From positions 1-64,000 of the forward strand of contig NZ_ABOX02000008.1 of the NCBI RefSeq assembly GCF_000172555.1: 64,000 bases of DNA, given 5' to 3'. The notes beneath the pieces were generated by a model, which worked only from the letters and a program-made list of their open reading frames with translations, did not search any database and had not been told where the DNA came from. Source of the DNA: Pedosphaera parvula Ellin514 (GTDB lineage Bacteria > Verrucomicrobiota > Verrucomicrobiia > Limisphaerales > Pedosphaeraceae). A program made the position numbers and the translations under genes. This document shows positions 1 to 64,000 of the stretch, one piece after another. How positions within the stretch are numbered: position 1 is the first letter of the stretch; each line of letters starts with the position of its first letter.

Positions 1-102
1 TCGCATCATTTTCGAGGTTTCAGAGGAAGCCCGACTAGTTTCAGTTCTTCGTTTTTGGCACGCTGCTCGCGGAACTCCAGAGATCGGCTAGGTTGGACGG
101 GT

Positions 103-735
103 ATGAAAGAACAATACATAGCAGCAAAGGAACGCTGGGCGCGAAAGATGGCGGGGAAGGAAAAGCGGGTGGTGCGCTCAGAGGACCGGTTGCCGCCGGG
201 TCAACGCGAGGTGCACAACTTTCCGGTGCTGGACTTGGGCATTCGACCGGAAATTCCGCTCGATAAATGGGAGCTCAAGATCGGCGGGAAGGTGGAGAAT
301 CCGGTGACTTTGAACTGGGAGCAATTCATGGCACTCCCGCAGTTCAAGGATGTGAGTGACTTTCATTGTGTCACCACCTGGAGTCAGTTCGATATGGAAT
401 TTGAAGGCGTGGCATTCTTTACGATTGCCGATTTGGTGAAGCCGAAGCCGGAGGCGACACATGTCTATTTCAAAAGTTACGACGGCTATTCCACCAACAA
501 TCCGCTCGATGTCTGCATGGATGATGATGTGATGATCGCGCATTCCTGGAATGGCAAGCCGCTGACGCGCGAACATGGCGGTCCGGCGCGGATAATAATT
601 CCCAAACGTTATGCCTGGAAGGGAGCCAAGTTCATTCGCGAAATCACATTTTTGGACCGGGACATCCTTGGTTTTTGGGAGCTGCGCGGTTATTCCAATA
701 CTGCTGATCCTTTTAAAGACGATAGGTTTGCTTAA
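103..735 (+). CDS. Sulfite-oxidase-like molybdopterin-dependent oxidoreductase (single-domain)
   Basis: A protein of about 210 residues made almost entirely of the oxidoreductase molybdopterin-binding fold. The family-typical pattern DFHCVTTWS (about residues 88-96) supplies the Cys expected to bind the molybdenum, and the later stretch AHSWNGKPLTREHGGP is characteristic. No signal peptide or membrane span is visible, so it is probably cytoplasmic. I chose ATG 103 because the ORF upstream of it is Arg/Ser-rich and unlike the family. It is convergent with the larger molybdoenzyme ending at 760, 24 bp away. The substrate cannot be read from sequence. Confidence 0.88.
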   Translation: MKEQYIAAKERWARKMAGKEKRVVRSEDRLPPGQREVHNFPVLDLGIRPEIPLDKWELKIGGKVENPVTLNWEQFMALPQFKDVSDFHCVTTWSQFDMEFEGVAFFTIADLVKPKPEATHVYFKSYDGYSTNNPLDVCMDDDVMIAHSWNGKPLTREHGGPARIIIPKRYAWKGAKFIREITFLDRDILGFWELRGYSNTADPFKDDRFA

Positions 736-759
736 ACTGTCTTCGCTCCTGCCGACGCT

Positions 760-2385
760 TCAAAACATCTGGGTTTTGCTGTGCAATCCGGCTGCCCCAT
801 CGGGTTCCATGGGAGTTGGTATGGGGCTCTGCATCGCCCCGGTGCCATCGAAGCAGCGCACGGTGAAGGTATGTTTGCCTCTTTGGAAGGGCCACTCATA
901 ACGCCAGATGACCCAGGTTAATTTGGAAAGTGGTTTGCGGAGCGCGGCCTCCTGCCATGGTCCGTCATCCACTTGCACTTCGACTTTCGAGATTCCACGC
1001 GAACCTGCGTGTGCAATTCCGCCAATGGGAACAACCGTCCGCGCATCCGCTCCTACGATATTCATGTTCACACCAACGGTATCAATCACCGAAGTCGCCT
1101 TCATCTGCGCGGCCTTGTCCCAACCGCGAGTCACCCAATATCCCGGCTCCCAGTGATCAATCGCCTCGATGGACTCAATCCATTTGGGCAGCTTCATGCC
1201 GTAGGTGTTGGGAACGTAAATGCGCAATGGAAATCCATGTTCGGCCAGCAGCGGCACGCCATCCCATGCGTAGGCGAGCATCACGCGTTCATCCGCTTTG
1301 ATGGTTTCCAATGAAACTACTTCATAAAATCCATCCGCTCCGTGGATTTTAAGATGCGTGGCATTGGGCCTGAGTTGCCAGGTCGGCAATAATTTTTGCA
1401 GGCTGACTCCTGTCCAGCGGGTTGTTCCGATCAAATCGCCACCGACAGGATTGGAGATGCAGGCCAGAGTGATGAACTGATGCATTGGCTCGTAACTGCG
1501 AATTTCGTTCAGTGTCAACTCCAGCGGCTTTTCCATGAGACCTTTTATTTTCAACCGCCATTGAGACTCGTCGATGGTAGGAGGTGTCGTGTTGATATCA
1601 ATCCGGTAATGCCTTTCCAGTGGCGTAAATTCCGGTCGTGTGCCGGGCACTGATTTCACTTCAGCATCGGCATTGGGTAAAGGATGATTGGAGGACCAGA
1701 GTGATTCCCTCTGCACCGCGGATTGTCTCGCACCAGTCCGGGAGAGTCTGCCCACCATTGCGCCGGTCACGGTAATCAAAGCAGTGGCGCCACCTAATCG
1801 AACGAGGAATCGACGCCGATCAATGCGCTTCACCAACGCTTGCTCAGCAGAGTCTTCGGTTATGTGAGCCGTGGCAAAGAGTCGTTGATTTGCCCGGGCG
1901 ATGGCAACTCCCCACGCCAGGAATACGAGCAAAATCCAGATGGCACTGATCCAAGGCGGAATTTCGGGCGCTTTGTTCAGGTGCAGACTGAGCAGCATGA
2001 TGGGAATGCCTGCTGCCAATCCGAAGACAGGTCCTGCAACAGAGGCATTGCGCCCGTGCAATGCGCGTTCGACAGCGAAAAATATCGCTCCAACGATCGC
2101 GCCTGCGAACAGCATGCCTCCGACTGCCATTCCTTGCTCAGCCAGTTTGGCCGTCGTCGCAGTCGGGCCCAGATTCAAGGAGCGGATCACCTTCACCATG
2201 GCATCGATGCCCGAGGCGATAACCTGCCCAGGCAACACGCGTGTCATCCAATCGAAAATGTCGAAGGGAACAAAAGGCAATCCCAACACTTTCCATCCCA
2301 CATAAAAAATCACCGTAATTGCCAGCGTAAGCATCAGGCCGACAAGCAAACCGGTCAGAACACCGGGCCTTTTAAGACTTTTCAC
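760..2385 (-). CDS. Membrane-anchored sulfite-oxidase-family molybdopterin oxidoreductase
   Basis: About 541 residues. The N-terminal ~200 residues contain about five hydrophobic segments, and the rest is a sulfite-oxidase-type molybdopterin domain with the Cys-containing motif ACISNPVGGD and the later motif AYAWDGVPLLAEHGFPLR. A C-terminal Mo-co dimerisation-like part follows (AHAGSRGISKVEVQVDDG). The GTG at 2385 is preferred over the ATG at 2430 because AAAGGAGGGG sits a few bases upstream. A redox role on the outer face of the membrane is inferred from the fused spans. The neighbouring convergent gene encodes a second, soluble member of the same superfamily. Confidence 0.9.
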   Translation of the reverse strand: MKSLKRPGVLTGLLVGLMLTLAITVIFYVGWKVLGLPFVPFDIFDWMTRVLPGQVIASGIDAMVKVIRSLNLGPTATTAKLAEQGMAVGGMLFAGAIVGAIFFAVERALHGRNASVAGPVFGLAAGIPIMLLSLHLNKAPEIPPWISAIWILLVFLAWGVAIARANQRLFATAHITEDSAEQALVKRIDRRRFLVRLGGATALITVTGAMVGRLSRTGARQSAVQRESLWSSNHPLPNADAEVKSVPGTRPEFTPLERHYRIDINTTPPTIDESQWRLKIKGLMEKPLELTLNEIRSYEPMHQFITLACISNPVGGDLIGTTRWTGVSLQKLLPTWQLRPNATHLKIHGADGFYEVVSLETIKADERVMLAYAWDGVPLLAEHGFPLRIYVPNTYGMKLPKWIESIEAIDHWEPGYWVTRGWDKAAQMKATSVIDTVGVNMNIVGADARTVVPIGGIAHAGSRGISKVEVQVDDGPWQEAALRKPLSKLTWVIWRYEWPFQRGKHTFTVRCFDGTGAMQSPIPTPMEPDGAAGLHSKTQMF

Positions 2386-2591
2386 ATCCCCTCCTTTTGT
2401 TTGCGATGGAACTCGAAATCCAAGCACCAATCGTCCCTCACACTAACGCGGCAAATATGGGATGCAAAATATTCACCTGTGGGGTGGAAACCTTACGCCA
2501 CCTTTCCAAAGCAAAATGCCAGCAGTCCAGAGATGAATTCTCTCGAAATGCTGGCAACAACAAACCTCAGATGCTTGTCCGGTGCCGCGAG

Positions 2592-2879
2592 TTATTTGCG
2601 GCGGCTGATCAGGTAACCGATCAGTACACCGACGCCGGCTGCGATGCCGATGGCCGCATAGGGATTGTTGCGAATCGCTTTATCGGTAGCCTTGGCCCCC
2701 TCCACTGCCTTCTTTTGGACGACTTCATAGGCATTGCGGACCTGTTCCATTGCTTCGGCGAGTTGCTTGCGAGCTTGAACCATGCTGTCGTCTGTCATGT
2801 CATCGGTATGATTAAGCAAGGTGCTGGCGTCATCCATCATGTCTTCCATGTTTTCTTTCAGACCGTTTTGGGTATTCAT
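2592..2879 (-). CDS. DUF883/ElaB-YqjD-like membrane-anchored protein
   Basis: A 95-residue protein with a long acidic and Gln/Ala-rich amphipathic helix, then the pattern RNNPYAAIGIAAGVGVLIGYLISRR at its C-terminus (one membrane segment capped by basic residues). This layout matches the DUF883 family, whose E. coli members ElaB and YqjD are tail-anchored inner-membrane proteins reported to associate with ribosomes. Nothing nearby hints at a more specific role. The region between this start and the cysteine desulfurase (2880-3146) holds no further gene I can support. Confidence 0.8.
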   Translation of the reverse strand: MNTQNGLKENMEDMMDDASTLLNHTDDMTDDSMVQARKQLAEAMEQVRNAYEVVQKKAVEGAKATDKAIRNNPYAAIGIAAGVGVLIGYLISRRK

Positions 2880-3146
2880 ATTACTTCCTTTGGTTGAGTC
2901 CTGGTTGTTTTGAAATGGTAGCGCATGAAACAGGCCGCAAAGCGCCTTTTACTCGTGAGCGATAATTCATCCATGCGTTCATACAACTGTTACACCGCCA
3001 GCATGGGCGGAACGGGCTTCGATGAAAATGGGGTTTATACCGCTCCAAACAATGAAAACCGCCTTTGTGGTTGTCCGACGAAAGACAATCAAGCTGCTTC
3101 TGAGTTTAAGGCTCGAAGTTCCAGGTTTTGCGGTTAAAATGCTCCT

Positions 3147-4295
3147 GTGCGCACGGTTTATTTTGATTACAACGCCACAACACCGCTCGATCCGCAGGTG
3201 CGGGAGGCGATGCTGCCGTTTTTGGATGGAATTTATGGCAATCCCAGCAGTGTGCACCATGTCGGGCGGAAAGCGCGGTCCATTCTGGATGAGGCGCATG
3301 ATCGGGTGGCCAAGGTGCTCGGGGCAAAGCCGAGTGAGATTATTTTTACCAGCGGTGGCACGGAGGCCGATAACCTGGCGATTTTTGGAACGGCACGGCT
3401 GTTAAAGTCAAAGGGACGGCATATCATCACCTCGGTAATTGAACATCATGCCGTGCTGCATTGTGTTGATTATTTGGAAAAGAAGGAAGGATTCGAGATC
3501 ACCCGCCTGCCAGTAGACCGGGAAGGGTTCATTCATCCCGAGGATTTGAAGAAGGCGATCCGACCCGACACCATCCTGGTCACCCTGATGGCCGCCAACA
3601 ATGAGATTGGCACCGTGCAGCCAGTAGCTGAATTAGGTGCGATTTGCCGGGAGCGTGGTGTTTTATTCCATACCGATGCCGTGCAATGGTTCGGCAAGGA
3701 GCCATTTGCGAACATTCACCAGTTCAATGCCGACCTGGTTTCCATTTGCGCGCACAAGTTCCATGGGCCAAAAGGTGCGGGAGCACTCTATATCAAATCG
3801 CCGCTTCATCCGGACCCAATCCTGTTCGGTGGCGGGCATGAGAATGAGCGTCGCGCTGGCACTGAAAACATGGCGGCAATCATCGGTTTGGTGGAGGCCA
3901 TGGAGCGCTTTGTGTCGAATCCGATATTTTCGCGGGAAAAGTTGCTGCCGCTCACTGAAAGATTGATCACCCTGGTTGATTCCATGCCACGAGTCCAATT
4001 AGTAGGACCACGTGATAAACGACTGGTGAATACCGTTGCTTTCCTTGTGGAAGGTTCGGATAGTATCGCGTTGCTGGCGGGATTGGATTTGGAAGGCATT
4101 TGCGCTTCCAGCGGTTCGGCGTGTTCGGCGGGGTCCATTGAACCCTCACATGTGATTGTCGGGCTGGGAGTGGATCGGAATCTGGCAAATTCCCTGGTTC
4201 GCTTCTCGCTTGGCCGCGAGAGCACGATGGGCGAAGTGGAGTACGCCGAGCGGATTGTACCGCAAGTGATTAAACGGGCACAACGTCCCCAATAG
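3147..4295 (+). CDS. Cysteine desulfurase, NifS/IscS family
   Basis: A 382-residue PLP enzyme that converts cysteine to alanine and passes sulfur on for Fe-S clusters or thiolation. Visible hallmarks are the N-terminal YFDYNATTPLD, the substrate/cofactor segment FTSGGTEADNLAI, the PLP-lysine segment ICAHKFHGPKGAGALY, and the catalytic-Cys loop SSGSACSAGS near residue 328. Length is normal for the family. The start is GTG at 3147 because YFDYNATTP must lie at the N-terminus; the Shine-Dalgarno is weak. No scaffold (iscU/nifU) gene is adjacent, so its exact sulfur-delivery partner is unknown. Confidence 0.95.
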   Translation: MRTVYFDYNATTPLDPQVREAMLPFLDGIYGNPSSVHHVGRKARSILDEAHDRVAKVLGAKPSEIIFTSGGTEADNLAIFGTARLLKSKGRHIITSVIEHHAVLHCVDYLEKKEGFEITRLPVDREGFIHPEDLKKAIRPDTILVTLMAANNEIGTVQPVAELGAICRERGVLFHTDAVQWFGKEPFANIHQFNADLVSICAHKFHGPKGAGALYIKSPLHPDPILFGGGHENERRAGTENMAAIIGLVEAMERFVSNPIFSREKLLPLTERLITLVDSMPRVQLVGPRDKRLVNTVAFLVEGSDSIALLAGLDLEGICASSGSACSAGSIEPSHVIVGLGVDRNLANSLVRFSLGRESTMGEVEYAERIVPQVIKRAQRPQ

Positions 4296-4379
4296 GGCTG
4301 GGGTTTCGTGTGAAGAAGATGTGCACAGTGTGAATAACTCCAAGTTGTTGGGTTTCTTGGTTTTAAATTCGTGCCGATA

Positions 4380-4399
4380 CCCGGGTGCCCGGTTTTTTT
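4380..4399 (+). terminator. Candidate intrinsic terminator downstream of the cysteine desulfurase
   Basis: A short GC-rich hairpin (CCGG, loop GTGC, CCGG) is followed directly by seven T. It lies about 85 bp after the desulfurase stop and 100 bp before dnaN. The stem is short, so efficiency is uncertain. Confidence 0.4.
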
Positions 4400-4502
4400 G
4401 TAAGTTGTTGTAGTGACCTTGACACTGAGGGTTGTTTGCCTTATTCACAACCCTTAATAATAAGACGTTTTTTAGAAAAAGAAGATACCTATTAAAGGCC
4501 GC

Positions 4503-5612
4503 ATGAATCTGACCATTTCAAAAGAGCAACTCATCAACGGGCTGCAAGCCGTACAGAATGTCGTCAGCACGCGGACGACGTTACCGATTCTTTCCAACGT
4601 GCTTATTCGCGCGGAAGGCAACCGCCTTGAGTTCACAGCCACCGATCTGGACGTCACCATCTCCTGCGGCGTTGAAGCCGCTGTGAAGGAAGGTGGAGCG
4701 ACTACGGTGCCAGTGAAGAAACTGTTCGGCATCGTGCGCGAGCTGAACAACCCGGAGATCGAAATCGAGGTGGATGAGAAAAACACCTGCAGCATCCGGT
4801 CGGGATCTTCTTTTTATAAGATTAATGGTCTCAGCGCCGATGAATTTCCTCCATTGCCCAAGTTCAAGGAAGATAAGAAAGTCACCCTGCCACAGGAAAA
4901 GGTGAAAGGGATGATGAAAAAGACTTCCTTCGCCATTTCCACGGATGAATCGCGTTACGTGCTCAACGGTATTTTTATCAGCCTGAAGGAACACAAGCTG
5001 ACCATGGTGGCAACTGATGGCCGCCGGCTGGCCTTGGTGGATGAAGAAGTGGATGTCACTGAAAAAAGCCAGGGAGAATTTATTGTTCCCGCGAAAGCCG
5101 TGAATGAATTGAACCGCCTGTTGACCGATAAAGGTGAGGTGGAGATTCGCTATTCTGAAAACCAGGCTGCGTTTACGTTAAAGGATGAAAAAGGCTTCTC
5201 GATCCTGATTATCAGCAAGCTAATTGAAGGAAATTATCCGAATTATCGCCAGGTCATTCCGGGAGAGGCCAAGGAACGGATCGCTTTGGTTCGGGAAGAA
5301 TTTCTGCATGCGTTGAAGCGCGCTGAAATCATGACCAGCGAGAAGTCGAACTCGGTGAAGCTGACTTTCTCGAAGAACAACCTGGCCATTACCGCCAATT
5401 CTCCTGAAGTTGGTGAGGCCCGCGAGAGTCTGGCGATCAATTACAAAGGCAAGGAGATGGCGATCGCATTCAATCCGAAATACGTCATTGATCCGCTGAA
5501 TGCGTTGAGCAACGACGAAATTTTCCTGGAATTGATCGATGAACTGAGCCCGGGCGTGGTGAAGATCAACGGACCATTTCTGTATGTGGTCATGCCGATG
5601 CGTTTGAGCTAA
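4503..5612 (+). CDS. dnaN: DNA polymerase III subunit beta (sliding clamp)
   Basis: A 369-residue protein with the three-fold clamp architecture. The N-terminus MNLTISKEQL and the segment STRTTLPILSNVLI are typical, as are FAISTDESRYVLNGIF in the second domain, the domain-three segment ending SNDEIFLEL, and the C-terminal YVVMPMRLS. It forms the ring that tethers the replicative polymerase to DNA. AAAGG lies 7 bp before ATG 4503. dnaA is not adjacent in this window, so dnaN is not in the usual dnaA-dnaN order here. A strong terminator follows at 5639. Confidence 0.97.
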   Translation: MNLTISKEQLINGLQAVQNVVSTRTTLPILSNVLIRAEGNRLEFTATDLDVTISCGVEAAVKEGGATTVPVKKLFGIVRELNNPEIEIEVDEKNTCSIRSGSSFYKINGLSADEFPPLPKFKEDKKVTLPQEKVKGMMKKTSFAISTDESRYVLNGIFISLKEHKLTMVATDGRRLALVDEEVDVTEKSQGEFIVPAKAVNELNRLLTDKGEVEIRYSENQAAFTLKDEKGFSILIISKLIEGNYPNYRQVIPGEAKERIALVREEFLHALKRAEIMTSEKSNSVKLTFSKNNLAITANSPEVGEARESLAINYKGKEMAIAFNPKYVIDPLNALSNDEIFLELIDELSPGVVKINGPFLYVVMPMRLS

Positions 5613-5638
5613 GGCGGGAGTTCAATATTTTCAAAAAG

Positions 5639-5666
5639 AGCCGTGCTGCAAAGCGCGGCTTTTTTA
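5639..5666 (+). terminator. Rho-independent terminator after dnaN
   Basis: AGCCGTGC, a short loop, and GCGCGGCT form an 8-bp stem with one G-T wobble, followed by a run of T. It begins 27 bp after the dnaN stop. Confidence 0.85.
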
Positions 5667-5703
5667 TTGTTGAAGTGCTGTGGGGTAAAATCCTGGGAGC
5701 TCG

Positions 5704-5731
5704 AAATAAAAAACACGCAGGAAGGCCTGCG
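5704..5731 (-). terminator. Rho-independent terminator for the PEP-CTERM gene
   Basis: Read on the minus strand, CGCAGG-CCTT-CCTGCG forms a 6-bp stem followed by a T-rich tract (the A-rich stretch at 5704-5713 on the plus strand). It sits about 25 bp beyond the stop of the PEP-CTERM gene. Confidence 0.7.
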
Positions 5732-5755
5732 CGTTATGTAGGTTTGATGGGAAAG

Positions 5756-6544
5756 TTATTTTTTTCGACGCACGAGAACGAACATCCCAGCCATGGCACC
5801 CACGCCCAGCAGCGCGAAGGTGGAGGGTTCAGGCACGGCAACTGGATCGTATGAGAGCGTGAAATCATCGACGGCTAACCCATGGTCGTTGCCTGCATCA
5901 TTGAGGTCCACCCAGCGAAAAAAGATCTCATCGCCAGCATTCAGGGTGATTCCGGTAAGAGTGGCACTAATGAAAGTGTGATTGGCGGCATTATTGCCGT
6001 CCAAGGCTGCGGCAGTTGCCCCAGTGGTGGGGCTCGTAAAATTCAAGGAGGCGTAGGATGTCCAAGACTGAGTGCCGGCAGCATCGGAACTGGTAATGGG
6101 GCCGCTGCTGATGCGATAGGTGAGCGATAAAGTCTGAGCGGTGGCATTGCCACCGTTGCGCCATTGCTCGCCAGTATAGGAAAGATTGAGGTTACCGATC
6201 ATGCCTCCGGTATTATTTTGCAACCGAACACCATAGGCCAGCGTACCAGTAGTACCTGAAGCAACGGAACCGAGGGCACGATCTGTTGCAGCAGAACTGC
6301 CATAACTGTAGATAGCGCCAGTTGTGCTTGACCCTATATCAGCCCGGTAGGTTCCAGAAAAAGTGCCCGAAGTGCCGGCATACCACCCAGCAATAGTAGT
6401 ATTATCCGTCCACGTATTGGCTGTGCCGCTATTGGCCAAGGTATCGAAATTCTGGGTGTAAGGAGAACCTGTAAGCGAAACTTGAGCCTGTGCACTTAAA
6501 GCCGCCACTCCCGAAGCGGATAAAAGGACCAATAGTTTTTTCAT
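5756..6544 (-). CDS. Secreted PEP-CTERM sorting domain protein
   Basis: 262 residues. It has a signal peptide (MKKLLVLLSASGVAALSAQAQ), then a Ser/Thr/Gly-rich beta-type region of about 200 residues. The C-terminus is a classical PEP-CTERM module: VPEPSTFALLGVGA, a hydrophobic segment, and the basic tail VRRKK. Such proteins are sorted by an exosortase (EpsH-like) to the envelope or matrix; no exosortase gene is in this window. The middle domain is unassigned. Confidence 0.9.
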   Translation of the reverse strand: MKKLLVLLSASGVAALSAQAQVSLTGSPYTQNFDTLANSGTANTWTDNTTIAGWYAGTSGTFSGTYRADIGSSTTGAIYSYGSSAATDRALGSVASGTTGTLAYGVRLQNNTGGMIGNLNLSYTGEQWRNGGNATAQTLSLTYRISSGPITSSDAAGTQSWTSYASLNFTSPTTGATAAALDGNNAANHTFISATLTGITLNAGDEIFFRWVDLNDAGNDHGLAVDDFTLSYDPVAVPEPSTFALLGVGAMAGMFVLVRRKK

Positions 6545-6794
6545 AGTTAAACGGATTATCTCTTCTGCCGAATGCGGATGCTACTCTCGACGACTCTAAA
6601 AAAGCAACTGCACAACATGTTACATTTGAGCAACGGCACTTGAAACTTGGAAACGAGAAGCATGTTGTATGCCGAGGAAGGAAATCTCAAAAAAGGCCAT
6701 AGTTGAGGAGGTCCAGAGAAATCGACTGAGAGAAAGCGTCCAAACTGGTTTAATCTATTCAGTTGAAGGCGAAGTTGAACAACGCATCTTCGGC

Positions 6795-8574
6795 CTACAT
6801 CTGCTCCAGAACTTCTATTCCTAGAATTTCGAGACCTTGCTTTAGAACGCGGGCGGTGAGGTCGCACAGCAGCAGGCGGCTGGCGCGTTCGGCGGGTTCA
6901 GATTTGAGGACGGGGCAGTTTTCGTAGAACCGGGCAAAGTGGCCGGACAATTCGTAGAGATAATTGCAGAGATAATTAGGGCGGTATTCTTCGGCAACAC
7001 CCTCCAGGACCAAACTGAAGTTCAGCAGGTGCTTGGATAGAATAATTTCATCCGGAGCGGTCAGGGAGATGGTTCCGCTCCAGCCACTCGCTTCATTTTC
7101 AATTCCGCCACGGCGGAAAATGCTGCGGATGCGTGCGTAAGCATACTGCAAATACGGAGCAGTGTTACCATTCAACGCAAGCATCCTGTCCCAGCTAAAT
7201 ACGTAATCACTTTGGCGGTTGGGGAGCAGGTCGGCGTATTTAAGGGCGCCGAGGCCAACCACCCTGGCAATTTCCCGCTTCTGTTCCTCGGGGACAGTGG
7301 TTTCACGTTCGGTGGCTTTGTCGCTCACCACCTTGTAAGCGCGTTCCTCCGCTTCATCAAGGAGGTCCGCGAGTTTGACAGTTTCGCCGGAACGGGTTTT
7401 GAAGGGCTTGCCGTCTTCACCGAGAATGGAACCGAACCAGACGTGAGCCAGTTTGACCGGCGCTTCCGGATGCCAACGGCGGAAGATCGCAAAAATTTGC
7501 TGAAAGTGGAGTTGCTGGGGGCCACCGGTGACGTAAGCAATCTCCGCTGGATTCCAGGTTTCCAGGCGGTAAGCGAGGGTTGCGAGATCGGTCGTGGCGT
7601 AGTTTGCGGCACCGTCGCTCTTTTGGATGAGAGCCGGATTCGGCTTCCACTCGCCATCTTCCTGTTTGAGAAAAGGATCCTGTTTCTGAGAGCAGTGAGC
7701 CATCCGAGAAGACAGCCATGGCACCTTCGCTTTCCCGTGCGATGCCTTTATTTGTGAGTTCCTCCACCACGCCCTTGAGCCGTGGATTATAGAAGCTCTC
7801 GCCCAGCGTGTAATCGAATTGAATGCCGAGGCGGTCGTAAATGGTTTTGAACTGGATTTCGGAGAGCTTGATCATCTCCTCCCAGATGCCGAGGTTTTCC
7901 TTGTCGCCGTTTTGCAGTTTGACCAGTTCCTGGCGAGCTTGTTCCAGAACAGCCGGATCTTTCTCGCTGGCCGAATTAACTGTCTTGTAAAGTCGTTCCA
8001 TCTCACCAATGGGATCGGCGAGCAAGTTTTCTGCATTGAGTTGCGTCTTCCACCCCACCAGCAACTTACCGAATTGTGTGCCCCAGTCGCCAATATGATT
8101 GTCCGTGATGACCTTGTGACCGAGGAGCCGGAATGTGCGGGCCAGGGAATCGCCGAGGATGGTGGAACGGATGTGGCCGACATGCATCGGCTTGGCGATG
8201 TTGGGCGAGCTGAAGTCGATGACAATCGTGCGCGGATGGCTGGCCTTCTCGAAAAATAGATGCTCACCGCGCACGGCGGATTGAAGCGTTGCAGCCAGGG
8301 CGGAGTTCTTCAACCTGAAGTTCAGGAAGCCGGCACCGGCAATCTCGACCTTTTCACAGATATCATTTACATCCAGTTTGGCCAGAACGTCGGTGGCGAG
8401 TTGGCGCGGGTTCATTTTCCGCTCCTTGGCCAGACTCATGAGGGCGTTGCTCTGGTAATCGCCGAACTTGGGATCAGGACAGGGGCGAACCAGGACGCTG
8501 GAGACATCCGCACCGGGCAGAACCGCGGTGACTGCCTGTTGCAAACGAGATTCTATGGATTTATGGGGCAACAC
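6795..8574 (-). CDS. argS: Arginyl-tRNA synthetase, reading frame broken by a one-base shift
   Basis: Two reading frames together encode one class-I arginyl-tRNA synthetase of about 590 residues. The upstream frame begins with GTG 8574 and carries the HIGH-type motif (PNIAKPMHVGHIRSTILGD). It runs in homologous sequence to about AVFSDGS. The downstream frame picks up at QKQDPFL with IQKSDGAANYATTDLA, and ends at 6795 with the anticodon-binding DALR-like domain. The switch lies between about 7683 and 7713 and corresponds to one extra base. No slippery heptamer is obvious. An indel, either real or a sequencing error, is likelier than programmed shifting, as argS is essential and no second copy is seen here. 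Confidence 0.9.
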
Positions 8575-8649
8575 AGAGTTGTAACCTCACCGATAAATTA
8601 AAGCAGAAGACCAGTTTCGCGAAATCCTAAAGTCGAATTCCTTCCAGAA

Positions 8650-9114
8650 CTACTTCCCACCGTATTCCTTGATGATTTTGTACATGGCTTCGGCATTGGG
8701 AGCTTCTTCGAGAGCCTGACGAAATTCTTTCTTGTGGAGGAGCTTGGCGATGTTGGCGAGGGTGTGAAGGTGTTTCTGAAATTGGCCTTGGGGAACGAGG
8801 AAGAGCATGACGAGGTTTACCGGCTGGTTATCAAGTGCATCGAAGTTAACCCCTCTCTTCGATCGCCCGAAAGCCCCGACCACCTCGTAAATCAGGTCGG
8901 TGGAGGCATGGGGGATTCCGATGCCAAACCCGATGCCGGTACTCATCGAGGTCTCCCGTTTTTTTACCACCGCCGCGATGGCGTCCCGGTTCTCGGGCTT
9001 GATTTTATTTGTGGCAACGAGGTTGTCGATCAGCTCATCGATGGCTTCCCATCGATTCGTAGCCTGCAAATCCGGCAAAATATTATCCGACCCGAGAATG
9101 TCGCCAAGGTTCAT
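8650..9114 (-). CDS. PTS EIIA-type protein, PtsN/fructose family
   Basis: 154 residues forming a single PTS_EIIA type-2 domain. The phospho-accepting His lies in STGIGFGIGIPHAS (about residue 68), followed by QPVNLVMLFLVP and a C-terminal helix ending KIIKEYGGK. Proteins of this type receive phosphate from HPr-like carriers and usually act as regulators (PtsN/EIIANtr) rather than in sugar uptake. No PTS permease gene is adjacent. It lies 75 bp upstream of argS on the same strand. A truncated paralogue lies at 9418-9813. Confidence 0.88.
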   Translation of the reverse strand: MNLGDILGSDNILPDLQATNRWEAIDELIDNLVATNKIKPENRDAIAAVVKKRETSMSTGIGFGIGIPHASTDLIYEVVGAFGRSKRGVNFDALDNQPVNLVMLFLVPQGQFQKHLHTLANIAKLLHKKEFRQALEEAPNAEAMYKIIKEYGGK

Positions 9115-9417
9115 AGCGTCGATACAGCCTGTACATTTCGCCTGAAGTGGGCGGGCAATTCAAGAGTAAATAGTAATTGCCTATGAAGCGCAGAGTACGG
9201 ATGCAGCTGTCAGTAATTTCCTGACAGCATGCTTTTCAACCGTAAGACAACTTTAATGTACACTCTTTCCCACCATCCAATGCGGTCAATTGGTCCAGCC
9301 TTGCAGCTAACCATGGCACACTCGCTGGTAATATTCCACTGGTTACGTAGGAAGCGATAACCTCAATGGTCAAGCCGGATGGGAGACTTTGCCAGGCGAG
9401 AACTCTCGGGCCTCAAG
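9115..9417. other. 303-bp intergenic region with one hairpin
   Basis: No gene is supported here. A perfect 8-bp inverted repeat (GCTGTCAG, 7-nt loop, CTGACAGC) lies at 9206-9228, followed on the plus strand by ATGCTTTT. On the minus strand, the direction of both flanking genes, there is no T-run. The hairpin could be a processing or attenuation structure between the two EIIA genes, but this is only a possibility. Confidence 0.4.
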
Positions 9418-9813
9418 TCAGGAATCTCTTTTGTGAAGTGCTTTCGCCAGGTCCGCGAGGAAACGAGTGTGTTGCTCCTGCTGCCGGCGGGGAGATAAAA
9501 AGAGGACGACGCATTTTACCGGCTGGTTGTCCGGAGCATTATAATCAATCCCCTGCTTCGACTGACCGCAAACCGCAACCACGTCATCCACCAGATCGCT
9601 CAAGGCGTGGGGCAGGCCGATGCCGAAACCAATTCCCGTGCTCATCGCGATCTCCCGCTCCTTTACCGCTGCAGTAAGGACCTCGCGATGCTCAGGCTTT
9701 ATCTGGTTCGTAACCACGAGATGACTGATCAACTCATCGATGACCTCCCATCGATTCGCCGCCTGCAAATCCGGCAGGAACTTATCCGGTCCAAAAAAAT
9801 CGCGCAGGTTCAT
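9418..9813 (-). CDS. Second PTS EIIA-type protein, C-terminally short
   Basis: 131 residues, closely similar to the EIIA protein at 8650-9114 along its whole length: the starts match (MNLRDFFGPDKFLPDLQ against MNLGDILGSDNILPDLQ) and the active-site segment is STGIGFGIGLPHAL. It stops after ALHKRDS, about 22 residues before the end of its paralogue, so the last helix is missing. The phospho-His is kept. It is 17 bp downstream of the membrane HExxH gene and may be co-transcribed with it. Loss of the last helix may affect folding or partner binding. Confidence 0.78.
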   Translation of the reverse strand: MNLRDFFGPDKFLPDLQAANRWEVIDELISHLVVTNQIKPEHREVLTAAVKEREIAMSTGIGFGIGLPHALSDLVDDVVAVCGQSKQGIDYNAPDNQPVKCVVLFLSPRRQQEQHTRFLADLAKALHKRDS

Positions 9814-9829
9814 AAGTTGATCGAGCTTA

Positions 9830-10483
9830 TTACACCATGCCTTTTAATCGTAAAAGCACCTCCCAGGTGCTTTTACCCCACCAGCCGAAGGCAGTAATCA
9901 AGTCCACCTTCGCCGCCAACAATGGCAATCCCACCAGCAGGATGCTGATATTTCCGAGAAAGATAATCACGCTGGAAAACAGGTAACCTTGCGAGGTGAT
10001 GTCGGACTGCTCGGTCTTAAGGATGTGCCAGGTCAGGGTGAGATGAAAGGCATACGCCGACCCGAGCAGCAGGTGAAACCAGAGAAGATAAGGTTTCCAA
10101 TTCCAGATGAGATGCCCGATGCCAAAAAACAGCACCACGAGCGCGACGTATAGAGGAAAGAAATAAGGGGCCAGGCAGATCAAAAAGTTGGTTTTGGTCA
10201 CCACGACATGCCCGCCATTGGACGATGCCTTGAACTTTTTTACCTTTCCGCCAAACAACCATGCCCACAGCGCATGAGTCAATTCATGGCCAAACACATA
10301 GACCAGCATCGGCTTGGGCAAGAGCAGGTAGATCACCACCCAACAACCGACCCCGGCTGTAAAGGCGATCCAGAAATTCGTAGCGTGCCCACTGGCACGG
10401 AGCACCATCCAAAGCGCCTGCCCCGCGCCGTAACAGAGCGGCAACAGCAGAATCGCGAGGATGAATTTAACCCATTTGGGCAT
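9830..10483 (-). CDS. Membrane protein with HExxH motif (M50-like metalloprotease fold, tentative)
   Basis: 217 residues with about five hydrophobic segments and the motif GHELTHALWAWLFGG (about residues 65-79), where HELTH fits the zinc-binding HExxH of membrane metalloproteases. The segment after it (SNGGHVVVTKTNFLICLAPYFFPLY) resembles the pattern of M50-like proteins, in which a later Asn/Asp or Pro completes the site. It lies directly upstream of the short EIIA gene. The substrate is unknown; a regulated intramembrane proteolysis role is possible but not shown. Confidence 0.65.
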   Translation of the reverse strand: MPKWVKFILAILLLPLCYGAGQALWMVLRASGHATNFWIAFTAGVGCWVVIYLLLPKPMLVYVFGHELTHALWAWLFGGKVKKFKASSNGGHVVVTKTNFLICLAPYFFPLYVALVVLFFGIGHLIWNWKPYLLWFHLLLGSAYAFHLTLTWHILKTEQSDITSQGYLFSSVIIFLGNISILLVGLPLLAAKVDLITAFGWWGKSTWEVLLRLKGMV

Positions 10484-10524
10484 GGTGAATGTTATAAAGG
10501 GCGGACGCTCCGGGTGGAACCAGA

Positions 10525-10545
10525 AACTTTGAACTTTGAACTTTG
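10525..10545. repeat. Three tandem copies of AACTTTG
   Basis: A 7-bp unit repeated three times just upstream of pyrE. Its position between divergent genes could affect promoter spacing; otherwise nothing is known. Confidence 0.7.
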
Positions 10546-10568
10546 AACGGGGAACTTAGAATCACGGC

Positions 10569-11135
10569 ATGACAGAACAGGAAGTCTTGCAGGTTTTTCG
10601 GGATACCGGTGCATTATTGGAAGGACATTTTGTCCTGCGCAGCGGATTGCACAGCCGGCAGTTCTTTCAGTGTGCCTTGGCGCTGCAACAGATGCCGACG
10701 GTGGAAAGACTCGGGGCAGCCCTGGCAGCCAAGGTGAAACATTTGGGTGCAGTGACAGTCATCTCGCCTGCGATGGGTGGACTGGTGCTAGGGCAGGAAG
10801 TGGCTCGGCAGTTAAAGACCCGGTTTATCTTTGTTGAAAAGGAAGAAGGCAAGCTGGTGCTGCGTCGCGGGTTCAAGATTGCACCGGGAGAAAAGATTCT
10901 GGTGGTGGAAGATGTCGTGACCAAAGGCGGTCGCGTGCAGGAAACCATTGATATTGTCCGGGCACATCAAGGTGAAGTGGTGGGCGCAGCAATGGCGGTG
11001 GACCGCTCCAATGGCGTGGTGAACGTGGGGGTGCCGAGGTTCAGTCTGCTGGCGTTGCAGGTGGAGGCTTTTCCAGCAGACAAGTTGCCGCCTGATCTGG
11101 TCGGAACGCCTGCCGTGAAGCCGGGAAGTAAATAA
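10569..11135 (+). CDS. pyrE: Orotate phosphoribosyltransferase
   Basis: 188 residues. It catalyses orotate + PRPP to orotidine 5'-phosphate in pyrimidine synthesis. The PRPP-binding motif is visible as ILVVEDVVTKGGR (about residues 114-126). The N-terminal GALLEGHFVLRSGLHSRQFFQCA is typical of the bacterial short-type enzyme, as is the flexible-loop Lys/Arg region (EKEEGKLVLRRGFKI). Length is slightly below the usual 200-215 residues, in line with the compact subgroup. No other pyr gene is adjacent. Confidence 0.95.
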   Translation: MTEQEVLQVFRDTGALLEGHFVLRSGLHSRQFFQCALALQQMPTVERLGAALAAKVKHLGAVTVISPAMGGLVLGQEVARQLKTRFIFVEKEEGKLVLRRGFKIAPGEKILVVEDVVTKGGRVQETIDIVRAHQGEVVGAAMAVDRSNGVVNVGVPRFSLLALQVEAFPADKLPPDLVGTPAVKPGSK

Positions 11136-11215
11136 AATATTCCTCGATTTCTAGCCAGGGTGATCTAAGCAGCGCACATCAAAATGTGCTTTGGCATGAT
11201 GCTGGCTTTCACATA

Positions 11216-11569
11216 TCAGCTCTGATACCTGCCATTTCGGTGCTTTATCACTTTTACTCTCTTGTTTTCCTTATCGTAAATCAGATCATGCTCCCACCAG
11301 GTTCCGTTTAAAGGGATTTCAATCTGGACGGCGTGTTGCCCAGTGCCGTCTTCGAAGAAATTGATAATCCCAACAAACTTTCTCTCTTCGGGTGGCAGCT
11401 TTTGGATGTAGTCATGATAATCATCCAAAACCGTTTTGTTGGAGCGGAAAGGATTCCGGCTGAAGCAGTAATTCCAGCCTTGCAATGGATTGGGATCAGG
11501 CCTTGAGGCCGCACATCCTGAGATAATCACTGCCAAAAAAATACAAAATGCTAGTCGAGTAGTATTCAT
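11216..11569 (-). CDS. Small lipoprotein, member 3 of a tandem family
   Basis: 117 residues with a lipoprotein signal peptide (LAFCIFLAVIISGC, lipobox ISGC). The mature part contains YIQKLPPEERKF, then FFEDGTGQHAVQIEIPLNGTWWEHDLIYD and a basic C-terminus. Two further copies of the same gene lie immediately upstream (11578-11928 and 11937-12352) with only 8-bp gaps, forming a tandem run on the minus strand. Family and function are not recognised. Confidence 0.75.
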   Translation of the reverse strand: MNTTRLAFCIFLAVIISGCAASRPDPNPLQGWNYCFSRNPFRSNKTVLDDYHDYIQKLPPEERKFVGIINFFEDGTGQHAVQIEIPLNGTWWEHDLIYDKENKRVKVIKHRNGRYQS

Positions 11570-11577
11570 ATGGCGTT

Positions 11578-11928
11578 TCAGGAGGCATACCCACCACTCG
11601 CATGCTTTATCACCCTTATTCTCTTGTTTTCCTGATCATAAATAAGGAAATGCTCCCACCAGGTTCCGTTTAATGGGATTTTTATTTGGACGGCATGTTG
11701 ACCAGTAAAGTTTTTGAAGAACCAAATGTCGTAATGAGTTACCAAACGACTTTCTTCTGGTGGAAGTTTTTCGATGTAGGCCCAGTAATCCTTTGCAATC
11801 ACCACGTTAGGCTCCTCACTCAGGCAAGGGTGCCACCCAGCCAATGGATCGGTATCATGCCTTGGGGCAACGCATCCGGAGATAAGTAGTGCCAAAAAAA
11901 TGCAAAATGCGAATCGAGTGATAATCAT
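11578..11928 (-). CDS. Small lipoprotein, member 2 of a tandem family
   Basis: 116 residues, lipobox ISGC after a 19-residue leader. It shares the blocks YIEKLPPEE, FTGQHAVQIKIPLNGTWWEHFLIYD and KHASGGY with the gene downstream (11216-11569). Closest similarity is at the signal peptide and the C-terminal half, while the linker between differs. This pattern fits tandem duplication followed by divergence. Probably an envelope protein of unknown role. Confidence 0.75.
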   Translation of the reverse strand: MIITRFAFCIFLALLISGCVAPRHDTDPLAGWHPCLSEEPNVVIAKDYWAYIEKLPPEESRLVTHYDIWFFKNFTGQHAVQIKIPLNGTWWEHFLIYDQENKRIRVIKHASGGYAS

Positions 11929-11936
11929 ATTGTGCT

Positions 11937-12352
11937 TCAGCAGGCATACCTACCGCTTGCAAATTTTACCACTCTTGTCCTCTGGTTGGCGCTATCGTAA
12001 AAGATGACATAATTCCAATAAGTCCCATCCAGTGGTATATGAATCTTCACAGCGTGCTGACCAGTTCCGTCCTCTAAGAAGGATATATTATCGATCCCAG
12101 TAACTCTCGCTATGATCTCCAAAACCCAAAAGGATCCTTACGAATTGGCAGTTTCTGAATGAACGCTTGATAGTCGTCAGTGATCAATTTAGGAACGAAG
12201 GGCTGATCTCCTCCAGAGAAGGTCGATCCATTGCGATTTGTCGAGGCTAATTCCTTCCAACCTATCAAGGGATCAAGTGTTGTTTTCGTCGTTGTGCAGC
12301 CAACAACCAACACAAGCGTTGCAAACAAAATACACAATGTGAGGCGATTCAT
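11937..12352 (-). pseudogene. Small lipoprotein, member 1 of the tandem family, frameshifted
   Basis: The first gene in the tandem run. From ATG 12352 the frame encodes a lipoprotein leader (lipobox VVGC) and the family block AFIQKLP, then hits a stop at about 12110. The remaining family sequence (SFLEDGTGQHAVKIHIPLDG to the end) continues in another frame down to 11937. The combined length is one base short of a whole number of codons. The break lies within a GGGTTTTGG tract at about 12115-12125, a typical site for single-base loss or a base-calling error. Confidence 0.7.
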
Positions 12353-12456
12353 ATCCTGCAGCCATTTAATCGTGTTCGAATTCTTTTTGAAAGCACTCAT
12401 TGCCACCTGTGCCCCTCAAGCGGAGCATGTGGGTGAGAATACCGTCTAATCCGCAT

Positions 12457-13230
12457 ATGAGACATTTGTCTTCTTGGGTAGCTGCTCTGGTTTTCCTGGT
12501 AGCAGGCATTCCAGCAGGTGCCGCTGTTCAAGGCTCCAATCGACTCTCGATCGATCTAACGAAACTCGAAGAGGCACAAAGCAAAGCTGACTGGTTTCCA
12601 AAACTGAAAGTGACTCCTGAAGGACTCGGATTTGATGGACCAGCATCTGAGACAGTGGATGGCTGGCTTCAAACCAAGCCGATGGGAGTGGGCCTCTCCT
12701 GGCGGCCACCGACTTCTGTCCGCCTTAACGTGGTCATAAAGCCCGAAGCAAAGTCCATCAAACTGGATAACGGCCAAACCTTCACGCCCTTTGCTGGACG
12801 GGTCTTCGCGCGGTATAGTGCGGACTTTGAGCATTGGTCTTCCTGGCAGGCGTTGAAACAGGACTCTTCAGCGAGCACTAATTCAAGCGAACGCATCTTT
12901 AGTGGCGATCTGACAGTGCCACAACGCGATCGGCAGTCCTATTCCGCCCATCTTTCAGATTATTCCAGGTTGGACGTGCCTTGGGGTAGTGATGAGGAAG
13001 CAGCGGTGAAATGGATTGTTCAGACTGATCCCAAGTTCTTCGAGCACAACCTTCCATTCATTGGTTACGTGGAATTCATGTTTGAGGCACCATTTCAAGG
13101 TAGTCGTCGCATCACCTCCTTTGATGCAACCATTGATTACGTGGTAGGTGGCTTTCATCAGATACCAAAGGACAAAACCGTCAAAGAACAGGAACGGGAT
13201 ACGATTCCGTGGAGATATAAAGCTCCATGA
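12457..13230 (+). CDS. Secreted protein of unknown function
   Basis: 257 residues from ATG 12457, chosen because a signal peptide starts there (RHLSSWVAALVFLVAGIPAGAA). The mature part is mixed beta-type sequence with segments such as LNVVIKPEAKSIKLDNGQTF and FARYSADFEHWSSWQ, followed by a C-terminal part ending IPWRYKAP. I do not recognise the family. It is divergent from the lipoprotein array and convergent with the DUF1080 gene, so it is probably a single-gene unit. Confidence 0.7.
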   Translation: MRHLSSWVAALVFLVAGIPAGAAVQGSNRLSIDLTKLEEAQSKADWFPKLKVTPEGLGFDGPASETVDGWLQTKPMGVGLSWRPPTSVRLNVVIKPEAKSIKLDNGQTFTPFAGRVFARYSADFEHWSSWQALKQDSSASTNSSERIFSGDLTVPQRDRQSYSAHLSDYSRLDVPWGSDEEAAVKWIVQTDPKFFEHNLPFIGYVEFMFEAPFQGSRRITSFDATIDYVVGGFHQIPKDKTVKEQERDTIPWRYKAP

Positions 13231-13266
13231 TTCTAACGAACAGAATTGGATGTGCCTGGAACTGGC

Positions 13267-13968
13267 TCACTTCTTCATTTCCGGGACGATTTCCTTGATG
13301 CGTATATTCCGAAACTCAAAGTAATCGCCGTGCCCCATGAAACCTATGTGCCCACGCAGATGATGTGCTCCGGCATGTGACTTAAATCCTTCTTCGTATT
13401 GCGGATCGGTAAGGTCCGCGTCGACAATCACCTTGCCGTTGAGCACTACTTTGTAGTGTTGGCCGATGCAGGTGATTTCTTCGGTGTTCCATTCATCGAT
13501 CTTTGGTGCACCATCATGGGCGGGAACGATGCCATAGACGGAGCCGTTGTATTGGTAAGGCTTGAGGTGTTCGTGTTTCGGCGCCTTGTCGTCGAGCATC
13601 TGGATTTCCACGCCGGAATCCATCTTATTGGTGCTCAGCAGCGTGGTGCGAACGAGGACGCCGTTGTTGCCGCCTGCTTCCAATTTGTAATCCAATCGCA
13701 GCACGAAATCCGAGTATTCCCCGGCGGACATCAATACTCCCCAGGTGTTGGAGGGGCAGATGATGATGTTATTCGCTGCCAGGTAATGACCGGGAGCTTT
13801 GATTCTTGGAACGTAACTCCAGCCTTGCAACGTTTTGCCATCGAATAAGGAGGTAAAGCCAGCTTCTGGCTCGGCTGCGTGGAGATCTTGGGAAAAATAA
13901 GAGAGCGTGAGCGCGGCAAACAGCAATCCCGAAACCATTCGGAAAGCAGTTTTATAATTTGAAAGCAT
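13267..13968 (-). CDS. Secreted DUF1080 (3-keto-disaccharide hydrolase-like) protein
   Basis: 233 residues with a signal peptide ending near LHAAEPEAG, then a LamG-type jelly-roll domain. Motifs of the DUF1080 family are visible: FTSLFDGKTLQGWS at the start, GEYSDFVLRLDYKLEAGGNNGV, SGVEIQMLDD, NGSVYG, NEWNTEEI-like and HIGFMGHGDYFEFRNIRIKEI at the end. Such proteins are frequent in Verrucomicrobia and Planctomycetes and are linked to polysaccharide or keto-sugar breakdown. The actual substrate cannot be inferred here. Confidence 0.9.
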   Translation of the reverse strand: MLSNYKTAFRMVSGLLFAALTLSYFSQDLHAAEPEAGFTSLFDGKTLQGWSYVPRIKAPGHYLAANNIIICPSNTWGVLMSAGEYSDFVLRLDYKLEAGGNNGVLVRTTLLSTNKMDSGVEIQMLDDKAPKHEHLKPYQYNGSVYGIVPAHDGAPKIDEWNTEEITCIGQHYKVVLNGKVIVDADLTDPQYEEGFKSHAGAHHLRGHIGFMGHGDYFEFRNIRIKEIVPEMKK

Positions 13969-14218
13969 GGCACGTCCGACGACTGAAATTTAGAACGTAT
14001 TCAGCAGCAACATCTTTTATTTGACCGGATATTACCGGGCAGTTCAAAACGGGTGTACGGGGTAAACTCCTTATAGCAGTGTCTTGGTTTGCAACAATAT
14101 TTGAATTAAGGGACTTCGAATTTTGAAGTTCCTTACCGGCCAAAGAAGCTGGCAATCAGCCTTGCCCGGTTGAGTTCGAACTTGGGTGCAAAACCCTAAT
14201 GAAAAGGAGTATTGTGTT

Positions 14219-14620
14219 ATGAAATTTGTTTCTAGCTTGGCGGGTTTGGTTGGGTTGGTACTTCTGGCAGGTTGCAGTTCTACTCATCAGCAGGCAGGTG
14301 GAGCTGCCGGGGCTGGTACTTCCTATGGCACCGGCACAGCCGGTACAACTTATAGCAGTGACATGGGAGGTATGCCTATCGAAACAACCACAATTTTTAC
14401 AGCCGGGCCTTATTCGACCACTGTTTATCCAGGAACTCCCGTAACTCCCGTTGCTCCGGCAACTCCTGCTTATTCAGCAGAGACGTCTTATGAGGGTCGC
14501 CCTGTTTATACGGAGCCTGTTTCCCCACAAAGGAACTGGCCAGACTATCGTCTCAACTCTGCCTACCGTGGATATGAAAATCATTCCGACGACTGGGCTT
14601 ACAAATATCGTGCTCCCTAA
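14219..14620 (+). CDS. Gly/Thr/Pro-rich small lipoprotein
   Basis: 133 residues from ATG 14219. AAAAGGAG lies about 9 bp upstream, which decides this start over one at 14186. A lipoprotein leader (LAGLVGLVLLAGC) is followed by a low-complexity Gly/Ala/Thr region, then a Thr-Pro repeat-like stretch and a C-terminus ending NHSDDWAYKYRAP. No known domain was recognised. A second small lipoprotein gene follows after 16 bp, so the two probably form a transcription unit. Confidence 0.78.
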   Translation: MKFVSSLAGLVGLVLLAGCSSTHQQAGGAAGAGTSYGTGTAGTTYSSDMGGMPIETTTIFTAGPYSTTVYPGTPVTPVAPATPAYSAETSYEGRPVYTEPVSPQRNWPDYRLNSAYRGYENHSDDWAYKYRAP

Positions 14621-14636
14621 ATGGAACCAATGAGCT

Positions 14637-14864
14637 ATGAAAACGATGAAATCCATCATGTTTTTGGGGTGTGCACTTGGGCTGCTGGCTGTGGCTGGCT
14701 GCGCGTCCGAATCTTACGATCAAGGCGGGTATGGAAATGATACCTATTATGGTTATGGTTCGGCTTCAAGGAACGGGCATTATTGGAATAATACCCCGGC
14801 CTATAGATATCCCTATAATTACCGGTACCCGTACAATTACAGCAGACCGCCATATAATTATTAA
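14637..14864 (+). CDS. Tyr/Pro/Asn-rich small lipoprotein
   Basis: 75 residues: signal peptide with lipobox VAGC, then a short mature part rich in Tyr, Asn, Gly and Pro. It ends with the near-repeat YRYPYNYRYPYNYSRPPYNY. Tyrosine makes up roughly a quarter of the mature protein. It lies 16 bp after the preceding lipoprotein gene. Such a tail could mediate surface adhesion or cross-linking, but this is speculative. Confidence 0.72.
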   Translation: MKTMKSIMFLGCALGLLAVAGCASESYDQGGYGNDTYYGYGSASRNGHYWNNTPAYRYPYNYRYPYNYSRPPYNY

Positions 14865-14950
14865 ACGCATCGGCGCGCCTCAGGTAAAAGGAATCTTTTC
14901 TGCGGCCTACTATTCACTGTGTGCCGAGTTGAACGGTATGCACCCGGTTT

Positions 14951-15388
14951 TCATTGGTCTGACTCGGGGGTCTGATTTAGGTCCAGCCAATAGTGCATGA
15001 ATAATGGAAGGTCTTGCTTGAGGTTTTGAAAATCGAGCGACTTCACCAAATAGGAGTTCGCGCCTATTTCATAGGCATGTTCGATATCAACAGCGGCCTC
15101 TGAGCAGGTGAGCATGATGACGGGGATGGACTTGAATTCGGGTTTGGATCGAATCCACCGGAGGAGCTCAAAGCCATTGGTGTCGGGCATTTTGATATCG
15201 AGCAAAATGATGGAAGGCAGCGGATGTTCATACCGATCAGCAAAGGGACCGGTACCCGAAAGGTATTCCATGGCCGCCGCTGCACTGGGAACGCTCTCCA
15301 GATTGCATTTCGTTTGAACATATTGTAAAGCCCGGTGAAGGAGGTAAGCATCATCTTCGCCGTCATCCACGGATAAGATAGTTTTCAT
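14951..15388 (-). CDS. Single-domain response regulator (Rcp1-like)
   Basis: 145 residues from ATG 15388 (MKTILSVDDGEDDAYLL), consisting only of a receiver domain. The acidic pocket is SVDDGEDDA, the phospho-acceptor Asp lies in SIILLDIKMPDTNGFELL, the conserved Thr in VIMLTCSE and Lys in YLVKSLDF. The domain belongs to the subclass with an insertion before the beta-3 Asp, common in regulators paired with phytochrome-like or hybrid kinases. No output domain and no adjacent kinase gene are seen, so it probably works in a phosphorelay encoded elsewhere. Confidence 0.92.
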   Translation of the reverse strand: MKTILSVDDGEDDAYLLHRALQYVQTKCNLESVPSAAAAMEYLSGTGPFADRYEHPLPSIILLDIKMPDTNGFELLRWIRSKPEFKSIPVIMLTCSEAAVDIEHAYEIGANSYLVKSLDFQNLKQDLPLFMHYWLDLNQTPESDQ

Positions 15389-15579
15389 GTACTGGGTGCC
15401 TCGGGTTTCCACAACCCTGTTCCGGTGAGCCAGAGATGTCAATATTCAAAAGCAGTCAGTTGAAACATTATCAAAGATGGATGGAAAGGGCGGTTGCTGG
15501 AAAAAGCTCGAAACCGGTCGCAACAAACGGAGGGCACGACAATCCGTGGTGAATAGATTGAGAAAAGGCTGGCCCGGGT

Positions 15580-16782
15580 TTATTGGTGTGGAGTGGCGGA
15601 GGATTGGGCCATTTTCTGCAACAAGCCCTGCAAGTCCTTCATGGCTTCGTTCAAGGCTCCGTTCAAGATCGGTTGATTCATCCCGCCGTTGTCATAATAA
15701 CTTTGAATCAATTTTATGCGGGCTTCGATAATTTTTTGGTCCTCGGGTGTCGGATTCTTTTGATTGGAAATGCCGTCCTGGTTTAGATCCTCGATAAAAT
15801 TGCGGCGGGCATCGACGGAGAGACTTTCATTGTGGACGGCGGCGTCGAAGAGTTGGTTGGCCTGAGGATTGTCACCCGCATAGTATAAACCAATACGAGC
15901 CAGGGTTTCCTTTTTTGCGGGATCGACGCGAGGATCATTGTAAGCCTGCATCGCGATGGGCAGAGACTGTTCACCAAGGGTTTGCTGAATATATCGCAAC
16001 GCAGAGCGGTCGATTTGCCCGTCAGGCGCAATGAGTTGAGCTTGAGACTGACTCACAAGTGACGCGTCATTGTACGTGGAGAGAACGCCGTAAAGAAAAT
16101 CGCGTTCATATTTGTCGTTCGAACCGCCAGCGACAGGATGAGTTAGCAGGTCACGAGCCACTGCCAGCGCTGTGTCACGATATTTGTCTGGAGCCATTTC
16201 CTGCAAGGTTTTGGCGAGCCAGGCGACTTCCATTCCGCTGCCGGTCGTTTGCAACATATCGGCAAGGAGCTTTTCAGCATCAGGACCACCGATCTGTTTG
16301 GCCGCATCAAACAGGCCAAAACGCAACGAGGGAGGCACCAGAAAATCGGTCGGCAGACGGGAATGCTTCATGCCCTTGCCACCGGCGAAATCGTACGGAA
16401 TATCCTTATTTTCAGCCAGGAATTCGCGAATGGCAGGAAGTGCGTTGGTACCGGCGGCAATGAGAGTCTCCAGATTGTAAATGGCAGCGCGAATGCCGCG
16501 AGGCGAGGTGCCAAGCCGGGGATCTTTGAGATTTGCAATGATCTCGCTGGGAGTCATCTGCCTGGCCGCAGGCTCAACCGGCATGGCAGAGGAGGCCAGC
16601 TTGACGGCCTGTTTGGGCTGGGACTGAAGGGCGGCTTCCAAGGCTGCTTTCTCTTTATCCCACGAAGCTTGTTGAGCGGCAAGCAACGTGGTGAATCGGG
16701 CTTCCTGATTTTTGACGGCAACCATCCAGGCGAGCGCACCACCGGCGGCGATGCTTAATAAAAAGATAGCGATTCGGTTCAT
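15580..16782 (-). CDS. Membrane-anchored, helical-repeat-like protein of unknown function
   Basis: 400 residues. The N-terminus (MNRIAIFLLSIAAGGALAWMVAV) is an uncleaved signal anchor followed by a short coiled-coil-type segment (ASWDKEKAALEAAL). The rest is all-helical, with HEAT-like pairs such as AAIYNLETLIAAGTNALPAIREFL and AEKLLADMLQTTGSGMEVAWLAKTL. It probably sits in the periplasm facing outward. No family was recognised. It stands alone on the minus strand, upstream of nothing obviously related. Confidence 0.7.
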   Translation of the reverse strand: MNRIAIFLLSIAAGGALAWMVAVKNQEARFTTLLAAQQASWDKEKAALEAALQSQPKQAVKLASSAMPVEPAARQMTPSEIIANLKDPRLGTSPRGIRAAIYNLETLIAAGTNALPAIREFLAENKDIPYDFAGGKGMKHSRLPTDFLVPPSLRFGLFDAAKQIGGPDAEKLLADMLQTTGSGMEVAWLAKTLQEMAPDKYRDTALAVARDLLTHPVAGGSNDKYERDFLYGVLSTYNDASLVSQSQAQLIAPDGQIDRSALRYIQQTLGEQSLPIAMQAYNDPRVDPAKKETLARIGLYYAGDNPQANQLFDAAVHNESLSVDARRNFIEDLNQDGISNQKNPTPEDQKIIEARIKLIQSYYDNGGMNQPILNGALNEAMKDLQGLLQKMAQSSATPHQ

Positions 16783-16901
16783 GTTCTGACTCCCGGTTTC
16801 TGCCTGCTCATTTCTAACTTATGTTCCAAATGCTGTTTGGGAACAATAATGATTTAAGCACACATTCATGAACCTGCAATGAAAGCAAAATTACAATTTA
16901 T

Positions 16902-18866
16902 TCATGGCGCAGGGGCTTGCAGCCTGTCCTGATTAGTCGCGGACGAATCGAGGCGTCTGGGAAGCATGAGCAGCAGCAGGTTCAAAACGAGGCAGCCAAG
17001 GCCAAGCCACAAAACCCACTTCCAGGCTCCGAGCAATAGCATGGTCCAATAAGAGAAGCGTCCGAGTTCGCGGGGTTCCTTGAAGGCAAACCAATTATCC
17101 GGGCTGGAGGTGGCGAGAATCTTGAACTTGCCGGCGGGTGCTTTTACAAAAACACTCTGCCAGTTTTCAGCGCCCGTTCGCGGTGGCTGGACTCGAATGA
17201 TCCGGCTGGTGGACAGGTCCAGCAGCTCCAGTGACGCACCTGGTGCCGCGAGATAACCAGCCACAGGAATTTCCAGGTAGGGCAAGGCGCCCGGGGCAAT
17301 GGGAAGGCTTTCGAATTTACCACTGGTGCCCAGGGCTGGTGAAATCCAGTAAGGACCCGCGGGTGTATCGGTGAGATTTGCCGCGTTGGTCATTTGCAAA
17401 AAGGGATGATCGCCCATTTCAATTTGGCTGACTTTCAAAGATTCGCGCACGCAGGTCGGCAGAATGCGACGAACGTGCGGATCGCGCAGAAAGGTGGCCA
17501 ATTTCTCCGGATCAGGATAAGCGATTTCCATGAAACGTTTTCCCTGAAGTGCATGGAGATCATCAGTAGCCAGGAAAGCGCGGGTGGTTTTCAGCCACAT
17601 GCGCTGGGAATATACGCGTTCAGGAATGTCGTGATTCCAGCCGGCGACGCTGAGCTCCCACAGGCCGCCAGCGAAGAGCTTGATCCAGATGTAGGAAATT
17701 GTGACGACGGCGAACAAGGTGGTAAACCACATGGTTTGCCGATAGGCAGTCAGCAGCCTGATAATGCTCAATGCGCCGGCAATCATGATGAAACTATTTG
17801 AATCCATGTAGCGGGAAGCGGGTGCGGAGCCATTGACGCCACGCGCATAAGCAGTGGCCAGGCATTGCAGAATCACCCAAACACCCATTCCCAGAATCAT
17901 GCGATCGGCGGCGGCATCCTTTCTGGATGATCTAAAATACATCCAGCCGAGAACGAACAGCGGAAGCAAATGCCAGGTTGATTCGTCGAAGAGCCAGATG
18001 CGCGGCCAGGTAAAATTTCTACCGAGCGCCATGAAGAAGAAATGCAGTGAATTGGCTTTCAAGACGGCGGTGGATGGGACGTCCTTCTTTAATAAAAGCC
18101 CAGCTATCCCGATTGCGAAGCAGACGGCCAGAGTAAGAACGTGGCGCCGTTGAATTCGTCTTACTTTCAAGATCTCGAGGACAACCAGGGCAGCGACGGC
18201 GGCGCACGCCAGCATTCCGGCAGCGGTCGTAAACAAGGATGCGATGGCAGCCGCGACGCCCAGCCACCAGCGGCGGGAGAGCGGTTCACTCAGGCTCAGC
18301 AGCCAGATGGTCAGCATGGAAAAGAGCATCAGGAAATAGAACTGCGATTGAAATCCGGCCAGAGTATTTTCCCAGGCAAAAGGCAGCACCAAGGCCAGGG
18401 CCAGTGGCAACCAGATGTATGGCCATGTTTTTTTACCCATCAAGTGGGCCAGCAGCCAGCCGAGGCCGGCGATGGCGCCGCAATGAATGAGGGCATTCCC
18501 TGCCATTTGCAGGCGGCTATCCCATTGTCCGTTTAGCAATAGCAGGGCGAAGTCATAAATGCGGGTGAAGAAAAGCCGGTGTTCATTATGCGCTTTGAAC
18601 CAATTTTCAAAAGGTATATGTCCTTGAAAATAAGGGCTGTAAAGACGGCCCGCTTCAGCACCCCATTGGTCGAAAAAGGGCAGGGAGGTTGCAAACCGGC
18701 AGATCAAACCGAGTTTGACTCCCAAACCGACCAGGAAAAGACTCATGACCCAACCGATGTGGGATTGCAAATGGCGAGTGAGTTTTGGCTGCGGACTGGT
18801 GGCCGGTTTGAGTTCAGCCCGGGCCGGAGCCTCCGCGGTAATCGGGTTGGTAAAGGATGAGGACAT
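16902..18866 (-). CDS. Polytopic membrane protein, GT-C-like (tentative)
   Basis: 654 residues with about ten hydrophobic spans between residues 35 and 430 and one or two more at the C-terminus (about 620-640). The segment after the first span (FFDQWGAEAGRLYSPYFQGHIPFENWFKAHNEHRLFF) contains acidic residues in the first large external loop, a pattern seen in GT-C glycosyltransferases and related lipid-linked-sugar enzymes. A soluble domain follows at about 440-610. The assignment as a glycosyltransferase is inference; it could also be another polysaccharide-related membrane protein. Confidence 0.6.
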   Translation of the reverse strand: MSSSFTNPITAEAPARAELKPATSPQPKLTRHLQSHIGWVMSLFLVGLGVKLGLICRFATSLPFFDQWGAEAGRLYSPYFQGHIPFENWFKAHNEHRLFFTRIYDFALLLLNGQWDSRLQMAGNALIHCGAIAGLGWLLAHLMGKKTWPYIWLPLALALVLPFAWENTLAGFQSQFYFLMLFSMLTIWLLSLSEPLSRRWWLGVAAAIASLFTTAAGMLACAAVAALVVLEILKVRRIQRRHVLTLAVCFAIGIAGLLLKKDVPSTAVLKANSLHFFFMALGRNFTWPRIWLFDESTWHLLPLFVLGWMYFRSSRKDAAADRMILGMGVWVILQCLATAYARGVNGSAPASRYMDSNSFIMIAGALSIIRLLTAYRQTMWFTTLFAVVTISYIWIKLFAGGLWELSVAGWNHDIPERVYSQRMWLKTTRAFLATDDLHALQGKRFMEIAYPDPEKLATFLRDPHVRRILPTCVRESLKVSQIEMGDHPFLQMTNAANLTDTPAGPYWISPALGTSGKFESLPIAPGALPYLEIPVAGYLAAPGASLELLDLSTSRIIRVQPPRTGAENWQSVFVKAPAGKFKILATSSPDNWFAFKEPRELGRFSYWTMLLLGAWKWVLWLGLGCLVLNLLLLMLPRRLDSSATNQDRLQAPAP

Positions 18867-19025
18867 TTTGAAATGAGTCTTCCGCGCCTGGGATTAATCA
18901 AGATTGCGGGAGACCACATGCACCGCGGCTTTCCTTATATGTGAGCATGACATGGCGAAACTCTAGCTTGAGCGATGGAGTGTTGGTCAAGGATGGAACG
19001 GTGGAACCGCAGGTTTCTGTCAGGA

Positions 19026-20441
19026 TTATTTGTCGGAAATGCAATAAAGTGATTCCTTGCCGCGAAGAAACAGTTCCTTGCCGGCGATGGCCGGGGAGGC
19101 TCCGAATTCATCGTCAAGTTTGTTGGTGGCAAGAATTTCAAGCTTATCCGAGTTCTTGATAACGAGCACCGCGCCATTGCGGCCGGCGAGGTAAACGCGA
19201 TTGGCTGCACCGGCGGGCGAGGCATAAACACCTTTGATATCTTCCAGTCGCTCGGCATCGATCAGTGGTTTGCCGGACTTGGTGTCGAAGCAGGAGATCA
19301 TACCGTTGTTGCCGGCGAAGAAATAGAGCTTGTCGCCGTAGAGCAATGGTGAAGGGACATAGGGAGTGCTTTTGTTGTGGCTCCAGGCAATGGCGTCGGT
19401 GCCGGTGAGGTCGCCGGTGTGGCCCAGTTTGATGGCGAGCAGGGCGTTGCCTTTGAATCCACTCATCGAATAGACGGTGTCTTGGTCGGCAACGGGACTG
19501 GGAATCACATTCGCGGTCAGGCCGGTGCATTCCCAAATGATCTTTCCGGTTGCGAGGTCGTAACTGCGGATTTTGTTGGAAGCGTCGGTGATGACCTGGG
19601 GCTTGCCTTTGTAATCCACAATGATGGGCGATGCCCAGGAAGTGCCTTCCTCGCGCGGTTGACGCCAAAGTTCGTTGCCGGTCTTCTTGTCGAGCGCAAC
19701 GATGAATGAACCGCTTTCGTGATCCCAATTGACCACGATGGTGTCGCCAAAGAGCGCGGGCGAACTGCCTTCGCCGAAAGCCATTTTGGTTTGCATATGG
19801 CCGAGGTCTTTTGACCATTTCAAATTGCCCTGTAGATCGTAGCAATGAATGCCGCGTGAGCCGAAGTAGGCGATAACGTATTTGCCGTCGGTGACGGGCG
19901 AGTAGGAGGAGAAACCGTGATCGGGATGATGGCCCTCGTGCGGGACTTCTTCACGGGCAACTTTTTGCCAGAGCGTTTTGCCGGTCTGGCGATCGAGGCA
20001 GAGTAATACGAACTGATATTTCTCGTCCGGCTTATCAGAACGCATGCCTCCTCCCGGCGGACCAGGACGACGGCGTGGTTGGTTGTCAGCGGGCGCATCG
20101 GCAGCTGCTGGTGTCGCTTCGGGTTTCTTTTCAGTCGCGCCTTCGACCTTTTTGCCGGTGGCGATGGCGGTTTGGATGAAAATCTGGTTGCCCCAAATGA
20201 TCGGCGTGGCATTGCCGTTGCCAGGGATTTTTACCTTCCATTTGATATTGTTGGTTTCGCTCCAATTGGATGGCGGATTGGCATCGGGAGCGACGCCGGT
20301 GGAGAGCGGGCCGCGCCATTGGGGCCAGTTTTCGTTCGCTGAGTTCGCAGCGGCGGAGAGTATCAGCGAGCTGGAGAGAAAGGTGGCGACAACTGTGCTT
20401 GTGGCGAGGAAAGTTTTTAGGCGCTGGCTGTGTGTTTTCAT
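19026..20441 (-). CDS. Secreted PQQ-like beta-propeller protein
   Basis: 471 residues from ATG 20441, where a signal peptide begins (MKTHSQRLKTFLATSTVV...ILSAAANS). The mature protein starts ENWPQWRGPLSTGVAPD, a typical opening of this family. It continues with blades carrying FVLLCLDRQTGKTLWQ, FIVALDKKTGNELWRQPREE and SYDLATGKIIWECTG, the W-x-x motifs of PQQ-type repeats. It includes a Pro/Arg-rich insert near residue 95-115. No quinoprotein catalytic residues are obvious, so a scaffold or binding role (BamB-like propeller) is as likely as an enzyme. Confidence 0.88.
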   Translation of the reverse strand: MKTHSQRLKTFLATSTVVATFLSSSLILSAAANSANENWPQWRGPLSTGVAPDANPPSNWSETNNIKWKVKIPGNGNATPIIWGNQIFIQTAIATGKKVEGATEKKPEATPAAADAPADNQPRRRPGPPGGGMRSDKPDEKYQFVLLCLDRQTGKTLWQKVAREEVPHEGHHPDHGFSSYSPVTDGKYVIAYFGSRGIHCYDLQGNLKWSKDLGHMQTKMAFGEGSSPALFGDTIVVNWDHESGSFIVALDKKTGNELWRQPREEGTSWASPIIVDYKGKPQVITDASNKIRSYDLATGKIIWECTGLTANVIPSPVADQDTVYSMSGFKGNALLAIKLGHTGDLTGTDAIAWSHNKSTPYVPSPLLYGDKLYFFAGNNGMISCFDTKSGKPLIDAERLEDIKGVYASPAGAANRVYLAGRNGAVLVIKNSDKLEILATNKLDDEFGASPAIAGKELFLRGKESLYCISDK

Positions 20442-20522
20442 GATTTCTGCCGGTTGGTGCAGGGACTGTATCGCAAATCCTTGGCAAACACAAGCCAAGG
20501 CGGATGGCTCCTTCAGTTGCTA

Positions 20523-20963
20523 TTAAGGTGTGAGCTTTTGAATACGGTCCGAATCGATGTAGCGGGGCGGGCCTATTCTCGAGACGACGTCCCATTGGTT
20601 CGAACTTTTGGCGCAGACAAAAGTACAAACCGCGTTCCGCGACGATTTGCCGGAGACCACTTGCACCTCAGCCAACTTGCGCTGCCAGGCGTCGTCAGAG
20701 AGGACATCAATCGAATCGATGCGAAGACTCAGGCTGGTCTTGATGGCGCCCGGGAGATTCCTGAAAGGTTTAAATGACAAGTTCCGGAAATTACTGCGCC
20801 AGATTTCGCGGCGGACGATGGACTGGACGGCAGCCAGGTCTTCTGGAGCGAGATTGCCGTTAATTCGGATGGGTTTGTCTGTTGTGCGGAAATAAAGGAA
20901 GGCGCTCGTAGCCAATAAAAGGACAACGAGCGAGGCTAAAACGAGTTTCTTCCTTTTGGTCAT
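20523..20963 (-). CDS. Small membrane-anchored protein, tandem family member D
   Basis: 146 residues. The N-terminus MTKRKKLVLASLVVLLLATSAFLYF is a basic start plus a single span. The rest shares the blocks KPIRINGNLAPEDLAAVQSIVRREIWR, SFKPFRNLPGAIKTS and a C-terminal CAKSSNQWDVVSR with three genes directly upstream (21061-22466). All four read in the same direction, separated by about 15-110 bp. The family is not recognised. The fixed EIWR and F-R-x-LP motifs suggest a conserved fold outside the membrane. Confidence 0.75.
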   Translation of the reverse strand: MTKRKKLVLASLVVLLLATSAFLYFRTTDKPIRINGNLAPEDLAAVQSIVRREIWRSNFRNLSFKPFRNLPGAIKTSLSLRIDSIDVLSDDAWQRKLAEVQVVSGKSSRNAVCTFVCAKSSNQWDVVSRIGPPRYIDSDRIQKLTP

Positions 20964-21060
20964 GTCATTGGAAGCTGGGTTGCTGTGGCAACGGTGTCAA
21001 GGTTGCAGTGCAAATTGGCTTCGGCAGTCGCTGAGATGGCCAGCTTCCTTTACTCAATTC

Positions 21061-21501
21061 TTACCATCCATATCTTATATCTCTGCTGACAATTGCCCAT
21101 TGATTGGAAATTCTGGTGCAGGAATATGTATAAAGTGCCCCATCATATGTTTTACCCGATACATTCACCAAAGCATTCTGAATGAGCCAACTGTCGCCAG
21201 AGACCAGAGTTGGCTGCGGAGGCCAATCTTCTCCATAAAAGACATCAATCGAAACTACGCGACGGTTCAGCCTGGTTTTGATCGCGCCCGGGAGATTCCT
21301 GAACGTTTTGAAGGACCAGTCTGGAAAGGTGCCGCGCCAGATTTCGCGGCGGACGATGGACTGGACGTCAGCCAGGTCTTCTGGAGCGAGATTGCCGTTT
21401 ATCCGAATGGGCTTATCCGGCGCATGCAGATAAAGGAAGGCACTGGTCGCCATAATCAAGATAGCGATCAGGGCAAAACCGAGTTTCTTCCTTTTGGTCA
21501 T
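21061..21501 (-). CDS. Small membrane-anchored protein, tandem family member C
   Basis: 146 residues from ATG 21501, aligned with the MTKRKK start of its paralogues. It has one N-terminal span. Family blocks are DKPIRINGNLAPEDLADVQS, REIWRGTFPDWSFKTFRNLPGAIK and TRISNQWAIVSR near the end. It contains an extra segment (GEDWPPQPTLVSGDSW) not found in the neighbour at 20523. Role unknown. Confidence 0.75.
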   Translation of the reverse strand: MTKRKKLGFALIAILIMATSAFLYLHAPDKPIRINGNLAPEDLADVQSIVRREIWRGTFPDWSFKTFRNLPGAIKTRLNRRVVSIDVFYGEDWPPQPTLVSGDSWLIQNALVNVSGKTYDGALYTYSCTRISNQWAIVSRDIRYGW

Positions 21502-21608
21502 GGATGAATATGAGTCAGATGTATTCGTGGAGAACAACTTTGTCGATGATGAAGAGGCGACACCGTGTATTCCGTGACGTTAATGCGGCGTTTTGAATGG
21601 GTTTTACC

Positions 21609-22016
21609 TCAGTCCGGCAGGACCATCTTGACAAGTATCCACTGATTGGTGCTTTTGACGCAGACATAACTACCGCCAAACTTGGATTTTCCATAAGTCA
21701 CGTTGGCCGTGGCGCTCCTGCGCCCATAAACAGGGTCGGCAGACGTGTCAAACGATTCAATCGAGTCGATGTGAAAGGTCAGGCCCCTTTTGATGTCCGT
21801 CGGCAAATACCTGAAAGTCTTAAACGAAAAATTAGAAAAGGTGTAATACCAGATTTCATGGTGCACGATCCTTTTGATGGCGGTTATATCTTTAGCGGAA
21901 AGCGGTTGCCCCTTCACCGTGATGGGCTTTTCGGTCGCACGAAAATAAAGGAAGGCTCCCGTCGCCAATATGAGAACAGCAGCCAAGCCCAAACCGAGTT
22001 TCATCCTTTTGGTCAT
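21609..22016 (-). CDS. Small membrane-anchored protein, tandem family member B
   Basis: 135 residues from ATG 22016 (MTKRMKLGLG); an ATG two codons upstream is also possible. One N-terminal span, then a diverged version of the family: KPITVKGQPLSAKDITAIKRIVHHEIW, SFKTFRYLPTDIKRG, and KSTNQWILVKM near the C-terminus. It is the most divergent of the four copies. It begins about 15 bp after the stop of member A. Confidence 0.73.
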   Translation of the reverse strand: MTKRMKLGLGLAAVLILATGAFLYFRATEKPITVKGQPLSAKDITAIKRIVHHEIWYYTFSNFSFKTFRYLPTDIKRGLTFHIDSIESFDTSADPVYGRRSATANVTYGKSKFGGSYVCVKSTNQWILVKMVLPD

Positions 22017-22031
22017 GCCCATGGAGATAAA

Positions 22032-22466
22032 TCAAAACAGATAGGAATCGATTTCACGCTTCGGCCCGACGCGCATGACGAAGACCCATTGATTGGAGCT
22101 TTTGGTGCAAGCGTAAGTGTAGATTCCTCCGCGCTCGGATTTTCCAAAAATAACATTGGCCGAGGCGGTCTTCGCCAGCCAACCAGGGTCGGTAAGCCCG
22201 TTAAGCGAATCGATCGAAACGATGCGAAGACTCCAACTCGTTTTGATGGCACCGGGAAGATTCTTGAATGTCTTGAACGAAAAATCAGGGAAGGCGCTGC
22301 GCCAGATTTCACGGTTCACGACGGATTTGATGGCGGCCACGTCCTCCGGCGAAAGCTTGCCGTTAATCTTGATGGGCCGCTCCGTCGCGCGAAAATAAAG
22401 GAAGGCGCCTGTCGCGAACACGAGGACAGCGATCAGGATGAAACTGAATTTCTTCCTTTTGGTCAT
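22032..22466 (-). CDS. Small membrane-anchored protein, tandem family member A
   Basis: 144 residues from ATG 22466 (MTKRKKFSFILIAVLVF). The longer frame upstream of this ATG has no counterpart in the paralogues and overlaps the transposase gene on the other strand, so it is left out. Family blocks RPIKINGKLSPEDVAAIKSVVNREIWR, SFKTFKNLPGAIKTS and CTKSSNQWVFVMR are present. First gene of the four-copy run. Confidence 0.75.
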   Translation of the reverse strand: MTKRKKFSFILIAVLVFATGAFLYFRATERPIKINGKLSPEDVAAIKSVVNREIWRSAFPDFSFKTFKNLPGAIKTSWSLRIVSIDSLNGLTDPGWLAKTASANVIFGKSERGGIYTYACTKSSNQWVFVMRVGPKREIDSYLF

Positions 22467-22603
22467 AGCTACAGAAAATGATTCTCCCAGTTTCAACATG
22501 CCTCGCAAGCAATAAGAAACAGGTGCGTTTTTGGGGTCAGCTCTCGCTGGTGAGCTCGGAATTATATACTTTACAAACACAACCAAACTGTTAGTCTCAC
22601 TCC

Positions 22604-23545
22604 ATGACAGAGAAGGAACTGAAACCCGAAGAGCTAAATCTAGTAACGCTGGCCGCCCAATATTCCGATGAGGACAAGGCGCGTGGATTACTTGAACAAA
22701 TGCGCTGGCCTGATGGCCCGATCTGTCCACATTGTAAGCACAACGAGGTTTACATCATCACTCCAAAGGCAACCAGCAAGTCGCCAGCTCGCAAAGGTCT
22801 GTATTGCTGTGCTGCTTGTCGCAAACAATTTACGGTAAAGGTCGGCACCATCTTTGAAGGCAGTCATATTCCCATTTCCAAATGGCTCATGGCTCTGTTC
22901 ATCATGTGCTCAAGCAAGAAGTCGATTAGCTCTCACCAATTGCACCGGATGTTGGGCATCACGTACAAAACCGCGTGGTTCATGACTCATCGCATCCGTT
23001 ATGCAATGGGTGGAGATAGCACCAAGAAGCTTTCCGGCATTGTCGAAGTAGATGAAACATTCGTTGGCGGCAAAGGTTCACGTGATACCACACTGGCGCG
23101 TAAAACGCCCGTGGTTGCACTGATTGAACGTGATGGCAATATGCGTACGGCAGTTGTGTCCAACGTCACCCAGAAGAATCTAGGCAGGGTGTTGAATGAA
23201 TCAGTGAGCAAGAATGCGATTGTGAACACCGACGAACACGGCGCTTATCGTAATCCCTTGAAGGAATTCAAACAGCACAACACCGTTGTCCATTCCAAAT
23301 ACGAATACAGCCGCAAGCTGGATGATGGAACGAAAGCGGGAATCAATACTTGCGAATCCTTTTTCAGCCTGCTTAAGCGTGGCGTTTATGGTAGCTGGCA
23401 CCATGTGAGCCGTGAGCATCTGCCAAAGTATGCGGGTGAATTTGAATTTCGCTGGAACAATCGCAAGGTAACAGACGGCGAGCGCATGGTTGCAGCCGTT
23501 GGCCGGATTGAAGGCAAACGGCTGACCTATCGCCAAGCGATCTGA
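22604..23545 (+). CDS. IS1595-family (ISXO2-like) transposase
   Basis: 313 residues. The N-terminus has a zinc ribbon (CPHCKHNEVY...CCAACRKQF), followed by a helical region (HQLHRMLGITYKTAWFMTHRIRYAM). The DDE-type catalytic core has IVEVDETFVGGK, then IVNTDEHGAY, then the terminal TCESFFSLLKRGVYGSWHHVS, which is the family signature. Length is normal and the frame is intact. I could not find matching terminal inverted repeats on either side within a few hundred bases, so the element borders are undefined and it may be immobile. Confidence 0.92.
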   Translation: MTEKELKPEELNLVTLAAQYSDEDKARGLLEQMRWPDGPICPHCKHNEVYIITPKATSKSPARKGLYCCAACRKQFTVKVGTIFEGSHIPISKWLMALFIMCSSKKSISSHQLHRMLGITYKTAWFMTHRIRYAMGGDSTKKLSGIVEVDETFVGGKGSRDTTLARKTPVVALIERDGNMRTAVVSNVTQKNLGRVLNESVSKNAIVNTDEHGAYRNPLKEFKQHNTVVHSKYEYSRKLDDGTKAGINTCESFFSLLKRGVYGSWHHVSREHLPKYAGEFEFRWNNRKVTDGERMVAAVGRIEGKRLTYRQAI

Positions 23546-23627
23546 ATGGGGCGCAGGGTTAAGTTTCTGTTTCTCGTCGAAAGGTTTCAGGTTATTGTAA
23601 ACCGTCAACTACGATGGAAACGCTACT

Positions 23628-23801
23628 ATGCCAAAACCGAAAAATTCCAAGCCGTCCAAAAAGCCTATGACGCGTTCGGCGTCGAAGCCGAAAGCTGAAT
23701 CGCTTAATCTGTCTGGGGTGAAGTTTGAGGATGCTTTGCGTGTGATGCTGGCAGCACCACCACCGCCAAGTTCTAAGAAAGCCAAGCAGGGAGTCAAATA
23801 G
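23628..23801 (+). CDS. 57-residue basic protein next to the IS1595 transposase
   Basis: A short ORF starting with ATG 23628 and ending with TAG 23801. The N-terminus is Lys/Pro/Ser-rich (MPKPKNSKPSKKPMTRSASK). A compact core follows (LSGVKFEDALRVMLAAPPPP), then a basic tail. The core VKFEDALRVML-A-PPPP resembles small proteins I recall from beside transposases or toxin-antitoxin loci, but I cannot name the family. It lies 82 bp after the transposase and upstream of the Panacea operon. Confidence 0.5.
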   Translation: MPKPKNSKPSKKPMTRSASKPKAESLNLSGVKFEDALRVMLAAPPPPSSKKAKQGVK

Positions 23802-23862
23802 CCTTTTCTTCAAGGTTTGTTCTACTCTAAAAATGTCCGCAATGGATAAGTGTTCTTTGTTG

Positions 23863-23887
23863 GCTTAGTTTCTTAAGCATACTAAGC
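23863..23887. promoter_or_regulatory. Inverted repeat upstream of the Panacea toxin-antitoxin pair
   Basis: GCTTAGT and ACTAAGC form a 7-bp inverted repeat separated by 11 bp, centred about 70 bp before the first start codon at 23947. It could be the operator for autoregulation by the antitoxin. A second small repeat GGGTT-AA-AACCC lies at 23895-23906. Confidence 0.4.
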
Positions 23888-23946
23888 TTCTTTTGGGTTA
23901 AAACCCCATTGAACGCGACATTAATTTTTGACAAAAAGAGGATTGC

Positions 23947-24543
23947 ATGAACAAAACCGTTACCTATACTCATTCTATGAGAATAACCCCCCCCGCTTTT
24001 AACGGCGATAGGGTGAAGGCGGAAAACCTTATCATCTACGTTTGCCAAAAGATGGAGAATTGCCCTGGATTTGGGGCGATCCTTCTAAACAAAGTCCTGT
24101 ACTATATCGACCATGTTCATTATCTGAAACATGGTAAGAAGCTTACCGGATTCAAATATATTAAACAGCGGCTTGGCCCAACGCCAAAGCCATCGGAATT
24201 CTTGCCCATTCGGGAGAGCTTGATTGACAATGAAAAGATTAACGAAAAGCCAGTAGAGTTTTTTGGCAGGGTCCAGAAACGGCTTTCTGCGCTAACAGAG
24301 CCAGACCTTAAAGGGTTCACTGTGGATGAAATCTCATTGATTGATAATGTTATTTCCGCCCTTTCTCCATTCAACGGCAAAGCCATAAGCGACGTAACCC
24401 ATGAGGAGCTATCATGGAAATTTGCGGGAATGATGGAAGAGCTTCCCGACTATGCTTATCTGCTTACAGAAGCCCCTCTTAACGAAGATGACCTAACTTG
24501 GGCGCGCAAAACAATCACCGAATATGCAGGTAACGTTCGTTAG
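23947..24543 (+). CDS. Panacea-domain (DUF4065/SocA-like) antitoxin
   Basis: 198 residues. From about residue 20 it follows the DUF4065 pattern: VKAENLIIYVCQKMENCPGFGAILLNKVLYYIDHVHYLKHGKKLTGFKYIKQRLGPTPK, the usual layout of short helix, 'L-K-LLY--D' and 'G--Y---GPVP'. Proteins of this family (SocA, PanA) act as antitoxins for diverse toxins. AAAGAGG lies 7 bp upstream of ATG 23947; an ATG at residue 11 is a possible second start. The 3' end overlaps the next gene by 20 bp, the usual coupling of a two-gene toxin-antitoxin operon. Confidence 0.8.
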   Translation: MNKTVTYTHSMRITPPAFNGDRVKAENLIIYVCQKMENCPGFGAILLNKVLYYIDHVHYLKHGKKLTGFKYIKQRLGPTPKPSEFLPIRESLIDNEKINEKPVEFFGRVQKRLSALTEPDLKGFTVDEISLIDNVISALSPFNGKAISDVTHEELSWKFAGMMEELPDYAYLLTEAPLNEDDLTWARKTITEYAGNVR

Positions 24544-24808
24544 AGAAAATCAATTTGATGACGCAATAGAACGCATATCTCAAACTCATAGCAGAATGGA
24601 TGAGTTAGATATGGCAATTGAATGGGGACTTTCAAGAAACCCAAAGCATTTTTACAACATTTCCAAAGATTTTTATGTTTGGAAAACTGAAAGGCTTGTG
24701 GCTGGCATCCCTCAGTTAATTATTGTTTACCGGTTCGTGGAAATAATTAACCAAATTATTCTCATTTCCGTTTCGGAAATTCCCGATTCAGCATCTGAAG
24801 AAGAATAA
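24524..24808 (+). CDS. Probable toxin partner of the Panacea antitoxin
   Basis: 94 residues, starting inside the antitoxin gene (20-bp overlap). The C-terminal half, YVWKTERLVAGIPQLIIVYRFVEIINQIILISVSEI, resembles the strand-rich core of small RelE/ParE-like proteins, with the N-terminal helix around MDELDMAIEWGLSRNP. This assignment is tentative; no catalytic residues can be named with confidence. The role as toxin is inferred mostly from size, overlap and the antitoxin type next to it. A terminator follows at 24832. Confidence 0.65.
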   Translation: MQVTFVRENQFDDAIERISQTHSRMDELDMAIEWGLSRNPKHFYNISKDFYVWKTERLVAGIPQLIIVYRFVEIINQIILISVSEIPDSASEEE

Positions 24809-24831
24809 AGGCTGAACACATTCATAAATCT

Positions 24832-24861
24832 CCCCGCCAGATAATTCTGGTGGGGTTTTTA
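24832..24861 (+). terminator. Rho-independent terminator of the Panacea operon
   Basis: CCCCGCCAG, a 6-nt loop and CTGGTGGGG form a 9-bp stem with one G-T pair, followed by TTTTT and an A/T-rich tail. It lies 23 bp after the toxin stop. Confidence 0.85.
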
Positions 24862-24934
24862 TTTCTGGCAATTCTAATTGCAAATGATTTGCAATACGGT
24901 AAAGAAATCATCATGCATTATACCGGATCACATT

Positions 24935-25261
24935 CTACTTTGGTGGCTCGTCTTTTTTGGGGGGCTGCTCTGAAGGAAAATACCACTTATCTTGGCCAGC
25001 ATCTGGAAGCTTTGAGCGCATATCAATCTCGGCAGCTAAAGCGGGAAAAGAATTCTCAAGCTCGGAAATGTGTTGATCGTAAGCAATCATTATAAGCCTC
25101 TCTACCGCCGCAGACTCCTTTTGCCTGTCTACTTTGGCGATTTCCGATATTCTTGAAACCGTGTAGGTTTTAAGCCCCTCAATAACAGCTTTCTGCAAGT
25201 GAATCAGTTGCCTTAAATGTACAACCTCTGATTCCAGCCTTTTGAATTGTTCGTCGTTCAT
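24935..25261 (-). CDS. Hypothetical coiled-coil protein
   Basis: 108 residues, charged and helical, with heptad-like spacing in MNDEQFKRLESEVVHLRQLIHLQKAVIEGLK. A Pro/Lys-rich C-terminus follows (PSEQPPKKDEPPK). No domain recognised. It is the last minus-strand gene before repeat copy 1 and faces away from it. Confidence 0.55.
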   Translation of the reverse strand: MNDEQFKRLESEVVHLRQLIHLQKAVIEGLKTYTVSRISEIAKVDRQKESAAVERLIMIAYDQHISELENSFPALAAEIDMRSKLPDAGQDKWYFPSEQPPKKDEPPK

Positions 25262-25304
25262 AAGATAACACCCGCCTCGTCTTTAGTAATCTCACTATCC
25301 TTAC

Positions 25305-25333
25305 TTAAAAAATCTGCGTTTGGAAAGTATATA
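25305..25333 (+). promoter_or_regulatory. Putative promoter of repeat copy 1
   Basis: TTAAAA (25305-25310), a 17-bp spacer and TATATA (25328-25333). The same two boxes with 18-bp spacing precede repeat copy 3 (34142-34171), and the intervening bases are also largely shared. The predicted start would be about 10 bp before the element. The boxes are inferred by comparison of the two copies only. Confidence 0.5.
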
Positions 25334-25348
25334 AGTCCGGGTGAGCTT

Positions 25349-25522
25349 GTCCCCAGTACTGGTGACTGGTGGGGACGGGGGAATCGGGTAAGGTAATGGC
25401 GTTGACGGTGCAAAAATGCAGTTGTTTCGTGTGTGTGATTTAAGGCGTATGTCTGCGGCGCCGCACTGGAGATAAGAATTTGTTCTCATCAGGCCTGACG
25501 CAAGTCAGGCCTGTTTCTTTTT
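25349..25522 (+). ncRNA. 174-bp structured repeat, copy 1 (putative small RNA)
   Basis: First of four near-identical elements. It begins with GTCCCCAGTACTGG and GGGGAC twenty-some bases on, allowing a 6-bp outer hairpin. It has a TGCA-AAAA-TGCA mini-hairpin flanked by pairing bases, the palindrome GCGGCGCCGC, a GATAAGAA/TTCTCATC stem, and a strong terminator: AGGCCTGAC (25491-25499), loop GCAA, GTCAGGCCT (25504-25512), then a U-tract. An ORF of 19 codons (MQLFRVCDLRRMSAAPHWR) runs from 25416 to 25475. A promoter-like pair lies directly upstream. The nearest genes are a minus-strand gene ending at 24935 and a plus-strand gene at 25665. Confidence 0.65.
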
Positions 25523-25664
25523 GGTCGTGGGTTGGAAAACGGAGTTCAACCACGAATTTTCACGAATGAACACCAATAGAGGCGCGACTCAGAGCATGAT
25601 TGACCTTCTCTTTTGAGCTCGTTTTGGCTCGTCGGCACCGATTACAGCAGGTATAGATTTTCTC

Positions 25665-26504
25665 GTGGGGAACAAAGGTCGAATTCTCGTTGTCGGTTTC
25701 GTGCTCATTTTGCTTGCCCTGTTCGCCTGGCAGGTTATGCGGCCTCGTGAACCAATTTATGAGGGCAAAAGCCTGAGTGTCTGGCTCGAAGCGTATTATC
25801 CGACGACTAATCAAGTGTCGGATAGTTTCGAACAATTCAAGGCAAATGGAGCGATCAAGCATGCGGGCACCAATGCCATCCCCATCCTACTGAAAATGAT
25901 GAGGTTTAAGAACCGTCCCCTGCAGGATAATATTGCGTTTCGACTGAAAGCGCTGGGTTTATCCAGAGTGGGCTATGTTCATTCATCGGTGAAATATGTC
26001 GCGGCCGCCATGGCATTTAAATGCCTGGGTCCACAGGCCAAGGAGGCAGTTCCCGAGCTGATCAAGATCTATGACGAGAACCTGTCGGGGCTATCGCAAT
26101 CGCTGGTGGCGCAGATATTGGGTGATATCGGCCCGGCGTCCCAGGAGACTATTCCAACTTTGATTCGGATGTTGAAAAACCCGAGTGCGTCGGTGCGGAA
26201 TAGTGCGATCGTCGCGCTGGCCAGAATCCATCAGGAACCGGAAACCGTCGTCCCAGTACTCATAAAAGCCGTTGATGATCCTGATAGGATGGTCCGGCAC
26301 GCAGCCGTTGGAGCACTAGAATCCTTTGGCGGCAGGAGAGCAAAGGCAGCCATTCCAAAGCTGCTGGAATTACGAAAGAGTGACGACTCCACGTTAAGTG
26401 ATCGAGCTGAGAGGCTGCTTCGAAAAATGGATCCCGCAGCGGTCAGGGAGGCTGAAACTAAAATGGATAAATCGAATTTGAAAGCGGCTGATGTTGACCA
26501 TTGA
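25665..26504 (+). CDS. Membrane-anchored HEAT-repeat protein
   Basis: 279 residues from GTG 25665. The N-terminus has a single span (ILVVGFVLILLALFAWQVM), followed by about four HEAT-type helical pairs, for example AFKCLGPQAKEAVPELIKIY, QILGDIGPASQETIPTLIRML, ALARIHQEPETVVPVLIKAV and GALESFGGRRAKAAIPKLLEL. The repeats probably face the periplasm or the outside and mediate protein binding. It overlaps the next gene by 14 bp, which suggests translational coupling. Confidence 0.82.
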   Translation: MGNKGRILVVGFVLILLALFAWQVMRPREPIYEGKSLSVWLEAYYPTTNQVSDSFEQFKANGAIKHAGTNAIPILLKMMRFKNRPLQDNIAFRLKALGLSRVGYVHSSVKYVAAAMAFKCLGPQAKEAVPELIKIYDENLSGLSQSLVAQILGDIGPASQETIPTLIRMLKNPSASVRNSAIVALARIHQEPETVVPVLIKAVDDPDRMVRHAAVGALESFGGRRAKAAIPKLLELRKSDDSTLSDRAERLLRKMDPAAVREAETKMDKSNLKAADVDH

Positions 26505-26922
26505 ACCAGGCAATGTGGCGGACTACGGGCCGTGCGAATGTTGCGGCGGGGAGAATCGCATGGTGAGCGGATTTGTGTATCGCGATGGGGCGGCGTATGC
26601 GGGGTATCAAGTGCATTGGACCGTGGGACAGGTGGCGAAGCATGGAGCGGAGTTTTATGTGATTCTCGGCGAATGGGGTGAGGAGGTAAGCGCGGCGGGT
26701 CGTGTGGGGGTGGCAGTGCATTATTTTATTGAAGGCGGGAGTCCGGGGCTGATGTTGGTGGATGCGGATGAAACTTCGATTGCCACAAATCCGCTGGTTG
26801 GAAAAGCGTTGAAACGGGCAGAGGTAATTGGAACGCCGTTGGCGGAAATAGTGTTTGAAGTGGTGGATGCCATAGCGGCGCAGGATGAGCGGGTGGCGGA
26901 GGTGAGAAGCGCTTCCGGGTAA
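26491..26922 (+). CDS. Hypothetical Cys-cluster protein, paralogue of 34424-34855
   Basis: 143 residues, starting inside the previous gene. The N-terminus MLTIEPGN is followed by GPCECCGGENRMVSGFVYRDG, a tight group of three Cys within four residues that could bind metal. Next come AYAGYQVHWTVGQV and FYVILGEWGEE. A paralogue with the same order of motifs lies 8 kb away between two repeat copies. No known family was recognised; the protein has no signal peptide and is likely cytoplasmic. Confidence 0.75.
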   Translation: MLTIEPGNVADYGPCECCGGENRMVSGFVYRDGAAYAGYQVHWTVGQVAKHGAEFYVILGEWGEEVSAAGRVGVAVHYFIEGGSPGLMLVDADETSIATNPLVGKALKRAEVIGTPLAEIVFEVVDAIAAQDERVAEVRSASG

Positions 26923-26974
26923 GGTGCGAGGTTTCTCAAAATGGATGTGAGCCGAGGTTCCCACTTGCCAATCC

Positions 26975-26991
26975 GGTGCCAAAGTGGCACC
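26975..26991. promoter_or_regulatory. Palindromic operator candidate upstream of the DUF1778/GNAT pair
   Basis: GGTGCCA-AAG-TGGCACC is a perfect 7-bp inverted repeat centred about 17 bp before the antitoxin start codon (27000). Ribbon-helix-helix antitoxins usually bind such palindromes over their own promoter, so autoregulation is likely. Confidence 0.6.
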
Positions 26992-26999
26992 ATGTATTT

Positions 27000-27284
27000 A
27001 TGGCCAGCACGACTGATGAATCAAAAGCCAGGATTACGGCGCGGATCACTCAAGAGATGCGCGGGACCCTGGAGCAGGCGGCAGAGCTGCTGGGGGCCAC
27101 GGTGAATCAATTCGTGGTGCAGGCGGCCTATCAGGAAGCACAGCGGGTGTTGGAGCGGGAATCGGTGATTCGCCTTTCACAACAGGATGCGAAGAAGGTG
27201 TTCGAGCTGTTGGAACATCCGCCGAAACCAAACAAGCAGTTAAAGGAGGCAGTCCGCGCTTTCAAGAGGTCGGTGCGTGCTTGA
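27000..27284 (+). CDS. DUF1778 ribbon-helix-helix antitoxin (TacA-like)
   Basis: 94 residues from ATG 27000. The N-terminal half is the RHH DNA-binding part: KARITARITQEMRGTLEQAAELLGATVNQFVVQAAYQEAQRVLE. The C-terminal half (LSQQDAKKVFELLEHPPKPN) is the toxin-binding tail, with the 'F--LL--PP-PN' pattern of TacA-like antitoxins. A start at 26976 would place the operator palindrome inside the coding region, so ATG 27000 is preferred. Its 3' end overlaps the toxin gene by 8 bp. Confidence 0.9.
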   Translation: MASTTDESKARITARITQEMRGTLEQAAELLGATVNQFVVQAAYQEAQRVLERESVIRLSQQDAKKVFELLEHPPKPNKQLKEAVRAFKRSVRA

Positions 27285-27783
27285 ACTCGAAGCGCTTTCC
27301 AAGGCGCACGACCGGGAGGGCTTTGACTGTGGCAGTGAGCCTCTGAATCTTTTTCTGAAGCAGACAGCACGCCAGCATGCCGAGCGCGGCATTTCCAAAA
27401 CGTTTGTGCTGGTTGAAGAGGAGGCGATGGCACCAAAGCCCATCCTCGGTTTTTATTCGCTGAACATCTGCCAGCTGGCAGCGGAGGAATTGCCACCGGA
27501 AATAGCGAAGAAATTTCCCCGCAATGTGCCTGGACTCAAGCTGGGCCGTTTGGCAGTTTCCAGGAATTCTCACCGCCAGGGGATTGGGAGAGTTTTGCTT
27601 GTGGCGGCGATGAAGGAAGTTGTTGCGATTGCAGAAAAAGCCGGCGGCATCGGATTGTTCGTGGATGCTAAAGATGAAACAGCAAAGCGGTATTACGAAC
27701 AATTTGGGTTTGTGCCGTTGCCATCCAATGAACTGCAGCTTTTTCTGCCAATGAAGACAATTAAAGAAGTATTGAGGGAATGA
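27277..27783 (+). CDS. GNAT-family toxin (TacT-like acetyltransferase)
   Basis: 168 residues from GTG 27277 (GTG CTT GAA), overlapping the antitoxin gene. It begins LEALSKAHDREGFDCGSEPLNLFLKQTARQHAER, the typical substrate-binding N-terminus of TacT-like toxins. The acetyl-CoA loop is RNSHRQGIGRVLL, and the C-terminal YYEQFGFVPLP is also diagnostic. Such toxins acetylate aminoacyl-tRNAs and halt translation; the DUF1778 partner masks them. A complete and apparently intact module. Confidence 0.9.
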   Translation: MLELEALSKAHDREGFDCGSEPLNLFLKQTARQHAERGISKTFVLVEEEAMAPKPILGFYSLNICQLAAEELPPEIAKKFPRNVPGLKLGRLAVSRNSHRQGIGRVLLVAAMKEVVAIAEKAGGIGLFVDAKDETAKRYYEQFGFVPLPSNELQLFLPMKTIKEVLRE

Positions 27784-27881
27784 GGACCTGGTAGAATACA
27801 CGCGACCTATGAGCGTTTTTGTAAACGCAATTGACAAGGTGGTGGATTTGGCAAGAATGCGGTGGTTCAGCTTGTGAGGTT

Positions 27882-29294
27882 ATGAAATTACCAAGGAAAT
27901 CAATTCTCCTACTTTGCCTGTGCTGGTTTTTTGCACAGTGCGCGAACTGTCCTGCCCAGGAAAAGGCAAGCACGCCGAAAGTTGGGGAACTTGCACCGCC
28001 TTTGATCCTGAGGAGTCTATTGCAAGGGCCGGCCACGAATGAGGTGAACTGGGAAAAACTGCGGGGGCGGGTGGTGGTCGTGGAATTTTGGGGAACGAGA
28101 TGCGCTCCTTGCATCGAAGCCATTCCGCACCTGAATGAACTGGTGGCGCAATTCAGCCAGAAACCGGTGGTCTTTATTTCCATCTCGGAGGAGAACGGGG
28201 AGTATATAAAACAATTTTTGCACAAGACTTCCATGGCGGGATGGATTGCTGAAGATGGTCCCCTGTCTCCAACGACCAAAGGATTTGGCATCACGGGCAT
28301 TCCGACGACGTTCATTGTTGATGCCAAGGGAAAAATCGCGGCCGTTACGCATCCATCCAAACTCAAAGCGGAACATTTGGAGGAGGTGTTGGCAGGGAAA
28401 CCATGCTCTCTGCCTCAGCCGGTTGATGAGCCCGATGAACCAGCAGCCGTTAAGTCCAAACCCAAGCCGGATTTGGAACCGAGCGTGAAGGTTGTTGAAG
28501 CTTCCATCACGGGACCATTCCCGATGCCCGGAGGGGCTTTTAATTTTTGTCGTTGGGACAAAACCCACTCTGTTTTCAAAGCCGAGAAAGCGTATTTACG
28601 CCAGGCTTTGGCAGTTTATTACGATATTGATCCCAAACTGGTTTTGGAAAAGACCAAGCTTCCCGAAGAATTGTATGACATTAGCGTAGCTGCACCACCC
28701 GGTCACATGTCCGAGGCCACGGCTGAACTGGCAAAAGCGCTCAGGACAACGTTTGGGATCACCGCGCAAACGAACACGCAAGCGCAGGAAGTGTATGTGA
28801 TGAAGATGGTCTCCACCAATGCACCTGGGCTCAGACCAACCAATAAGCCGGGTGGAGGAGGCCAGGAGCCCGGGGGGTTCAAGTTTGGCGGCCTTTACAT
28901 GAAAACGGTTTGCCGTCATCTCACTCTGGCCCTGAACAAACAGGTCATTGATGAGACATCCATGATAAATCGTGTGAGCGTGCAGATCAAATGGGAGCTC
29001 TCAGAGGCGGAGAAATTGGACTTTCGATTGGATAGGCGGATTGGGATGCTTATGGATAAGAATCCAAAATCGATAATCAATGACACACTGCCCGCCGAGC
29101 TTAAGAAGGTGATCAGTCCCGAGGATCTAAAACTGTTAAAGGCGGAATTGATGAAGCCGGAGGACGAACGGTTTCAGCCTGATCCTGACAAGGTGATCCA
29201 AGCTGCCCGCGAACAATTGGGATTGGAACTGAAAACGGATGTGCGTGCGATGCCAACGCTGGAGATTCGCAAGGCGGAAGCGCGGGTTGAGTAG
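27882..29294 (+). CDS. TlpA-like thioredoxin fused to a TIGR03435-type domain
   Basis: 470 residues from ATG 27882. A signal peptide ends around CANCPAQ. A thioredoxin/TlpA domain follows with the active site GTRCAPCIEAIP (CxPC type), and the cis-Pro segment GIPTTFIVD. After a Pro/Lys linker (about residues 180-205) a second domain of about 250 residues contains YLRQALAVYYDI, FGGLYMKTVCRHLTLALNKQVIDETSMINRV and an end of the TIGR03435 pattern. This 'soil-associated' domain is common in Acidobacteria and some Verrucomicrobia but of unknown function. It acts outside the cytoplasm. Repeat copy 2 starts 10 bp after the stop. Confidence 0.85.
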   Translation: MKLPRKSILLLCLCWFFAQCANCPAQEKASTPKVGELAPPLILRSLLQGPATNEVNWEKLRGRVVVVEFWGTRCAPCIEAIPHLNELVAQFSQKPVVFISISEENGEYIKQFLHKTSMAGWIAEDGPLSPTTKGFGITGIPTTFIVDAKGKIAAVTHPSKLKAEHLEEVLAGKPCSLPQPVDEPDEPAAVKSKPKPDLEPSVKVVEASITGPFPMPGGAFNFCRWDKTHSVFKAEKAYLRQALAVYYDIDPKLVLEKTKLPEELYDISVAAPPGHMSEATAELAKALRTTFGITAQTNTQAQEVYVMKMVSTNAPGLRPTNKPGGGGQEPGGFKFGGLYMKTVCRHLTLALNKQVIDETSMINRVSVQIKWELSEAEKLDFRLDRRIGMLMDKNPKSIINDTLPAELKKVISPEDLKLLKAELMKPEDERFQPDPDKVIQAAREQLGLELKTDVRAMPTLEIRKAEARVE

Positions 29295-29304
29295 GGCAAG
29301 TGGT

Positions 29305-29479
29305 GTCACCAGTACTGGTGACTGGTGGGGACAGCGGGATCGGGTAAGGTAATAGCGTTGACAGTGCATAAATGCAGTTGTTTCGTGTGTGTGATTTAAG
29401 GCGTATGTCTGCGGCGCCGCACTGGAAATAAGAATTTGTTCTCATCAGGCCGGATTAAAATCCGGCCTGTTTCTTTTTT
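29305..29479 (+). ncRNA. 175-bp structured repeat, copy 2, with compensatory stem changes
   Basis: Starts 10 bp after the TlpA gene stop and lies about 90 bp before the sigma-factor gene. Here the first hairpin region reads as a perfect 18-bp palindrome (GTCACCAGTACTGGTGAC). The terminator stem is AGGCCGGAT (29447-29455), loop TAAA, ATCCGGCCT (29460-29468), so two base pairs changed on both sides relative to copies 1, 3 and 4. The 19-codon ORF is at 29372-29431 and ends with PHWK. It lacks the upstream promoter-like boxes, and it may be transcribed with the gene before it, acting as its 3' end and terminator. Confidence 0.65.
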
Positions 29480-29569
29480 GTCCAGGGCAGGTGTGCGAAA
29501 TCGATTTTGATGGCGCAAGCCGGGGAAAATAAATGTCCAATTTTCATTGGGTGTGAAGATAATAGGTAA

Positions 29570-31024
29570 ATGCCCGACGTGGACGACATTGCCCTGCTGC
29601 GCAAATATGCTGATTGCAATTCCGAATCAGCCTTCGCGGAAATCGTTCATCGGCACATCAATCTTGTGTATTCCGTAGCCCTCCGATACGTCGACAACTC
29701 ACCGGACGCGCAAGACGTGGCGCAGGCGGTCTTCATCATTCTGGCTCAAAAAGCCGCAAGCCTGAGCCAAAGAACCATCCTCACCGGCTGGCTGTATGAG
29801 ACCACACGGTTCACGGCCATGAATTTTCTGACCAGCAAAACCCGCCGCCAGGCCCGCGAACAAAAAGCCTATATGGAATCCACCTTGAACGATTCTAATT
29901 CCGAAAATGTCTGGCGTCAGCTTGAACCGCTTTTAGAGGAAGCCATGATCCGACTGAGCGAAAAGGAACGCACGTTGGTGGCATTGCGCTTTTTTGAAAA
30001 TAAAAGCGCAGCGGAAACAGCGGCCGTGCTTGGCATCCAGGAATGGGCTGCTCACAAACGCGCGGCGCGGGCGATGGAAAAGCTGCGGAAATTTTTTATC
30101 AAACGCGGAATTGCTTCAACGACTGCGACTCTTGCCCTGGCGATTTCCGCGAATTCCGTTCATGCTGCGCCAGCTGTGCTGGCAAAGGCCACGACGGCCA
30201 GCGCATTTGCCAAGGGGGCGATGGCTTCACCTTCAACCCTATCCCTCGTCAAAGGAGCATTGAAAATTATGGCATGGTCAAAAGCAAAAACAACGATCGT
30301 TGTCGGCTTGAGCGTGCTGCTCGCAGTTGGAACCGCGACCATCACCGTCAAAAAAATAGCGGCACATCGACATGAAGTATGGCAGGAAAAATTTGACCTG
30401 TCGGTTCTCGACAAAGTGCCGGCGCAGGCCAACATTCTTGCGTCGCTACCGATCACGATTCAATCCGACCTGCACGTCACCGGAATGCGCAATGAAATGG
30501 CATTGGGACTTGGCGAAAGTATTCCAGATTTATTGACTGTTGCGTATGGTGTCGGACCGGCTCAACTGATTCTGACTGTTCCTGTGCCCGACGGAAAATA
30601 TGATTTCATCGCGAATTTAACCACAGGCGTCGAAGCCAATCAGGAAGCCTTGCGGCAGGAAATCAAAAAGAAATTCGGGCTGATTGGGAGGCGTGAAACT
30701 ATTGAGACGAATGTTCTTTTTCTCACAGTTCAATCGCGCAACGCAGCCGGATTGAAACCGGCTGCTGGTCAATCCACCGGTTCGCAGGGGAATGATTATT
30801 ATTCCGCGCACAACCAATCCATTCCATGTCTTGTTGGTTATCTTGAACGTTCTTCAGGAGTGGCGGTGATTGACCAGACCGGGCTGACTAATAATTTTGA
30901 TATTGATTTCAAATGGGATTCAACTTTTGAAGGATTGAAACAGGTGTTGCTGGACAAACTTGGACTCAAACTAACATTGGGCCGCCAATCCATGGAATTT
31001 GTCGTTGTGGAAAAAGCAAACTGA
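29570..31024 (+). CDS. ECF sigma factor fused to membrane span and extracytoplasmic TIGR03435 domain
   Basis: 484 residues. Residues about 1-185 are an ECF-type sigma factor: region 2 (ESAFAEIVHRHINLVYSVALRYVDNSPDAQDVAQAVFIIL) and region 4 (LSEKERTLVALRFFENKSAAETAAVLGIQEWAAHKRAARAMEKLR). A low-complexity Ala/Ser linker leads to one span (TTIVVGLSVLLAVGTATITV, about residues 240-262). The rest lies outside and ends with IDQTGLTNNFDIDFKWDSTF...KLGLKLTLGRQSMEFVVVEKA, the TIGR03435 C-terminal signature. The architecture suggests signal sensing built into the sigma factor without a separate anti-sigma. The pseudopilin gene follows after 4 bp. Confidence 0.88.
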   Translation: MPDVDDIALLRKYADCNSESAFAEIVHRHINLVYSVALRYVDNSPDAQDVAQAVFIILAQKAASLSQRTILTGWLYETTRFTAMNFLTSKTRRQAREQKAYMESTLNDSNSENVWRQLEPLLEEAMIRLSEKERTLVALRFFENKSAAETAAVLGIQEWAAHKRAARAMEKLRKFFIKRGIASTTATLALAISANSVHAAPAVLAKATTASAFAKGAMASPSTLSLVKGALKIMAWSKAKTTIVVGLSVLLAVGTATITVKKIAAHRHEVWQEKFDLSVLDKVPAQANILASLPITIQSDLHVTGMRNEMALGLGESIPDLLTVAYGVGPAQLILTVPVPDGKYDFIANLTTGVEANQEALRQEIKKKFGLIGRRETIETNVLFLTVQSRNAAGLKPAAGQSTGSQGNDYYSAHNQSIPCLVGYLERSSGVAVIDQTGLTNNFDIDFKWDSTFEGLKQVLLDKLGLKLTLGRQSMEFVVVEKAN

Positions 31025-31028
31025 CATC

Positions 31029-31808
31029 ATGAATGGCGCCGCCGGAAACAAACGCAGATACGCGTTCACGCTGATTGAACTGCTGGTAGTCATCGCTACT
31101 ATTGCAATTCTCGCCGCTTCGTTGCTTCCAGCAATCAGTGAAACAAAAGCAAAGGGGAAGCGAACGGCCTGCCTGAATAATTTACGACAAGTTAATTTGG
31201 GTTTGCGTATGTATTGCGACGATTCCAATGACACTTTTCCAACGACGGGCGGTGCAAGTTTTGGAACTCAGGCATGGAGTGCCTATCGGGAACGGATGAG
31301 AAATTATGTCGGCGTCAATGGCGAATCGTCCTCTAAAGACCGGTTGTTTGCCTGTCCCGCCGACACATATTATGTCAATCTGGTCAGACGCAGCAATACG
31401 CCAGGCAGGGGTCTTGCGTACGTGCGCGCGCCTCTTTACGAGCAAACGAATTTTGATTATTCGAGCTACGCCTTTAATGGCGGGGCGAAAACATTTATTG
31501 GCGTAAACACCCCCGGCATTGGTGGTCGAAAAATCAGTTCGATAAAAGACCCGGCTAAAACTGTTCTTGTTGCGGAAGTCCCTGCTTTCTTCCCCTATTC
31601 CTGGCATCGGTCTTCAACTCCCGGCGGCGTGACGCTTCCCGGAGGTGTGGTTTTGTTCAATGACGCCAGAAACATGGTCAGTTTTGTGGATGGCCACGTC
31701 AATTACACCAAAATCTTTTGGAACAGCAACTTGATTGGCGGCTTTAACACTCTGGCACTGCAATATGATCCACCTGCTGGATACGACTACAAATGGAGCG
31801 GAGATTGA
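31029..31808 (+). CDS. Prepilin-type protein (type II secretion/DUF1559-like)
   Basis: 259 residues from ATG 31029. The N-terminal leader ends with the prepilin cleavage and methylation motif (YAFTLIELLVVIATIAILAASLLPAI), followed by the C-terminal domain typical of Verrucomicrobia and Planctomycetes pseudopilins (ACLNNLRQVNLGLRMYCDDSND, and FVDGHVNYTKI near the end). Such proteins are very numerous in this phylum and may form surface fibres. It is 4 bp after the fused sigma factor and is likely its co-transcribed target or partner. Confidence 0.9.
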   Translation: MNGAAGNKRRYAFTLIELLVVIATIAILAASLLPAISETKAKGKRTACLNNLRQVNLGLRMYCDDSNDTFPTTGGASFGTQAWSAYRERMRNYVGVNGESSSKDRLFACPADTYYVNLVRRSNTPGRGLAYVRAPLYEQTNFDYSSYAFNGGAKTFIGVNTPGIGGRKISSIKDPAKTVLVAEVPAFFPYSWHRSSTPGGVTLPGGVVLFNDARNMVSFVDGHVNYTKIFWNSNLIGGFNTLALQYDPPAGYDYKWSGD

Positions 31809-31898
31809 ATTCGGAACGCCAATGCATTGCAGCCGGCCTGTCCTTATCTTTCAGATAGTGCCCGCGGCCTCCGCCCTGCCTCAACCAAAAGCCCTCCT

Positions 31899-33032
31899 TT
31901 ATTGCTCGGCTCGCCTCTCGGCCGCCAGGATTCGCACCGGTTCATAAGGATCCTCTTTGGCTCTATTGAGGATCTCACGCGTCTTGGCTGTTTCCCGGAT
32001 CATTTCTTCCTTCATCAACCCATCTGCGCGCCAATTGTCGCTGGCTTCGGAAGGGTTTTCCGCATGCACAGCGGCGGCGAAGTCGCGGCAGTCCTGATCG
32101 GTCAGGTTTCCCACAATGAGTTTCACCCGGTTGGGCAGGCTTAAGACATGGTAACCCTCTTCCGAACGAACCAACACGGGACCGACAAAACGCAGATTGG
32201 ATGGCGGCTGTTGCTTCGCACTTTCCTGCAACTGTGCCACACATTTCTCGCAAAGCTGTCTTTGCTTGATGGGATCCTGGCCCAGTAGGAGGCTAGGGAG
32301 ATTCACGTTTATCGATGCGTTCATTAAGCAGTTCTTGCTGAGGCAATGATGATTGGCAGCGTCTGTCGGTCTCGATGCCAGGCCAAGCAGGTGCCCTGCT
32401 TCGTGCAGAGCCCTTTCGTTTGGCATGACTCCGTACCAATAATGAGTGTTTATGAAAGCCATGGCCGGGTATGGCACCGAATCAACATGGGGTTTCCGCT
32501 CCCGTGGACGGGGATGCGGCAGCGGGTTGGGGTCCGGATGACGGCCCGTTTCGATAATGCGCTTGTCGATGATGTCGTCGTTGTAAAAGAGTACGTACAT
32601 ATAGGCCGGCGGTGCTGAAGTGCTGTTGTCCGGCGGGCCATTAATAAATTTGCGGGCAAGCGCTCCCGGTAAAACCTCCCTCGCGGATTCTATGGGGATT
32701 ACATCGCTGCGCACAATCTCTATGCCTTCGGATTTGTGACAATAGGTCGTGAGAAAATCCCGGAGTTTTTGCAGGGTAGCATCGGACGGCTCGCAGCCTT
32801 TCACGGCATCGACTTCCACGTAGAGTCGGGGATGCGGTGAGGCAAGGAGATATAAATCGTAAGGCTTCCAGAAGGAGGTTGGGTCGGTGGTGGTGGTTTG
32901 AGAAGAGGTTGTCTTGGGCGAGGCACAGCCTGACAGGAGCAGGCAGGAGACGATTAGAACCGCGCTGGCAAAAAAGCGTGATGATATGGATATGCACATC
33001 CAGTGAGCGCGTTTTGAGAAAGTTGGATTCAT
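31899..33032 (-). CDS. Zinc-metalloprotease-like lipoprotein
   Basis: About 377 residues from ATG 33032 (alternative ATG 32999). A lipoprotein leader is visible: ASAVLIVSCLLLSGC. The central motif is NERALHEAGHLLGLASRP, an HExxH with nearby conserved Gly, followed by NHHCLSKNCLMNASINV, where Met could provide a metzincin-like Met-turn. The region before it includes an Asp/His/Pro-rich loop (GRHPDPNPLPHPRPRERKPH). A later domain of unknown type ends in a charged helix. It is divergent from the gene at 33235. The third zinc ligand is not certain. Confidence 0.68.
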   Translation of the reverse strand: MNPTFSKRAHWMCISISSRFFASAVLIVSCLLLSGCASPKTTSSQTTTTDPTSFWKPYDLYLLASPHPRLYVEVDAVKGCEPSDATLQKLRDFLTTYCHKSEGIEIVRSDVIPIESAREVLPGALARKFINGPPDNSTSAPPAYMYVLFYNDDIIDKRIIETGRHPDPNPLPHPRPRERKPHVDSVPYPAMAFINTHYWYGVMPNERALHEAGHLLGLASRPTDAANHHCLSKNCLMNASINVNLPSLLLGQDPIKQRQLCEKCVAQLQESAKQQPPSNLRFVGPVLVRSEEGYHVLSLPNRVKLIVGNLTDQDCRDFAAAVHAENPSEASDNWRADGLMKEEMIRETAKTREILNRAKEDPYEPVRILAAERRAEQ

Positions 33033-33234
33033 TGGTAATCTGCGTCCCCTTCTGATGAGAAGTGAAACCCGCCGGTATATTAGGACCAGACGCGAAAATG
33101 AACAGGACAAAGCTCGAACCGCGCTCCGGTGCCTCAATGCTAATGAGAAAGGCGTTCATTTAGATGCGTTAGTCGTAAGGGAATGAGGAAGCGGGCTTGA
33201 GAATGTGCGCGGGAGTGATTAGAGTGACGTCGCC

Positions 33235-33798
33235 ATGGGCAATTTTTATACGAATTATACTTTAAAGGGGCCGAGCCAGCAGGAGGTTGCTGATTTCTTA
33301 AAAGGTCGCAGAGCGATTGTCACTCCAAACGAGGAGGATTGCGTGGTGGTTTTTGACGAGCAATCGGATGAACAGGATCAGGAACAAATCACCGAGCTGG
33401 GGACGAAGTTATCCGCGGAGTTTCGGTGTCCGGTGCTGGCGGTGTTGAATCATGATGATGATATTTTTTGGTATCAACTTTATGAAAAGGGCAAGGTGAC
33501 GGATGAGTATGATTCCTCTCCGAGCTACTTTGATTCGGATGCAGAGAGCATCACTCCACCTACGGGCGGGGATGCGCAAAGACTTTGTGCCGCTTTCGGC
33601 GGTGGCGATGAGGAGGAGGTCGAAAGCATTTTGCGGAAGGAGGCCGGGGAGGGTTATACGTTCGCGGTGGAACGGCATGCGGATCTGGTGGGTGTTCTCG
33701 GAATTCCGGATTTTGGGGTCGGATTCAGTTATGAGGCCTTTGAGGCGGGGGAATGTCCGGAAGGGATCAATCCGAAGGAGTTAATCAGGACGAAGTAA
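33235..33798 (+). CDS. Hypothetical acidic protein
   Basis: 187 residues, strongly acidic, without signal peptide or spans. Opening MGNFYTNYTLKGPSQQEVADFLKGRRAIV and the middle VLAVLNHDDDIFWYQLYEKG suggest a compact alpha/beta domain; the second half contains AFGGGDEEEVESILRKE. I do not recognise the family. Small acidic proteins of this size are sometimes immunity proteins, but no toxin is adjacent. Confidence 0.65.
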   Translation: MGNFYTNYTLKGPSQQEVADFLKGRRAIVTPNEEDCVVVFDEQSDEQDQEQITELGTKLSAEFRCPVLAVLNHDDDIFWYQLYEKGKVTDEYDSSPSYFDSDAESITPPTGGDAQRLCAAFGGGDEEEVESILRKEAGEGYTFAVERHADLVGVLGIPDFGVGFSYEAFEAGECPEGINPKELIRTK

Positions 33799-33981
33799 CC
33801 TTTCGGTATTTGCAGGCAAAGTCAGAAGAGATTTTATAGAGAACGGAAACCTGGCGACGGCTTAGCAAGCTGGAAGGTGCCAATGGTGGTGGATATTCTG
33901 GGCGTACTTTCCCTCACCCTGCCCTCTCCCATTTCAAAGTTTTCCGCACTCCCTAATTGCAGATAGCCTCCTAATTTGAAA

Positions 33982-34089
33982 TTACTTCCTGCGTATTAGC
34001 CAAATGACAAAAAGCGCACCTAGAACGACGACGAGTAAAACTTTCCACAGCGGAACGGTGATGTTAGCTGAGGTAGGTAAAGCCATCAT
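33982..34089 (-). CDS. 35-residue single-span membrane microprotein
   Basis: A very short frame on the minus strand from ATG 34089 to TAA 33982: a short polar N-terminus (MMALPTSANITVP), one hydrophobic segment (LWKVLLVVVLGALFVIWLI) and the basic end RRK. AAAGGGA lies about 7 bp upstream of the start. The positive-inside ending places the C-terminus in the cytoplasm. It has no recognised family; the evidence is the ribosome-binding site and the clean membrane segment. Confidence 0.5.
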   Translation of the reverse strand: MMALPTSANITVPLWKVLLVVVLGALFVIWLIRRK

Positions 34090-34141
34090 TTCTTCCCTTT
34101 CGATACAGCCACAATAGCCAGCTTACCTGCAAACACGAGTG

Positions 34142-34171
34142 TTAAAACTTTCTGTGTTTGTGAAGTATATA
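34142..34171 (+). promoter_or_regulatory. Putative promoter of repeat copy 3
   Basis: TTAAAA (34142-34147), 18-bp spacer, TATATA (34166-34171), matching the boxes upstream of repeat copy 1. Copies 2 and 4, which lie directly behind genes, lack them. Confidence 0.5.
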
Positions 34172-34194
34172 AGCCCGTAAGTTCGAAGAAGGTT

Positions 34195-34367
34195 GTCCCC
34201 AGTACTGGTGACTGGTGGGGACGGGGGAATCGGGTAAGGTAATGGCGTTGACGGTGCAAAAATGCAGTTGTTTCGTGTGTGTAATTTAAGGCGTATGTCT
34301 GCGGCGCCGCACTGGAGATAAGAATTTGTTCTCATCAGGCCTGACGCAAGTCAGGCCTGTTTCTTTT
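34195..34367 (+). ncRNA. 173-bp structured repeat, copy 3
   Basis: Almost identical to copy 1, differing mainly in GAT to AAT within the 19-codon ORF (34262-34321; MQLFRVCNLRRMSAAPHWR). The terminator stem and loop (AGGCCTGAC, GCAA, GTCAGGCCT) match those of copies 1 and 4. It lies between the minus-strand microprotein gene and the Cys-cluster gene at 34424, with its own promoter-like boxes upstream. Copies 3 and 4 flank that gene in direct orientation. Confidence 0.65.
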
Positions 34368-34423
34368 GGCCTTGAAGACAACAGGGATCGGCTTCAGGGT
34401 TTTTCCTTTATTGAGCGAAATAG

Positions 34424-34855
34424 ATGTTAACCATTGAACCTGGCAATTTGGTTGAATCCGGACCGTGCGAGTGTTGTGGTGGACAGAATCGCATGCTGAG
34501 TGGATTTGTGTATCGGGATGGTTTTGCGTATGCAGCCTATCGGGCGCATTGGACCATCGGGCGAGTGGGTATACACGGGGCGGGATTTTATGTTTTCCTT
34601 GGCGATTGGGGTGAGGAGTCCACAGCTGAACAGCGAGTGGCTGTGTCTGTAAGTTTTGCCATTCATGAAGGCAAGCCAGGCTTCATGGTTGTCGATCCGG
34701 GGCAGATCGCAATCGCGCCGAATCCAGAGATCGGTAAGGGATTGAAACGTTCAGAGGTGATTGGGACGCCGATGGCGAATGAGGTTTTTGAGGTTTTGGA
34801 TGCGATTTGGTTGCAGGATGAACGGATCGCAGAGGTAAGAAACTCGAGCGGCTGA
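34424..34855 (+). CDS. Hypothetical Cys-cluster protein, paralogue of 26491-26922
   Basis: 143 residues, the same length as its paralogue. Shared blocks include MLTIEPGN, GPCECCGG-NRM-SGFVYRDG, HWT-G-V, ALKRAEVIGTP-like LKRSEVIGTP and a similar C-terminus (DERIAEVRNSSG). The three clustered Cys are kept, suggesting metal binding. Copy 3 of the structured repeat lies 57 bp upstream and copy 4 begins 27 bp downstream. Function is unknown. Confidence 0.75.
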   Translation: MLTIEPGNLVESGPCECCGGQNRMLSGFVYRDGFAYAAYRAHWTIGRVGIHGAGFYVFLGDWGEESTAEQRVAVSVSFAIHEGKPGFMVVDPGQIAIAPNPEIGKGLKRSEVIGTPMANEVFEVLDAIWLQDERIAEVRNSSG

Positions 34856-34882
34856 AAGCTTTCTACGGAGGTGGACCTGGTT

Positions 34883-35057
34883 GTCCCCAGTACTGGTGAC
34901 TGGTGGGGACAGGGGAATCGGGTAAGGTAATAGCGTTGACAGTGCAAAAATGCAGTTGTTTCGTGTGTGTAATTTAAGGCGTATGTCTGCGGCGCCGCAC
35001 TGGAGATAAGACTTTGTTCTCATCAGGCCTGACGCAAGTCAGGCCTGTTTCTTTTTT
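34883..35057 (+). ncRNA. 175-bp structured repeat, copy 4
   Basis: Begins 27 bp after the stop of the Cys-cluster gene. Compared with copy 1 it has ACAGTGC instead of ACGGTGC in the middle hairpin, where the pairing partner is a U, so the change keeps the pair (A-U for G-U). It has GACTTTG for GAATTTG next to the following stem. The 19-codon ORF is at 34950-35009 and identical in protein to copy 3. The terminator ends in CTTTTTT. No own promoter boxes were found. Confidence 0.65.
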
Positions 35058-35091
35058 GCTCTGGAGTGCCGAACCGGAATGAGAATTTGCT

Positions 35092-36006
35092 TTATTCCAG
35101 ATTCAAACGTTCCCGGGAAGTGAGCCATTCGGCTGGGATGCCTTCACGACCGGTGTATAAGGAGACGATGCCTCCCACTATGGCGCAGTTGGTATCGCAA
35201 TCACCATCGCCTTCAAGCGTTGAAATTAGCGCTTCTGAGAAATTGTCCAGGTGACGCGCGGCGCACCAGATGGCGAATGGAACCGTGTCGGGTGCGGTAA
35301 CGAGAAAACCGCTGCCGAGGTGTTGCGCGGCTTTTTCCACTGATGTGACAGGGGGTAAATCGGAAGCATGCACGAGGGCATCGTGCGTTTCACCGGCAGG
35401 TGTGAGTTCAAGGACCGTTTTCCAAATGAGCTGGCGCGCTTCTTCGAGCGGACGAAGGCGATTTTGCCAGGTGACTCCCGCGGCGACGGCAACTGCAATG
35501 GCACCTGCAATTCCTTCCGGGTGGGAATGTGTGGGGACGCAAGATTGGCGGGCTTCATGCACCAGCCGAGGCAAGTCATCAGCGAAGTAAGCGCCGAGAG
35601 GGGCGACACGCATCGCGCCGCCGTTGCCTTTGGAACCTTCGCAGCTGAAAGCTTTTTTGTTCGCCACCTGCCAGTTCGTGCCTTCAAAGATGGCACGGAG
35701 AACCATGCGCGCGCCTTTGCCGTAACCGCGTTCGGGGTCGCGGTCATAACGAGCTGCGAAACGTTCCCCAAGACGTGCGGGATCGATGGTCTGAGCGGCT
35801 TTGAGTTCCTCGACGATGGCCATGGCCATTTGCGTATCGTCGGTGTGCCACCAGCCGGGAGGTGGTAATTGTTTGCTTGCAACAATGCGGCGGGCTGCCT
35901 TCGCGCGGGTGGAAAGCATTTCGCCAAAGGCGTCACCGACGGAGAGGCCGTCGAGAGAGATAAGGGCGCGTTCGAGAGGGCTGGAACGATTTGGTATGGC
36001 GGTCAT
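35092..36006 (-). CDS. ADP-ribosylglycohydrolase (DraG/ARH-like)
   Basis: 304 residues. It hydrolyses ADP-ribose from modified proteins or other acceptors. The metal-binding motifs are visible: DGLSVGDAFGEML near the N-terminus, WWHTDDTQMAMAIVEEL, GNGGAMRVAPLGAYF, SHPEGIAGAIAVAVAAG and EGDGDCDTNCAIVGGIVSLYTG near the C-terminus. All Asp ligands of the binuclear centre appear present, so it should be active. It overlaps by 4 bp with the upstream zinc-ribbon gene. No ADP-ribosyltransferase gene is in the window. Confidence 0.93.
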   Translation of the reverse strand: MTAIPNRSSPLERALISLDGLSVGDAFGEMLSTRAKAARRIVASKQLPPPGWWHTDDTQMAMAIVEELKAAQTIDPARLGERFAARYDRDPERGYGKGARMVLRAIFEGTNWQVANKKAFSCEGSKGNGGAMRVAPLGAYFADDLPRLVHEARQSCVPTHSHPEGIAGAIAVAVAAGVTWQNRLRPLEEARQLIWKTVLELTPAGETHDALVHASDLPPVTSVEKAAQHLGSGFLVTAPDTVPFAIWCAARHLDNFSEALISTLEGDGDCDTNCAIVGGIVSLYTGREGIPAEWLTSRERLNLE

Positions 36007-36416
36007 CCGGGGGAGCTCAGTTTTTTGGGTTTTTCAGCGTTATGCCAGTCCATCAGGCAATAACGGCATTGTTTGGCGAGTGCGGTGATGAGGGGTTTGC
36101 CGCAATAAGGACAGGGAGCCGTAGTCCCCACAGCATCAGGACGACCGGAATGGTGAACCCAGAGTTTGGCCCAGCTCAAAGGCGCTCCGGTAGCAGATCT
36201 CAGTTCAACGATGGCCTGTATGGGGCTTCGTTGTCGGATGAGCACTAGGATTCGGTCACTGTTTTTGTCGTCTAGCTCTGCGAACTGGGGAATTAGCTGT
36301 TTGCATTTTGGGCAAAGAATTCCGCGCTTTGGCAGCGAATCTGTTGCCAAGGCCATTAGTTCTTCACGGGTATATGGCTTGTCAGGCATAGTGTTGTTGT
36401 AATCCTCAGTCCCCAT
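36003..36416 (-). CDS. Zinc-ribbon protein of unknown function, coupled to the ADP-ribosylglycohydrolase
   Basis: About 137 residues. It has four CxxC pairs: CPKCKQLIP in the first half, then CPYCGKPL and CRYCLMDW near the C-terminus. The middle (LVLIRQRSPIQAIVELRSATGAPLSWAKLWVHHSGRP) is unassigned. The ATG overlap at 36003-36006 with the next gene indicates one operon. The start could also be ATG 36389. It might supply a protein- or nucleic-acid-binding partner for the hydrolase. Confidence 0.65.
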   Translation of the reverse strand: MGTEDYNNTMPDKPYTREELMALATDSLPKRGILCPKCKQLIPQFAELDDKNSDRILVLIRQRSPIQAIVELRSATGAPLSWAKLWVHHSGRPDAVGTTAPCPYCGKPLITALAKQCRYCLMDWHNAEKPKKLSSPG

Positions 36417-36664
36417 TTGAAATGGCTTCAAGTGCTAGTGTATAGGAAATGTGAAGATGAATCCAATCAGGTTTTATGGATTCGGGGCCTCGGTTGATTG
36501 GTGTTGGTTCTACAGGAGCGTTAAAAAAAGAAAGGCACAACCCCTCGCCTAGCTGAGCCAGCTGGCATGCTTGGGCGTGTGGTGAAATTCAAGCCGCTCC
36601 AGCACGCCCGCAGCCGCCTCCGCCCCCGGCAAACACACCTTCATACAATGGTTTTTCTAGGGCG

Positions 36665-37939
36665 CTAGGCTGATGGCTGCGGGTGTTCGCGGAAAAATCG
36701 CACTAACTCCTGCGAAGCATTCGGGCCGGCAGGATCGGTAAAGGAGCCATTCACACTGCCCCCTGACCAAGCGTGACTGGCACCGTGTATGGTCCAGCGC
36801 TCCACCAGAGTCCGGCCGTCTGGATTTCCGTAAACTGCGCAGGAATAAGTCTTGCCGCCTGGCACCTGCCCCCGGCGCAGCGAAGACTCGTCAGGTCCGT
36901 CGCCAACCCACTGGCGGATGAACTCCTCGGCGTTGCGCGGATGCACCGTGGAATCACGATCTCCGTGAAAGAGGATTAGCGGAATAGATCGGCCAGGAGC
37001 CCCGGGTTGCCTGTCCAGGCCCAGGCCTTGCATCGCTTGCAGCGCGGACGGCAGATCATGCGCTTTACCCGGGGCTAGCCCGGAGTGCACGCCGACCGCC
37101 GCGAATAGTTCGGGATAGGTCGCCGCGAGGATGGCCGCCATCGCGCCGCCCGCCGACAAGCCCGCAATAAAGACGCGGTTCTGGTCAACGTTGTGCTCAG
37201 CCAGCACCTCGCGCGTCATGCCCGCGAGGATGGCCGGTTCGCCTCTCCCGCGCTGCTGGTCTGCGGACTGGAACCAATTCCAGCATCGGGAAGTGTTGGC
37301 GGCAACAGCCTGCTCGGGAAAAAGGACCAACAGCCCTTCTGCTTCCGCCACGAAGTTCATGCGAGTGCCGGCGGCAAAATCATCGGCGCTCTGAGTGCAG
37401 CCATGCAGCATCACGACCAGCGGCAGGCGTCGGCCATGATAACCGCTGGGAAGGTAGAGCTTGTAGGCACGGCTGCCGCTTTCCCCGGTGAACACTCCCG
37501 CGCGCCATTGACCGGCGGCAGGGGCGACGATCTCAGGCGCGAATTGCCGCCCGGAGCGGTCGCGCCACTGGACCTTGCCCAGAGTGTCGGGCTTCGGCAA
37601 CCCGGCTAGTAAAGCACTCAGATTCGGTGGTGGAGTCACAGGAGCGGCGGGGGCTTGATGAGGGGGAGTGCGTTGGTCGGTTGGTCTGGGGGCGGATGTT
37701 CTCGCGTCTGGCTCAGCTCCCGTCGCCAGCGGAACCGCCAGCTCGGCTGGCTCTCTTGTGCTGCTGGACGTAACATCAATTGGCGGCGCCTCCACGACGC
37801 GCGCGCGAGTGGCCGTTGAAGCCTCTCCCATGCCCAGGCTGCGTCGGATCAGCGCGGCCGCCTCAGCCAATCGTCCCTCCCTTGTGAGTCGTGTCGCTTC
37901 CTCCATTTCGGTTTTCATACAGTCTATAGATCGATTCAT
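36665..37939 (-). CDS. PHB-depolymerase-type esterase (alpha/beta hydrolase)
   Basis: 424 residues from ATG 37939, with AAGGAA a few bases upstream. The N-terminal 140 residues are Pro/Ala-rich with a short helical start (EATRLTREGRLAEAAALIRRSLGMG). The catalytic domain follows: LPLVVMLHGCTQSADDFA (oxyanion loop), IAGLSAGGAMAAILAATYPELFAAVGVHSGLA with nucleophile Ser, LILFHGDRDSTVHP with the Asp region and HGASHAWSGG with His. This is the typical layout of intracellular or surface PHB depolymerase-family esterases (PhaZ-like). The GC content is visibly higher than in neighbouring genes. The likely regulator lies upstream. Confidence 0.9.
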   Translation of the reverse strand: MNRSIDCMKTEMEEATRLTREGRLAEAAALIRRSLGMGEASTATRARVVEAPPIDVTSSSTREPAELAVPLATGAEPDARTSAPRPTDQRTPPHQAPAAPVTPPPNLSALLAGLPKPDTLGKVQWRDRSGRQFAPEIVAPAAGQWRAGVFTGESGSRAYKLYLPSGYHGRRLPLVVMLHGCTQSADDFAAGTRMNFVAEAEGLLVLFPEQAVAANTSRCWNWFQSADQQRGRGEPAILAGMTREVLAEHNVDQNRVFIAGLSAGGAMAAILAATYPELFAAVGVHSGLAPGKAHDLPSALQAMQGLGLDRQPGAPGRSIPLILFHGDRDSTVHPRNAEEFIRQWVGDGPDESSLRRGQVPGGKTYSCAVYGNPDGRTLVERWTIHGASHAWSGGSVNGSFTDPAGPNASQELVRFFREHPQPSA

Positions 37940-38003
37940 ATAATTCCTTGGTTTCCCCGATTGGGGGACTTCGTTGAAATCTCCTGCTGGGACTTGGCGG
38001 CTT

Positions 38004-38393
38004 TTATTGGAGGCGGCTGGCCAGGGCCCGTTTGACTCCCGCGCTGGCGTGGAAGGCGCCAAGAACATAAATCTCGTCAATGGTGGCCATGGCCAATTCC
38101 GGCGACACATCCTCGTCAATGGTGGCCAGGCCCAAGACTCGAATCCGGAGCTTCTGTCCAGCGGCCTGAACCGCCTCAAGGTCCTTGCGCGTAAAACGTT
38201 GCAAGCCAAGCACCAGCGTTTTCCGGACCGCGGCCTGCTTGAGCACATCCGCGTGAACCAACAATTGATTGCGGATAGCGGTGCGCAGAAAATCGGTGCG
38301 GGTTGAATAAAAGCCTTCCTGCACCAGCAGATCCACCTGCCCAAGATCGACTGGGCCAAGGTTAAGCGTAATTTTCTCGGTCTCTATTGCCAT
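38004..38393 (-). CDS. Ribbon-helix-helix (CopG-type) regulator next to the esterase
   Basis: 129 residues from ATG 38393 (MAIETEKITLNLGPVDLGQVDLLVQEGFYSTRTDFLRTAIRNQL), a clear RHH strand-helix-helix. It is followed by a C-terminal part (FTRKDLEAVQAAGQKLRIRVLGLATIDEDVSPELAMATIDEIYVLG) of unknown type. It lies directly upstream of the esterase gene with the same direction and 64 bp apart. The pairing of a CopG protein with a PHB-depolymerase-type esterase recurs in other genomes, to my recollection. Confidence 0.75.
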   Translation of the reverse strand: MAIETEKITLNLGPVDLGQVDLLVQEGFYSTRTDFLRTAIRNQLLVHADVLKQAAVRKTLVLGLQRFTRKDLEAVQAAGQKLRIRVLGLATIDEDVSPELAMATIDEIYVLGAFHASAGVKRALASRLQ

Positions 38394-38999
38394 AATGAGT
38401 AGTTTCACCATCCGAATGCCATCTCTTGACCATCTCATGGGATGGTAGCCCGAGTTAAGCCCAGAGTCAACTGCGTTATACCGAATGCCAAAAATTAATT
38501 TCTGTAATGGGGAAAAGAACCGGATGAAAGGAGACAATAAGCCTGATGAAAGTGGAGACTGAAGAGCCATGGCCTTGGAGGAGAGGAACTTACTTTAGTC
38601 ATTGGGTACAGCGTGCTTTTGATTTGAGGCGTCGTCGGCCTTAATGTGCATTGCGACCGATGCTCCCGGTTAACTTGAATTAAACTGGCTTAAGCCGAGA
38701 TAAAAAGTTTATGGAGAGCGGTTCAATCGGAACACTCGGAGCAGCAACCCGTACGGGCAGGGTGTGACAAGAAGGCTTAGTATTCGCGCCATGTGTGACA
38801 TGTTGGCGCAGTTTGGCGCACTTATTTTTTAGAGGAAAGACAGCTATAAATTCGCAATAGCTTGCTCTACAGCCACTTAGAAAATATGTGTCACGGGTGG
38901 CATGAACAATGCGGATACTGTCGTAGAAACGGATAGGCGGATAATAGGGACGAACGACTCATTGGCGTAAGGAGTCGTAGAAAGGCTGAAACAGATTTT
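38394..38999. other. 606-bp region upstream of dnaK
   Basis: No gene is supported. There is no CIRCE-type inverted repeat (TTAGCACTC-N9-GAGTGCTAA). One heat-shock-promoter-like arrangement is annotated separately. The region from 38640 to 38990 is AT-richer and would be expected to hold the dnaK promoter and a long leader. Confidence 0.5.
38674..38702 (+). promoter_or_regulatory. Candidate heat-shock-type promoter upstream of dnaK
   Basis: CTTGAAT (38674-38680), 14 bp, then CCGAGATA (38695-38702), similar to the sigma-32 consensus CTTGAAA/CCCCATNT. It lies about 300 bp before the dnaK start, which would leave a long untranslated leader. Weak support, from consensus similarity only. Confidence 0.25.
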
Positions 39000-40955
39000 A
39001 TGGCAAAAGTACTCGGTATCGATTTAGGAACGACGAATAGCTGCATGGCAGTGATGGAGGGTGGCGAGCCTCTGGTTCTGGAGAATTCAGAAGGCAAACG
39101 GACGACCCCTTCTGTGGTTGCTTTCACCAAGAGTGGCGAGCGATTGGTCGGCGATGCTGCAAAGCGGCAGGCGGTCACCAATTCGCGCAACACGGTTTAT
39201 TCCATCAAGCGCTTCATGGGACGCAAATTTGATGAGGTGCAGGAGGAAATCAAGCGGGTTCCCTATAAGGTGGTGCGCGCTTCGAATGGCGACGTGGCAG
39301 TGGAGGTTGAAGTGGAGGGCAAGTCGAAGCAATACAGCCCGCCGGAAGTTTCCGCCATGATCCTGGCCAAATTGAAGGCGGACGCTGAAATGCGTCTCGG
39401 TGAAACCATCACCCAGGCGGTCATCACTGTGCCGGCTTATTTTAATGATTCTCAACGCCAGGCGACCAAGGACGCGGGTCGGATCGCAGGACTTGAAGTG
39501 CTGCGCATCATTAACGAACCAACGGCGGCGTCGCTGGCTTACGGTTTGGACAAGAAGAAGGACGAGAAGATCGCGGTGTACGACCTTGGAGGCGGCACAT
39601 TCGACATCTCGGTGCTGGAAATCGGTGATGGCGTGTTTGAAGTGAAGGCCACTAATGGTGACACGCACCTGGGTGGTGATGACTGGGACAACCGCATCAT
39701 GGATTGGATCCTGGACGAATTCAAACGCGAACAGGGCATGGATTTGCGCAAGCAGCCGGATGCATTGCAACGCATCAAGGAAGAGGCTGAAAAGGCGAAG
39801 ATAGCGCTTTCGAGCGCGCAGCAATACGACATCAACCTGCCGTTCATCACGGCGGATGCGAGCGGCCCGAAGCATATCAGCATGAAGCTGACCCGTGCGA
39901 AGATGGAACAGATTTGCGATGACTTGTTCGAACGCACGATCACGCCCGTCCGGAACTGCTTGAAGGATGCTGAAATTACGGCCGACAAAATCGATGAGCT
40001 CGTGTTGGTCGGTGGCATGACCCGTATGCCGCGCGTGGTGGAAACGGCGCATACCTTGGTCAACAAACCGCCGCATCAGGGTGTGAATCCTGACGAAGTG
40101 GTGGCGATCGGCGCAGGCATCCAGGGTGGCGTGCTGAAGGGTGAAGTGAAGGATGTGCTGTTGCTCGACGTGACGCCGTTGTCACTGGGCATCGAAACCC
40201 TTGGCGGCGTGTTCACGAAGTTGATCGAGCGCAATACGACAGTGCCAACGCGCAAGTCGGAAATTTTCTCCACGGCTTCGGACAATCAACCGGGCGTGGA
40301 AATTCATGTGTTGCAGGGTGAGCGCCAGTTCTCCCGCGACAACAAGACGATCGGCAAGTTTCAATTGACCGACATTCCTCCGGCCCCGCGCGGAGTGCCG
40401 CAGATCGAAGTCACGTTCGACATCGATGCGAACGGCATCCTGCATGTGAATGCCAAGGACCTGGGCACCGGCAAGGAACAGAAAATCACCATCACGGCCA
40501 GCAGCGGTCTCTCGAAGGACGAGATCGAGAAGATGCGCCGCGATGCGGAGACGCACGCGGAAGAGGATAAGAAGCGTCGCGAAGAGATTGATGCCCGCAA
40601 CGAGGCGGACAATGCGGTGTATCGCACGGAAAAGATGCTGAAGGATAACAAGGACAAGATTTCCGATGCGGATCGCAGCAAGATTGAAGGCGTGGTCAAC
40701 GAGGTGAAGGAAGCCTTGAAGGGGAGCGATGGCGCGGCCATCAAGTCGGCCAACGACAAGCTTACCGAAGTTTCGCAATCGGTTTGGGCGGAGATTTACA
40801 AAGCCGCTTCGGAGAAGGCGCAAGGGGGCCAACCTGGCGGACAAGCTGGTGGACCTCAGCCTGGCCCTGAAGCTGGTGGGCAAGCCGGTGGCGACAAAGG
40901 TGGCAAGGACGAAGGTCCGATCATCGACGCCGAAGTGGTGGACGATAAGAAATAA
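39000..40955 (+). CDS. dnaK: Chaperone protein DnaK (Hsp70)
   Basis: 651 residues of full-length Hsp70. The nucleotide-binding domain starts [21 protein letters not shown], with [44 protein letters not shown] as its core. The substrate-binding domain starts near residue 395 ([49 protein letters not shown]). The C-terminus is a Gly/Gln-rich lid ending in EVVDDKK instead of EEVD. grpE and dnaJ are not next to it here. It is followed by groES after 150 bp. Confidence 0.97.
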
Positions 40956-40973
40956 TATTGGCCCGCGATTCAC

Positions 40974-41009
40974 GCGGAAGGCGCTTTGAAGAATGAAGTG
41001 TCCTTCCGC
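40974..41009. promoter_or_regulatory. Hairpin between dnaK and groES
   Basis: GCGGAAGG and CCTTCCGC form an 8-bp stem separated by 20 bp, 18 bp beyond the dnaK stop. There is no T-run, so it is not a classic terminator. It could be a processing site or weak attenuator. Confidence 0.4.
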
Positions 41010-41105
41010 TTGTGTCTGCGGATTAAACGAATTTTCCTGCACGCGAGTGCGGCGGGATTTGATTCAATCAGTTAAATCAAAATAAAAGATAAAGGAAAAC
41101 CAAGT

Positions 41106-41399
41106 ATGGCACTAAACGTTAAGCCGCTCGGGGATCGCATCCTCGTTGAAGCGGTCGAAGAAAAAGAAACCAAAAAGGGCGGCATTATCATTCCTGATTC
41201 CGCCAAGGAAAAACCGATGGAAAGCATCGTCGTGGCACTCGGCACGGGCAAAACCGACGACAATGGGAAAAAAGTTCCTTTCGAAGTGAAGAAGGGCGAT
41301 CGCGTGCTCGTGAGCAAATACGGCGGCACCGAGATCAAACTTGATGGCAAGGAATACAAAATCCTGAACTCGGATGACATTCTTGCCGTCCTTGAGTAA
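41106..41399 (+). CDS. groES: Co-chaperonin GroES
   Basis: 97 residues, typical of Cpn10: [37 protein letters not shown], then the mobile-loop region, [43 protein letters not shown] at the end. AAAGGA precedes ATG 41106. It caps the GroEL ring during folding. groEL follows after 38 bp, as one operon. Confidence 0.97.
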
Positions 41400-41431
41400 C
41401 ACTGAAACTCCAACAATTAACCTAGGATTAG

Positions 41432-43081
<1,650 letters not shown>

Positions 43082-43115
43082 TTCGCTCCTAAACATCGAG
43101 GAACCGAAAATCAAT

Positions 43116-43149
43116 GGCGAGGTTGGCATCCCCAACCTCGCCCTTTTTG
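43116..43149 (+). terminator. Rho-independent terminator after groEL
   Basis: GGCGAGGTTGG, a 5-nt loop and CCAACCTCGCC give an 11-bp perfect stem followed by a T-run. It begins about 35 bp after the groEL stop. Confidence 0.9.
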
Positions 43150-43230
43150 TTGGTTGGATGGAGGCGCTTTGCAATTGACAGAACGAGGCATTGGAACATA
43201 GTGGAATTGGTAAAAGCCCCATTTGTTCAC

Positions 43231-44106
43231 ATGAAGCCGAAACTTCCATTCGCTTCTCCACGGTGTGAAGAGGGATTCACACTCATTGAGTTGCTGGTCG
43301 TCATTGCGATTATTGCCATCCTGGCCGGACTGTTGTTACCGGTGTTGGGTAAAGGCAAGCAAAAGGCTCAAGGATTACAATGCATGTCCAGCCACCGGCA
43401 ATTAACTTTGGCCTGGAGGATGTATAGTGAGGAGAACAACGACAAGTTGCTCTATGCCAGCCATGATTGGTTGCACCCGGAATCGAGCGCCTATGCCTGG
43501 GTGCTGGGAGATCTGGATTTTAATCCAGCCAATCCTTCGAATTGGGATCCTGACGTCGATATCAAGAAAAGTCCGATTTGGCCATATTGCGGAAATTCAA
43601 CTGAGATATGGAGATGTCCCGCGGACAAATCCTTTGTGACTGTGAATGGAGAACGCAAGTCGCGGGTCAGAAGCATGTCCATGAACCTCTGGGTTGGTGG
43701 GTTCGCCGGTTATGACGGTCTTTTATCCGGGGGCAATGATTTGGTTTATGGCGGCAGCAATTGGCGCATTTATCTGCGGATGTCTGACATGACCGATCCT
43801 GGACCTTCCGGAACGTTTTTGTTAATGGACATGCGTGAGGACAGCATTGATTGGGGTAACTTCGCCACGGATATGCGAGGATGGCCAGACGCGCCTGGAC
43901 AGGTTGGTCTTTATGACCTGCCGGCCAGTTACCATCATCGGGCGGGCGGATTGTCCTTCGCTGATGGGCACGCTGAAATCAAGCGATGGCGCGATAACAG
44001 AACGATGCCGTCGCTCGTACCCAACGGGTTCGTGCCGGACCAATTTAGTTCGCCAAATAATCCTGATGTAATCTGGCTCCAGGAACGTGCCACAAGGGCG
44101 AAGTAA
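43231..44106 (+). CDS. Prepilin-type protein (DUF1559-like pseudopilin)
   Basis: 291 residues from ATG 43231. The prepilin motif EGFTLIELLVVIAIIAILAGLLLPVLGKGK follows a short leader with basic residues (MKPKLPFASPRCE). The rest carries the layout of these surface pseudopilins: CMSSHRQLTLAWRMYSEEN, RCPADKSFV, GGLSFADGHAEIKRWRD. It lies directly upstream of the tmRNA gene. Role in secretion or fibre formation is inferred from the family only. Confidence 0.9.
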   Translation: MKPKLPFASPRCEEGFTLIELLVVIAIIAILAGLLLPVLGKGKQKAQGLQCMSSHRQLTLAWRMYSEENNDKLLYASHDWLHPESSAYAWVLGDLDFNPANPSNWDPDVDIKKSPIWPYCGNSTEIWRCPADKSFVTVNGERKSRVRSMSMNLWVGGFAGYDGLLSGGNDLVYGGSNWRIYLRMSDMTDPGPSGTFLLMDMREDSIDWGNFATDMRGWPDAPGQVGLYDLPASYHHRAGGLSFADGHAEIKRWRDNRTMPSLVPNGFVPDQFSSPNNPDVIWLQERATRAK

Positions 44107-44187
44107 TAATACTAAGCCAAAAGCCAAAAGAGTTTGTGGATGTCTTGACCTTGGCCGCCAGCAAGGCAATATTGTGAGGTCGTTTTC

Positions 44188-44538
44188 GGGGGCGTACTGG
44201 TTTCGACTTGGGAGATACGCCAGAGGCGGCATGCCGAGGATGGTTCGTTGGCCTCGTAAAAAATCGAACCAAAAAATAAAAGCTACTGAAGAATTAGCTC
44301 TCGCGGCTTAATGCCACGACGTTCACTGCTGGACACCTGCTACGGTGGATGAACGCTACAGCAGGTTAGATCAAATGCGGAGACTGCGCGCGGTTGGTCG
44401 AAAAATTTCATGCAGACTAGGCAGTGCGAATCGTGTCAGAGCGTAATCGCATAGCAGAAAACTCTCCTTTGACTAAGCATGTAGTCGCGGCTGGTTGGTT
44501 TGCCAAGGACGCGGGTTCAACTCCCGCCGCCTCCACCA
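44188..44538 (+). ncRNA. ssrA: Transfer-messenger RNA (tmRNA)
   Basis: Begins GGGGGCGTACTGGTTTCGAC and ends CGCCTCCACCA, so the acceptor stem pairs GGGGGCG with CGCCTCC (one G-U pair). The T-arm reads GCGGG-TTCAACT-CCCGC. The internal ORF encodes a tag ending in ATEELALAA followed by TAA (44309-44311), with the usual hydrophobic Ala-Leu-Ala-Ala end recognised by proteases. The resume codon lies some residues upstream (around AAC or TCG codons at about 44260-44268) but cannot be fixed. One-piece form, not permuted. Pseudoknot-forming repeats such as the CTGC/GCAG pairs lie downstream of the tag. The 3' end serves as the left border of an island. Confidence 0.95.
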
Positions 44539-44541
44539 TTT
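44514..44541 (+). repeat. Left copy of the island-bounding 28-bp repeat (3' end of ssrA)
   Basis: A 28-bp stretch (starts GGTTCAACTCCC, ends CTCCACCATTT) that includes the T-arm 3' half and acceptor end of ssrA, and runs 3 bases beyond the CCA. An identical copy lies at 50659-50686. Tyrosine-recombinase islands often target tmRNA or tRNA 3' ends, so this is read as attL. Confidence 0.8.
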
Positions 44542-44597
44542 CATCCTCATTTATAAGCACTTCCGAGTTTATACACAATTCTACCTCGGATTTTCTG

Positions 44598-45828
44598 CAG
44601 GGCAAACGCATCAAAATGATAAAAGGCGTAGGAGGTAATCATGGTCCCAGGAAGCATTGAGTTGTTTGCCTTTGATGCCGCGTTTTTTGGTGGATTCTCG
44701 TTTTAAGAGGTTTAAAGCCAGTCGACGCAAGGTGGCGAGGTTTTCAGCGGCGTGGCCAGAGCGGGCCCGGTTGCGGTCCTCGCCGCATTGCACGTCCAGC
44801 ACCCAGTGCAGGGAGTTTTCCACACTCCAGTGTCCGCGCACGGCACGAGCAAACTTTTCAACGTCCACGTTCAAGCTGCTCAAATAATAGCGCCGTTCCA
44901 CCGTGGGCGCTTGCTGGCCCACCTGCCGCACGCTCTCCACCACGCCCACGCTGCGCAGTCCTGCCCATTGCTGGCGATCAGCAAGCCAGCTGACATCGCC
45001 GCTTTGCCAGTAGCGTCGTGTTTCCAGGCGTCCGTGATCTTTTTCGGTGGTTTCCTTGTAAGCCAGCGCCACGGCATTCTTTTCCACAGGCCGCTCCTGG
45101 TCGTGCCGCGCCACGGCGTCCTCCAGATAGGCTTTGATTTCCTGATGGCACTGGCCCTGGTTGCCTTTGAGCGCCAGCACGTAGTTGGCGTCGGCTTCCA
45201 CAATCTCCCTGGCTATCTCCTTTTGGCACCCCATGGCATCGAGGGTGACAATGCATCCGCTCAACTCCAACACTCGCAACAGTTGCGGCACAGCGGTGAT
45301 TTCATTGGTCTTGTCAGGCACCTGGATTTGGCCCAGCACCAGCGAGTTGCCCGCCGCCCAGGCGCTGACAATCACCCGCGGGGATTGTCCTTGCTCCAGC
45401 GCCCGACGCAGGGCCTTGCCATCCAACGCCACGATTTCATCAGCCACCGTCGCGCGCACCGATTGCGTCCAGCGCATGAAACAGTCCAGAAAGGCTTCCG
45501 GCTTGAGCGCCGCAAACACTCGGTTGAACGTGTCGTGTTTGGGTATCCCATGGCGCAAACGCAGAAACGTCTTGAACCATTTGCGTTTGGCTTTGCCAAA
45601 GTCCTCCATGTCGTTGAAGGTTTCCCCGCCGCACAGCAGGCAGCACAAACCAATCATCAGCACGTCCACCAGTTCGTGGTCGCACCGGCCTTTGACTCGC
45701 GGGTCCCTTATCTCTTTGAAATGTTCGATCAAGTTTTGACGGTGATGCTTTTGCATCCCATCTCATGTACGCATTGTATTTACAAAGTACATACTTTTCT
45801 TCAAAAAAATTTTGATGCGTCTGCCCTG
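44598..45828. mobile_element. ISAs1-family insertion sequence with perfect 10-bp target duplication
   Basis: Terminal inverted repeats: left CAGGGCAAACGCATCAAAAT (44598-44617); right, read in reverse, CAGGGCAGACGCATCAAAAT (45809-45828). They match at 19 of 20 positions. The target duplication GGATTTTCTG flanks both sides (44588-44597 and 45829-45838). Length is 1231 bp with one transposase gene. The intact ends and flanking duplication suggest recent insertion. Confidence 0.92.
44611..45756 (-). CDS. ISAs1-family transposase
   Basis: 381 residues, a DDE-type transposase of the ISAs1 group. It begins HHRQNLIEHFKEIRDPRVKGRCDHELVDVLMIGLCCLLCGGETFNDM, which is the family signature. The catalytic core has VALDGKALRRAL and CIVTLDAMGCQKEIAREIVEADANYVLALKGNQ, and the C-terminus has HWSVENSLHWVLDV. 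Its stop codon overlaps the inner part of the left terminal repeat. The frame is intact. The long plus-strand frame opposite it is a shadow. Confidence 0.95.
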   Translation of the reverse strand: MQKHHRQNLIEHFKEIRDPRVKGRCDHELVDVLMIGLCCLLCGGETFNDMEDFGKAKRKWFKTFLRLRHGIPKHDTFNRVFAALKPEAFLDCFMRWTQSVRATVADEIVALDGKALRRALEQGQSPRVIVSAWAAGNSLVLGQIQVPDKTNEITAVPQLLRVLELSGCIVTLDAMGCQKEIAREIVEADANYVLALKGNQGQCHQEIKAYLEDAVARHDQERPVEKNAVALAYKETTEKDHGRLETRRYWQSGDVSWLADRQQWAGLRSVGVVESVRQVGQQAPTVERRYYLSSLNVDVEKFARAVRGHWSVENSLHWVLDVQCGEDRNRARSGHAAENLATLRRLALNLLKRESTKKRGIKGKQLNASWDHDYLLRLLSF

Positions 45829-45921
45829 GGATTTTCTGTACGATTTCTGAAGATGTGATACGCCAATCACTGCGCGCTTTTCCAGGGGTTTACGCGGATT
45901 GCTGAGAAGGTTATCGCAAAA

Positions 45922-48900
45922 CTACTGTTCAACAACTTTGTAGAATCGAATTGGAAGGTTGGTTGCCGACGAATCCATCACTTGCAGCGTTCCGGTCACC
46001 GCTCCATTGGTCAGAATTGGAACCCAGTTCACGAAGTCCGCCGACGAATAGACAATCACCTGCCCGTGACCGGACAGCCCATTGAGCTGAAAACCAAACC
46101 CTCCACTGCCAAACTGCACTTGCGAGTCGAAGGAGGGACTGGTGCGTAACACTATGAGGCTGGCGGGGAGGCTCGTCACCAAGCCAATGGCGTTACTGAC
46201 CGCACATTGATAATTCCCCGCTCCAGCCAAGGGCACATTCGTCAACACCAAAGAGGCATTCGTCGCACCGTTGATTTTGGTTCCATTAAACTGCCACTGG
46301 TAACCCAGAGGGGCCATGCCCGCTGGCGTCACCGCAAAGGTGACATCCGCCCCAGCATTTATCAGCCGTGAGAAAGGTTGTCTCACGATAAAAGGCTCGT
46401 CATCATTCACAAGAGCCAGACTGTGATAAGTACCCGCAGCAATCGCCACCACATTACCCAGCCCTGGTGGCACGTTCGTTTGCCCATCAGTATTATTTTT
46501 TCCCCAAGCCAGCACCGTCCCGTCCTGCTTCAGCGCCATATTGTGGTAATATCCGGCTGCCACTGCCACAACATTACTTAATCCAACAGGCACGTTCGTC
46601 TGACCGTAGGAGTTGTCGCCCCAACTCGCCAGCGAGCCATCGCTTTTTAATGCCATGTTGTGATAGCTGCCTGCCGCGATGGCCACGACATTGCTTAATC
46701 CAACGGGCACATTGGTCTGACCTTGGGAGTTGCTGCCCCACGCGATCACTGTGCCGTCCGCTTTAAGTGCCAGGCTGTGGTAGGCACCTCCGGCGATGGC
46801 GACCACGTTGCTCAACCCTGTAGGCACGTTCGTCAGGCCTGAAGCGTTGTTTCCCCAAGTGACCACCTGGCCATCACCTTTCAAAGCCAGACTATGAAAA
46901 TTCCCAGCTGCAATCGCGACCACGTTGCTCAGGTGTGGGGGAACCGTTGCCTGGTGGTAGTTCGACGCCCCCCAGGCAGTGACTAAACCGTCGGCCTTCA
47001 GAGCCAGAATATGGTCAAGGCCAGAGGCAATGGCCACCGCGTTGCTCAGACCGGCAGGCACGTTGGTTTGACCATAATAGTTGTCACCCCAGACGAGGAC
47101 GGTGCCATCACTTCTCAAGCTCAAACTATGAAAAATGCCTCCAGCGATTGCCACAGGATTCGTCAAGGTAGTCGGGACGTTGGTAGCACCATAGGTATTC
47201 CTCCCCCAAGCCAGCACGAAGGCAGGGGCGACCTGCACTGTTGCGTTGGAGCTGGCAACTGAACCGTAGGCGTTGTTGACCACGACCTGGTAGCTACCCG
47301 CATCACCCTGTTGGACATCGCTCAAAGCAAGCGTTCGGTTGGTGGCCCCATCGATGTTGGTTCCGTTCAAACGCCACTGGTAGCTGAACGGTTCTGACCC
47401 GGTGGCGGTGACGGTAAGGGCGATGCTTGCGTGGATCGGCAAGCGGTAGTTCAAGGGCTGTACCACCACCTTCGGAGCTGCGACATTGACGCTCAGTGTT
47501 GCGTTGGAACTAGCAGTACCGTATTGATTGTTCACGATGATGCTGTACAGGCCTGCATTGTCAGCTTGGATGTTGGTCAGAGACAAGGACGTATTAGTGG
47601 CTCCGTTAATATCGGTGCCGTTGAACTGCCATTGGTAACTGAGCGGGGGGGTGCCAAAAACCGAGATGTTCCAGGCTGCATTTGTGCCTGCGGATGCAAC
47701 CTGGCTGCTCGGGGGGGTGTCAAATGCAGGCGGTGTTGGGCCAGGTGAATAAGTGACCTGGTCTACCCAGGCCGAATCACTTAGATAGGTAGCACCAGGA
47801 GTGTAGAAACTCCATTCCAAGACATGATTGCCCTCAGGAATGTAAATCGTTTTGTGCTGCCACCCCGACGTACGGGTGGGCAGGTAAAATTGTTGCAATC
47901 CATCGATGGAAAACCCCAAACGCTCCTGACCCCAGTAAGAATTGAGCATGCACCAAAAGCTTAAAGTGCCAGGCCCGGTAACGGTTGTTTGAAGCAGGGA
48001 TTGTTCACCGGTGTAAGATAAGGGACTGCTTTGCGCCGCTTCCACACCGTCATGCGAAGTGATCGATTCTGCAAACCACGGCTTGTTGGTACTGGTCGTC
48101 CAAATTAGTTCGACTGCGTTCAGTGAAGAAGGCAGATCATTGACGGTAGCGAAGATTCCTGAGTTGGTAGCGATGCCAAAGACGTTGCTCACCACCAGTT
48201 CGTAAAAGCCCGAGTTGGCATCCACTACATTGGTCACGGCAAAGCGCGAAGCCGTTGCCCCAGGGATCTCCTTGCCATTGAGCCGCCACTGATAGCTCAG
48301 AGGTTGGCTTCCGCCAACAGTGACGGCAAGGTTCAGATTTCCCCCAAGGGTGAGCAGTTGATTGGAAGTCTGGCTGAGAAAAATTGGAGGAGAATGAGTC
48401 ACCGCCAAGGTGGCGTTGGAGGTGGTGAGCAAGCCGTTGCCGTTATTGAGGACAGCACTGTACGTGCCGGAGTCGGCTGGCTGGATATTGGTTAGAGTAA
48501 GGGCTGAATTGGTCGCTCCGGCGATATTGGTGCCATTCGCCAGCCACTGGTAACTAATCGGCAATGAACTGACCGCACCGACTGTGAATCGTGCGTTCAT
48601 GCCGCTGTATAACGTCCGGTTTGCGGGCTGCCGTACGATCATCAAGGGCGAAGTTTGCACCAGTGCAAGATCAAAGGAAAAGCCGGATGAAATGGCTGTC
48701 ACGTTGCTCAATCCCACAGGCGCGAAATCCCCAGAACCCCAAGCCACCACGGTGCTGTCGTCTCTCAGCGCGACACTGTGGAAACCAGACGCGGAAATCG
48801 ATACCACATGGTCTAACCCTGCAGGAACAATGTCTTCCGCTCCCCAGGTCACGACCGTTCCGTCCTCCTTCAGAGCCACACTGTGGTTTTCTCCCGCAGC

Positions 48901-49035
48901 AACAGCGACCACATTGGCAAGACCCTCGGGTACATCACTTTGCCCGGCAGAATCATTGCCCCATGCAACGACGGTGCCATCGCGCTGGACGGCCAGTGCG
49001 TAATAGTCCCCTGCGGCGATGGCGAGTTGACTCAT
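45922..49035 (-). CDS. Large RCC1-repeat/Ig-domain protein, 5' end abutting an IS
   Basis: About 1037 residues from ATG 49035. The N-terminal ~150 residues and the part from 590 to 880 carry RCC1-type repeats (for example VVAIAGGAYHSLALKADGTVIAWGSN-QGQTNVP). Between and after them are about five immunoglobulin-like domains (I-set type: SYQWLANGTNIAGATNSALTLTNIQPADSGTYS). The protein has no signal peptide although such proteins are usually secreted. The gene begins within the outer terminal repeat of the neighbouring IS at 49026-49050, so it probably lost its original 5' end. Possible surface or adhesion protein. Confidence 0.8.
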   Translation of the reverse strand: MSQLAIAAGDYYALAVQRDGTVVAWGNDSAGQSDVPEGLANVVAVAAGENHSVALKEDGTVVTWGAEDIVPAGLDHVVSISASGFHSVALRDDSTVVAWGSGDFAPVGLSNVTAISSGFSFDLALVQTSPLMIVRQPANRTLYSGMNARFTVGAVSSLPISYQWLANGTNIAGATNSALTLTNIQPADSGTYSAVLNNGNGLLTTSNATLAVTHSPPIFLSQTSNQLLTLGGNLNLAVTVGGSQPLSYQWRLNGKEIPGATASRFAVTNVVDANSGFYELVVSNVFGIATNSGIFATVNDLPSSLNAVELIWTTSTNKPWFAESITSHDGVEAAQSSPLSYTGEQSLLQTTVTGPGTLSFWCMLNSYWGQERLGFSIDGLQQFYLPTRTSGWQHKTIYIPEGNHVLEWSFYTPGATYLSDSAWVDQVTYSPGPTPPAFDTPPSSQVASAGTNAAWNISVFGTPPLSYQWQFNGTDINGATNTSLSLTNIQADNAGLYSIIVNNQYGTASSNATLSVNVAAPKVVVQPLNYRLPIHASIALTVTATGSEPFSYQWRLNGTNIDGATNRTLALSDVQQGDAGSYQVVVNNAYGSVASSNATVQVAPAFVLAWGRNTYGATNVPTTLTNPVAIAGGIFHSLSLRSDGTVLVWGDNYYGQTNVPAGLSNAVAIASGLDHILALKADGLVTAWGASNYHQATVPPHLSNVVAIAAGNFHSLALKGDGQVVTWGNNASGLTNVPTGLSNVVAIAGGAYHSLALKADGTVIAWGSNSQGQTNVPVGLSNVVAIAAGSYHNMALKSDGSLASWGDNSYGQTNVPVGLSNVVAVAAGYYHNMALKQDGTVLAWGKNNTDGQTNVPPGLGNVVAIAAGTYHSLALVNDDEPFIVRQPFSRLINAGADVTFAVTPAGMAPLGYQWQFNGTKINGATNASLVLTNVPLAGAGNYQCAVSNAIGLVTSLPASLIVLRTSPSFDSQVQFGSGGFGFQLNGLSGHGQVIVYSSADFVNWVPILTNGAVTGTLQVMDSSATNLPIRFYKVVEQ

Positions 49036-49050
49036 AATTAATGACACCGG
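49026..49050. repeat. Outer left terminal-repeat-like sequence of the second IS
   Basis: A degenerate copy of the IS end, sharing GTTG-CTCA and AATGACACCGG with the inner left end at 49083-49109. Together with a similar sequence at 50403-50430 it forms a second, outer pair around the IS. Confidence 0.55.
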
Positions 49051-49082
49051 AGAGAGGTTGGGAAGCCGGACTGAAGGAATAC

Positions 49083-50380
49083 GTTGCCTCACGGGAAAAT
49101 GACACCGACAAACTTGGAGAATGAAGATGCCAAAGAGCAGTTGTCGGACGGAAGAGTTGGAACGTTTGCGGAGGCGGTATGCCGGTCGAGGGCGGGAAGG
49201 AAAAACGCGGATGCTCGATGAGTTTTGTGAACATCATGGCTATGATCGCAAGCATGCGATCAAGTTGTTGGGGGATCAATTGCCCAAGCCCAAGGGCGGA
49301 GTGCGCCCCGGGGCCGAACCGGTCTATGAGCCGGTGCGTGAGGTGGTCGAGCGGATCTGGAAAGCCAGTGAACAGCTTTGTGGCAAGCGGCTGGAACCGG
49401 CGCTGGCCCTGTGGTTGCCGCATTATGGCAAGCACTACGGCAGTCTTTTGCCAGCACAGAAGAAGCTCTTGGGAAAGGTCAGTGCCGCGACCCTGGACCG
49501 GCTGCTGGCGCCGCTCAAAGCGGAAGTCCCTCGCCGGTTATGTGGCACCCGGCCCGGCACGCTGTTGCGGACCCAGATTCCCATTCAGGGGGAAGTGTGG
49601 GATGAGCAACGTCCGGGATTTTTGGAGGCGGACAGCGTGGCGCATTGCGGTTCCAGCCTGGCGGGTGATTTCATTTGGAGCCTGACCTACACGTGTTTGG
49701 GGAGTGGGTGGACGGAAGGTCGGGCCGTGTGGAACAAGGGTGCCCAAGGGGTGTTGGAGCAAACCCGGGACGTGGAAAAAAACCTGCCATTTCCTTTGCT
49801 GGGGATGGATTTTGACAATGGGAGCGAATGGCTGAACTGGCATCTGGTGCGTTACCTGCAGGAGCGCGTGGTGCCCGTAAAACTCACCCGCTCACGCCCT
49901 TATCATAAAGATGACAATGCGCATGTGGAGCAGAAGAACTGGATGTGGCCGCGGCAGGTTCTGGGCTATGCCCGGTTGGAATCTCCGGCAGCGGTGCCCT
50001 TGATCAACCAGCTTTACAAGGAAACCTGGGGGCCATTGCAGAACTTTTTTCTGCCCTCAGCCAAGCTGGTGGCCAAGCATCGGGAAGGCAGCCGCTGGGT
50101 TCGCCGTCACGACCGTCCGCAGACGGCCTACCAGTGGCTGGTGAGCAGCGGACAACTGGGTAGGAAACAGGCGCAACGGTTGCGCGACTGGTATTACGCC
50201 GTCGATCCCTTTGAACTGGCCAGGCAAACGGATAAACAACTCAGACCGATCTTAAAATGAGGACGGGATGGAAGAATGAGAAATTTTTTTGCCCCTGCTG
50301 CTGCAGCAGCAGGGGCAAAAGGACCCTCCTGACGGAGGGAAAAACAATAAACACGTCGGTGTCATTTAATGTGAGGCAAC
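49083..50380. mobile_element. IS element with inner terminal inverted repeats
   Basis: The left end (49083-49109) begins GTTGCCTCAC and ends AATGACACCGAC. The right end (50355-50380) is its approximate reverse complement, GTCGGTGTCATTTAATGTGA followed by GGCAAC. Length is 1298 bp, with one transposase gene in plus direction. A similar outer pair lies at 49026-49050 and 50403-50430, so the element is flanked by a second set of ends. No clear target-site duplication was found. It ends close to or within the start of the RCC1/Ig gene. Confidence 0.82.
49121..50260 (+). CDS. DDE/rve-type transposase (integrase catalytic core)
   Basis: 379 residues. A helical N-terminus (ERLRRRYAGRGREGKTRMLDEFCEHHGYDRKHAIKLL) is followed by the catalytic domain: PGFLEADSVAHCGSSLAGDFIWSLTYTCL (first Asp), PFPLLGMDFDNGSEWLNWHLVRYL (second Asp), and RPYHKDDNAHVEQKNWMWPRQ (Glu region). 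This is the rve-like layout of an IS family I recognise by sequence but cannot name with certainty. GGAG lies a few bases upstream; ATG 49127 is also possible. The frame is intact. Confidence 0.88.
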   Translation: MKMPKSSCRTEELERLRRRYAGRGREGKTRMLDEFCEHHGYDRKHAIKLLGDQLPKPKGGVRPGAEPVYEPVREVVERIWKASEQLCGKRLEPALALWLPHYGKHYGSLLPAQKKLLGKVSAATLDRLLAPLKAEVPRRLCGTRPGTLLRTQIPIQGEVWDEQRPGFLEADSVAHCGSSLAGDFIWSLTYTCLGSGWTEGRAVWNKGAQGVLEQTRDVEKNLPFPLLGMDFDNGSEWLNWHLVRYLQERVVPVKLTRSRPYHKDDNAHVEQKNWMWPRQVLGYARLESPAAVPLINQLYKETWGPLQNFFLPSAKLVAKHREGSRWVRRHDRPQTAYQWLVSSGQLGRKQAQRLRDWYYAVDPFELARQTDKQLRPILK

Positions 50381-50402
50381 AAATACCCAAATCCGGTCCA
50401 AT

Positions 50403-50430
50403 CCCCGGTGTCATTTATCCTTGAGGCAAC
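50403..50430. repeat. Outer right terminal-repeat-like sequence of the second IS
   Basis: Starts CCCCGGTGTCATTTATCC and ends TTGAGGCAAC, close to the inner right end but not identical. It lies about 22 bp beyond the inner end, mirroring the outer copy on the left. Confidence 0.6.
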
Positions 50431-50658
50431 AGGCTGGGCTGCTGCGGGCGGGGTTAACCCTTAGCTCTCTCCACTCGATGATCTGAGAGGGGATGAGGGT
50501 ATGTGTCCCATGCCTCCGATTTCTGAAATTTTCTGAAAAAAATATTTCGCATGGCATGTAGTCACGTGCGTGTTAAACTTTTTAAAAGATGCAGACGACA
50601 GTCTTAAATACGCGGTTTTATGGGCGATTTGGTGAATATTGCTCAGGTAGCCAAACAA

Positions 50659-50686
50659 GGTTCAACTCCCGCCGCCTCCACCATTT
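50659..50686 (+). repeat. Right copy of the island-bounding 28-bp repeat
   Basis: Identical to 44514-44541. The sequence before it (CAGGTAGCCAAACAA) does not pair with the T-arm, so it is not a second tmRNA gene. It is read as attR. The stretch 50431-50658 to its left holds no gene I can support. Confidence 0.82.
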
Positions 50687-50782
50687 TTTATTCCTGTTTA
50701 CCAGGGATTTTCTGCTTCATTTGTTTTCCTGCGCAGATTTCGAGAGGAGTTCTGATCTTTTCCATGGTATCAGCGGCCGACC

Positions 50783-51124
50783 TTAATGCGTAGCTACAGT
50801 TGCCATTTTTTCGCACTCCTCGGCGCATCGCTCACAGGCAGCAGCACAGCGCTGGCAATGCTCCATTTTAAACTTGCGGCATTCCTCTCCGCAGGCACGG
50901 CAAATTTCTGCGCAGGCACGGCATAATTCACCCGCAAACTCAGAGTCGCTAGACATGAAGGCTGAAGCAGTGAAGCAGATTTTCGCACAATCTCTATCGA
51001 GATTAATGCAACGGGCCATCATTTTCACGTCATTCTCCCTGAGGCATGCAGTGGCGCAGCTTTCACATTCGATTGCACATTCATTGCAAGCCTTTATGCA
51101 GCTTTCGTATTGCTCATTTATCAT
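50783..51124 (-). CDS. DUF326/copper-storage-like four-helix Cys-rich protein
   Basis: 113 residues with about 19 Cys, arranged as CxxxC pairs along four helices: ESCIKACNECAIECESCATACLREN, RCINLDRDCAKICFTASAF, ELCRACAEICRACGEECRKF and HCQRCAAACERCAEECEKMA. This is the pattern of Csp-type proteins that bind many Cu(I) ions in the core of a helical bundle. No signal peptide is present, so it is probably cytosolic. No copper ATPase or other metal gene lies adjacent. Confidence 0.9.
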   Translation of the reverse strand: MINEQYESCIKACNECAIECESCATACLRENDVKMMARCINLDRDCAKICFTASAFMSSDSEFAGELCRACAEICRACGEECRKFKMEHCQRCAAACERCAEECEKMATVATH

Positions 51125-51466
51125 ATTCTCTCCTTTTGGTCCATGCCTGCCGGGCAGTTCAGGTCTAAAAGCACGAGCCTGTTTTACGGTTGCACAAATT
51201 TATGAGAGAACAAAATGTTATTTCATGGAAAATTCAAACCGCTTGCAAATCCGGCCTTAAGGCATCTTTTTCAACGAGATTTCGGTGCATTCTACATCAG
51301 GAAAACTACTAAAGCCCTTCGCCAAATCTATTAGCAGGGCTTACTTCGCTGCTTTGGAAGCAATTTTCCTGAACCCCACGGATGAATAGTAGAAAAACTA
51401 AAAAAATGAATCCCGGGCTGTTTTGAGTTTAAAAAGCGTTGTGAGTAGGTTTAAAGTCGACGCCCT
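51125..51466. other. 342-bp intergenic region between divergent genes
   Basis: No gene, repeat or strong structure is seen. The region presumably holds the promoters of the Cys-rich protein and of the secreted protein at 51467. Confidence 0.5.
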
Positions 51467-52111
51467 ATGAGAAAGATCCTCCCCATGACGATGGTTGCAG
51501 GGTTTCTTTGCCTTGCAATGAACTCAAACGCAGAAGTGACTCTGTTCTCTGATAATCTGGAGAACGGAGCCAATGGATGGACGATCGCCGGTTCCACCGA
51601 TGGTGTGAATAGTGACGGTGGACTCTGGCATTTGTCTCAACGTTGGTCTGCGAGTACAAATACATCCTGGTATTATGGCCAGGAAAGCACCGGCACCGTT
51701 GGAACCAACGGCTGGAACTATGGATCAATCACCACACCGTCGATTGATCTGACTTCCGTAACCAATGCGGTACTTAGCTACGCGCACCTGACTCGGGGCG
51801 ACAGTTGTCTGCCAATTGATGACGACTACGTCGCCGTTTACGTTTCAACCAACAACTTTGAAACCTTCACCACAGTCGTCGAGGGTCTCCCCAATGGTTG
51901 GAGTCTCTGGGGAAATGCCGGCGCCTATGAAGGGCCCAACGTCACGGTCGACCTGTCTCAGTTCGCAGGTCAAACAATCAAGATTCAATTCTATGTGAGT
52001 TTCAGTCAGGCTTGCGAGGAGCATCTGGATCTTTCCGAGTGCCCTCCAACTGAAGGCTATTACATCGATGACATCGCGGTTGTAGGAAACACCGTCGTTC
52101 CGACGCCGTAA
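51467..52111 (+). CDS. Secreted beta-sandwich protein (choice-of-anchor/MAM-like)
   Basis: 214 residues. A signal peptide (MRKILPMTMVAGFLCLAMNSNA) precedes a domain beginning VTLFSDNLENGANGWTIAGSTDG, with GLWHLSQRW, YGQESTGTVGTNGW, ITTPSIDLTSVTNAVLSY and a final YYIDDIAVVG. This is the order of motifs in jelly-roll domains of the 'choice-of-anchor J' or MAM-like type found in extracellular proteins. There is no PEP-CTERM tail. The C-terminus ends in TVVPTP. A terminator follows. Confidence 0.82.
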   Translation: MRKILPMTMVAGFLCLAMNSNAEVTLFSDNLENGANGWTIAGSTDGVNSDGGLWHLSQRWSASTNTSWYYGQESTGTVGTNGWNYGSITTPSIDLTSVTNAVLSYAHLTRGDSCLPIDDDYVAVYVSTNNFETFTTVVEGLPNGWSLWGNAGAYEGPNVTVDLSQFAGQTIKIQFYVSFSQACEEHLDLSECPPTEGYYIDDIAVVGNTVVPTP

Positions 52112-52131
52112 TAGTAACAGAAAGATTCTTC

Positions 52132-52167
52132 AAGCGTGGCGTGTCCTTTCGCGCCACGCTTTTTTTT
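52132..52167 (+). terminator. Rho-independent terminator after the secreted protein gene
   Basis: AAGCGTGGCG and CGCCACGCTT form a 10-bp stem with an approximately 10-nt loop, followed by eight T. Confidence 0.9.
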
Positions 52168-52190
52168 GTGCCCCAATTCGATTATCGGAA

Positions 52191-54302
52191 TTAATCTGCA
52201 CTCGCGCGAGAGGCCAATGCTCCATCGTGAAAGAATGTGGTATCCGGAATCGGTTGTTTCTCAATACCCGGCCCGCTCCAGGAGAAGCTCAGAGATGGAG
52301 AGCTTTTCGTTTGCGTTGCATAGTAAAGGCGAAATGGATGCTTGCCGGCTTTCAGTCGAATAACACCGCTCTTTTCCGTGTTGGCGGAATAACCAAAATC
52401 CTCGTCAATCACCGTTGCTTCATGGATGCGCAGCAACGCGTGAGTGTCGGCGCCAAGGTAGATTGTGTATTCCCCATCGGTCGGCACATCCAGATAACCG
52501 GTGAAGAGCAATCCGGTTCCGGTTTCGTGCTGTTGAATGGCGATGGTGGGGTGATTTGTTATTCCTGTCGAGGAGGCGTGCAGCATTGTTAATTCAGGAA
52601 GCCAGGGAAAATTGCCTTTATAGGAAGACCAGGTGATGCCAGGTTTCAAGGAAGCAATCGAAACAGCTGGCACCAATTCTTGGTCGTAAGGACGTCGTGC
52701 ATTTACGTCCGGGCGCCGCAGTTGCAGCACCGTGTCTTTCATTTTCTGTTGCAACGCGGCGAATTCAGGCCTGGTGGCGAGATTCATTCTTTCCCCCGGG
52801 TCTTTTGCGAGGTTGTAAATTTCAAAATTGTCGGCGTGCGAAGTCACATTATAGCGAACACCTTGATAATCTCCGATGCGAATGGCCTGCATTTGTTCGC
52901 GCTTACGACCCCGATGCCCGGGTGCGAATTCAGAATAGTTCGGCGTTTTTCCTTCGTTGAAGTATTCAGAATAAACAGTGGACTTCTTCTGTAGGCCATG
53001 ACCGGTGAGCAACGGCAACAGTGAAACTCCATCGCTACGGGCGGGCACGGGAACACCGGCAACTTCGGCGAACGTCGGCATCCAATCATGTGATTGGCTC
53101 GGCTCTGAAGAGGTTCGACCCGGCGAAATGTGCCCCGGCCACCACGCGATCGTCGGCACGCGAAGTCCGCCTTCCAATAGATCGCGCTTGATGCCATCGA
53201 ACGGACCGAAGCTGCTGAAAAAATTCGCGGCGAAAGGCTGTTTCAAATAGGACTCAATCGACGGCCCGTTGTCGGAAGAAAAAACGACGAGCGTGTTGGT
53301 TTCAATGTGAAGGTCTTTTAACAGTTGCAGCAGATCGCCGACGCAATCATCGATGCGGCGCACGGATGTGGCATACCGTTTATAAACATCCGGCCATGGC
53401 ACTTCCGGCGTGTTCGGGTTTCCATCGTCGTCGTAAGTCGCCTTGGCATAATCGGGATGGTACCAGGAATCAATGGTGCCGCTCGCAGTATTGATCATTT
53501 CCCCGCTCTTTCCCAGCCAGCGCAGCCCGCCTTTCGTGCCGCTTCCCGTTGGATACGCCTGCGTCGGCAATTCTGTAGTCGCGTGAGGCGTGTCGAAGGC
53601 GAGATACATGAAAAACGGCTGGGCGACATTTGTCGCGTGCTGATCCAGAATCCATTTCTTTGCGCGGGCCGTGAACAAATCGGCGGTGTAGCACTTGTCC
53701 AGGGTGGATGAGATTTCCTGGTCCATATCCCATACTTGCATCGGCCCCTTGTGCGGACCTTCCTTAGGATAATGTTCATGGCCATCTGCGTGACGCACGT
53801 AGCCGAAGTAATAATCAAACCCTCGCCTGGTTGGGTAGGCGGGCCAGGTTGCTGGAGCGTTACCTTTCCCTTGCAACCCCCATTTGCCAATGGCGGCTGT
53901 TTGATAGCCCGCAGCTTTCAAAACCGTTGCCAGTGTATGATTATTTTCCAATGCCTTGTCGAACTGGTTGTCGCGAACGTTTGCATGTCCCTGATGTACT
54001 CCGAGCAACAAGGACGCACGGGATGGTGCGCATACTGCGGCGGGACAATAATGGTCGGTCAGCTTGATACCCTGTGCTGCCATGGCGTCAAGTTTGGGCG
54101 TCGATTGCCATGGCTTTGCAGGATTGTTCGAAGCTTGTCGCGAGTTCTGAAAAAACGTTCCAACATCACCAAAGCCAAGATCATCGGTGAGGATGAAGAT
54201 AATGTTCGGTTTTGTGAGTTCACCGCCAGCGCAGGCAAATGTGACCAGGATGACGAGAACAGCCAAAGAGACGCGACATAATCTTTTGAGGTGCATTGCC
54301 AT
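52191..54302 (-). CDS. Secreted arylsulfatase with C-terminal PA14-like domain
   Basis: 703 residues with a signal peptide (RLCRVSLAVLVILVTFACAG). The sulfatase signature AVCAPSRASLLLG contains the Cys that becomes formylglycine. KPNIIFILTDDLGFGDVGTFF at the N-terminus supplies metal ligands. Later elements are AAIGKWGLQG, FVVFSSDNGP-like LVVFSSDNGPSIESY, and AGVPVPARSDGVSLLPLLTG. The last ~150 residues (GLLFTGYLDVPTDGEYTIYLGADTHALLRI) form a PA14-like binding domain. It probably acts on sulfated polysaccharides outside the cell. It is the last of four same-strand genes, with 71 bp before it. Confidence 0.93.
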   Translation of the reverse strand: MAMHLKRLCRVSLAVLVILVTFACAGGELTKPNIIFILTDDLGFGDVGTFFQNSRQASNNPAKPWQSTPKLDAMAAQGIKLTDHYCPAAVCAPSRASLLLGVHQGHANVRDNQFDKALENNHTLATVLKAAGYQTAAIGKWGLQGKGNAPATWPAYPTRRGFDYYFGYVRHADGHEHYPKEGPHKGPMQVWDMDQEISSTLDKCYTADLFTARAKKWILDQHATNVAQPFFMYLAFDTPHATTELPTQAYPTGSGTKGGLRWLGKSGEMINTASGTIDSWYHPDYAKATYDDDGNPNTPEVPWPDVYKRYATSVRRIDDCVGDLLQLLKDLHIETNTLVVFSSDNGPSIESYLKQPFAANFFSSFGPFDGIKRDLLEGGLRVPTIAWWPGHISPGRTSSEPSQSHDWMPTFAEVAGVPVPARSDGVSLLPLLTGHGLQKKSTVYSEYFNEGKTPNYSEFAPGHRGRKREQMQAIRIGDYQGVRYNVTSHADNFEIYNLAKDPGERMNLATRPEFAALQQKMKDTVLQLRRPDVNARRPYDQELVPAVSIASLKPGITWSSYKGNFPWLPELTMLHASSTGITNHPTIAIQQHETGTGLLFTGYLDVPTDGEYTIYLGADTHALLRIHEATVIDEDFGYSANTEKSGVIRLKAGKHPFRLYYATQTKSSPSLSFSWSGPGIEKQPIPDTTFFHDGALASRASAD

Positions 54303-54373
54303 ATGCCATAGGGCAGACGGTGTTTGTCTGCAATTGGTTTCAACGAAACAAGGGTCAACGCCCTGACCCTAGC

Positions 54374-55753
54374 TCACGCTTTGCCACTTCTGGCTTGAGC
54401 ATAACCGCTGGGAGCGGCGTTCCATGCCAAGGCAAACAAGGTAGCCCCTATCAAGCTGGCTCCCACCAATACTGCGAGGCCAGCGTTCCATCCCTGGGTC
54501 TGAACCAACCGGCCCAGACCCCAGCCTGACGCCACCGTGCTCAGATAACCAAAGAGTCCTGTTAGCCCGGCTGCGGTAGCGGCGGCACGCTTGGTTCCGA
54601 GATTGGCAGCCATGATTCCGACGAGTGCCTGCGGGGCATAAATGAAAAATCCTGCGGCGCAAAGGAACCCGGTGCTTGCAACGGCAGAGTTTCCAGCCAG
54701 CTTCCAGAATCCCCATACAGCCAATCCTGCCAGCATCATGCAAAACAGACAGGTGCGGGCTCCGCGTCCTCCAAAAACCTTGTCGGTAAGCCAGCCGCCA
54801 AGCAACATTCCAATCACGCCGGAAACTTCGAATCCGAAGAGCATCCAGCCAGCATGGGCCAGTTCGATGCCTTTCGCTTCCTTCAGCATGGTTGCCCCCC
54901 AATCCAACACGGCATAGCGCACCATGTAGACAAAAAAATTCGCTCCTGAGATCAGCCAGATATATGGATTTCCAAAAACTTGCTTCTTCAGGAATTTTTT
55001 GAATTCAGTAGATGATTGTTCGGCTTTTTCATCACCCTCCATTTCCGATCCCGCAACTTCAGGCAAACCGAGTGAGCGCGGGGTGTCGCGAAGCGTTAAC
55101 GCAAGATAAGTCGCACCAAGCATGGCCAGTGCCGCAGGCACCAGGAAACAAAGTCGCCAGCTATAGTGCGCCAAATACCCGCAAAGGACCACGACCACCC
55201 CGGCACCAATGGAGTGTGAGGTATTCCAGATCGACATCTTGGTGGCGAGTTCCTTCGGGGAAAACCAGTGGGTCATCAATCGCGCGCAGGGAGGAAAGCC
55301 CATTCCTTGAAACCAGCCGTTCACCAGCCAGAGCAGACCGAGCACGAGCACTGCGGAACTCAATCCAAAGAAGACATTGACCAATGCAGATAGAACCAGG
55401 GCCACCACCATCAGTGCCCGTGCATTGGCCCGGTCAGCGATGAAGCCATTGGCGAATTTGGACAAACCGTAAAGCACACCGTGCGATGAGAGGAACAGCC
55501 CCAAATCGGATTTGGTGATGTGCAGATCCTTCTCCAGAACCGGCATTGCGATACCTATGTTTTTGCGGACCAGGTAAAAGCAGGCGTAACCGATGAGGCT
55601 GGAAACAAGTATACGCCTTTGCCAAAGGGGAAACTGCTGCTGGATCTCAGCCGGGTTGGTAAGCATCACCTTTGCAGGCGGAGCGGGCTTGAATATATCA
55701 AACACACTGCGCTTGCGAGGCCGGACTGTTTCAATGGGCGCCGTCTCGATCAT
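54374..55753 (-). CDS. MFS transporter of the organophosphate:phosphate antiporter type (GlpT/UhpT-like)
   Basis: 459 residues with about twelve spans after a hydrophilic 45-residue N-terminus. The first span region WQRRILVSSLIGYACFYLVRKNIGIAMPVLEKDLHITKSDLGLFLSSHGVLYGLSKFANGFIADR is typical of the GlpT/UhpT group, which exchanges glycerol-3-phosphate or hexose phosphates for phosphate. It begins 24 bp after the stop of the glycerol-1-phosphate dehydrogenase gene, which makes a phosphorylated glycerol or related polyol phosphate the likely substrate. Confidence 0.9.
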   Translation of the reverse strand: MIETAPIETVRPRKRSVFDIFKPAPPAKVMLTNPAEIQQQFPLWQRRILVSSLIGYACFYLVRKNIGIAMPVLEKDLHITKSDLGLFLSSHGVLYGLSKFANGFIADRANARALMVVALVLSALVNVFFGLSSAVLVLGLLWLVNGWFQGMGFPPCARLMTHWFSPKELATKMSIWNTSHSIGAGVVVVLCGYLAHYSWRLCFLVPAALAMLGATYLALTLRDTPRSLGLPEVAGSEMEGDEKAEQSSTEFKKFLKKQVFGNPYIWLISGANFFVYMVRYAVLDWGATMLKEAKGIELAHAGWMLFGFEVSGVIGMLLGGWLTDKVFGGRGARTCLFCMMLAGLAVWGFWKLAGNSAVASTGFLCAAGFFIYAPQALVGIMAANLGTKRAAATAAGLTGLFGYLSTVASGWGLGRLVQTQGWNAGLAVLVGASLIGATLFALAWNAAPSGYAQARSGKA

Positions 55754-55777
55754 GTTCCAAGCTTCCTGTTGACGAAT

Positions 55778-57130
55778 TTAAATCGGCCAGATCCCGCTTT
55801 TTCCAAACAGGGCATTCAGGCAGTCGTGCAGAACGCCGGCCCGCCGTGCCACATCCAGGACTGTGAACCGGCGGCGAATGTAATACGCCTGCACGAAAGC
55901 CTTCTTCAATCGCTCGCGGGAAATGCCTATCTGCTCGGGTTCCACCGGTGCTCCCACCTGCTGCAGCATCTGCTTGAGCTGGGTGTAAGGAATCAATTGT
56001 GCCCGCAGTTCCTCCTGCAACGTTGGCCAAAGTTGCCTGAGTTTTTCCAATTGTGCCCGCAGTTCCGCCCGGCTCACATACTTGGCGCGGGTTTCCTCCC
56101 ATGCCTTGTCGGTGAAATCATCACTGGCAAACTCTTTGCGCACACAGGTCTCCAGCTCTTTTTCATCCGGCCAGTTGGCACACGCGCTGTGAATATCCAA
56201 CTTATCCAAGGGCATTTTTAACAACTGTTCATAGAGCGCGGTGATGGCCAGGGTGGCGATGCCCACTTTAAATCCGTGCGACGGCGCTTTGCCGTTATGG
56301 GTGTGATGCTGCATGTCCCATAAGTGGCTGAATTGATGTTCAGCTCCTGAAGCGGGACGGCTGGATTTGGTCCATTGCATGGCAAAGCCGCCCAGCATCA
56401 ATCCTTCCGTCAGACTGTTGATCGCATGTGCATCGCGGTTCCGAACGGCAGCGGGGTTGTTCAATGCTTCACGCAAACCGCCCTGGACGATGTCCCACGC
56501 CTGTTGATCAATCTTCTCAATTCCGAGACCAGCCGCCAAAATCCAATCGGCACCCGCAGTCACTTTCGCCAACAAGTCTGCATAACCCGAAGCTGTCATG
56601 TCCGTGGGGGCGTGACGGATGATTTCCAAATCTGCCAGCACCGCGACTGGCGCCGGGCAATTGAAAGTTTGCTTCGAGCCTTGATAGGTGATGGAGGCGC
56701 CAAAGGCTGTGTAACCGTCCATCGAAGCTGCCGTTGCCATGCACATGTACGACCGGCCAACATTATGGGCAGCCAATTTGGTTAAATCATTGATGGTCCC
56801 TGAGCCCAGAGCCACCGGGATGGCATTGTGCTGGCGCAAGGCGTTTTCCAACTGGGTGACAAAGCGATACTCTGCGTAGAGATCCGGGTCCGTGAAGATG
56901 AAAGGCTTTGCCATTGGTATGCCTGCGCCTTCAAAAGCCGCGGATAAGGCGGCACCAGCCAATCCAAAAGTGGTCTCATCACTGATGATGATCGGAGTAG
57001 CTCCGGGAAATTGTTTCTGGAAGATGCCGGGCGCTTCACCGAGATTGTTTTTTCCAATCACCACGGCCCGGGTTTCCCGGGCGGACTGCAACGCTTCACT
57101 GATGGAAAGTCTTCTGCTGATAGGAGCCAT
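55778..57130 (-). CDS. sn-Glycerol-1-phosphate dehydrogenase (AraM/EgsA family)
   Basis: 450 residues. The NAD-dependent iron-type alcohol dehydrogenase-like fold shows PVALGSGTINDLTKLAAHNVGRSYMCMATAASMDGYTAFGASI, the characteristic block of the family. Later come ASGYADLLAKVTAGADWIL and SGAEHQFSHLWDMQHHTHNGKAPSHGFKVGIATL, containing the metal-binding Asp/His residues. It reduces dihydroxyacetone phosphate to sn-glycerol-1-phosphate, a lipid backbone stereoisomer otherwise typical of archaea. An extra C-terminal helical part of about 100 residues is present. It starts 4 bp after the regulator gene. Confidence 0.9.
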   Translation of the reverse strand: MAPISRRLSISEALQSARETRAVVIGKNNLGEAPGIFQKQFPGATPIIISDETTFGLAGAALSAAFEGAGIPMAKPFIFTDPDLYAEYRFVTQLENALRQHNAIPVALGSGTINDLTKLAAHNVGRSYMCMATAASMDGYTAFGASITYQGSKQTFNCPAPVAVLADLEIIRHAPTDMTASGYADLLAKVTAGADWILAAGLGIEKIDQQAWDIVQGGLREALNNPAAVRNRDAHAINSLTEGLMLGGFAMQWTKSSRPASGAEHQFSHLWDMQHHTHNGKAPSHGFKVGIATLAITALYEQLLKMPLDKLDIHSACANWPDEKELETCVRKEFASDDFTDKAWEETRAKYVSRAELRAQLEKLRQLWPTLQEELRAQLIPYTQLKQMLQQVGAPVEPEQIGISRERLKKAFVQAYYIRRRFTVLDVARRAGVLHDCLNALFGKSGIWPI

Positions 57131-57134
57131 AGAG

Positions 57135-58181
57135 TTAAGTGGCGGATTGCCCTTTTTTCTTTACGTAATTGTTCTTGATCGCCCTCGTCGTGATACCGGA
57201 ATTGTTTGCTTTGTTGTTCGACGCCTGAATATTTTCCGGCAGCTCCAGCAGAGTCTTGGCACCCACATCGTCAATGATGAGTGACTTTAACAAATTCCCC
57301 TTGATGGCAGCGGCGATTGCGAGCGCTCGGTCACTCCCCACTACGGCTGCGACCACCTGCGGAATGCGGCGTAACTGCTCAAACTCAATGCTTACCACCC
57401 GGTCGCGCCACAAGGACTGACACTCCTGGCCGTGAATATCAAAAAACCTTCCGCAAATTTCGCCTACCGCTCCCAGGTCTTGCAGGGTGTGGACTTCTTT
57501 TTCTGGCAACATCCCCCGCTCCACGAAAACGGAGTTGGACAGCGTGCCAACCCCGATCAGGGCTAGGTCGGCTTTTGACATCCGTTGACGAACGGAATCG
57601 ATTTGAGACAGGGCCGTAAAAGATTCGCGCGTTTTCTTGTCGGGCAAAAATGCGGGAGTATTCAAAGTTATAAAGGAACCTCCGCAATGTCTGGCAATGG
57701 TTCTGGCGACCTCCAGGGCATCCACGGGGCCGATATGCGAATCGATGCTCCCCATCGTTTGTACAACGGTAATGTCCTTGCACCGAACCTCCGGTAGTGA
57801 TTGAACAATTTCCTTCAGTGTCCGTCCACCCGATACGGCCACGGTCATTCCCGGTTGGAGCAGTGAGGCGACCAGCGGTGCTGCAAAATGTGCCACCATT
57901 CTCCGGAAGTCCTCCGGCGCAATGTTGCTCGAAGACCGGATCACATAGGCGGAAAGAAGACCAAAACGGTCTTGTAATGCTTTTTCCAGATCGCGATTCC
58001 TAAATTCATATTCTGCCACCGTGATCTGCACGATGCCACGCTGCCTGGCTTCGGCCAACAAGCGTGAAATCTTCGCCTGGGACACGTTTATGAACTTGGC
58101 GATGTCTGTTTGCGGCAAATTGTCCACGTAGTACAGCTTCGCGGCCAAATGCACTGGGTCATGCGTGTAACTTTCCGACAT
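57135..58181 (-). CDS. SorC/DeoR-type sugar-binding transcriptional regulator
   Basis: 348 residues. The N-terminal helix-turn-helix is HLAAKLYYVDNLPQTDIAKFINVSQAKISRLLAEARQRGIV. The effector domain follows with DLEKALQDRFGLLSAYVI, TVAVSGGRTLKEIVQSLP, IGVGTLSNSVFVERGML and VVGSDRALAIAAAIKGNLLKSLIIDD near the end. SorC-type proteins bind phosphorylated sugars or polyols. It heads the run with the G1P dehydrogenase (4 bp), the transporter and the sulfatase, and likely senses a glycerol phosphate-type metabolite. An inverted repeat overlaps its start codon. Confidence 0.92.
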   Translation of the reverse strand: MSESYTHDPVHLAAKLYYVDNLPQTDIAKFINVSQAKISRLLAEARQRGIVQITVAEYEFRNRDLEKALQDRFGLLSAYVIRSSSNIAPEDFRRMVAHFAAPLVASLLQPGMTVAVSGGRTLKEIVQSLPEVRCKDITVVQTMGSIDSHIGPVDALEVARTIARHCGGSFITLNTPAFLPDKKTRESFTALSQIDSVRQRMSKADLALIGVGTLSNSVFVERGMLPEKEVHTLQDLGAVGEICGRFFDIHGQECQSLWRDRVVSIEFEQLRRIPQVVAAVVGSDRALAIAAAIKGNLLKSLIIDDVGAKTLLELPENIQASNNKANNSGITTRAIKNNYVKKKGQSAT

Positions 58182-58214
58182 GAATAATTATTACGGATAA
58201 CTATACATATTCAT
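58180..58214. promoter_or_regulatory. Candidate SorC operator
   Basis: ATGAATA (58180-58186) and TATTCAT (58208-58214) form a 7-bp inverted repeat with a 21-bp AT-rich spacer, overlapping the regulator start. Its position fits autoregulation, but length and spacing are only suggestive. Confidence 0.4.
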
Positions 58215-58315
58215 ATCGGAACCTTCCCTGGCTGGTCAATTATATTCGTTTGCGGACCAAATTGCTGACGCGAGGGAAAAGCCGGTGATATGTCGTGCAT
58301 CGAAAGCTGCCACGC

Positions 58316-61300
58316 TCAGGACGTCAATAAGTCCTGAATTTCCTCCCAGCTCAGCGCTTCTGCCAATTGTTCCTCCCCACCCAACATCCCCTGAAAGAGT
58401 GCGCGTTTACGGGTTTGTAAATTGAGGATCTTTTCTTCAACGGTTCCGCGCGTGATCAGCTTATAGCTGGTGACCACCCTTTTCTGACCAATTCGGTGGG
58501 CCCGGTCCGTGGCTTGCGCTTCGACCGCTGGATTCCACCAGGGATCGAAATGGATGACGGTATCGGCGCCGGTCAGATTTAAACCGGTGCCGCCCGCCTT
58601 GAGGCTGATGAGGAACACGGGAATGCGCGAGTCTCTTTGAAATCGCTCCACGACCTGGGCGCGGTCCTTCGTCGCACCGTCCAGGTAACAAAACTCGATG
58701 TTTTCAGCCGCTAACCGCTCGCGCAATAATCCAAGCATCGTGGTGAACTGGCTGAAGACCAATACGCGGTGTCCCCCATCGACGACTTCTTCCAGCAATT
58801 CGCCGAAGAGTTCCACTTTTCCAGAAGGCTCAGAAGGTTTGGCTTCCAACTTCGATTCCAGAAGACGCAAGTCGCAACAGATTTGCCGCAGCCGCAACAA
58901 GGCCGTGAGTACGACCATTCGACTTTTGTTCAGGCCATTGGCATCCACGGCATTGACGATTTCTTTCCGGCTGGCCTCAAGCACCTGCTGGTAAAGCGCG
59001 CGTTGACCTTCGTTGAGTTCGCAATAGCTTACCTGCTCGATTTTCTCGGGCAGATCCTTTGCAACTTCCCGTTTCAGGCGGCGCAACATGAAGGGGCGCA
59101 AACGGCGCGCCAGCCGTTTCTGCACCTCGAGGTTTTTCTCCCGGACGATGGGAGCCTCATAGCGTTCCTTGAAATCTTGAGCCGAACCCAAATACCCCGG
59201 CATCAGGAAGTCGAAGATGGACCAGAGATCCAGTACGGAATTTTCCAGTGGCGTGCCGGTGAGCACCAGTCGCCGCCTGGTTCGAATCGATTTTACCGCC
59301 TGTGCATTCTGTGTCTGGCGGTTTTTGATGTGCTGTGCTTCATCCAGCACCACCGTGTCAAATTCCAGGCCGCGATAATGTTCCGCATCGCGCCGCAGAA
59401 GTGCATAGCTGGTAATCACCAAATCTTTTTGGGAAATCTCCGCGAACAGACTGTGACGCTGAGGCCCGTGGAGCGCCACTACGCGCAGTTCAGGAGTGAA
59501 CTTCGCAGCCTCGGCCGCCCAGTTGAAAACGAGTGAGGTGGGACACACCACGAGTACGGGCGCGTTCAGATTTTTGAGACTACGTAGCGCATTGATTATG
59601 GCCAGCACTTGCAAAGTTTTTCCGAGGCCCATCTCGTCTGCCAAAATGCCCCCGAACCCGTTGTCCCGCAGGAACTGCAACCAGGCCACACCTTCCTTCT
59701 GGTAGGGGCGAAGAACTGAATCGAGTTCACCCAAGGGCGGCGGTTCGATTTTTATATCGCCACGTTGCTGTGCGGCCCGCTGTGTCCAGGCTGTGGGTGC
59801 CTGCACTTTCCAACCACTCTGTTGGCGCAATGTGGCTTCGAGAAAACCGGCCTGCGCATTGCTCATGCGATAGCCATTCGCATGCTGCTGCGGAGAAGCA
59901 TCGACGAGGACCTCCTGCAATTCTTCCACTGCGCCGGTGTCGATGATGGCATACTTGCCGTTCTTCAGACGAGTGTGGCTTTGGCCGGAAAGCAGGAGGC
60001 GTTGCACATCTGCCGGGGCAAAACGCTCGCCCCCGCGTGTGTCGTACGTGACGCTTAGGTCGAACCACTGCTCACCGGAAGGAGTAATCTGAAATTTCGG
60101 CTCGATGCGCTCGAGATTATTTTGCGTGCTGCGTTCCAACCGCTCTTCCAGGGTAACGATCCAGTCTTTTTCCAGACGCTGATACTCGCGCGCGAAAAAG
60201 TTTAGAACAGGATTTTGACCGTTGAGATGAAAAAGACCTTTTGCATCCGGGCCGGTGAATCCATTTCGCAGGAGGCGCGCCAAGGCTTCCTGTTCTGCAT
60301 TAAAATTGCGAGTGCGGTAGGTCGTGGGCGAAGCCGGGTCGGCAAGCCAGGGCGAATCGGCAGCCATGGAAGCCACCGGCTTGTCGCCATAGAAACATTC
60401 CAGCTTCGCTTCCAGCATTGCCAATCCACCAGCGAGGTGCAGTTTGAAGCGTGGAGTCGCCGGTTCCAATTCAAAATCTTCCAGTGAAAAATTCGCTGCG
60501 ACATCGGAATTGGCTGCCAGCCTGGGCCACTCAATGTTGAGGAATTGAGGAACCTGATTTCGCAGCATGCGCAGCGGTCCGTTCAATAAGTTTTCCAGTC
60601 CGGCGGGCAAACCCAACGGCTGCAATTTTGTTCCTTGAAAAGCCCATGACGTTGCTCCCCGCAACAGGCCATTCGGGATTGCGCCCTTCAGGCGAAGAAC
60701 GATTTCTCCGTTCTCTTGAAGGGTGGCTTCGATTTTGAGCGGCAACGGGTCATTCGAAATTTCCAACGTTTGAGTCTTGCCCAAGGTCATGTTGGGATGA
60801 CCGGCCAGCTTCGGCAGGAGTTCAACCAGTTGGCTGGCGTTCAACATGAGCATCGCCGGAGTGTCGCCTTCCGCCAATTGTTCCACGCCATTAAGCAGAG
60901 CCGAGTCTTGCTCCGTAAGTTGGAATGGCGTGCTCAGCGGGAGAGCATTCAGAGGAACACGGCCTCCCTGCCACTTTCCTTCGAGGTACAGCATTACCCT
61001 GCCCTTCGTGGCTGCCTCGGCAAAATTGGGGGGCAGAATGGCAAAGATTTCCAAAGGCTCGCCTCTTTCCCCGATGGCCGCCCGTTGGATGGCCTTGCTG
61101 CTGGCCTTTGGCACCACCTTGGCAGGTTCTGATTTTACCGGCTTCTTATCCGTGGTCTGGGGCACTGGTGTCTGGCCTTTGACGTAGTGCAAGCCGACGG
61201 CTACTGAATGCGCGCAAATCAACCCGCGCTGGCGAGAATCGCGGCAAGGGCAAAGGTTATCAGCGTCGGAGGCGCTGCGGATGACGAGCCCGGCGCGAAG

Positions 61301-61456
61301 CGTGGTGCTGCCTTCCTGCACAGTTCCTTTGAGTGTCGGCGGTTGCCACTCTGAACTGAGCACGCGATTTCCAACCAATAGAGTGCGCGCCTGTTTCACG
61401 GCTTCCCAGCCGGCCAGTTTGGCAAAAAGTGCATCGTTCAGTTCCACATTACTCAC
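58316..61456 (-). CDS. SNF2-family helicase with N-terminal SWIM zinc finger
   Basis: 1046 residues from GTG 61456. A SWIM-type Cys/His motif lies near residue 70-90 (CPCRDSRQRGLICAHSVAV). The ATPase core from about residue 590 shows FGGILADEMGLGKTLQVLAII (motif I), LVVCPTSLVFNW, VVLDEAQHIKN (motif II), RLVLTGTPLENS (III), and the C-terminal lobe SQFTTMLGLL, LISLKAGGTGLNLTGADTVIHFDPWWNPAVEAQATDRAHRIGQ (V/VI). Proteins of this group translocate on DNA and are linked to transcription or repair, or RNA polymerase recycling. No partner gene is adjacent. Confidence 0.95.
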   Translation of the reverse strand: MSNVELNDALFAKLAGWEAVKQARTLLVGNRVLSSEWQPPTLKGTVQEGSTTLRAGLVIRSASDADNLCPCRDSRQRGLICAHSVAVGLHYVKGQTPVPQTTDKKPVKSEPAKVVPKASSKAIQRAAIGERGEPLEIFAILPPNFAEAATKGRVMLYLEGKWQGGRVPLNALPLSTPFQLTEQDSALLNGVEQLAEGDTPAMLMLNASQLVELLPKLAGHPNMTLGKTQTLEISNDPLPLKIEATLQENGEIVLRLKGAIPNGLLRGATSWAFQGTKLQPLGLPAGLENLLNGPLRMLRNQVPQFLNIEWPRLAANSDVAANFSLEDFELEPATPRFKLHLAGGLAMLEAKLECFYGDKPVASMAADSPWLADPASPTTYRTRNFNAEQEALARLLRNGFTGPDAKGLFHLNGQNPVLNFFAREYQRLEKDWIVTLEERLERSTQNNLERIEPKFQITPSGEQWFDLSVTYDTRGGERFAPADVQRLLLSGQSHTRLKNGKYAIIDTGAVEELQEVLVDASPQQHANGYRMSNAQAGFLEATLRQQSGWKVQAPTAWTQRAAQQRGDIKIEPPPLGELDSVLRPYQKEGVAWLQFLRDNGFGGILADEMGLGKTLQVLAIINALRSLKNLNAPVLVVCPTSLVFNWAAEAAKFTPELRVVALHGPQRHSLFAEISQKDLVITSYALLRRDAEHYRGLEFDTVVLDEAQHIKNRQTQNAQAVKSIRTRRRLVLTGTPLENSVLDLWSIFDFLMPGYLGSAQDFKERYEAPIVREKNLEVQKRLARRLRPFMLRRLKREVAKDLPEKIEQVSYCELNEGQRALYQQVLEASRKEIVNAVDANGLNKSRMVVLTALLRLRQICCDLRLLESKLEAKPSEPSGKVELFGELLEEVVDGGHRVLVFSQFTTMLGLLRERLAAENIEFCYLDGATKDRAQVVERFQRDSRIPVFLISLKAGGTGLNLTGADTVIHFDPWWNPAVEAQATDRAHRIGQKRVVTSYKLITRGTVEEKILNLQTRKRALFQGMLGGEEQLAEALSWEEIQDLLTS

Positions 61457-61588
61457 GGCACTTAATTTGCCGCAGAAACCGCCATAGCAAAATAGAAAAT
61501 CATTTTGCTTTCAAAAGGAATGAATCGATGTTTTCCCGGAATGGTTCCTTTGGAGCATCGCATCCGACCCCGGGAGCGTAAGAAAGAA

Positions 61589-62233
61589 TCATCGGCCTCG
61601 TGCCAGGAGTTCGGCGATAATAAGGTATTTCTCCGGCTCTGGAATCTTGTCCAACAGCATGATTCCAGGAGCAACGGTCAGACGCGAGAAATGGCTTACA
61701 AAGGAGGGTTTACCATCGCTGTTGCCTGCATTCACTTCACCGGGGCTATTGCGAGTCACAGTTCCGATGGACCTTTCATCGAGTTGAATATTGACCTGGC
61801 CATCCTTTGTTTCGAGAACGTAAGCGTTTTTGTCCTCTTCGTTATCGCTGATTTTTAGCTTTGTCGGGTAGAGATGAATTTTCCACAGGAGTTTGCCATC
61901 CGGCGTTCTCAACTTGAATCCTTCTTCGGTGCCTTTCACCTCATCGATCACTCCTTTACCGGCTACTTCATAGAGGCGCTTGCTTCCCTTATACAACTTT
62001 CCCTGAATGACTTTGGTCGGCTCACTATTTGTAATTCGAATTTCCACGGCATCGGTCGAAACCTTGAAAGCAATTGCACGCTTTCCTTTCACGGAGTTGA
62101 TTTGTAAATCAATGACAGAAAGAGTCACAGGCCCAGCCGTCACCGTTGCCATTGGCTCGGGAGTGCCCCTGCCAAGCAATAGCATTATCAGCAGCGCCTT
62201 AGCCAGGGAGGTGCTTGTTTTAGAGGAGATCAT
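61589..62233 (-). CDS. Hypothetical exported protein
   Basis: 214 residues. The N-terminus (SLAKALLIMLLLGRGTPEPMATV) is a signal peptide or anchor. The mature part is beta-rich: GPVTLSVIDLQINSVKGKRAIAFKVSTDAVEIRI, GKLYKGSKRLYEVAGKGVIDEV, GFKLRTPDGKLLWKIHLYPTKLKIS. It ends with LDKIPEPEKYLIIAELLARGR. I do not recognise the family. Probably an envelope protein. Confidence 0.6.
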   Translation of the reverse strand: MISSKTSTSLAKALLIMLLLGRGTPEPMATVTAGPVTLSVIDLQINSVKGKRAIAFKVSTDAVEIRITNSEPTKVIQGKLYKGSKRLYEVAGKGVIDEVKGTEEGFKLRTPDGKLLWKIHLYPTKLKISDNEEDKNAYVLETKDGQVNIQLDERSIGTVTRNSPGEVNAGNSDGKPSFVSHFSRLTVAPGIMLLDKIPEPEKYLIIAELLARGR

Positions 62234-62385
62234 AACTCTTGCGGGTACCCCAAATCATGAGTTGCTGGGAGAGTTAAAGCAGGAACGCGGGAATTTGCCA
62301 AGCGTTCTTCGCGCTCACCAGGGCTGGTAGAGGGAGATTTAAGCTTTGTTGCGGGAAATGCGAAGGCCGGACTTTGCTGAATTTC

Positions 62386-63015
62386 CTAGCGCTTGAGAAA
62401 CTTGGCCACTGCCTCCGTGCGGGTGCGGACTTGCAGCTTCTCGTATATGCGCCGGATATAAGTATGAACGGTTTCGTAACTGATCCCCAACTTCTCGGCG
62501 ATTTCCTTGTAGAGGAATCCCTGGCTCAGGCAGTCCAGGACCTCTTGTTCGCGTGTCGAAAGATTGTGCTCCGGTGGCGGGGTGGCAGCGGTGGGAGCCC
62601 GAAACGATTGCACCACCTTGCGGGCAATATGCGTGGACATCGGAGATCCGCCCCGTTTCACTTCCCTGATTGCTTCCAATAACTCTGTGCGTGGGGTGCG
62701 TTTCAGGAGATACCCGGAGGCGCCAGCTGCGAGGGCGGCGAAAATGTTCTCCGTATCTTCATAGGCTGTCAGCATCATCACTTGAAGATCAGGAGCCGCC
62801 TGCTTCAAGCGGCGCACGCATTCAACTCCATTGATGCCGGGCAGGTTGATGTCCATCAACACCACCTCCGGCTTGTCCTTGGGCAAATCCTCAAGCGCCG
62901 CCTCGGCATTGGCGTACTGGCTTAAGCATTTAAAGCCATCCGCCCGATTAAGCAGCTTCTCGAGCGTGTTGCGGACCTGCTCGCTGTCTTCAACGATGGA
63001 AACTGTGATTGGCAT
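62386..63015 (-). CDS. NarL/FixJ-family response regulator
   Basis: 209 residues: receiver domain with the acidic pocket SIVEDSEQ, phospho-Asp in EVVLMDINLPGINGVECV, MLTAYEDTE and GYLLKRTP, then an HTH LuxR-type domain STREQEVLDCLSQGFLYKEIAEKLGISYETVHTYIRRIYEKLQV. It pairs with the histidine kinase gene located upstream (63052 onward), 36 bp away, on the same strand. The regulated genes are unknown. Confidence 0.95.
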   Translation of the reverse strand: MPITVSIVEDSEQVRNTLEKLLNRADGFKCLSQYANAEAALEDLPKDKPEVVLMDINLPGINGVECVRRLKQAAPDLQVMMLTAYEDTENIFAALAAGASGYLLKRTPRTELLEAIREVKRGGSPMSTHIARKVVQSFRAPTAATPPPEHNLSTREQEVLDCLSQGFLYKEIAEKLGISYETVHTYIRRIYEKLQVRTRTEAVAKFLKR

Positions 63016-63051
63016 CTATATAATAATGAGGTCGATTGAACCAGCACGTTG

Positions 63052-64000
63052 TTACACTGCTTTCCTGTTCGCGTCAAATTTGTGATTTCCGAGCGGTGCG
63101 CTCAGGCGAACCAGTGTGCCTCCCTCCGCGCCGGGACCTATTGAAAAGCTGCCGCCCACTTCTTCCAGGCGTTTGCGCATATTGCTGAGGCCGTTGCGGG
63201 TTTTGGCGCGAGCCGGGTCCATGTCTGCCATTCCTTTTCCGTTATCTTCAATGTCCAGGACGAAGCGGTCTGTTTCCAAATGCAGCCGAATCCGGGCCGC
63301 TGAAGCTTTGGAATGCTTCACGATATTGGTCACAGCTTCCTTGGCTGCGAGAAAAATATTGTGCCGGAGATCAGGCGGAATTGGAGTATTTGGCAGATTT
63401 TGGGGAACGTCCAGCCGGTAGCGCAAATTAGCAACCGACAGATATTCCTGTGCGTACTTGCAAAAATAGGTGATGAGCCCGTCGAGCGTGTCGTTGGACG
63501 GGTTCACGGCCCAAACAATTTCATCCAGCGCCTTCGCGGTTTCGCGTGCCGTCTGGGCTATCTGCTGGCCATGAGCCTCCACTTCCTCCGGAACGTCTTT
63601 GTCACTCTCCACCATCTCACCCAACATCGACACCTGAGTCAGGCTCGCGCCGACCTGGTCATGGATATCGCGGGCGATGCGTTGGCGTTCCTTCTCAAGA
63701 GCCTGCTGCTGTTTCAAGCTGGCCAGTTGATGCTGGAGTTTCTGCGTGGAGACATAATGAACGATGCCGACTATGATCCCCACCAGTAAAAGCGTTGTAG
63801 CCGTGATGAACCACCATGTGCGCCAGAACGGCGGCTCGACCACAAAAGCCAGCGTGCTATCAGCTGTGCTCCCAACACCGTCTTCGTTCCAAGCCTTGAC
63901 TTGGAAGCGATAATTCCCTGGGGGCAGTTTGGGGTAGCTTGCGATGCGGCGGTTTCCTGCATCCGTCCATTCTTTTTCGTGCCTCTCCATGCGGTATTGG
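63052..64000 (-). CDS. Histidine kinase with Y_Y_Y domain, cut by the window end
   Basis: The visible 316-codon part is the C-terminal portion of a hybrid propeller-type sensor. It enters the window at the Y_Y_Y-like segment (EWTDAGNRRIASYPKLPPGNYRFQVKAWNEDG), which usually follows beta-propeller repeats. One span follows (WWFITATTLLLVGIIVGIVHYV). The dimerisation domain with the phospho-His is RQRIARDIHDQVGASLTQVSMLGEM (HisKA_3), and the ATP-binding domain has TNIVKHSKASAARIRLHL, LDIEDNGKGM and NGLSNMRKRLEEVGG. The open frame continues past 64000, so the sensory part is missing here. Confidence 0.93.
   Translation of the reverse strand, partial: QYRMERHEKEWTDAGNRRIASYPKLPPGNYRFQVKAWNEDGVGSTADSTLAFVVEPPFWRTWWFITATTLLLVGIIVGIVHYVSTQKLQHQLASLKQQQALEKERQRIARDIHDQVGASLTQVSMLGEMVESDKDVPEEVEAHGQQIAQTARETAKALDEIVWAVNPSNDTLDGLITYFCKYAQEYLSVANLRYRLDVPQNLPNTPIPPDLRHNIFLAAKEAVTNIVKHSKASAARIRLHLETDRFVLDIEDNGKGMADMDPARAKTRNGLSNMRKRLEEVGGSFSIGPGAEGGTLVRLSAPLGNHKFDANRKAV

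Follow-up and report, generated by a model that had tools for sequence, protein, structure and literature searches.

The overlapping genes panA and panT of Pedosphaera parvula Ellin514 probably form a type II toxin–antitoxin operon of the PanAT kind, in which PanT would act as a non-catalytic inhibitor belonging to the RelE/ParE superfamily. A Panacea gene accompanied by a small PanT-like partner recurs in three phyla, and we may take this recurrence as a starting point to understand what kind of protein PanT is.

Organization of the locus

The window, as we name the whole stretch of DNA that was analysed, comprises 64,000 nucleotides of contig NZ_ABOX02000008.1. The relevant features are as follows.

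23947..24543, forward strand: panA, stand-alone Panacea (SocA-like, DUF4065) antitoxin, 198 aa, matching PF13274
24085..24420, forward strand: Panacea domain core of panA (residues 47-158)
24524..24808, forward strand: panT, 94 aa, putative toxin with a predicted RelE/ParE fold
24524..24543, forward strand: panA/panT overlap, 20 bp
24832..24855, forward strand: intrinsic terminator hairpin, then a T-run (fold energy compared with shuffles)
23863..23887, no strand assigned: inverted repeat GCTTAGT/ACTAAGC, 7 bp with an 11-nt spacer, a possible operator that does not rise above chance

The two open reading frames, with the overlap and the 94-residue partner described in the initial annotation, were confirmed. 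Both genes start with ATG, the motif AGAGG standing five bases 5′ of that of panA, and the 20-bp overlap is consistent with translational coupling. The hairpin downstream of panT, which had been taken for a clean terminator, deserves this name: it combines 10 pairs with its T-run at -20 kcal/mol (z -5.39), and none of 200 shuffled sequences was as stable. The inverted repeat reported upstream of panA is indeed present, but it is at chance level (shuffling gives P about 0.16, and the z of the fold is -1.6), and it was dropped as evidence for an operator. A two-gene unit with a small adjoining partner, kept across species, is what characterizes PanAT operons, and this is what is found here. The pair is poorer in G+C (0.446 for panA, 0.361 for panT) than the window (0.527), and thus fits acquisition by transfer. 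The genome assembly, 7.4 Mb in 102 contigs, contains a single Panacea gene, and panT is also single-copy.

The neighbourhood of the pair has features of its own. Just upstream, at 22604-23545, lies an IS1595/ISXO2-type transposase gene, around which no perfect terminal repeats of at least 10 bp were found. The minus strand at 21061-22730 carries three similar tandem open reading frames, with no Pfam match, that share a membrane-anchor-like start, KxxxxLxAxLxxATxAFLY. A second toxin–antitoxin pair is located 2.2 kb downstream of panA and panT, where a TacA1-like (DUF1778) antitoxin gene at 26976-27284 (PF08681, 1.2e-23) overlaps that of a GNAT acetyltransferase at 27277-27783.

The antitoxin

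The assignment of the first gene to the DUF4065/SocA-like antitoxins holds well: PanA matches PF13274 with an E-value of 1.3e-15, at 58.7 bits for a curated family cut-off of 25.7, and covers the full profile (1-113). It has the SocA-type domain of SocAB, a type VI system where the antitoxin SocA assists in the degradation of the toxin SocB. Aligned with its HTH-Panacea relatives of about 260 aa, it is seen to be devoid of the N-terminal helix-turn-helix carried by most of them. A Panacea protein from a Helicobacter canis prophage (L195:1195-1979) displays a C-terminal tail like that of PanA; its partner, an unannotated protein of 87 aa, is of another sequence type.

A putative toxin branch with three known members

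The partner had been presented as unrecognised, and so it is in the libraries at hand. Compared with Pfam, NCBIfam, PHROG and PADLOC, PanT matched no family beyond chance, with no Pfam match even at an E-value of 10; none of the RelE/ParE families of Pfam (PF06296, PF05016, PF05015, PF15738 and others) came over its curated cut-off; and PDB sequences gave no match, the partial similarity to 5t10/5t11 (E 0.3) not being significant. At an E-value of 1e-3, PanT alone retrieved nothing from plasmids, phages, viral contigs, genome contigs or the genomes of its phylum (387) and order (146). One of these searches, extended to an E-value of 1, yielded weak matches, and those inspected (L037 and L144, for example) were chance frames.

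The search for the same pairing in other genomes, which had been suggested as a check, succeeded when the neighbourhoods of Panacea genes were read. In Planctomycetota, a 98-aa homolog of PanT (L185:2021-2314) overlaps by 8 bp the gene of a 190-aa Panacea protein, and in Desulfobacterota, a 91-aa homolog (L203:2071-2343) begins 6 bp after a Panacea open reading frame, the phylum names being those of the records that led to these genome sets. The score of the L185 protein against PanT was beaten by one of 20,000 shuffles. The L203 protein was retrieved at 5.3e-6 with L185 alone, and at 2.5e-7 once PanT was added to the profile. When each member was left out in turn, the L185 and L203 proteins beat all shuffles by more than 14 bits, while PanT ranked second against 20,000 shuffles. 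The equivalent placement of homologous open reading frames in two further phyla supports panT as a real gene, and with these two relatives its branch has three known members. Weak plasmid matches of the L203 protein (Ensifer, Rhizobium) were set aside, there being no recognisable Panacea neighbour. In a tree of the antitoxins, that of L185 groups with that of L203 and PanA lies near antitoxins paired with RelE-like proteins; a single clade for the three antitoxins with small toxins gave p-AU 0.186, so that a single origin is neither shown nor rejected.

RelE-like partners of related antitoxins

A scan with the antitoxin alignment produced 441 related loci from many phyla, including Patescibacteria and Chlamydiota, the best 80 of which were read for their partners. 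Typically, among these 80, a protein of about 260 aa, which on visual inspection carries an XRE-type helix-turn-helix ahead of its Panacea domain, precedes a RelE-like protein of 110-140 aa, with an overlap that usually extends from a few to about twenty bases. About 100 RelE-like partners were found, and 61 intact ones were collected. Their alignment (A5) matches HigB-2 toxins of the PDB (E 0.002) and, weakly, models of RelE/StbE, YoeB and YafQ; the toxins of the HTH-Panacea family represented by L055-L134 have no convincing match in Pfam or NCBIfam. In another near relative, L184, the partner is a PF06296 RelE toxin (27.6 bits for a cut-off of 27). Since RelE-like proteins follow most of the Panacea genes that were read, and since L184 adds a pair with a named family, Panacea antitoxins of this part of the family have, as a rule, a RelE-like partner.

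The initial annotation had thought of a new pairing, and here it must be corrected. A survey of Panacea antitoxins paired 88 toxin clusters with them, and ParE hits were among these toxins (PMC8832971); together with the hundred or so RelE-like partners, this establishes that Panacea paired with a toxin of the RelE/ParE fold is not new. Within the phylum of P. parvula, three loci (L008, L012 and L013) have yet another arrangement, a Panacea gene followed by a protein of about 150 aa with a WxDxHHKxxP-like end.

The predicted fold of PanT

The likeness of PanT to RelE/ParE folds, noticed in outline at the start, is now backed by a profile and by a model. The profile built from the three members of the branch was run against 1344 open reading frames of 80-160 aa, and it put the RelE-like partners of Panacea antitoxins first (AUC 0.986; 19 of the top 20), when column-shuffled versions reached at most an AUC of 0.918 and 11 of the top 20. 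The signal of PanT by itself is weak (AUC 0.87, where shuffles average 0.71 with an sd of 0.10), the closest sub-profile gave P about 0.04, and the profile of the RelE-like partners did not recover PanT directly, so that the link with RelE rests on the three-sequence profile.

Prediction of the structure, also proposed beforehand as a check, gave a RelE/ParE-like fold. The AlphaFold2 model was guided by an alignment (A9) of the three proteins of the branch with 17 RelE-like partners (pLDDT 85.5, pTM 0.74), and its topology, b1-a1-a2-b-b2-b3-b4, ends without a C-terminal helix. Its best Foldseek matches were HigB2, PfiT, ParE2 and RelE. VIA-align Z scores were 11.1 for PfiT of the Pf4 prophage (9w3a), 11.0 for RelE1, 10.5 for HigB2 and 10.2 for ParE; the ribosome-dependent mRNases RelE and HigB2 fall in the range 9-11, and the ParE gyrase inhibitors at about 10. 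PanT is thus predicted to have the RelE/ParE (BECR) fold, and the model is support rather than independent proof, because RelE-like rows were present in the guiding alignment. From a single sequence, the model was poor and all-helical. It might be argued from this, and from the want of a direct family match, that PanT is an unrelated accessory protein on which the alignment imposed its fold. We consider this very improbable: the three-sequence profile contains no RelE-like sequence, and still RelE-like Panacea partners make up 19 of its first 20 matches, while the position and size of panT fit a toxin.

Active site, charge and mode of action

The 17 RelE-like partners included in A9 have four invariant basic positions (K, R, R, K), which align with basic residues of HigB-2. 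At these positions PanT reads K54, E56, I66 and I86; the L185 protein keeps one basic residue and the L203 protein none, and PanT therefore does not have the conserved basic catalytic residues of the RelE/HigB mRNases. Besides the start methionine, the three proteins share V6, F11, E27, E33, L36, P40, Y69, F71 and L80, with no Lys, Arg or His common to all three. They are short, ending just after the last strand, and PanT is deprived of the C-terminal region that is important in some ParE and RelE proteins. Their isoelectric points are 4.7 (4.71 for PanT itself), 6.1 and 4.7, to be compared with a median of 9.5 (range 7.66-9.93) for 61 RelE-like partners.

The mRNase families of the BECR fold differ in their active sites, and PanT could be a RelE-type mRNase with other catalytic residues, like YafQ or YoeB, that still cuts mRNA on the ribosome. 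Its predicted fold, the retention of K54 and the RelE-like nature of the nearest Panacea partners would agree with this, as would the fact that mRNases make up the majority of BECR-fold families (PMC11980606). A catalytic centre of this kind is, however, difficult to reconcile with three homologs that have no Lys, Arg or His in common, and with an acidic protein where the RelE-like partners are basic. The loss of the basic positions, the short C-terminus and the acidic isoelectric point make a RelE-type ribosome-dependent RNase unlikely.

The same losses could also be the marks of decay, PanT being a relic, no longer active, of a RelE-like toxin that has stayed next to its antitoxin, and the long branch of PanA in the tree and the absence of a close PanT homolog from the other genomes sampled go in this direction. 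But the frame of panT is intact and its terminator clean, and the homologs of two other phyla are likewise reduced and non-basic, an indication that selection has favoured this form. We hold decay to be quite improbable, less credible than an unconventional mRNase.

A non-catalytic, ParE-like inhibitor appears more likely than either. ParE shares the fold, does not have the catalytic residues and inhibits gyrase (PMC11980606), and this makes such an inhibitor the best guess for PanT. PanA, a stand-alone Panacea domain, would be made first and would bind PanT directly; by analogy, this direct binding is likely, as direct neutralisation of the toxin is described for stand-alone Panacea antitoxins (PMC10440598). 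PanT, a predicted BECR-fold protein that bears a net negative charge and has lost most of the basic residues of the RelE/HigB RNase active site, would bind its target and leave RNA uncut, in the manner of the ParE gyrase inhibitors, with gyrase as the leading candidate. We infer that PanT is toxic and that PanA neutralises it. A wider scenario, which we find rather improbable, is that an acidic, catalytically stripped RelE/ParE branch came to serve as the toxin of Panacea pairs in three phyla or more, with a target that would not be mRNA and might be new for the fold.

Relationship with known systems

Like the PanAT type II systems already described (PMC8832971, PMC10440598), the locus associates a Panacea protein over the family cut-off with a small adjoining partner, the antitoxin coming first, and it adds to this kind; it departs from them in that the partner, a putative toxin, belongs to no family named in the libraries searched. 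With the HTH-Panacea/RelE-like pairs (L055-L134 and others), it has in common a related Panacea domain, the gene order, a short overlap and a partner linked by profile. It differs from them in an antitoxin without helix-turn-helix and, above all, in the toxin branch, which is its unusual part: PanT is shorter and acidic, and has lost three of the four invariant basic active-site positions. PanT resembles the RelE/HigB2 mRNases (PF06296, PF05016, PF05015) in its predicted fold, but not in family match, conserved active site or C-terminal helix. The comparison with ParE (PF05016) and PfiT goes further, as the RNase residues are missing from PanT as reported for ParE; yet sequence matches to these proteins are lacking, and the antitoxin is Panacea, not ParD or PfiA.

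A small, unannotated branch of putative toxins is thus added to the Panacea network. Current family libraries miss this branch as well as the far larger HTH-Panacea/RelE-like family that surrounds it, and the compact 94-aa PanT, with its antitoxin, offers a way to ask if toxicity can persist in a BECR fold that has no RNase residues, and on which target it would act.
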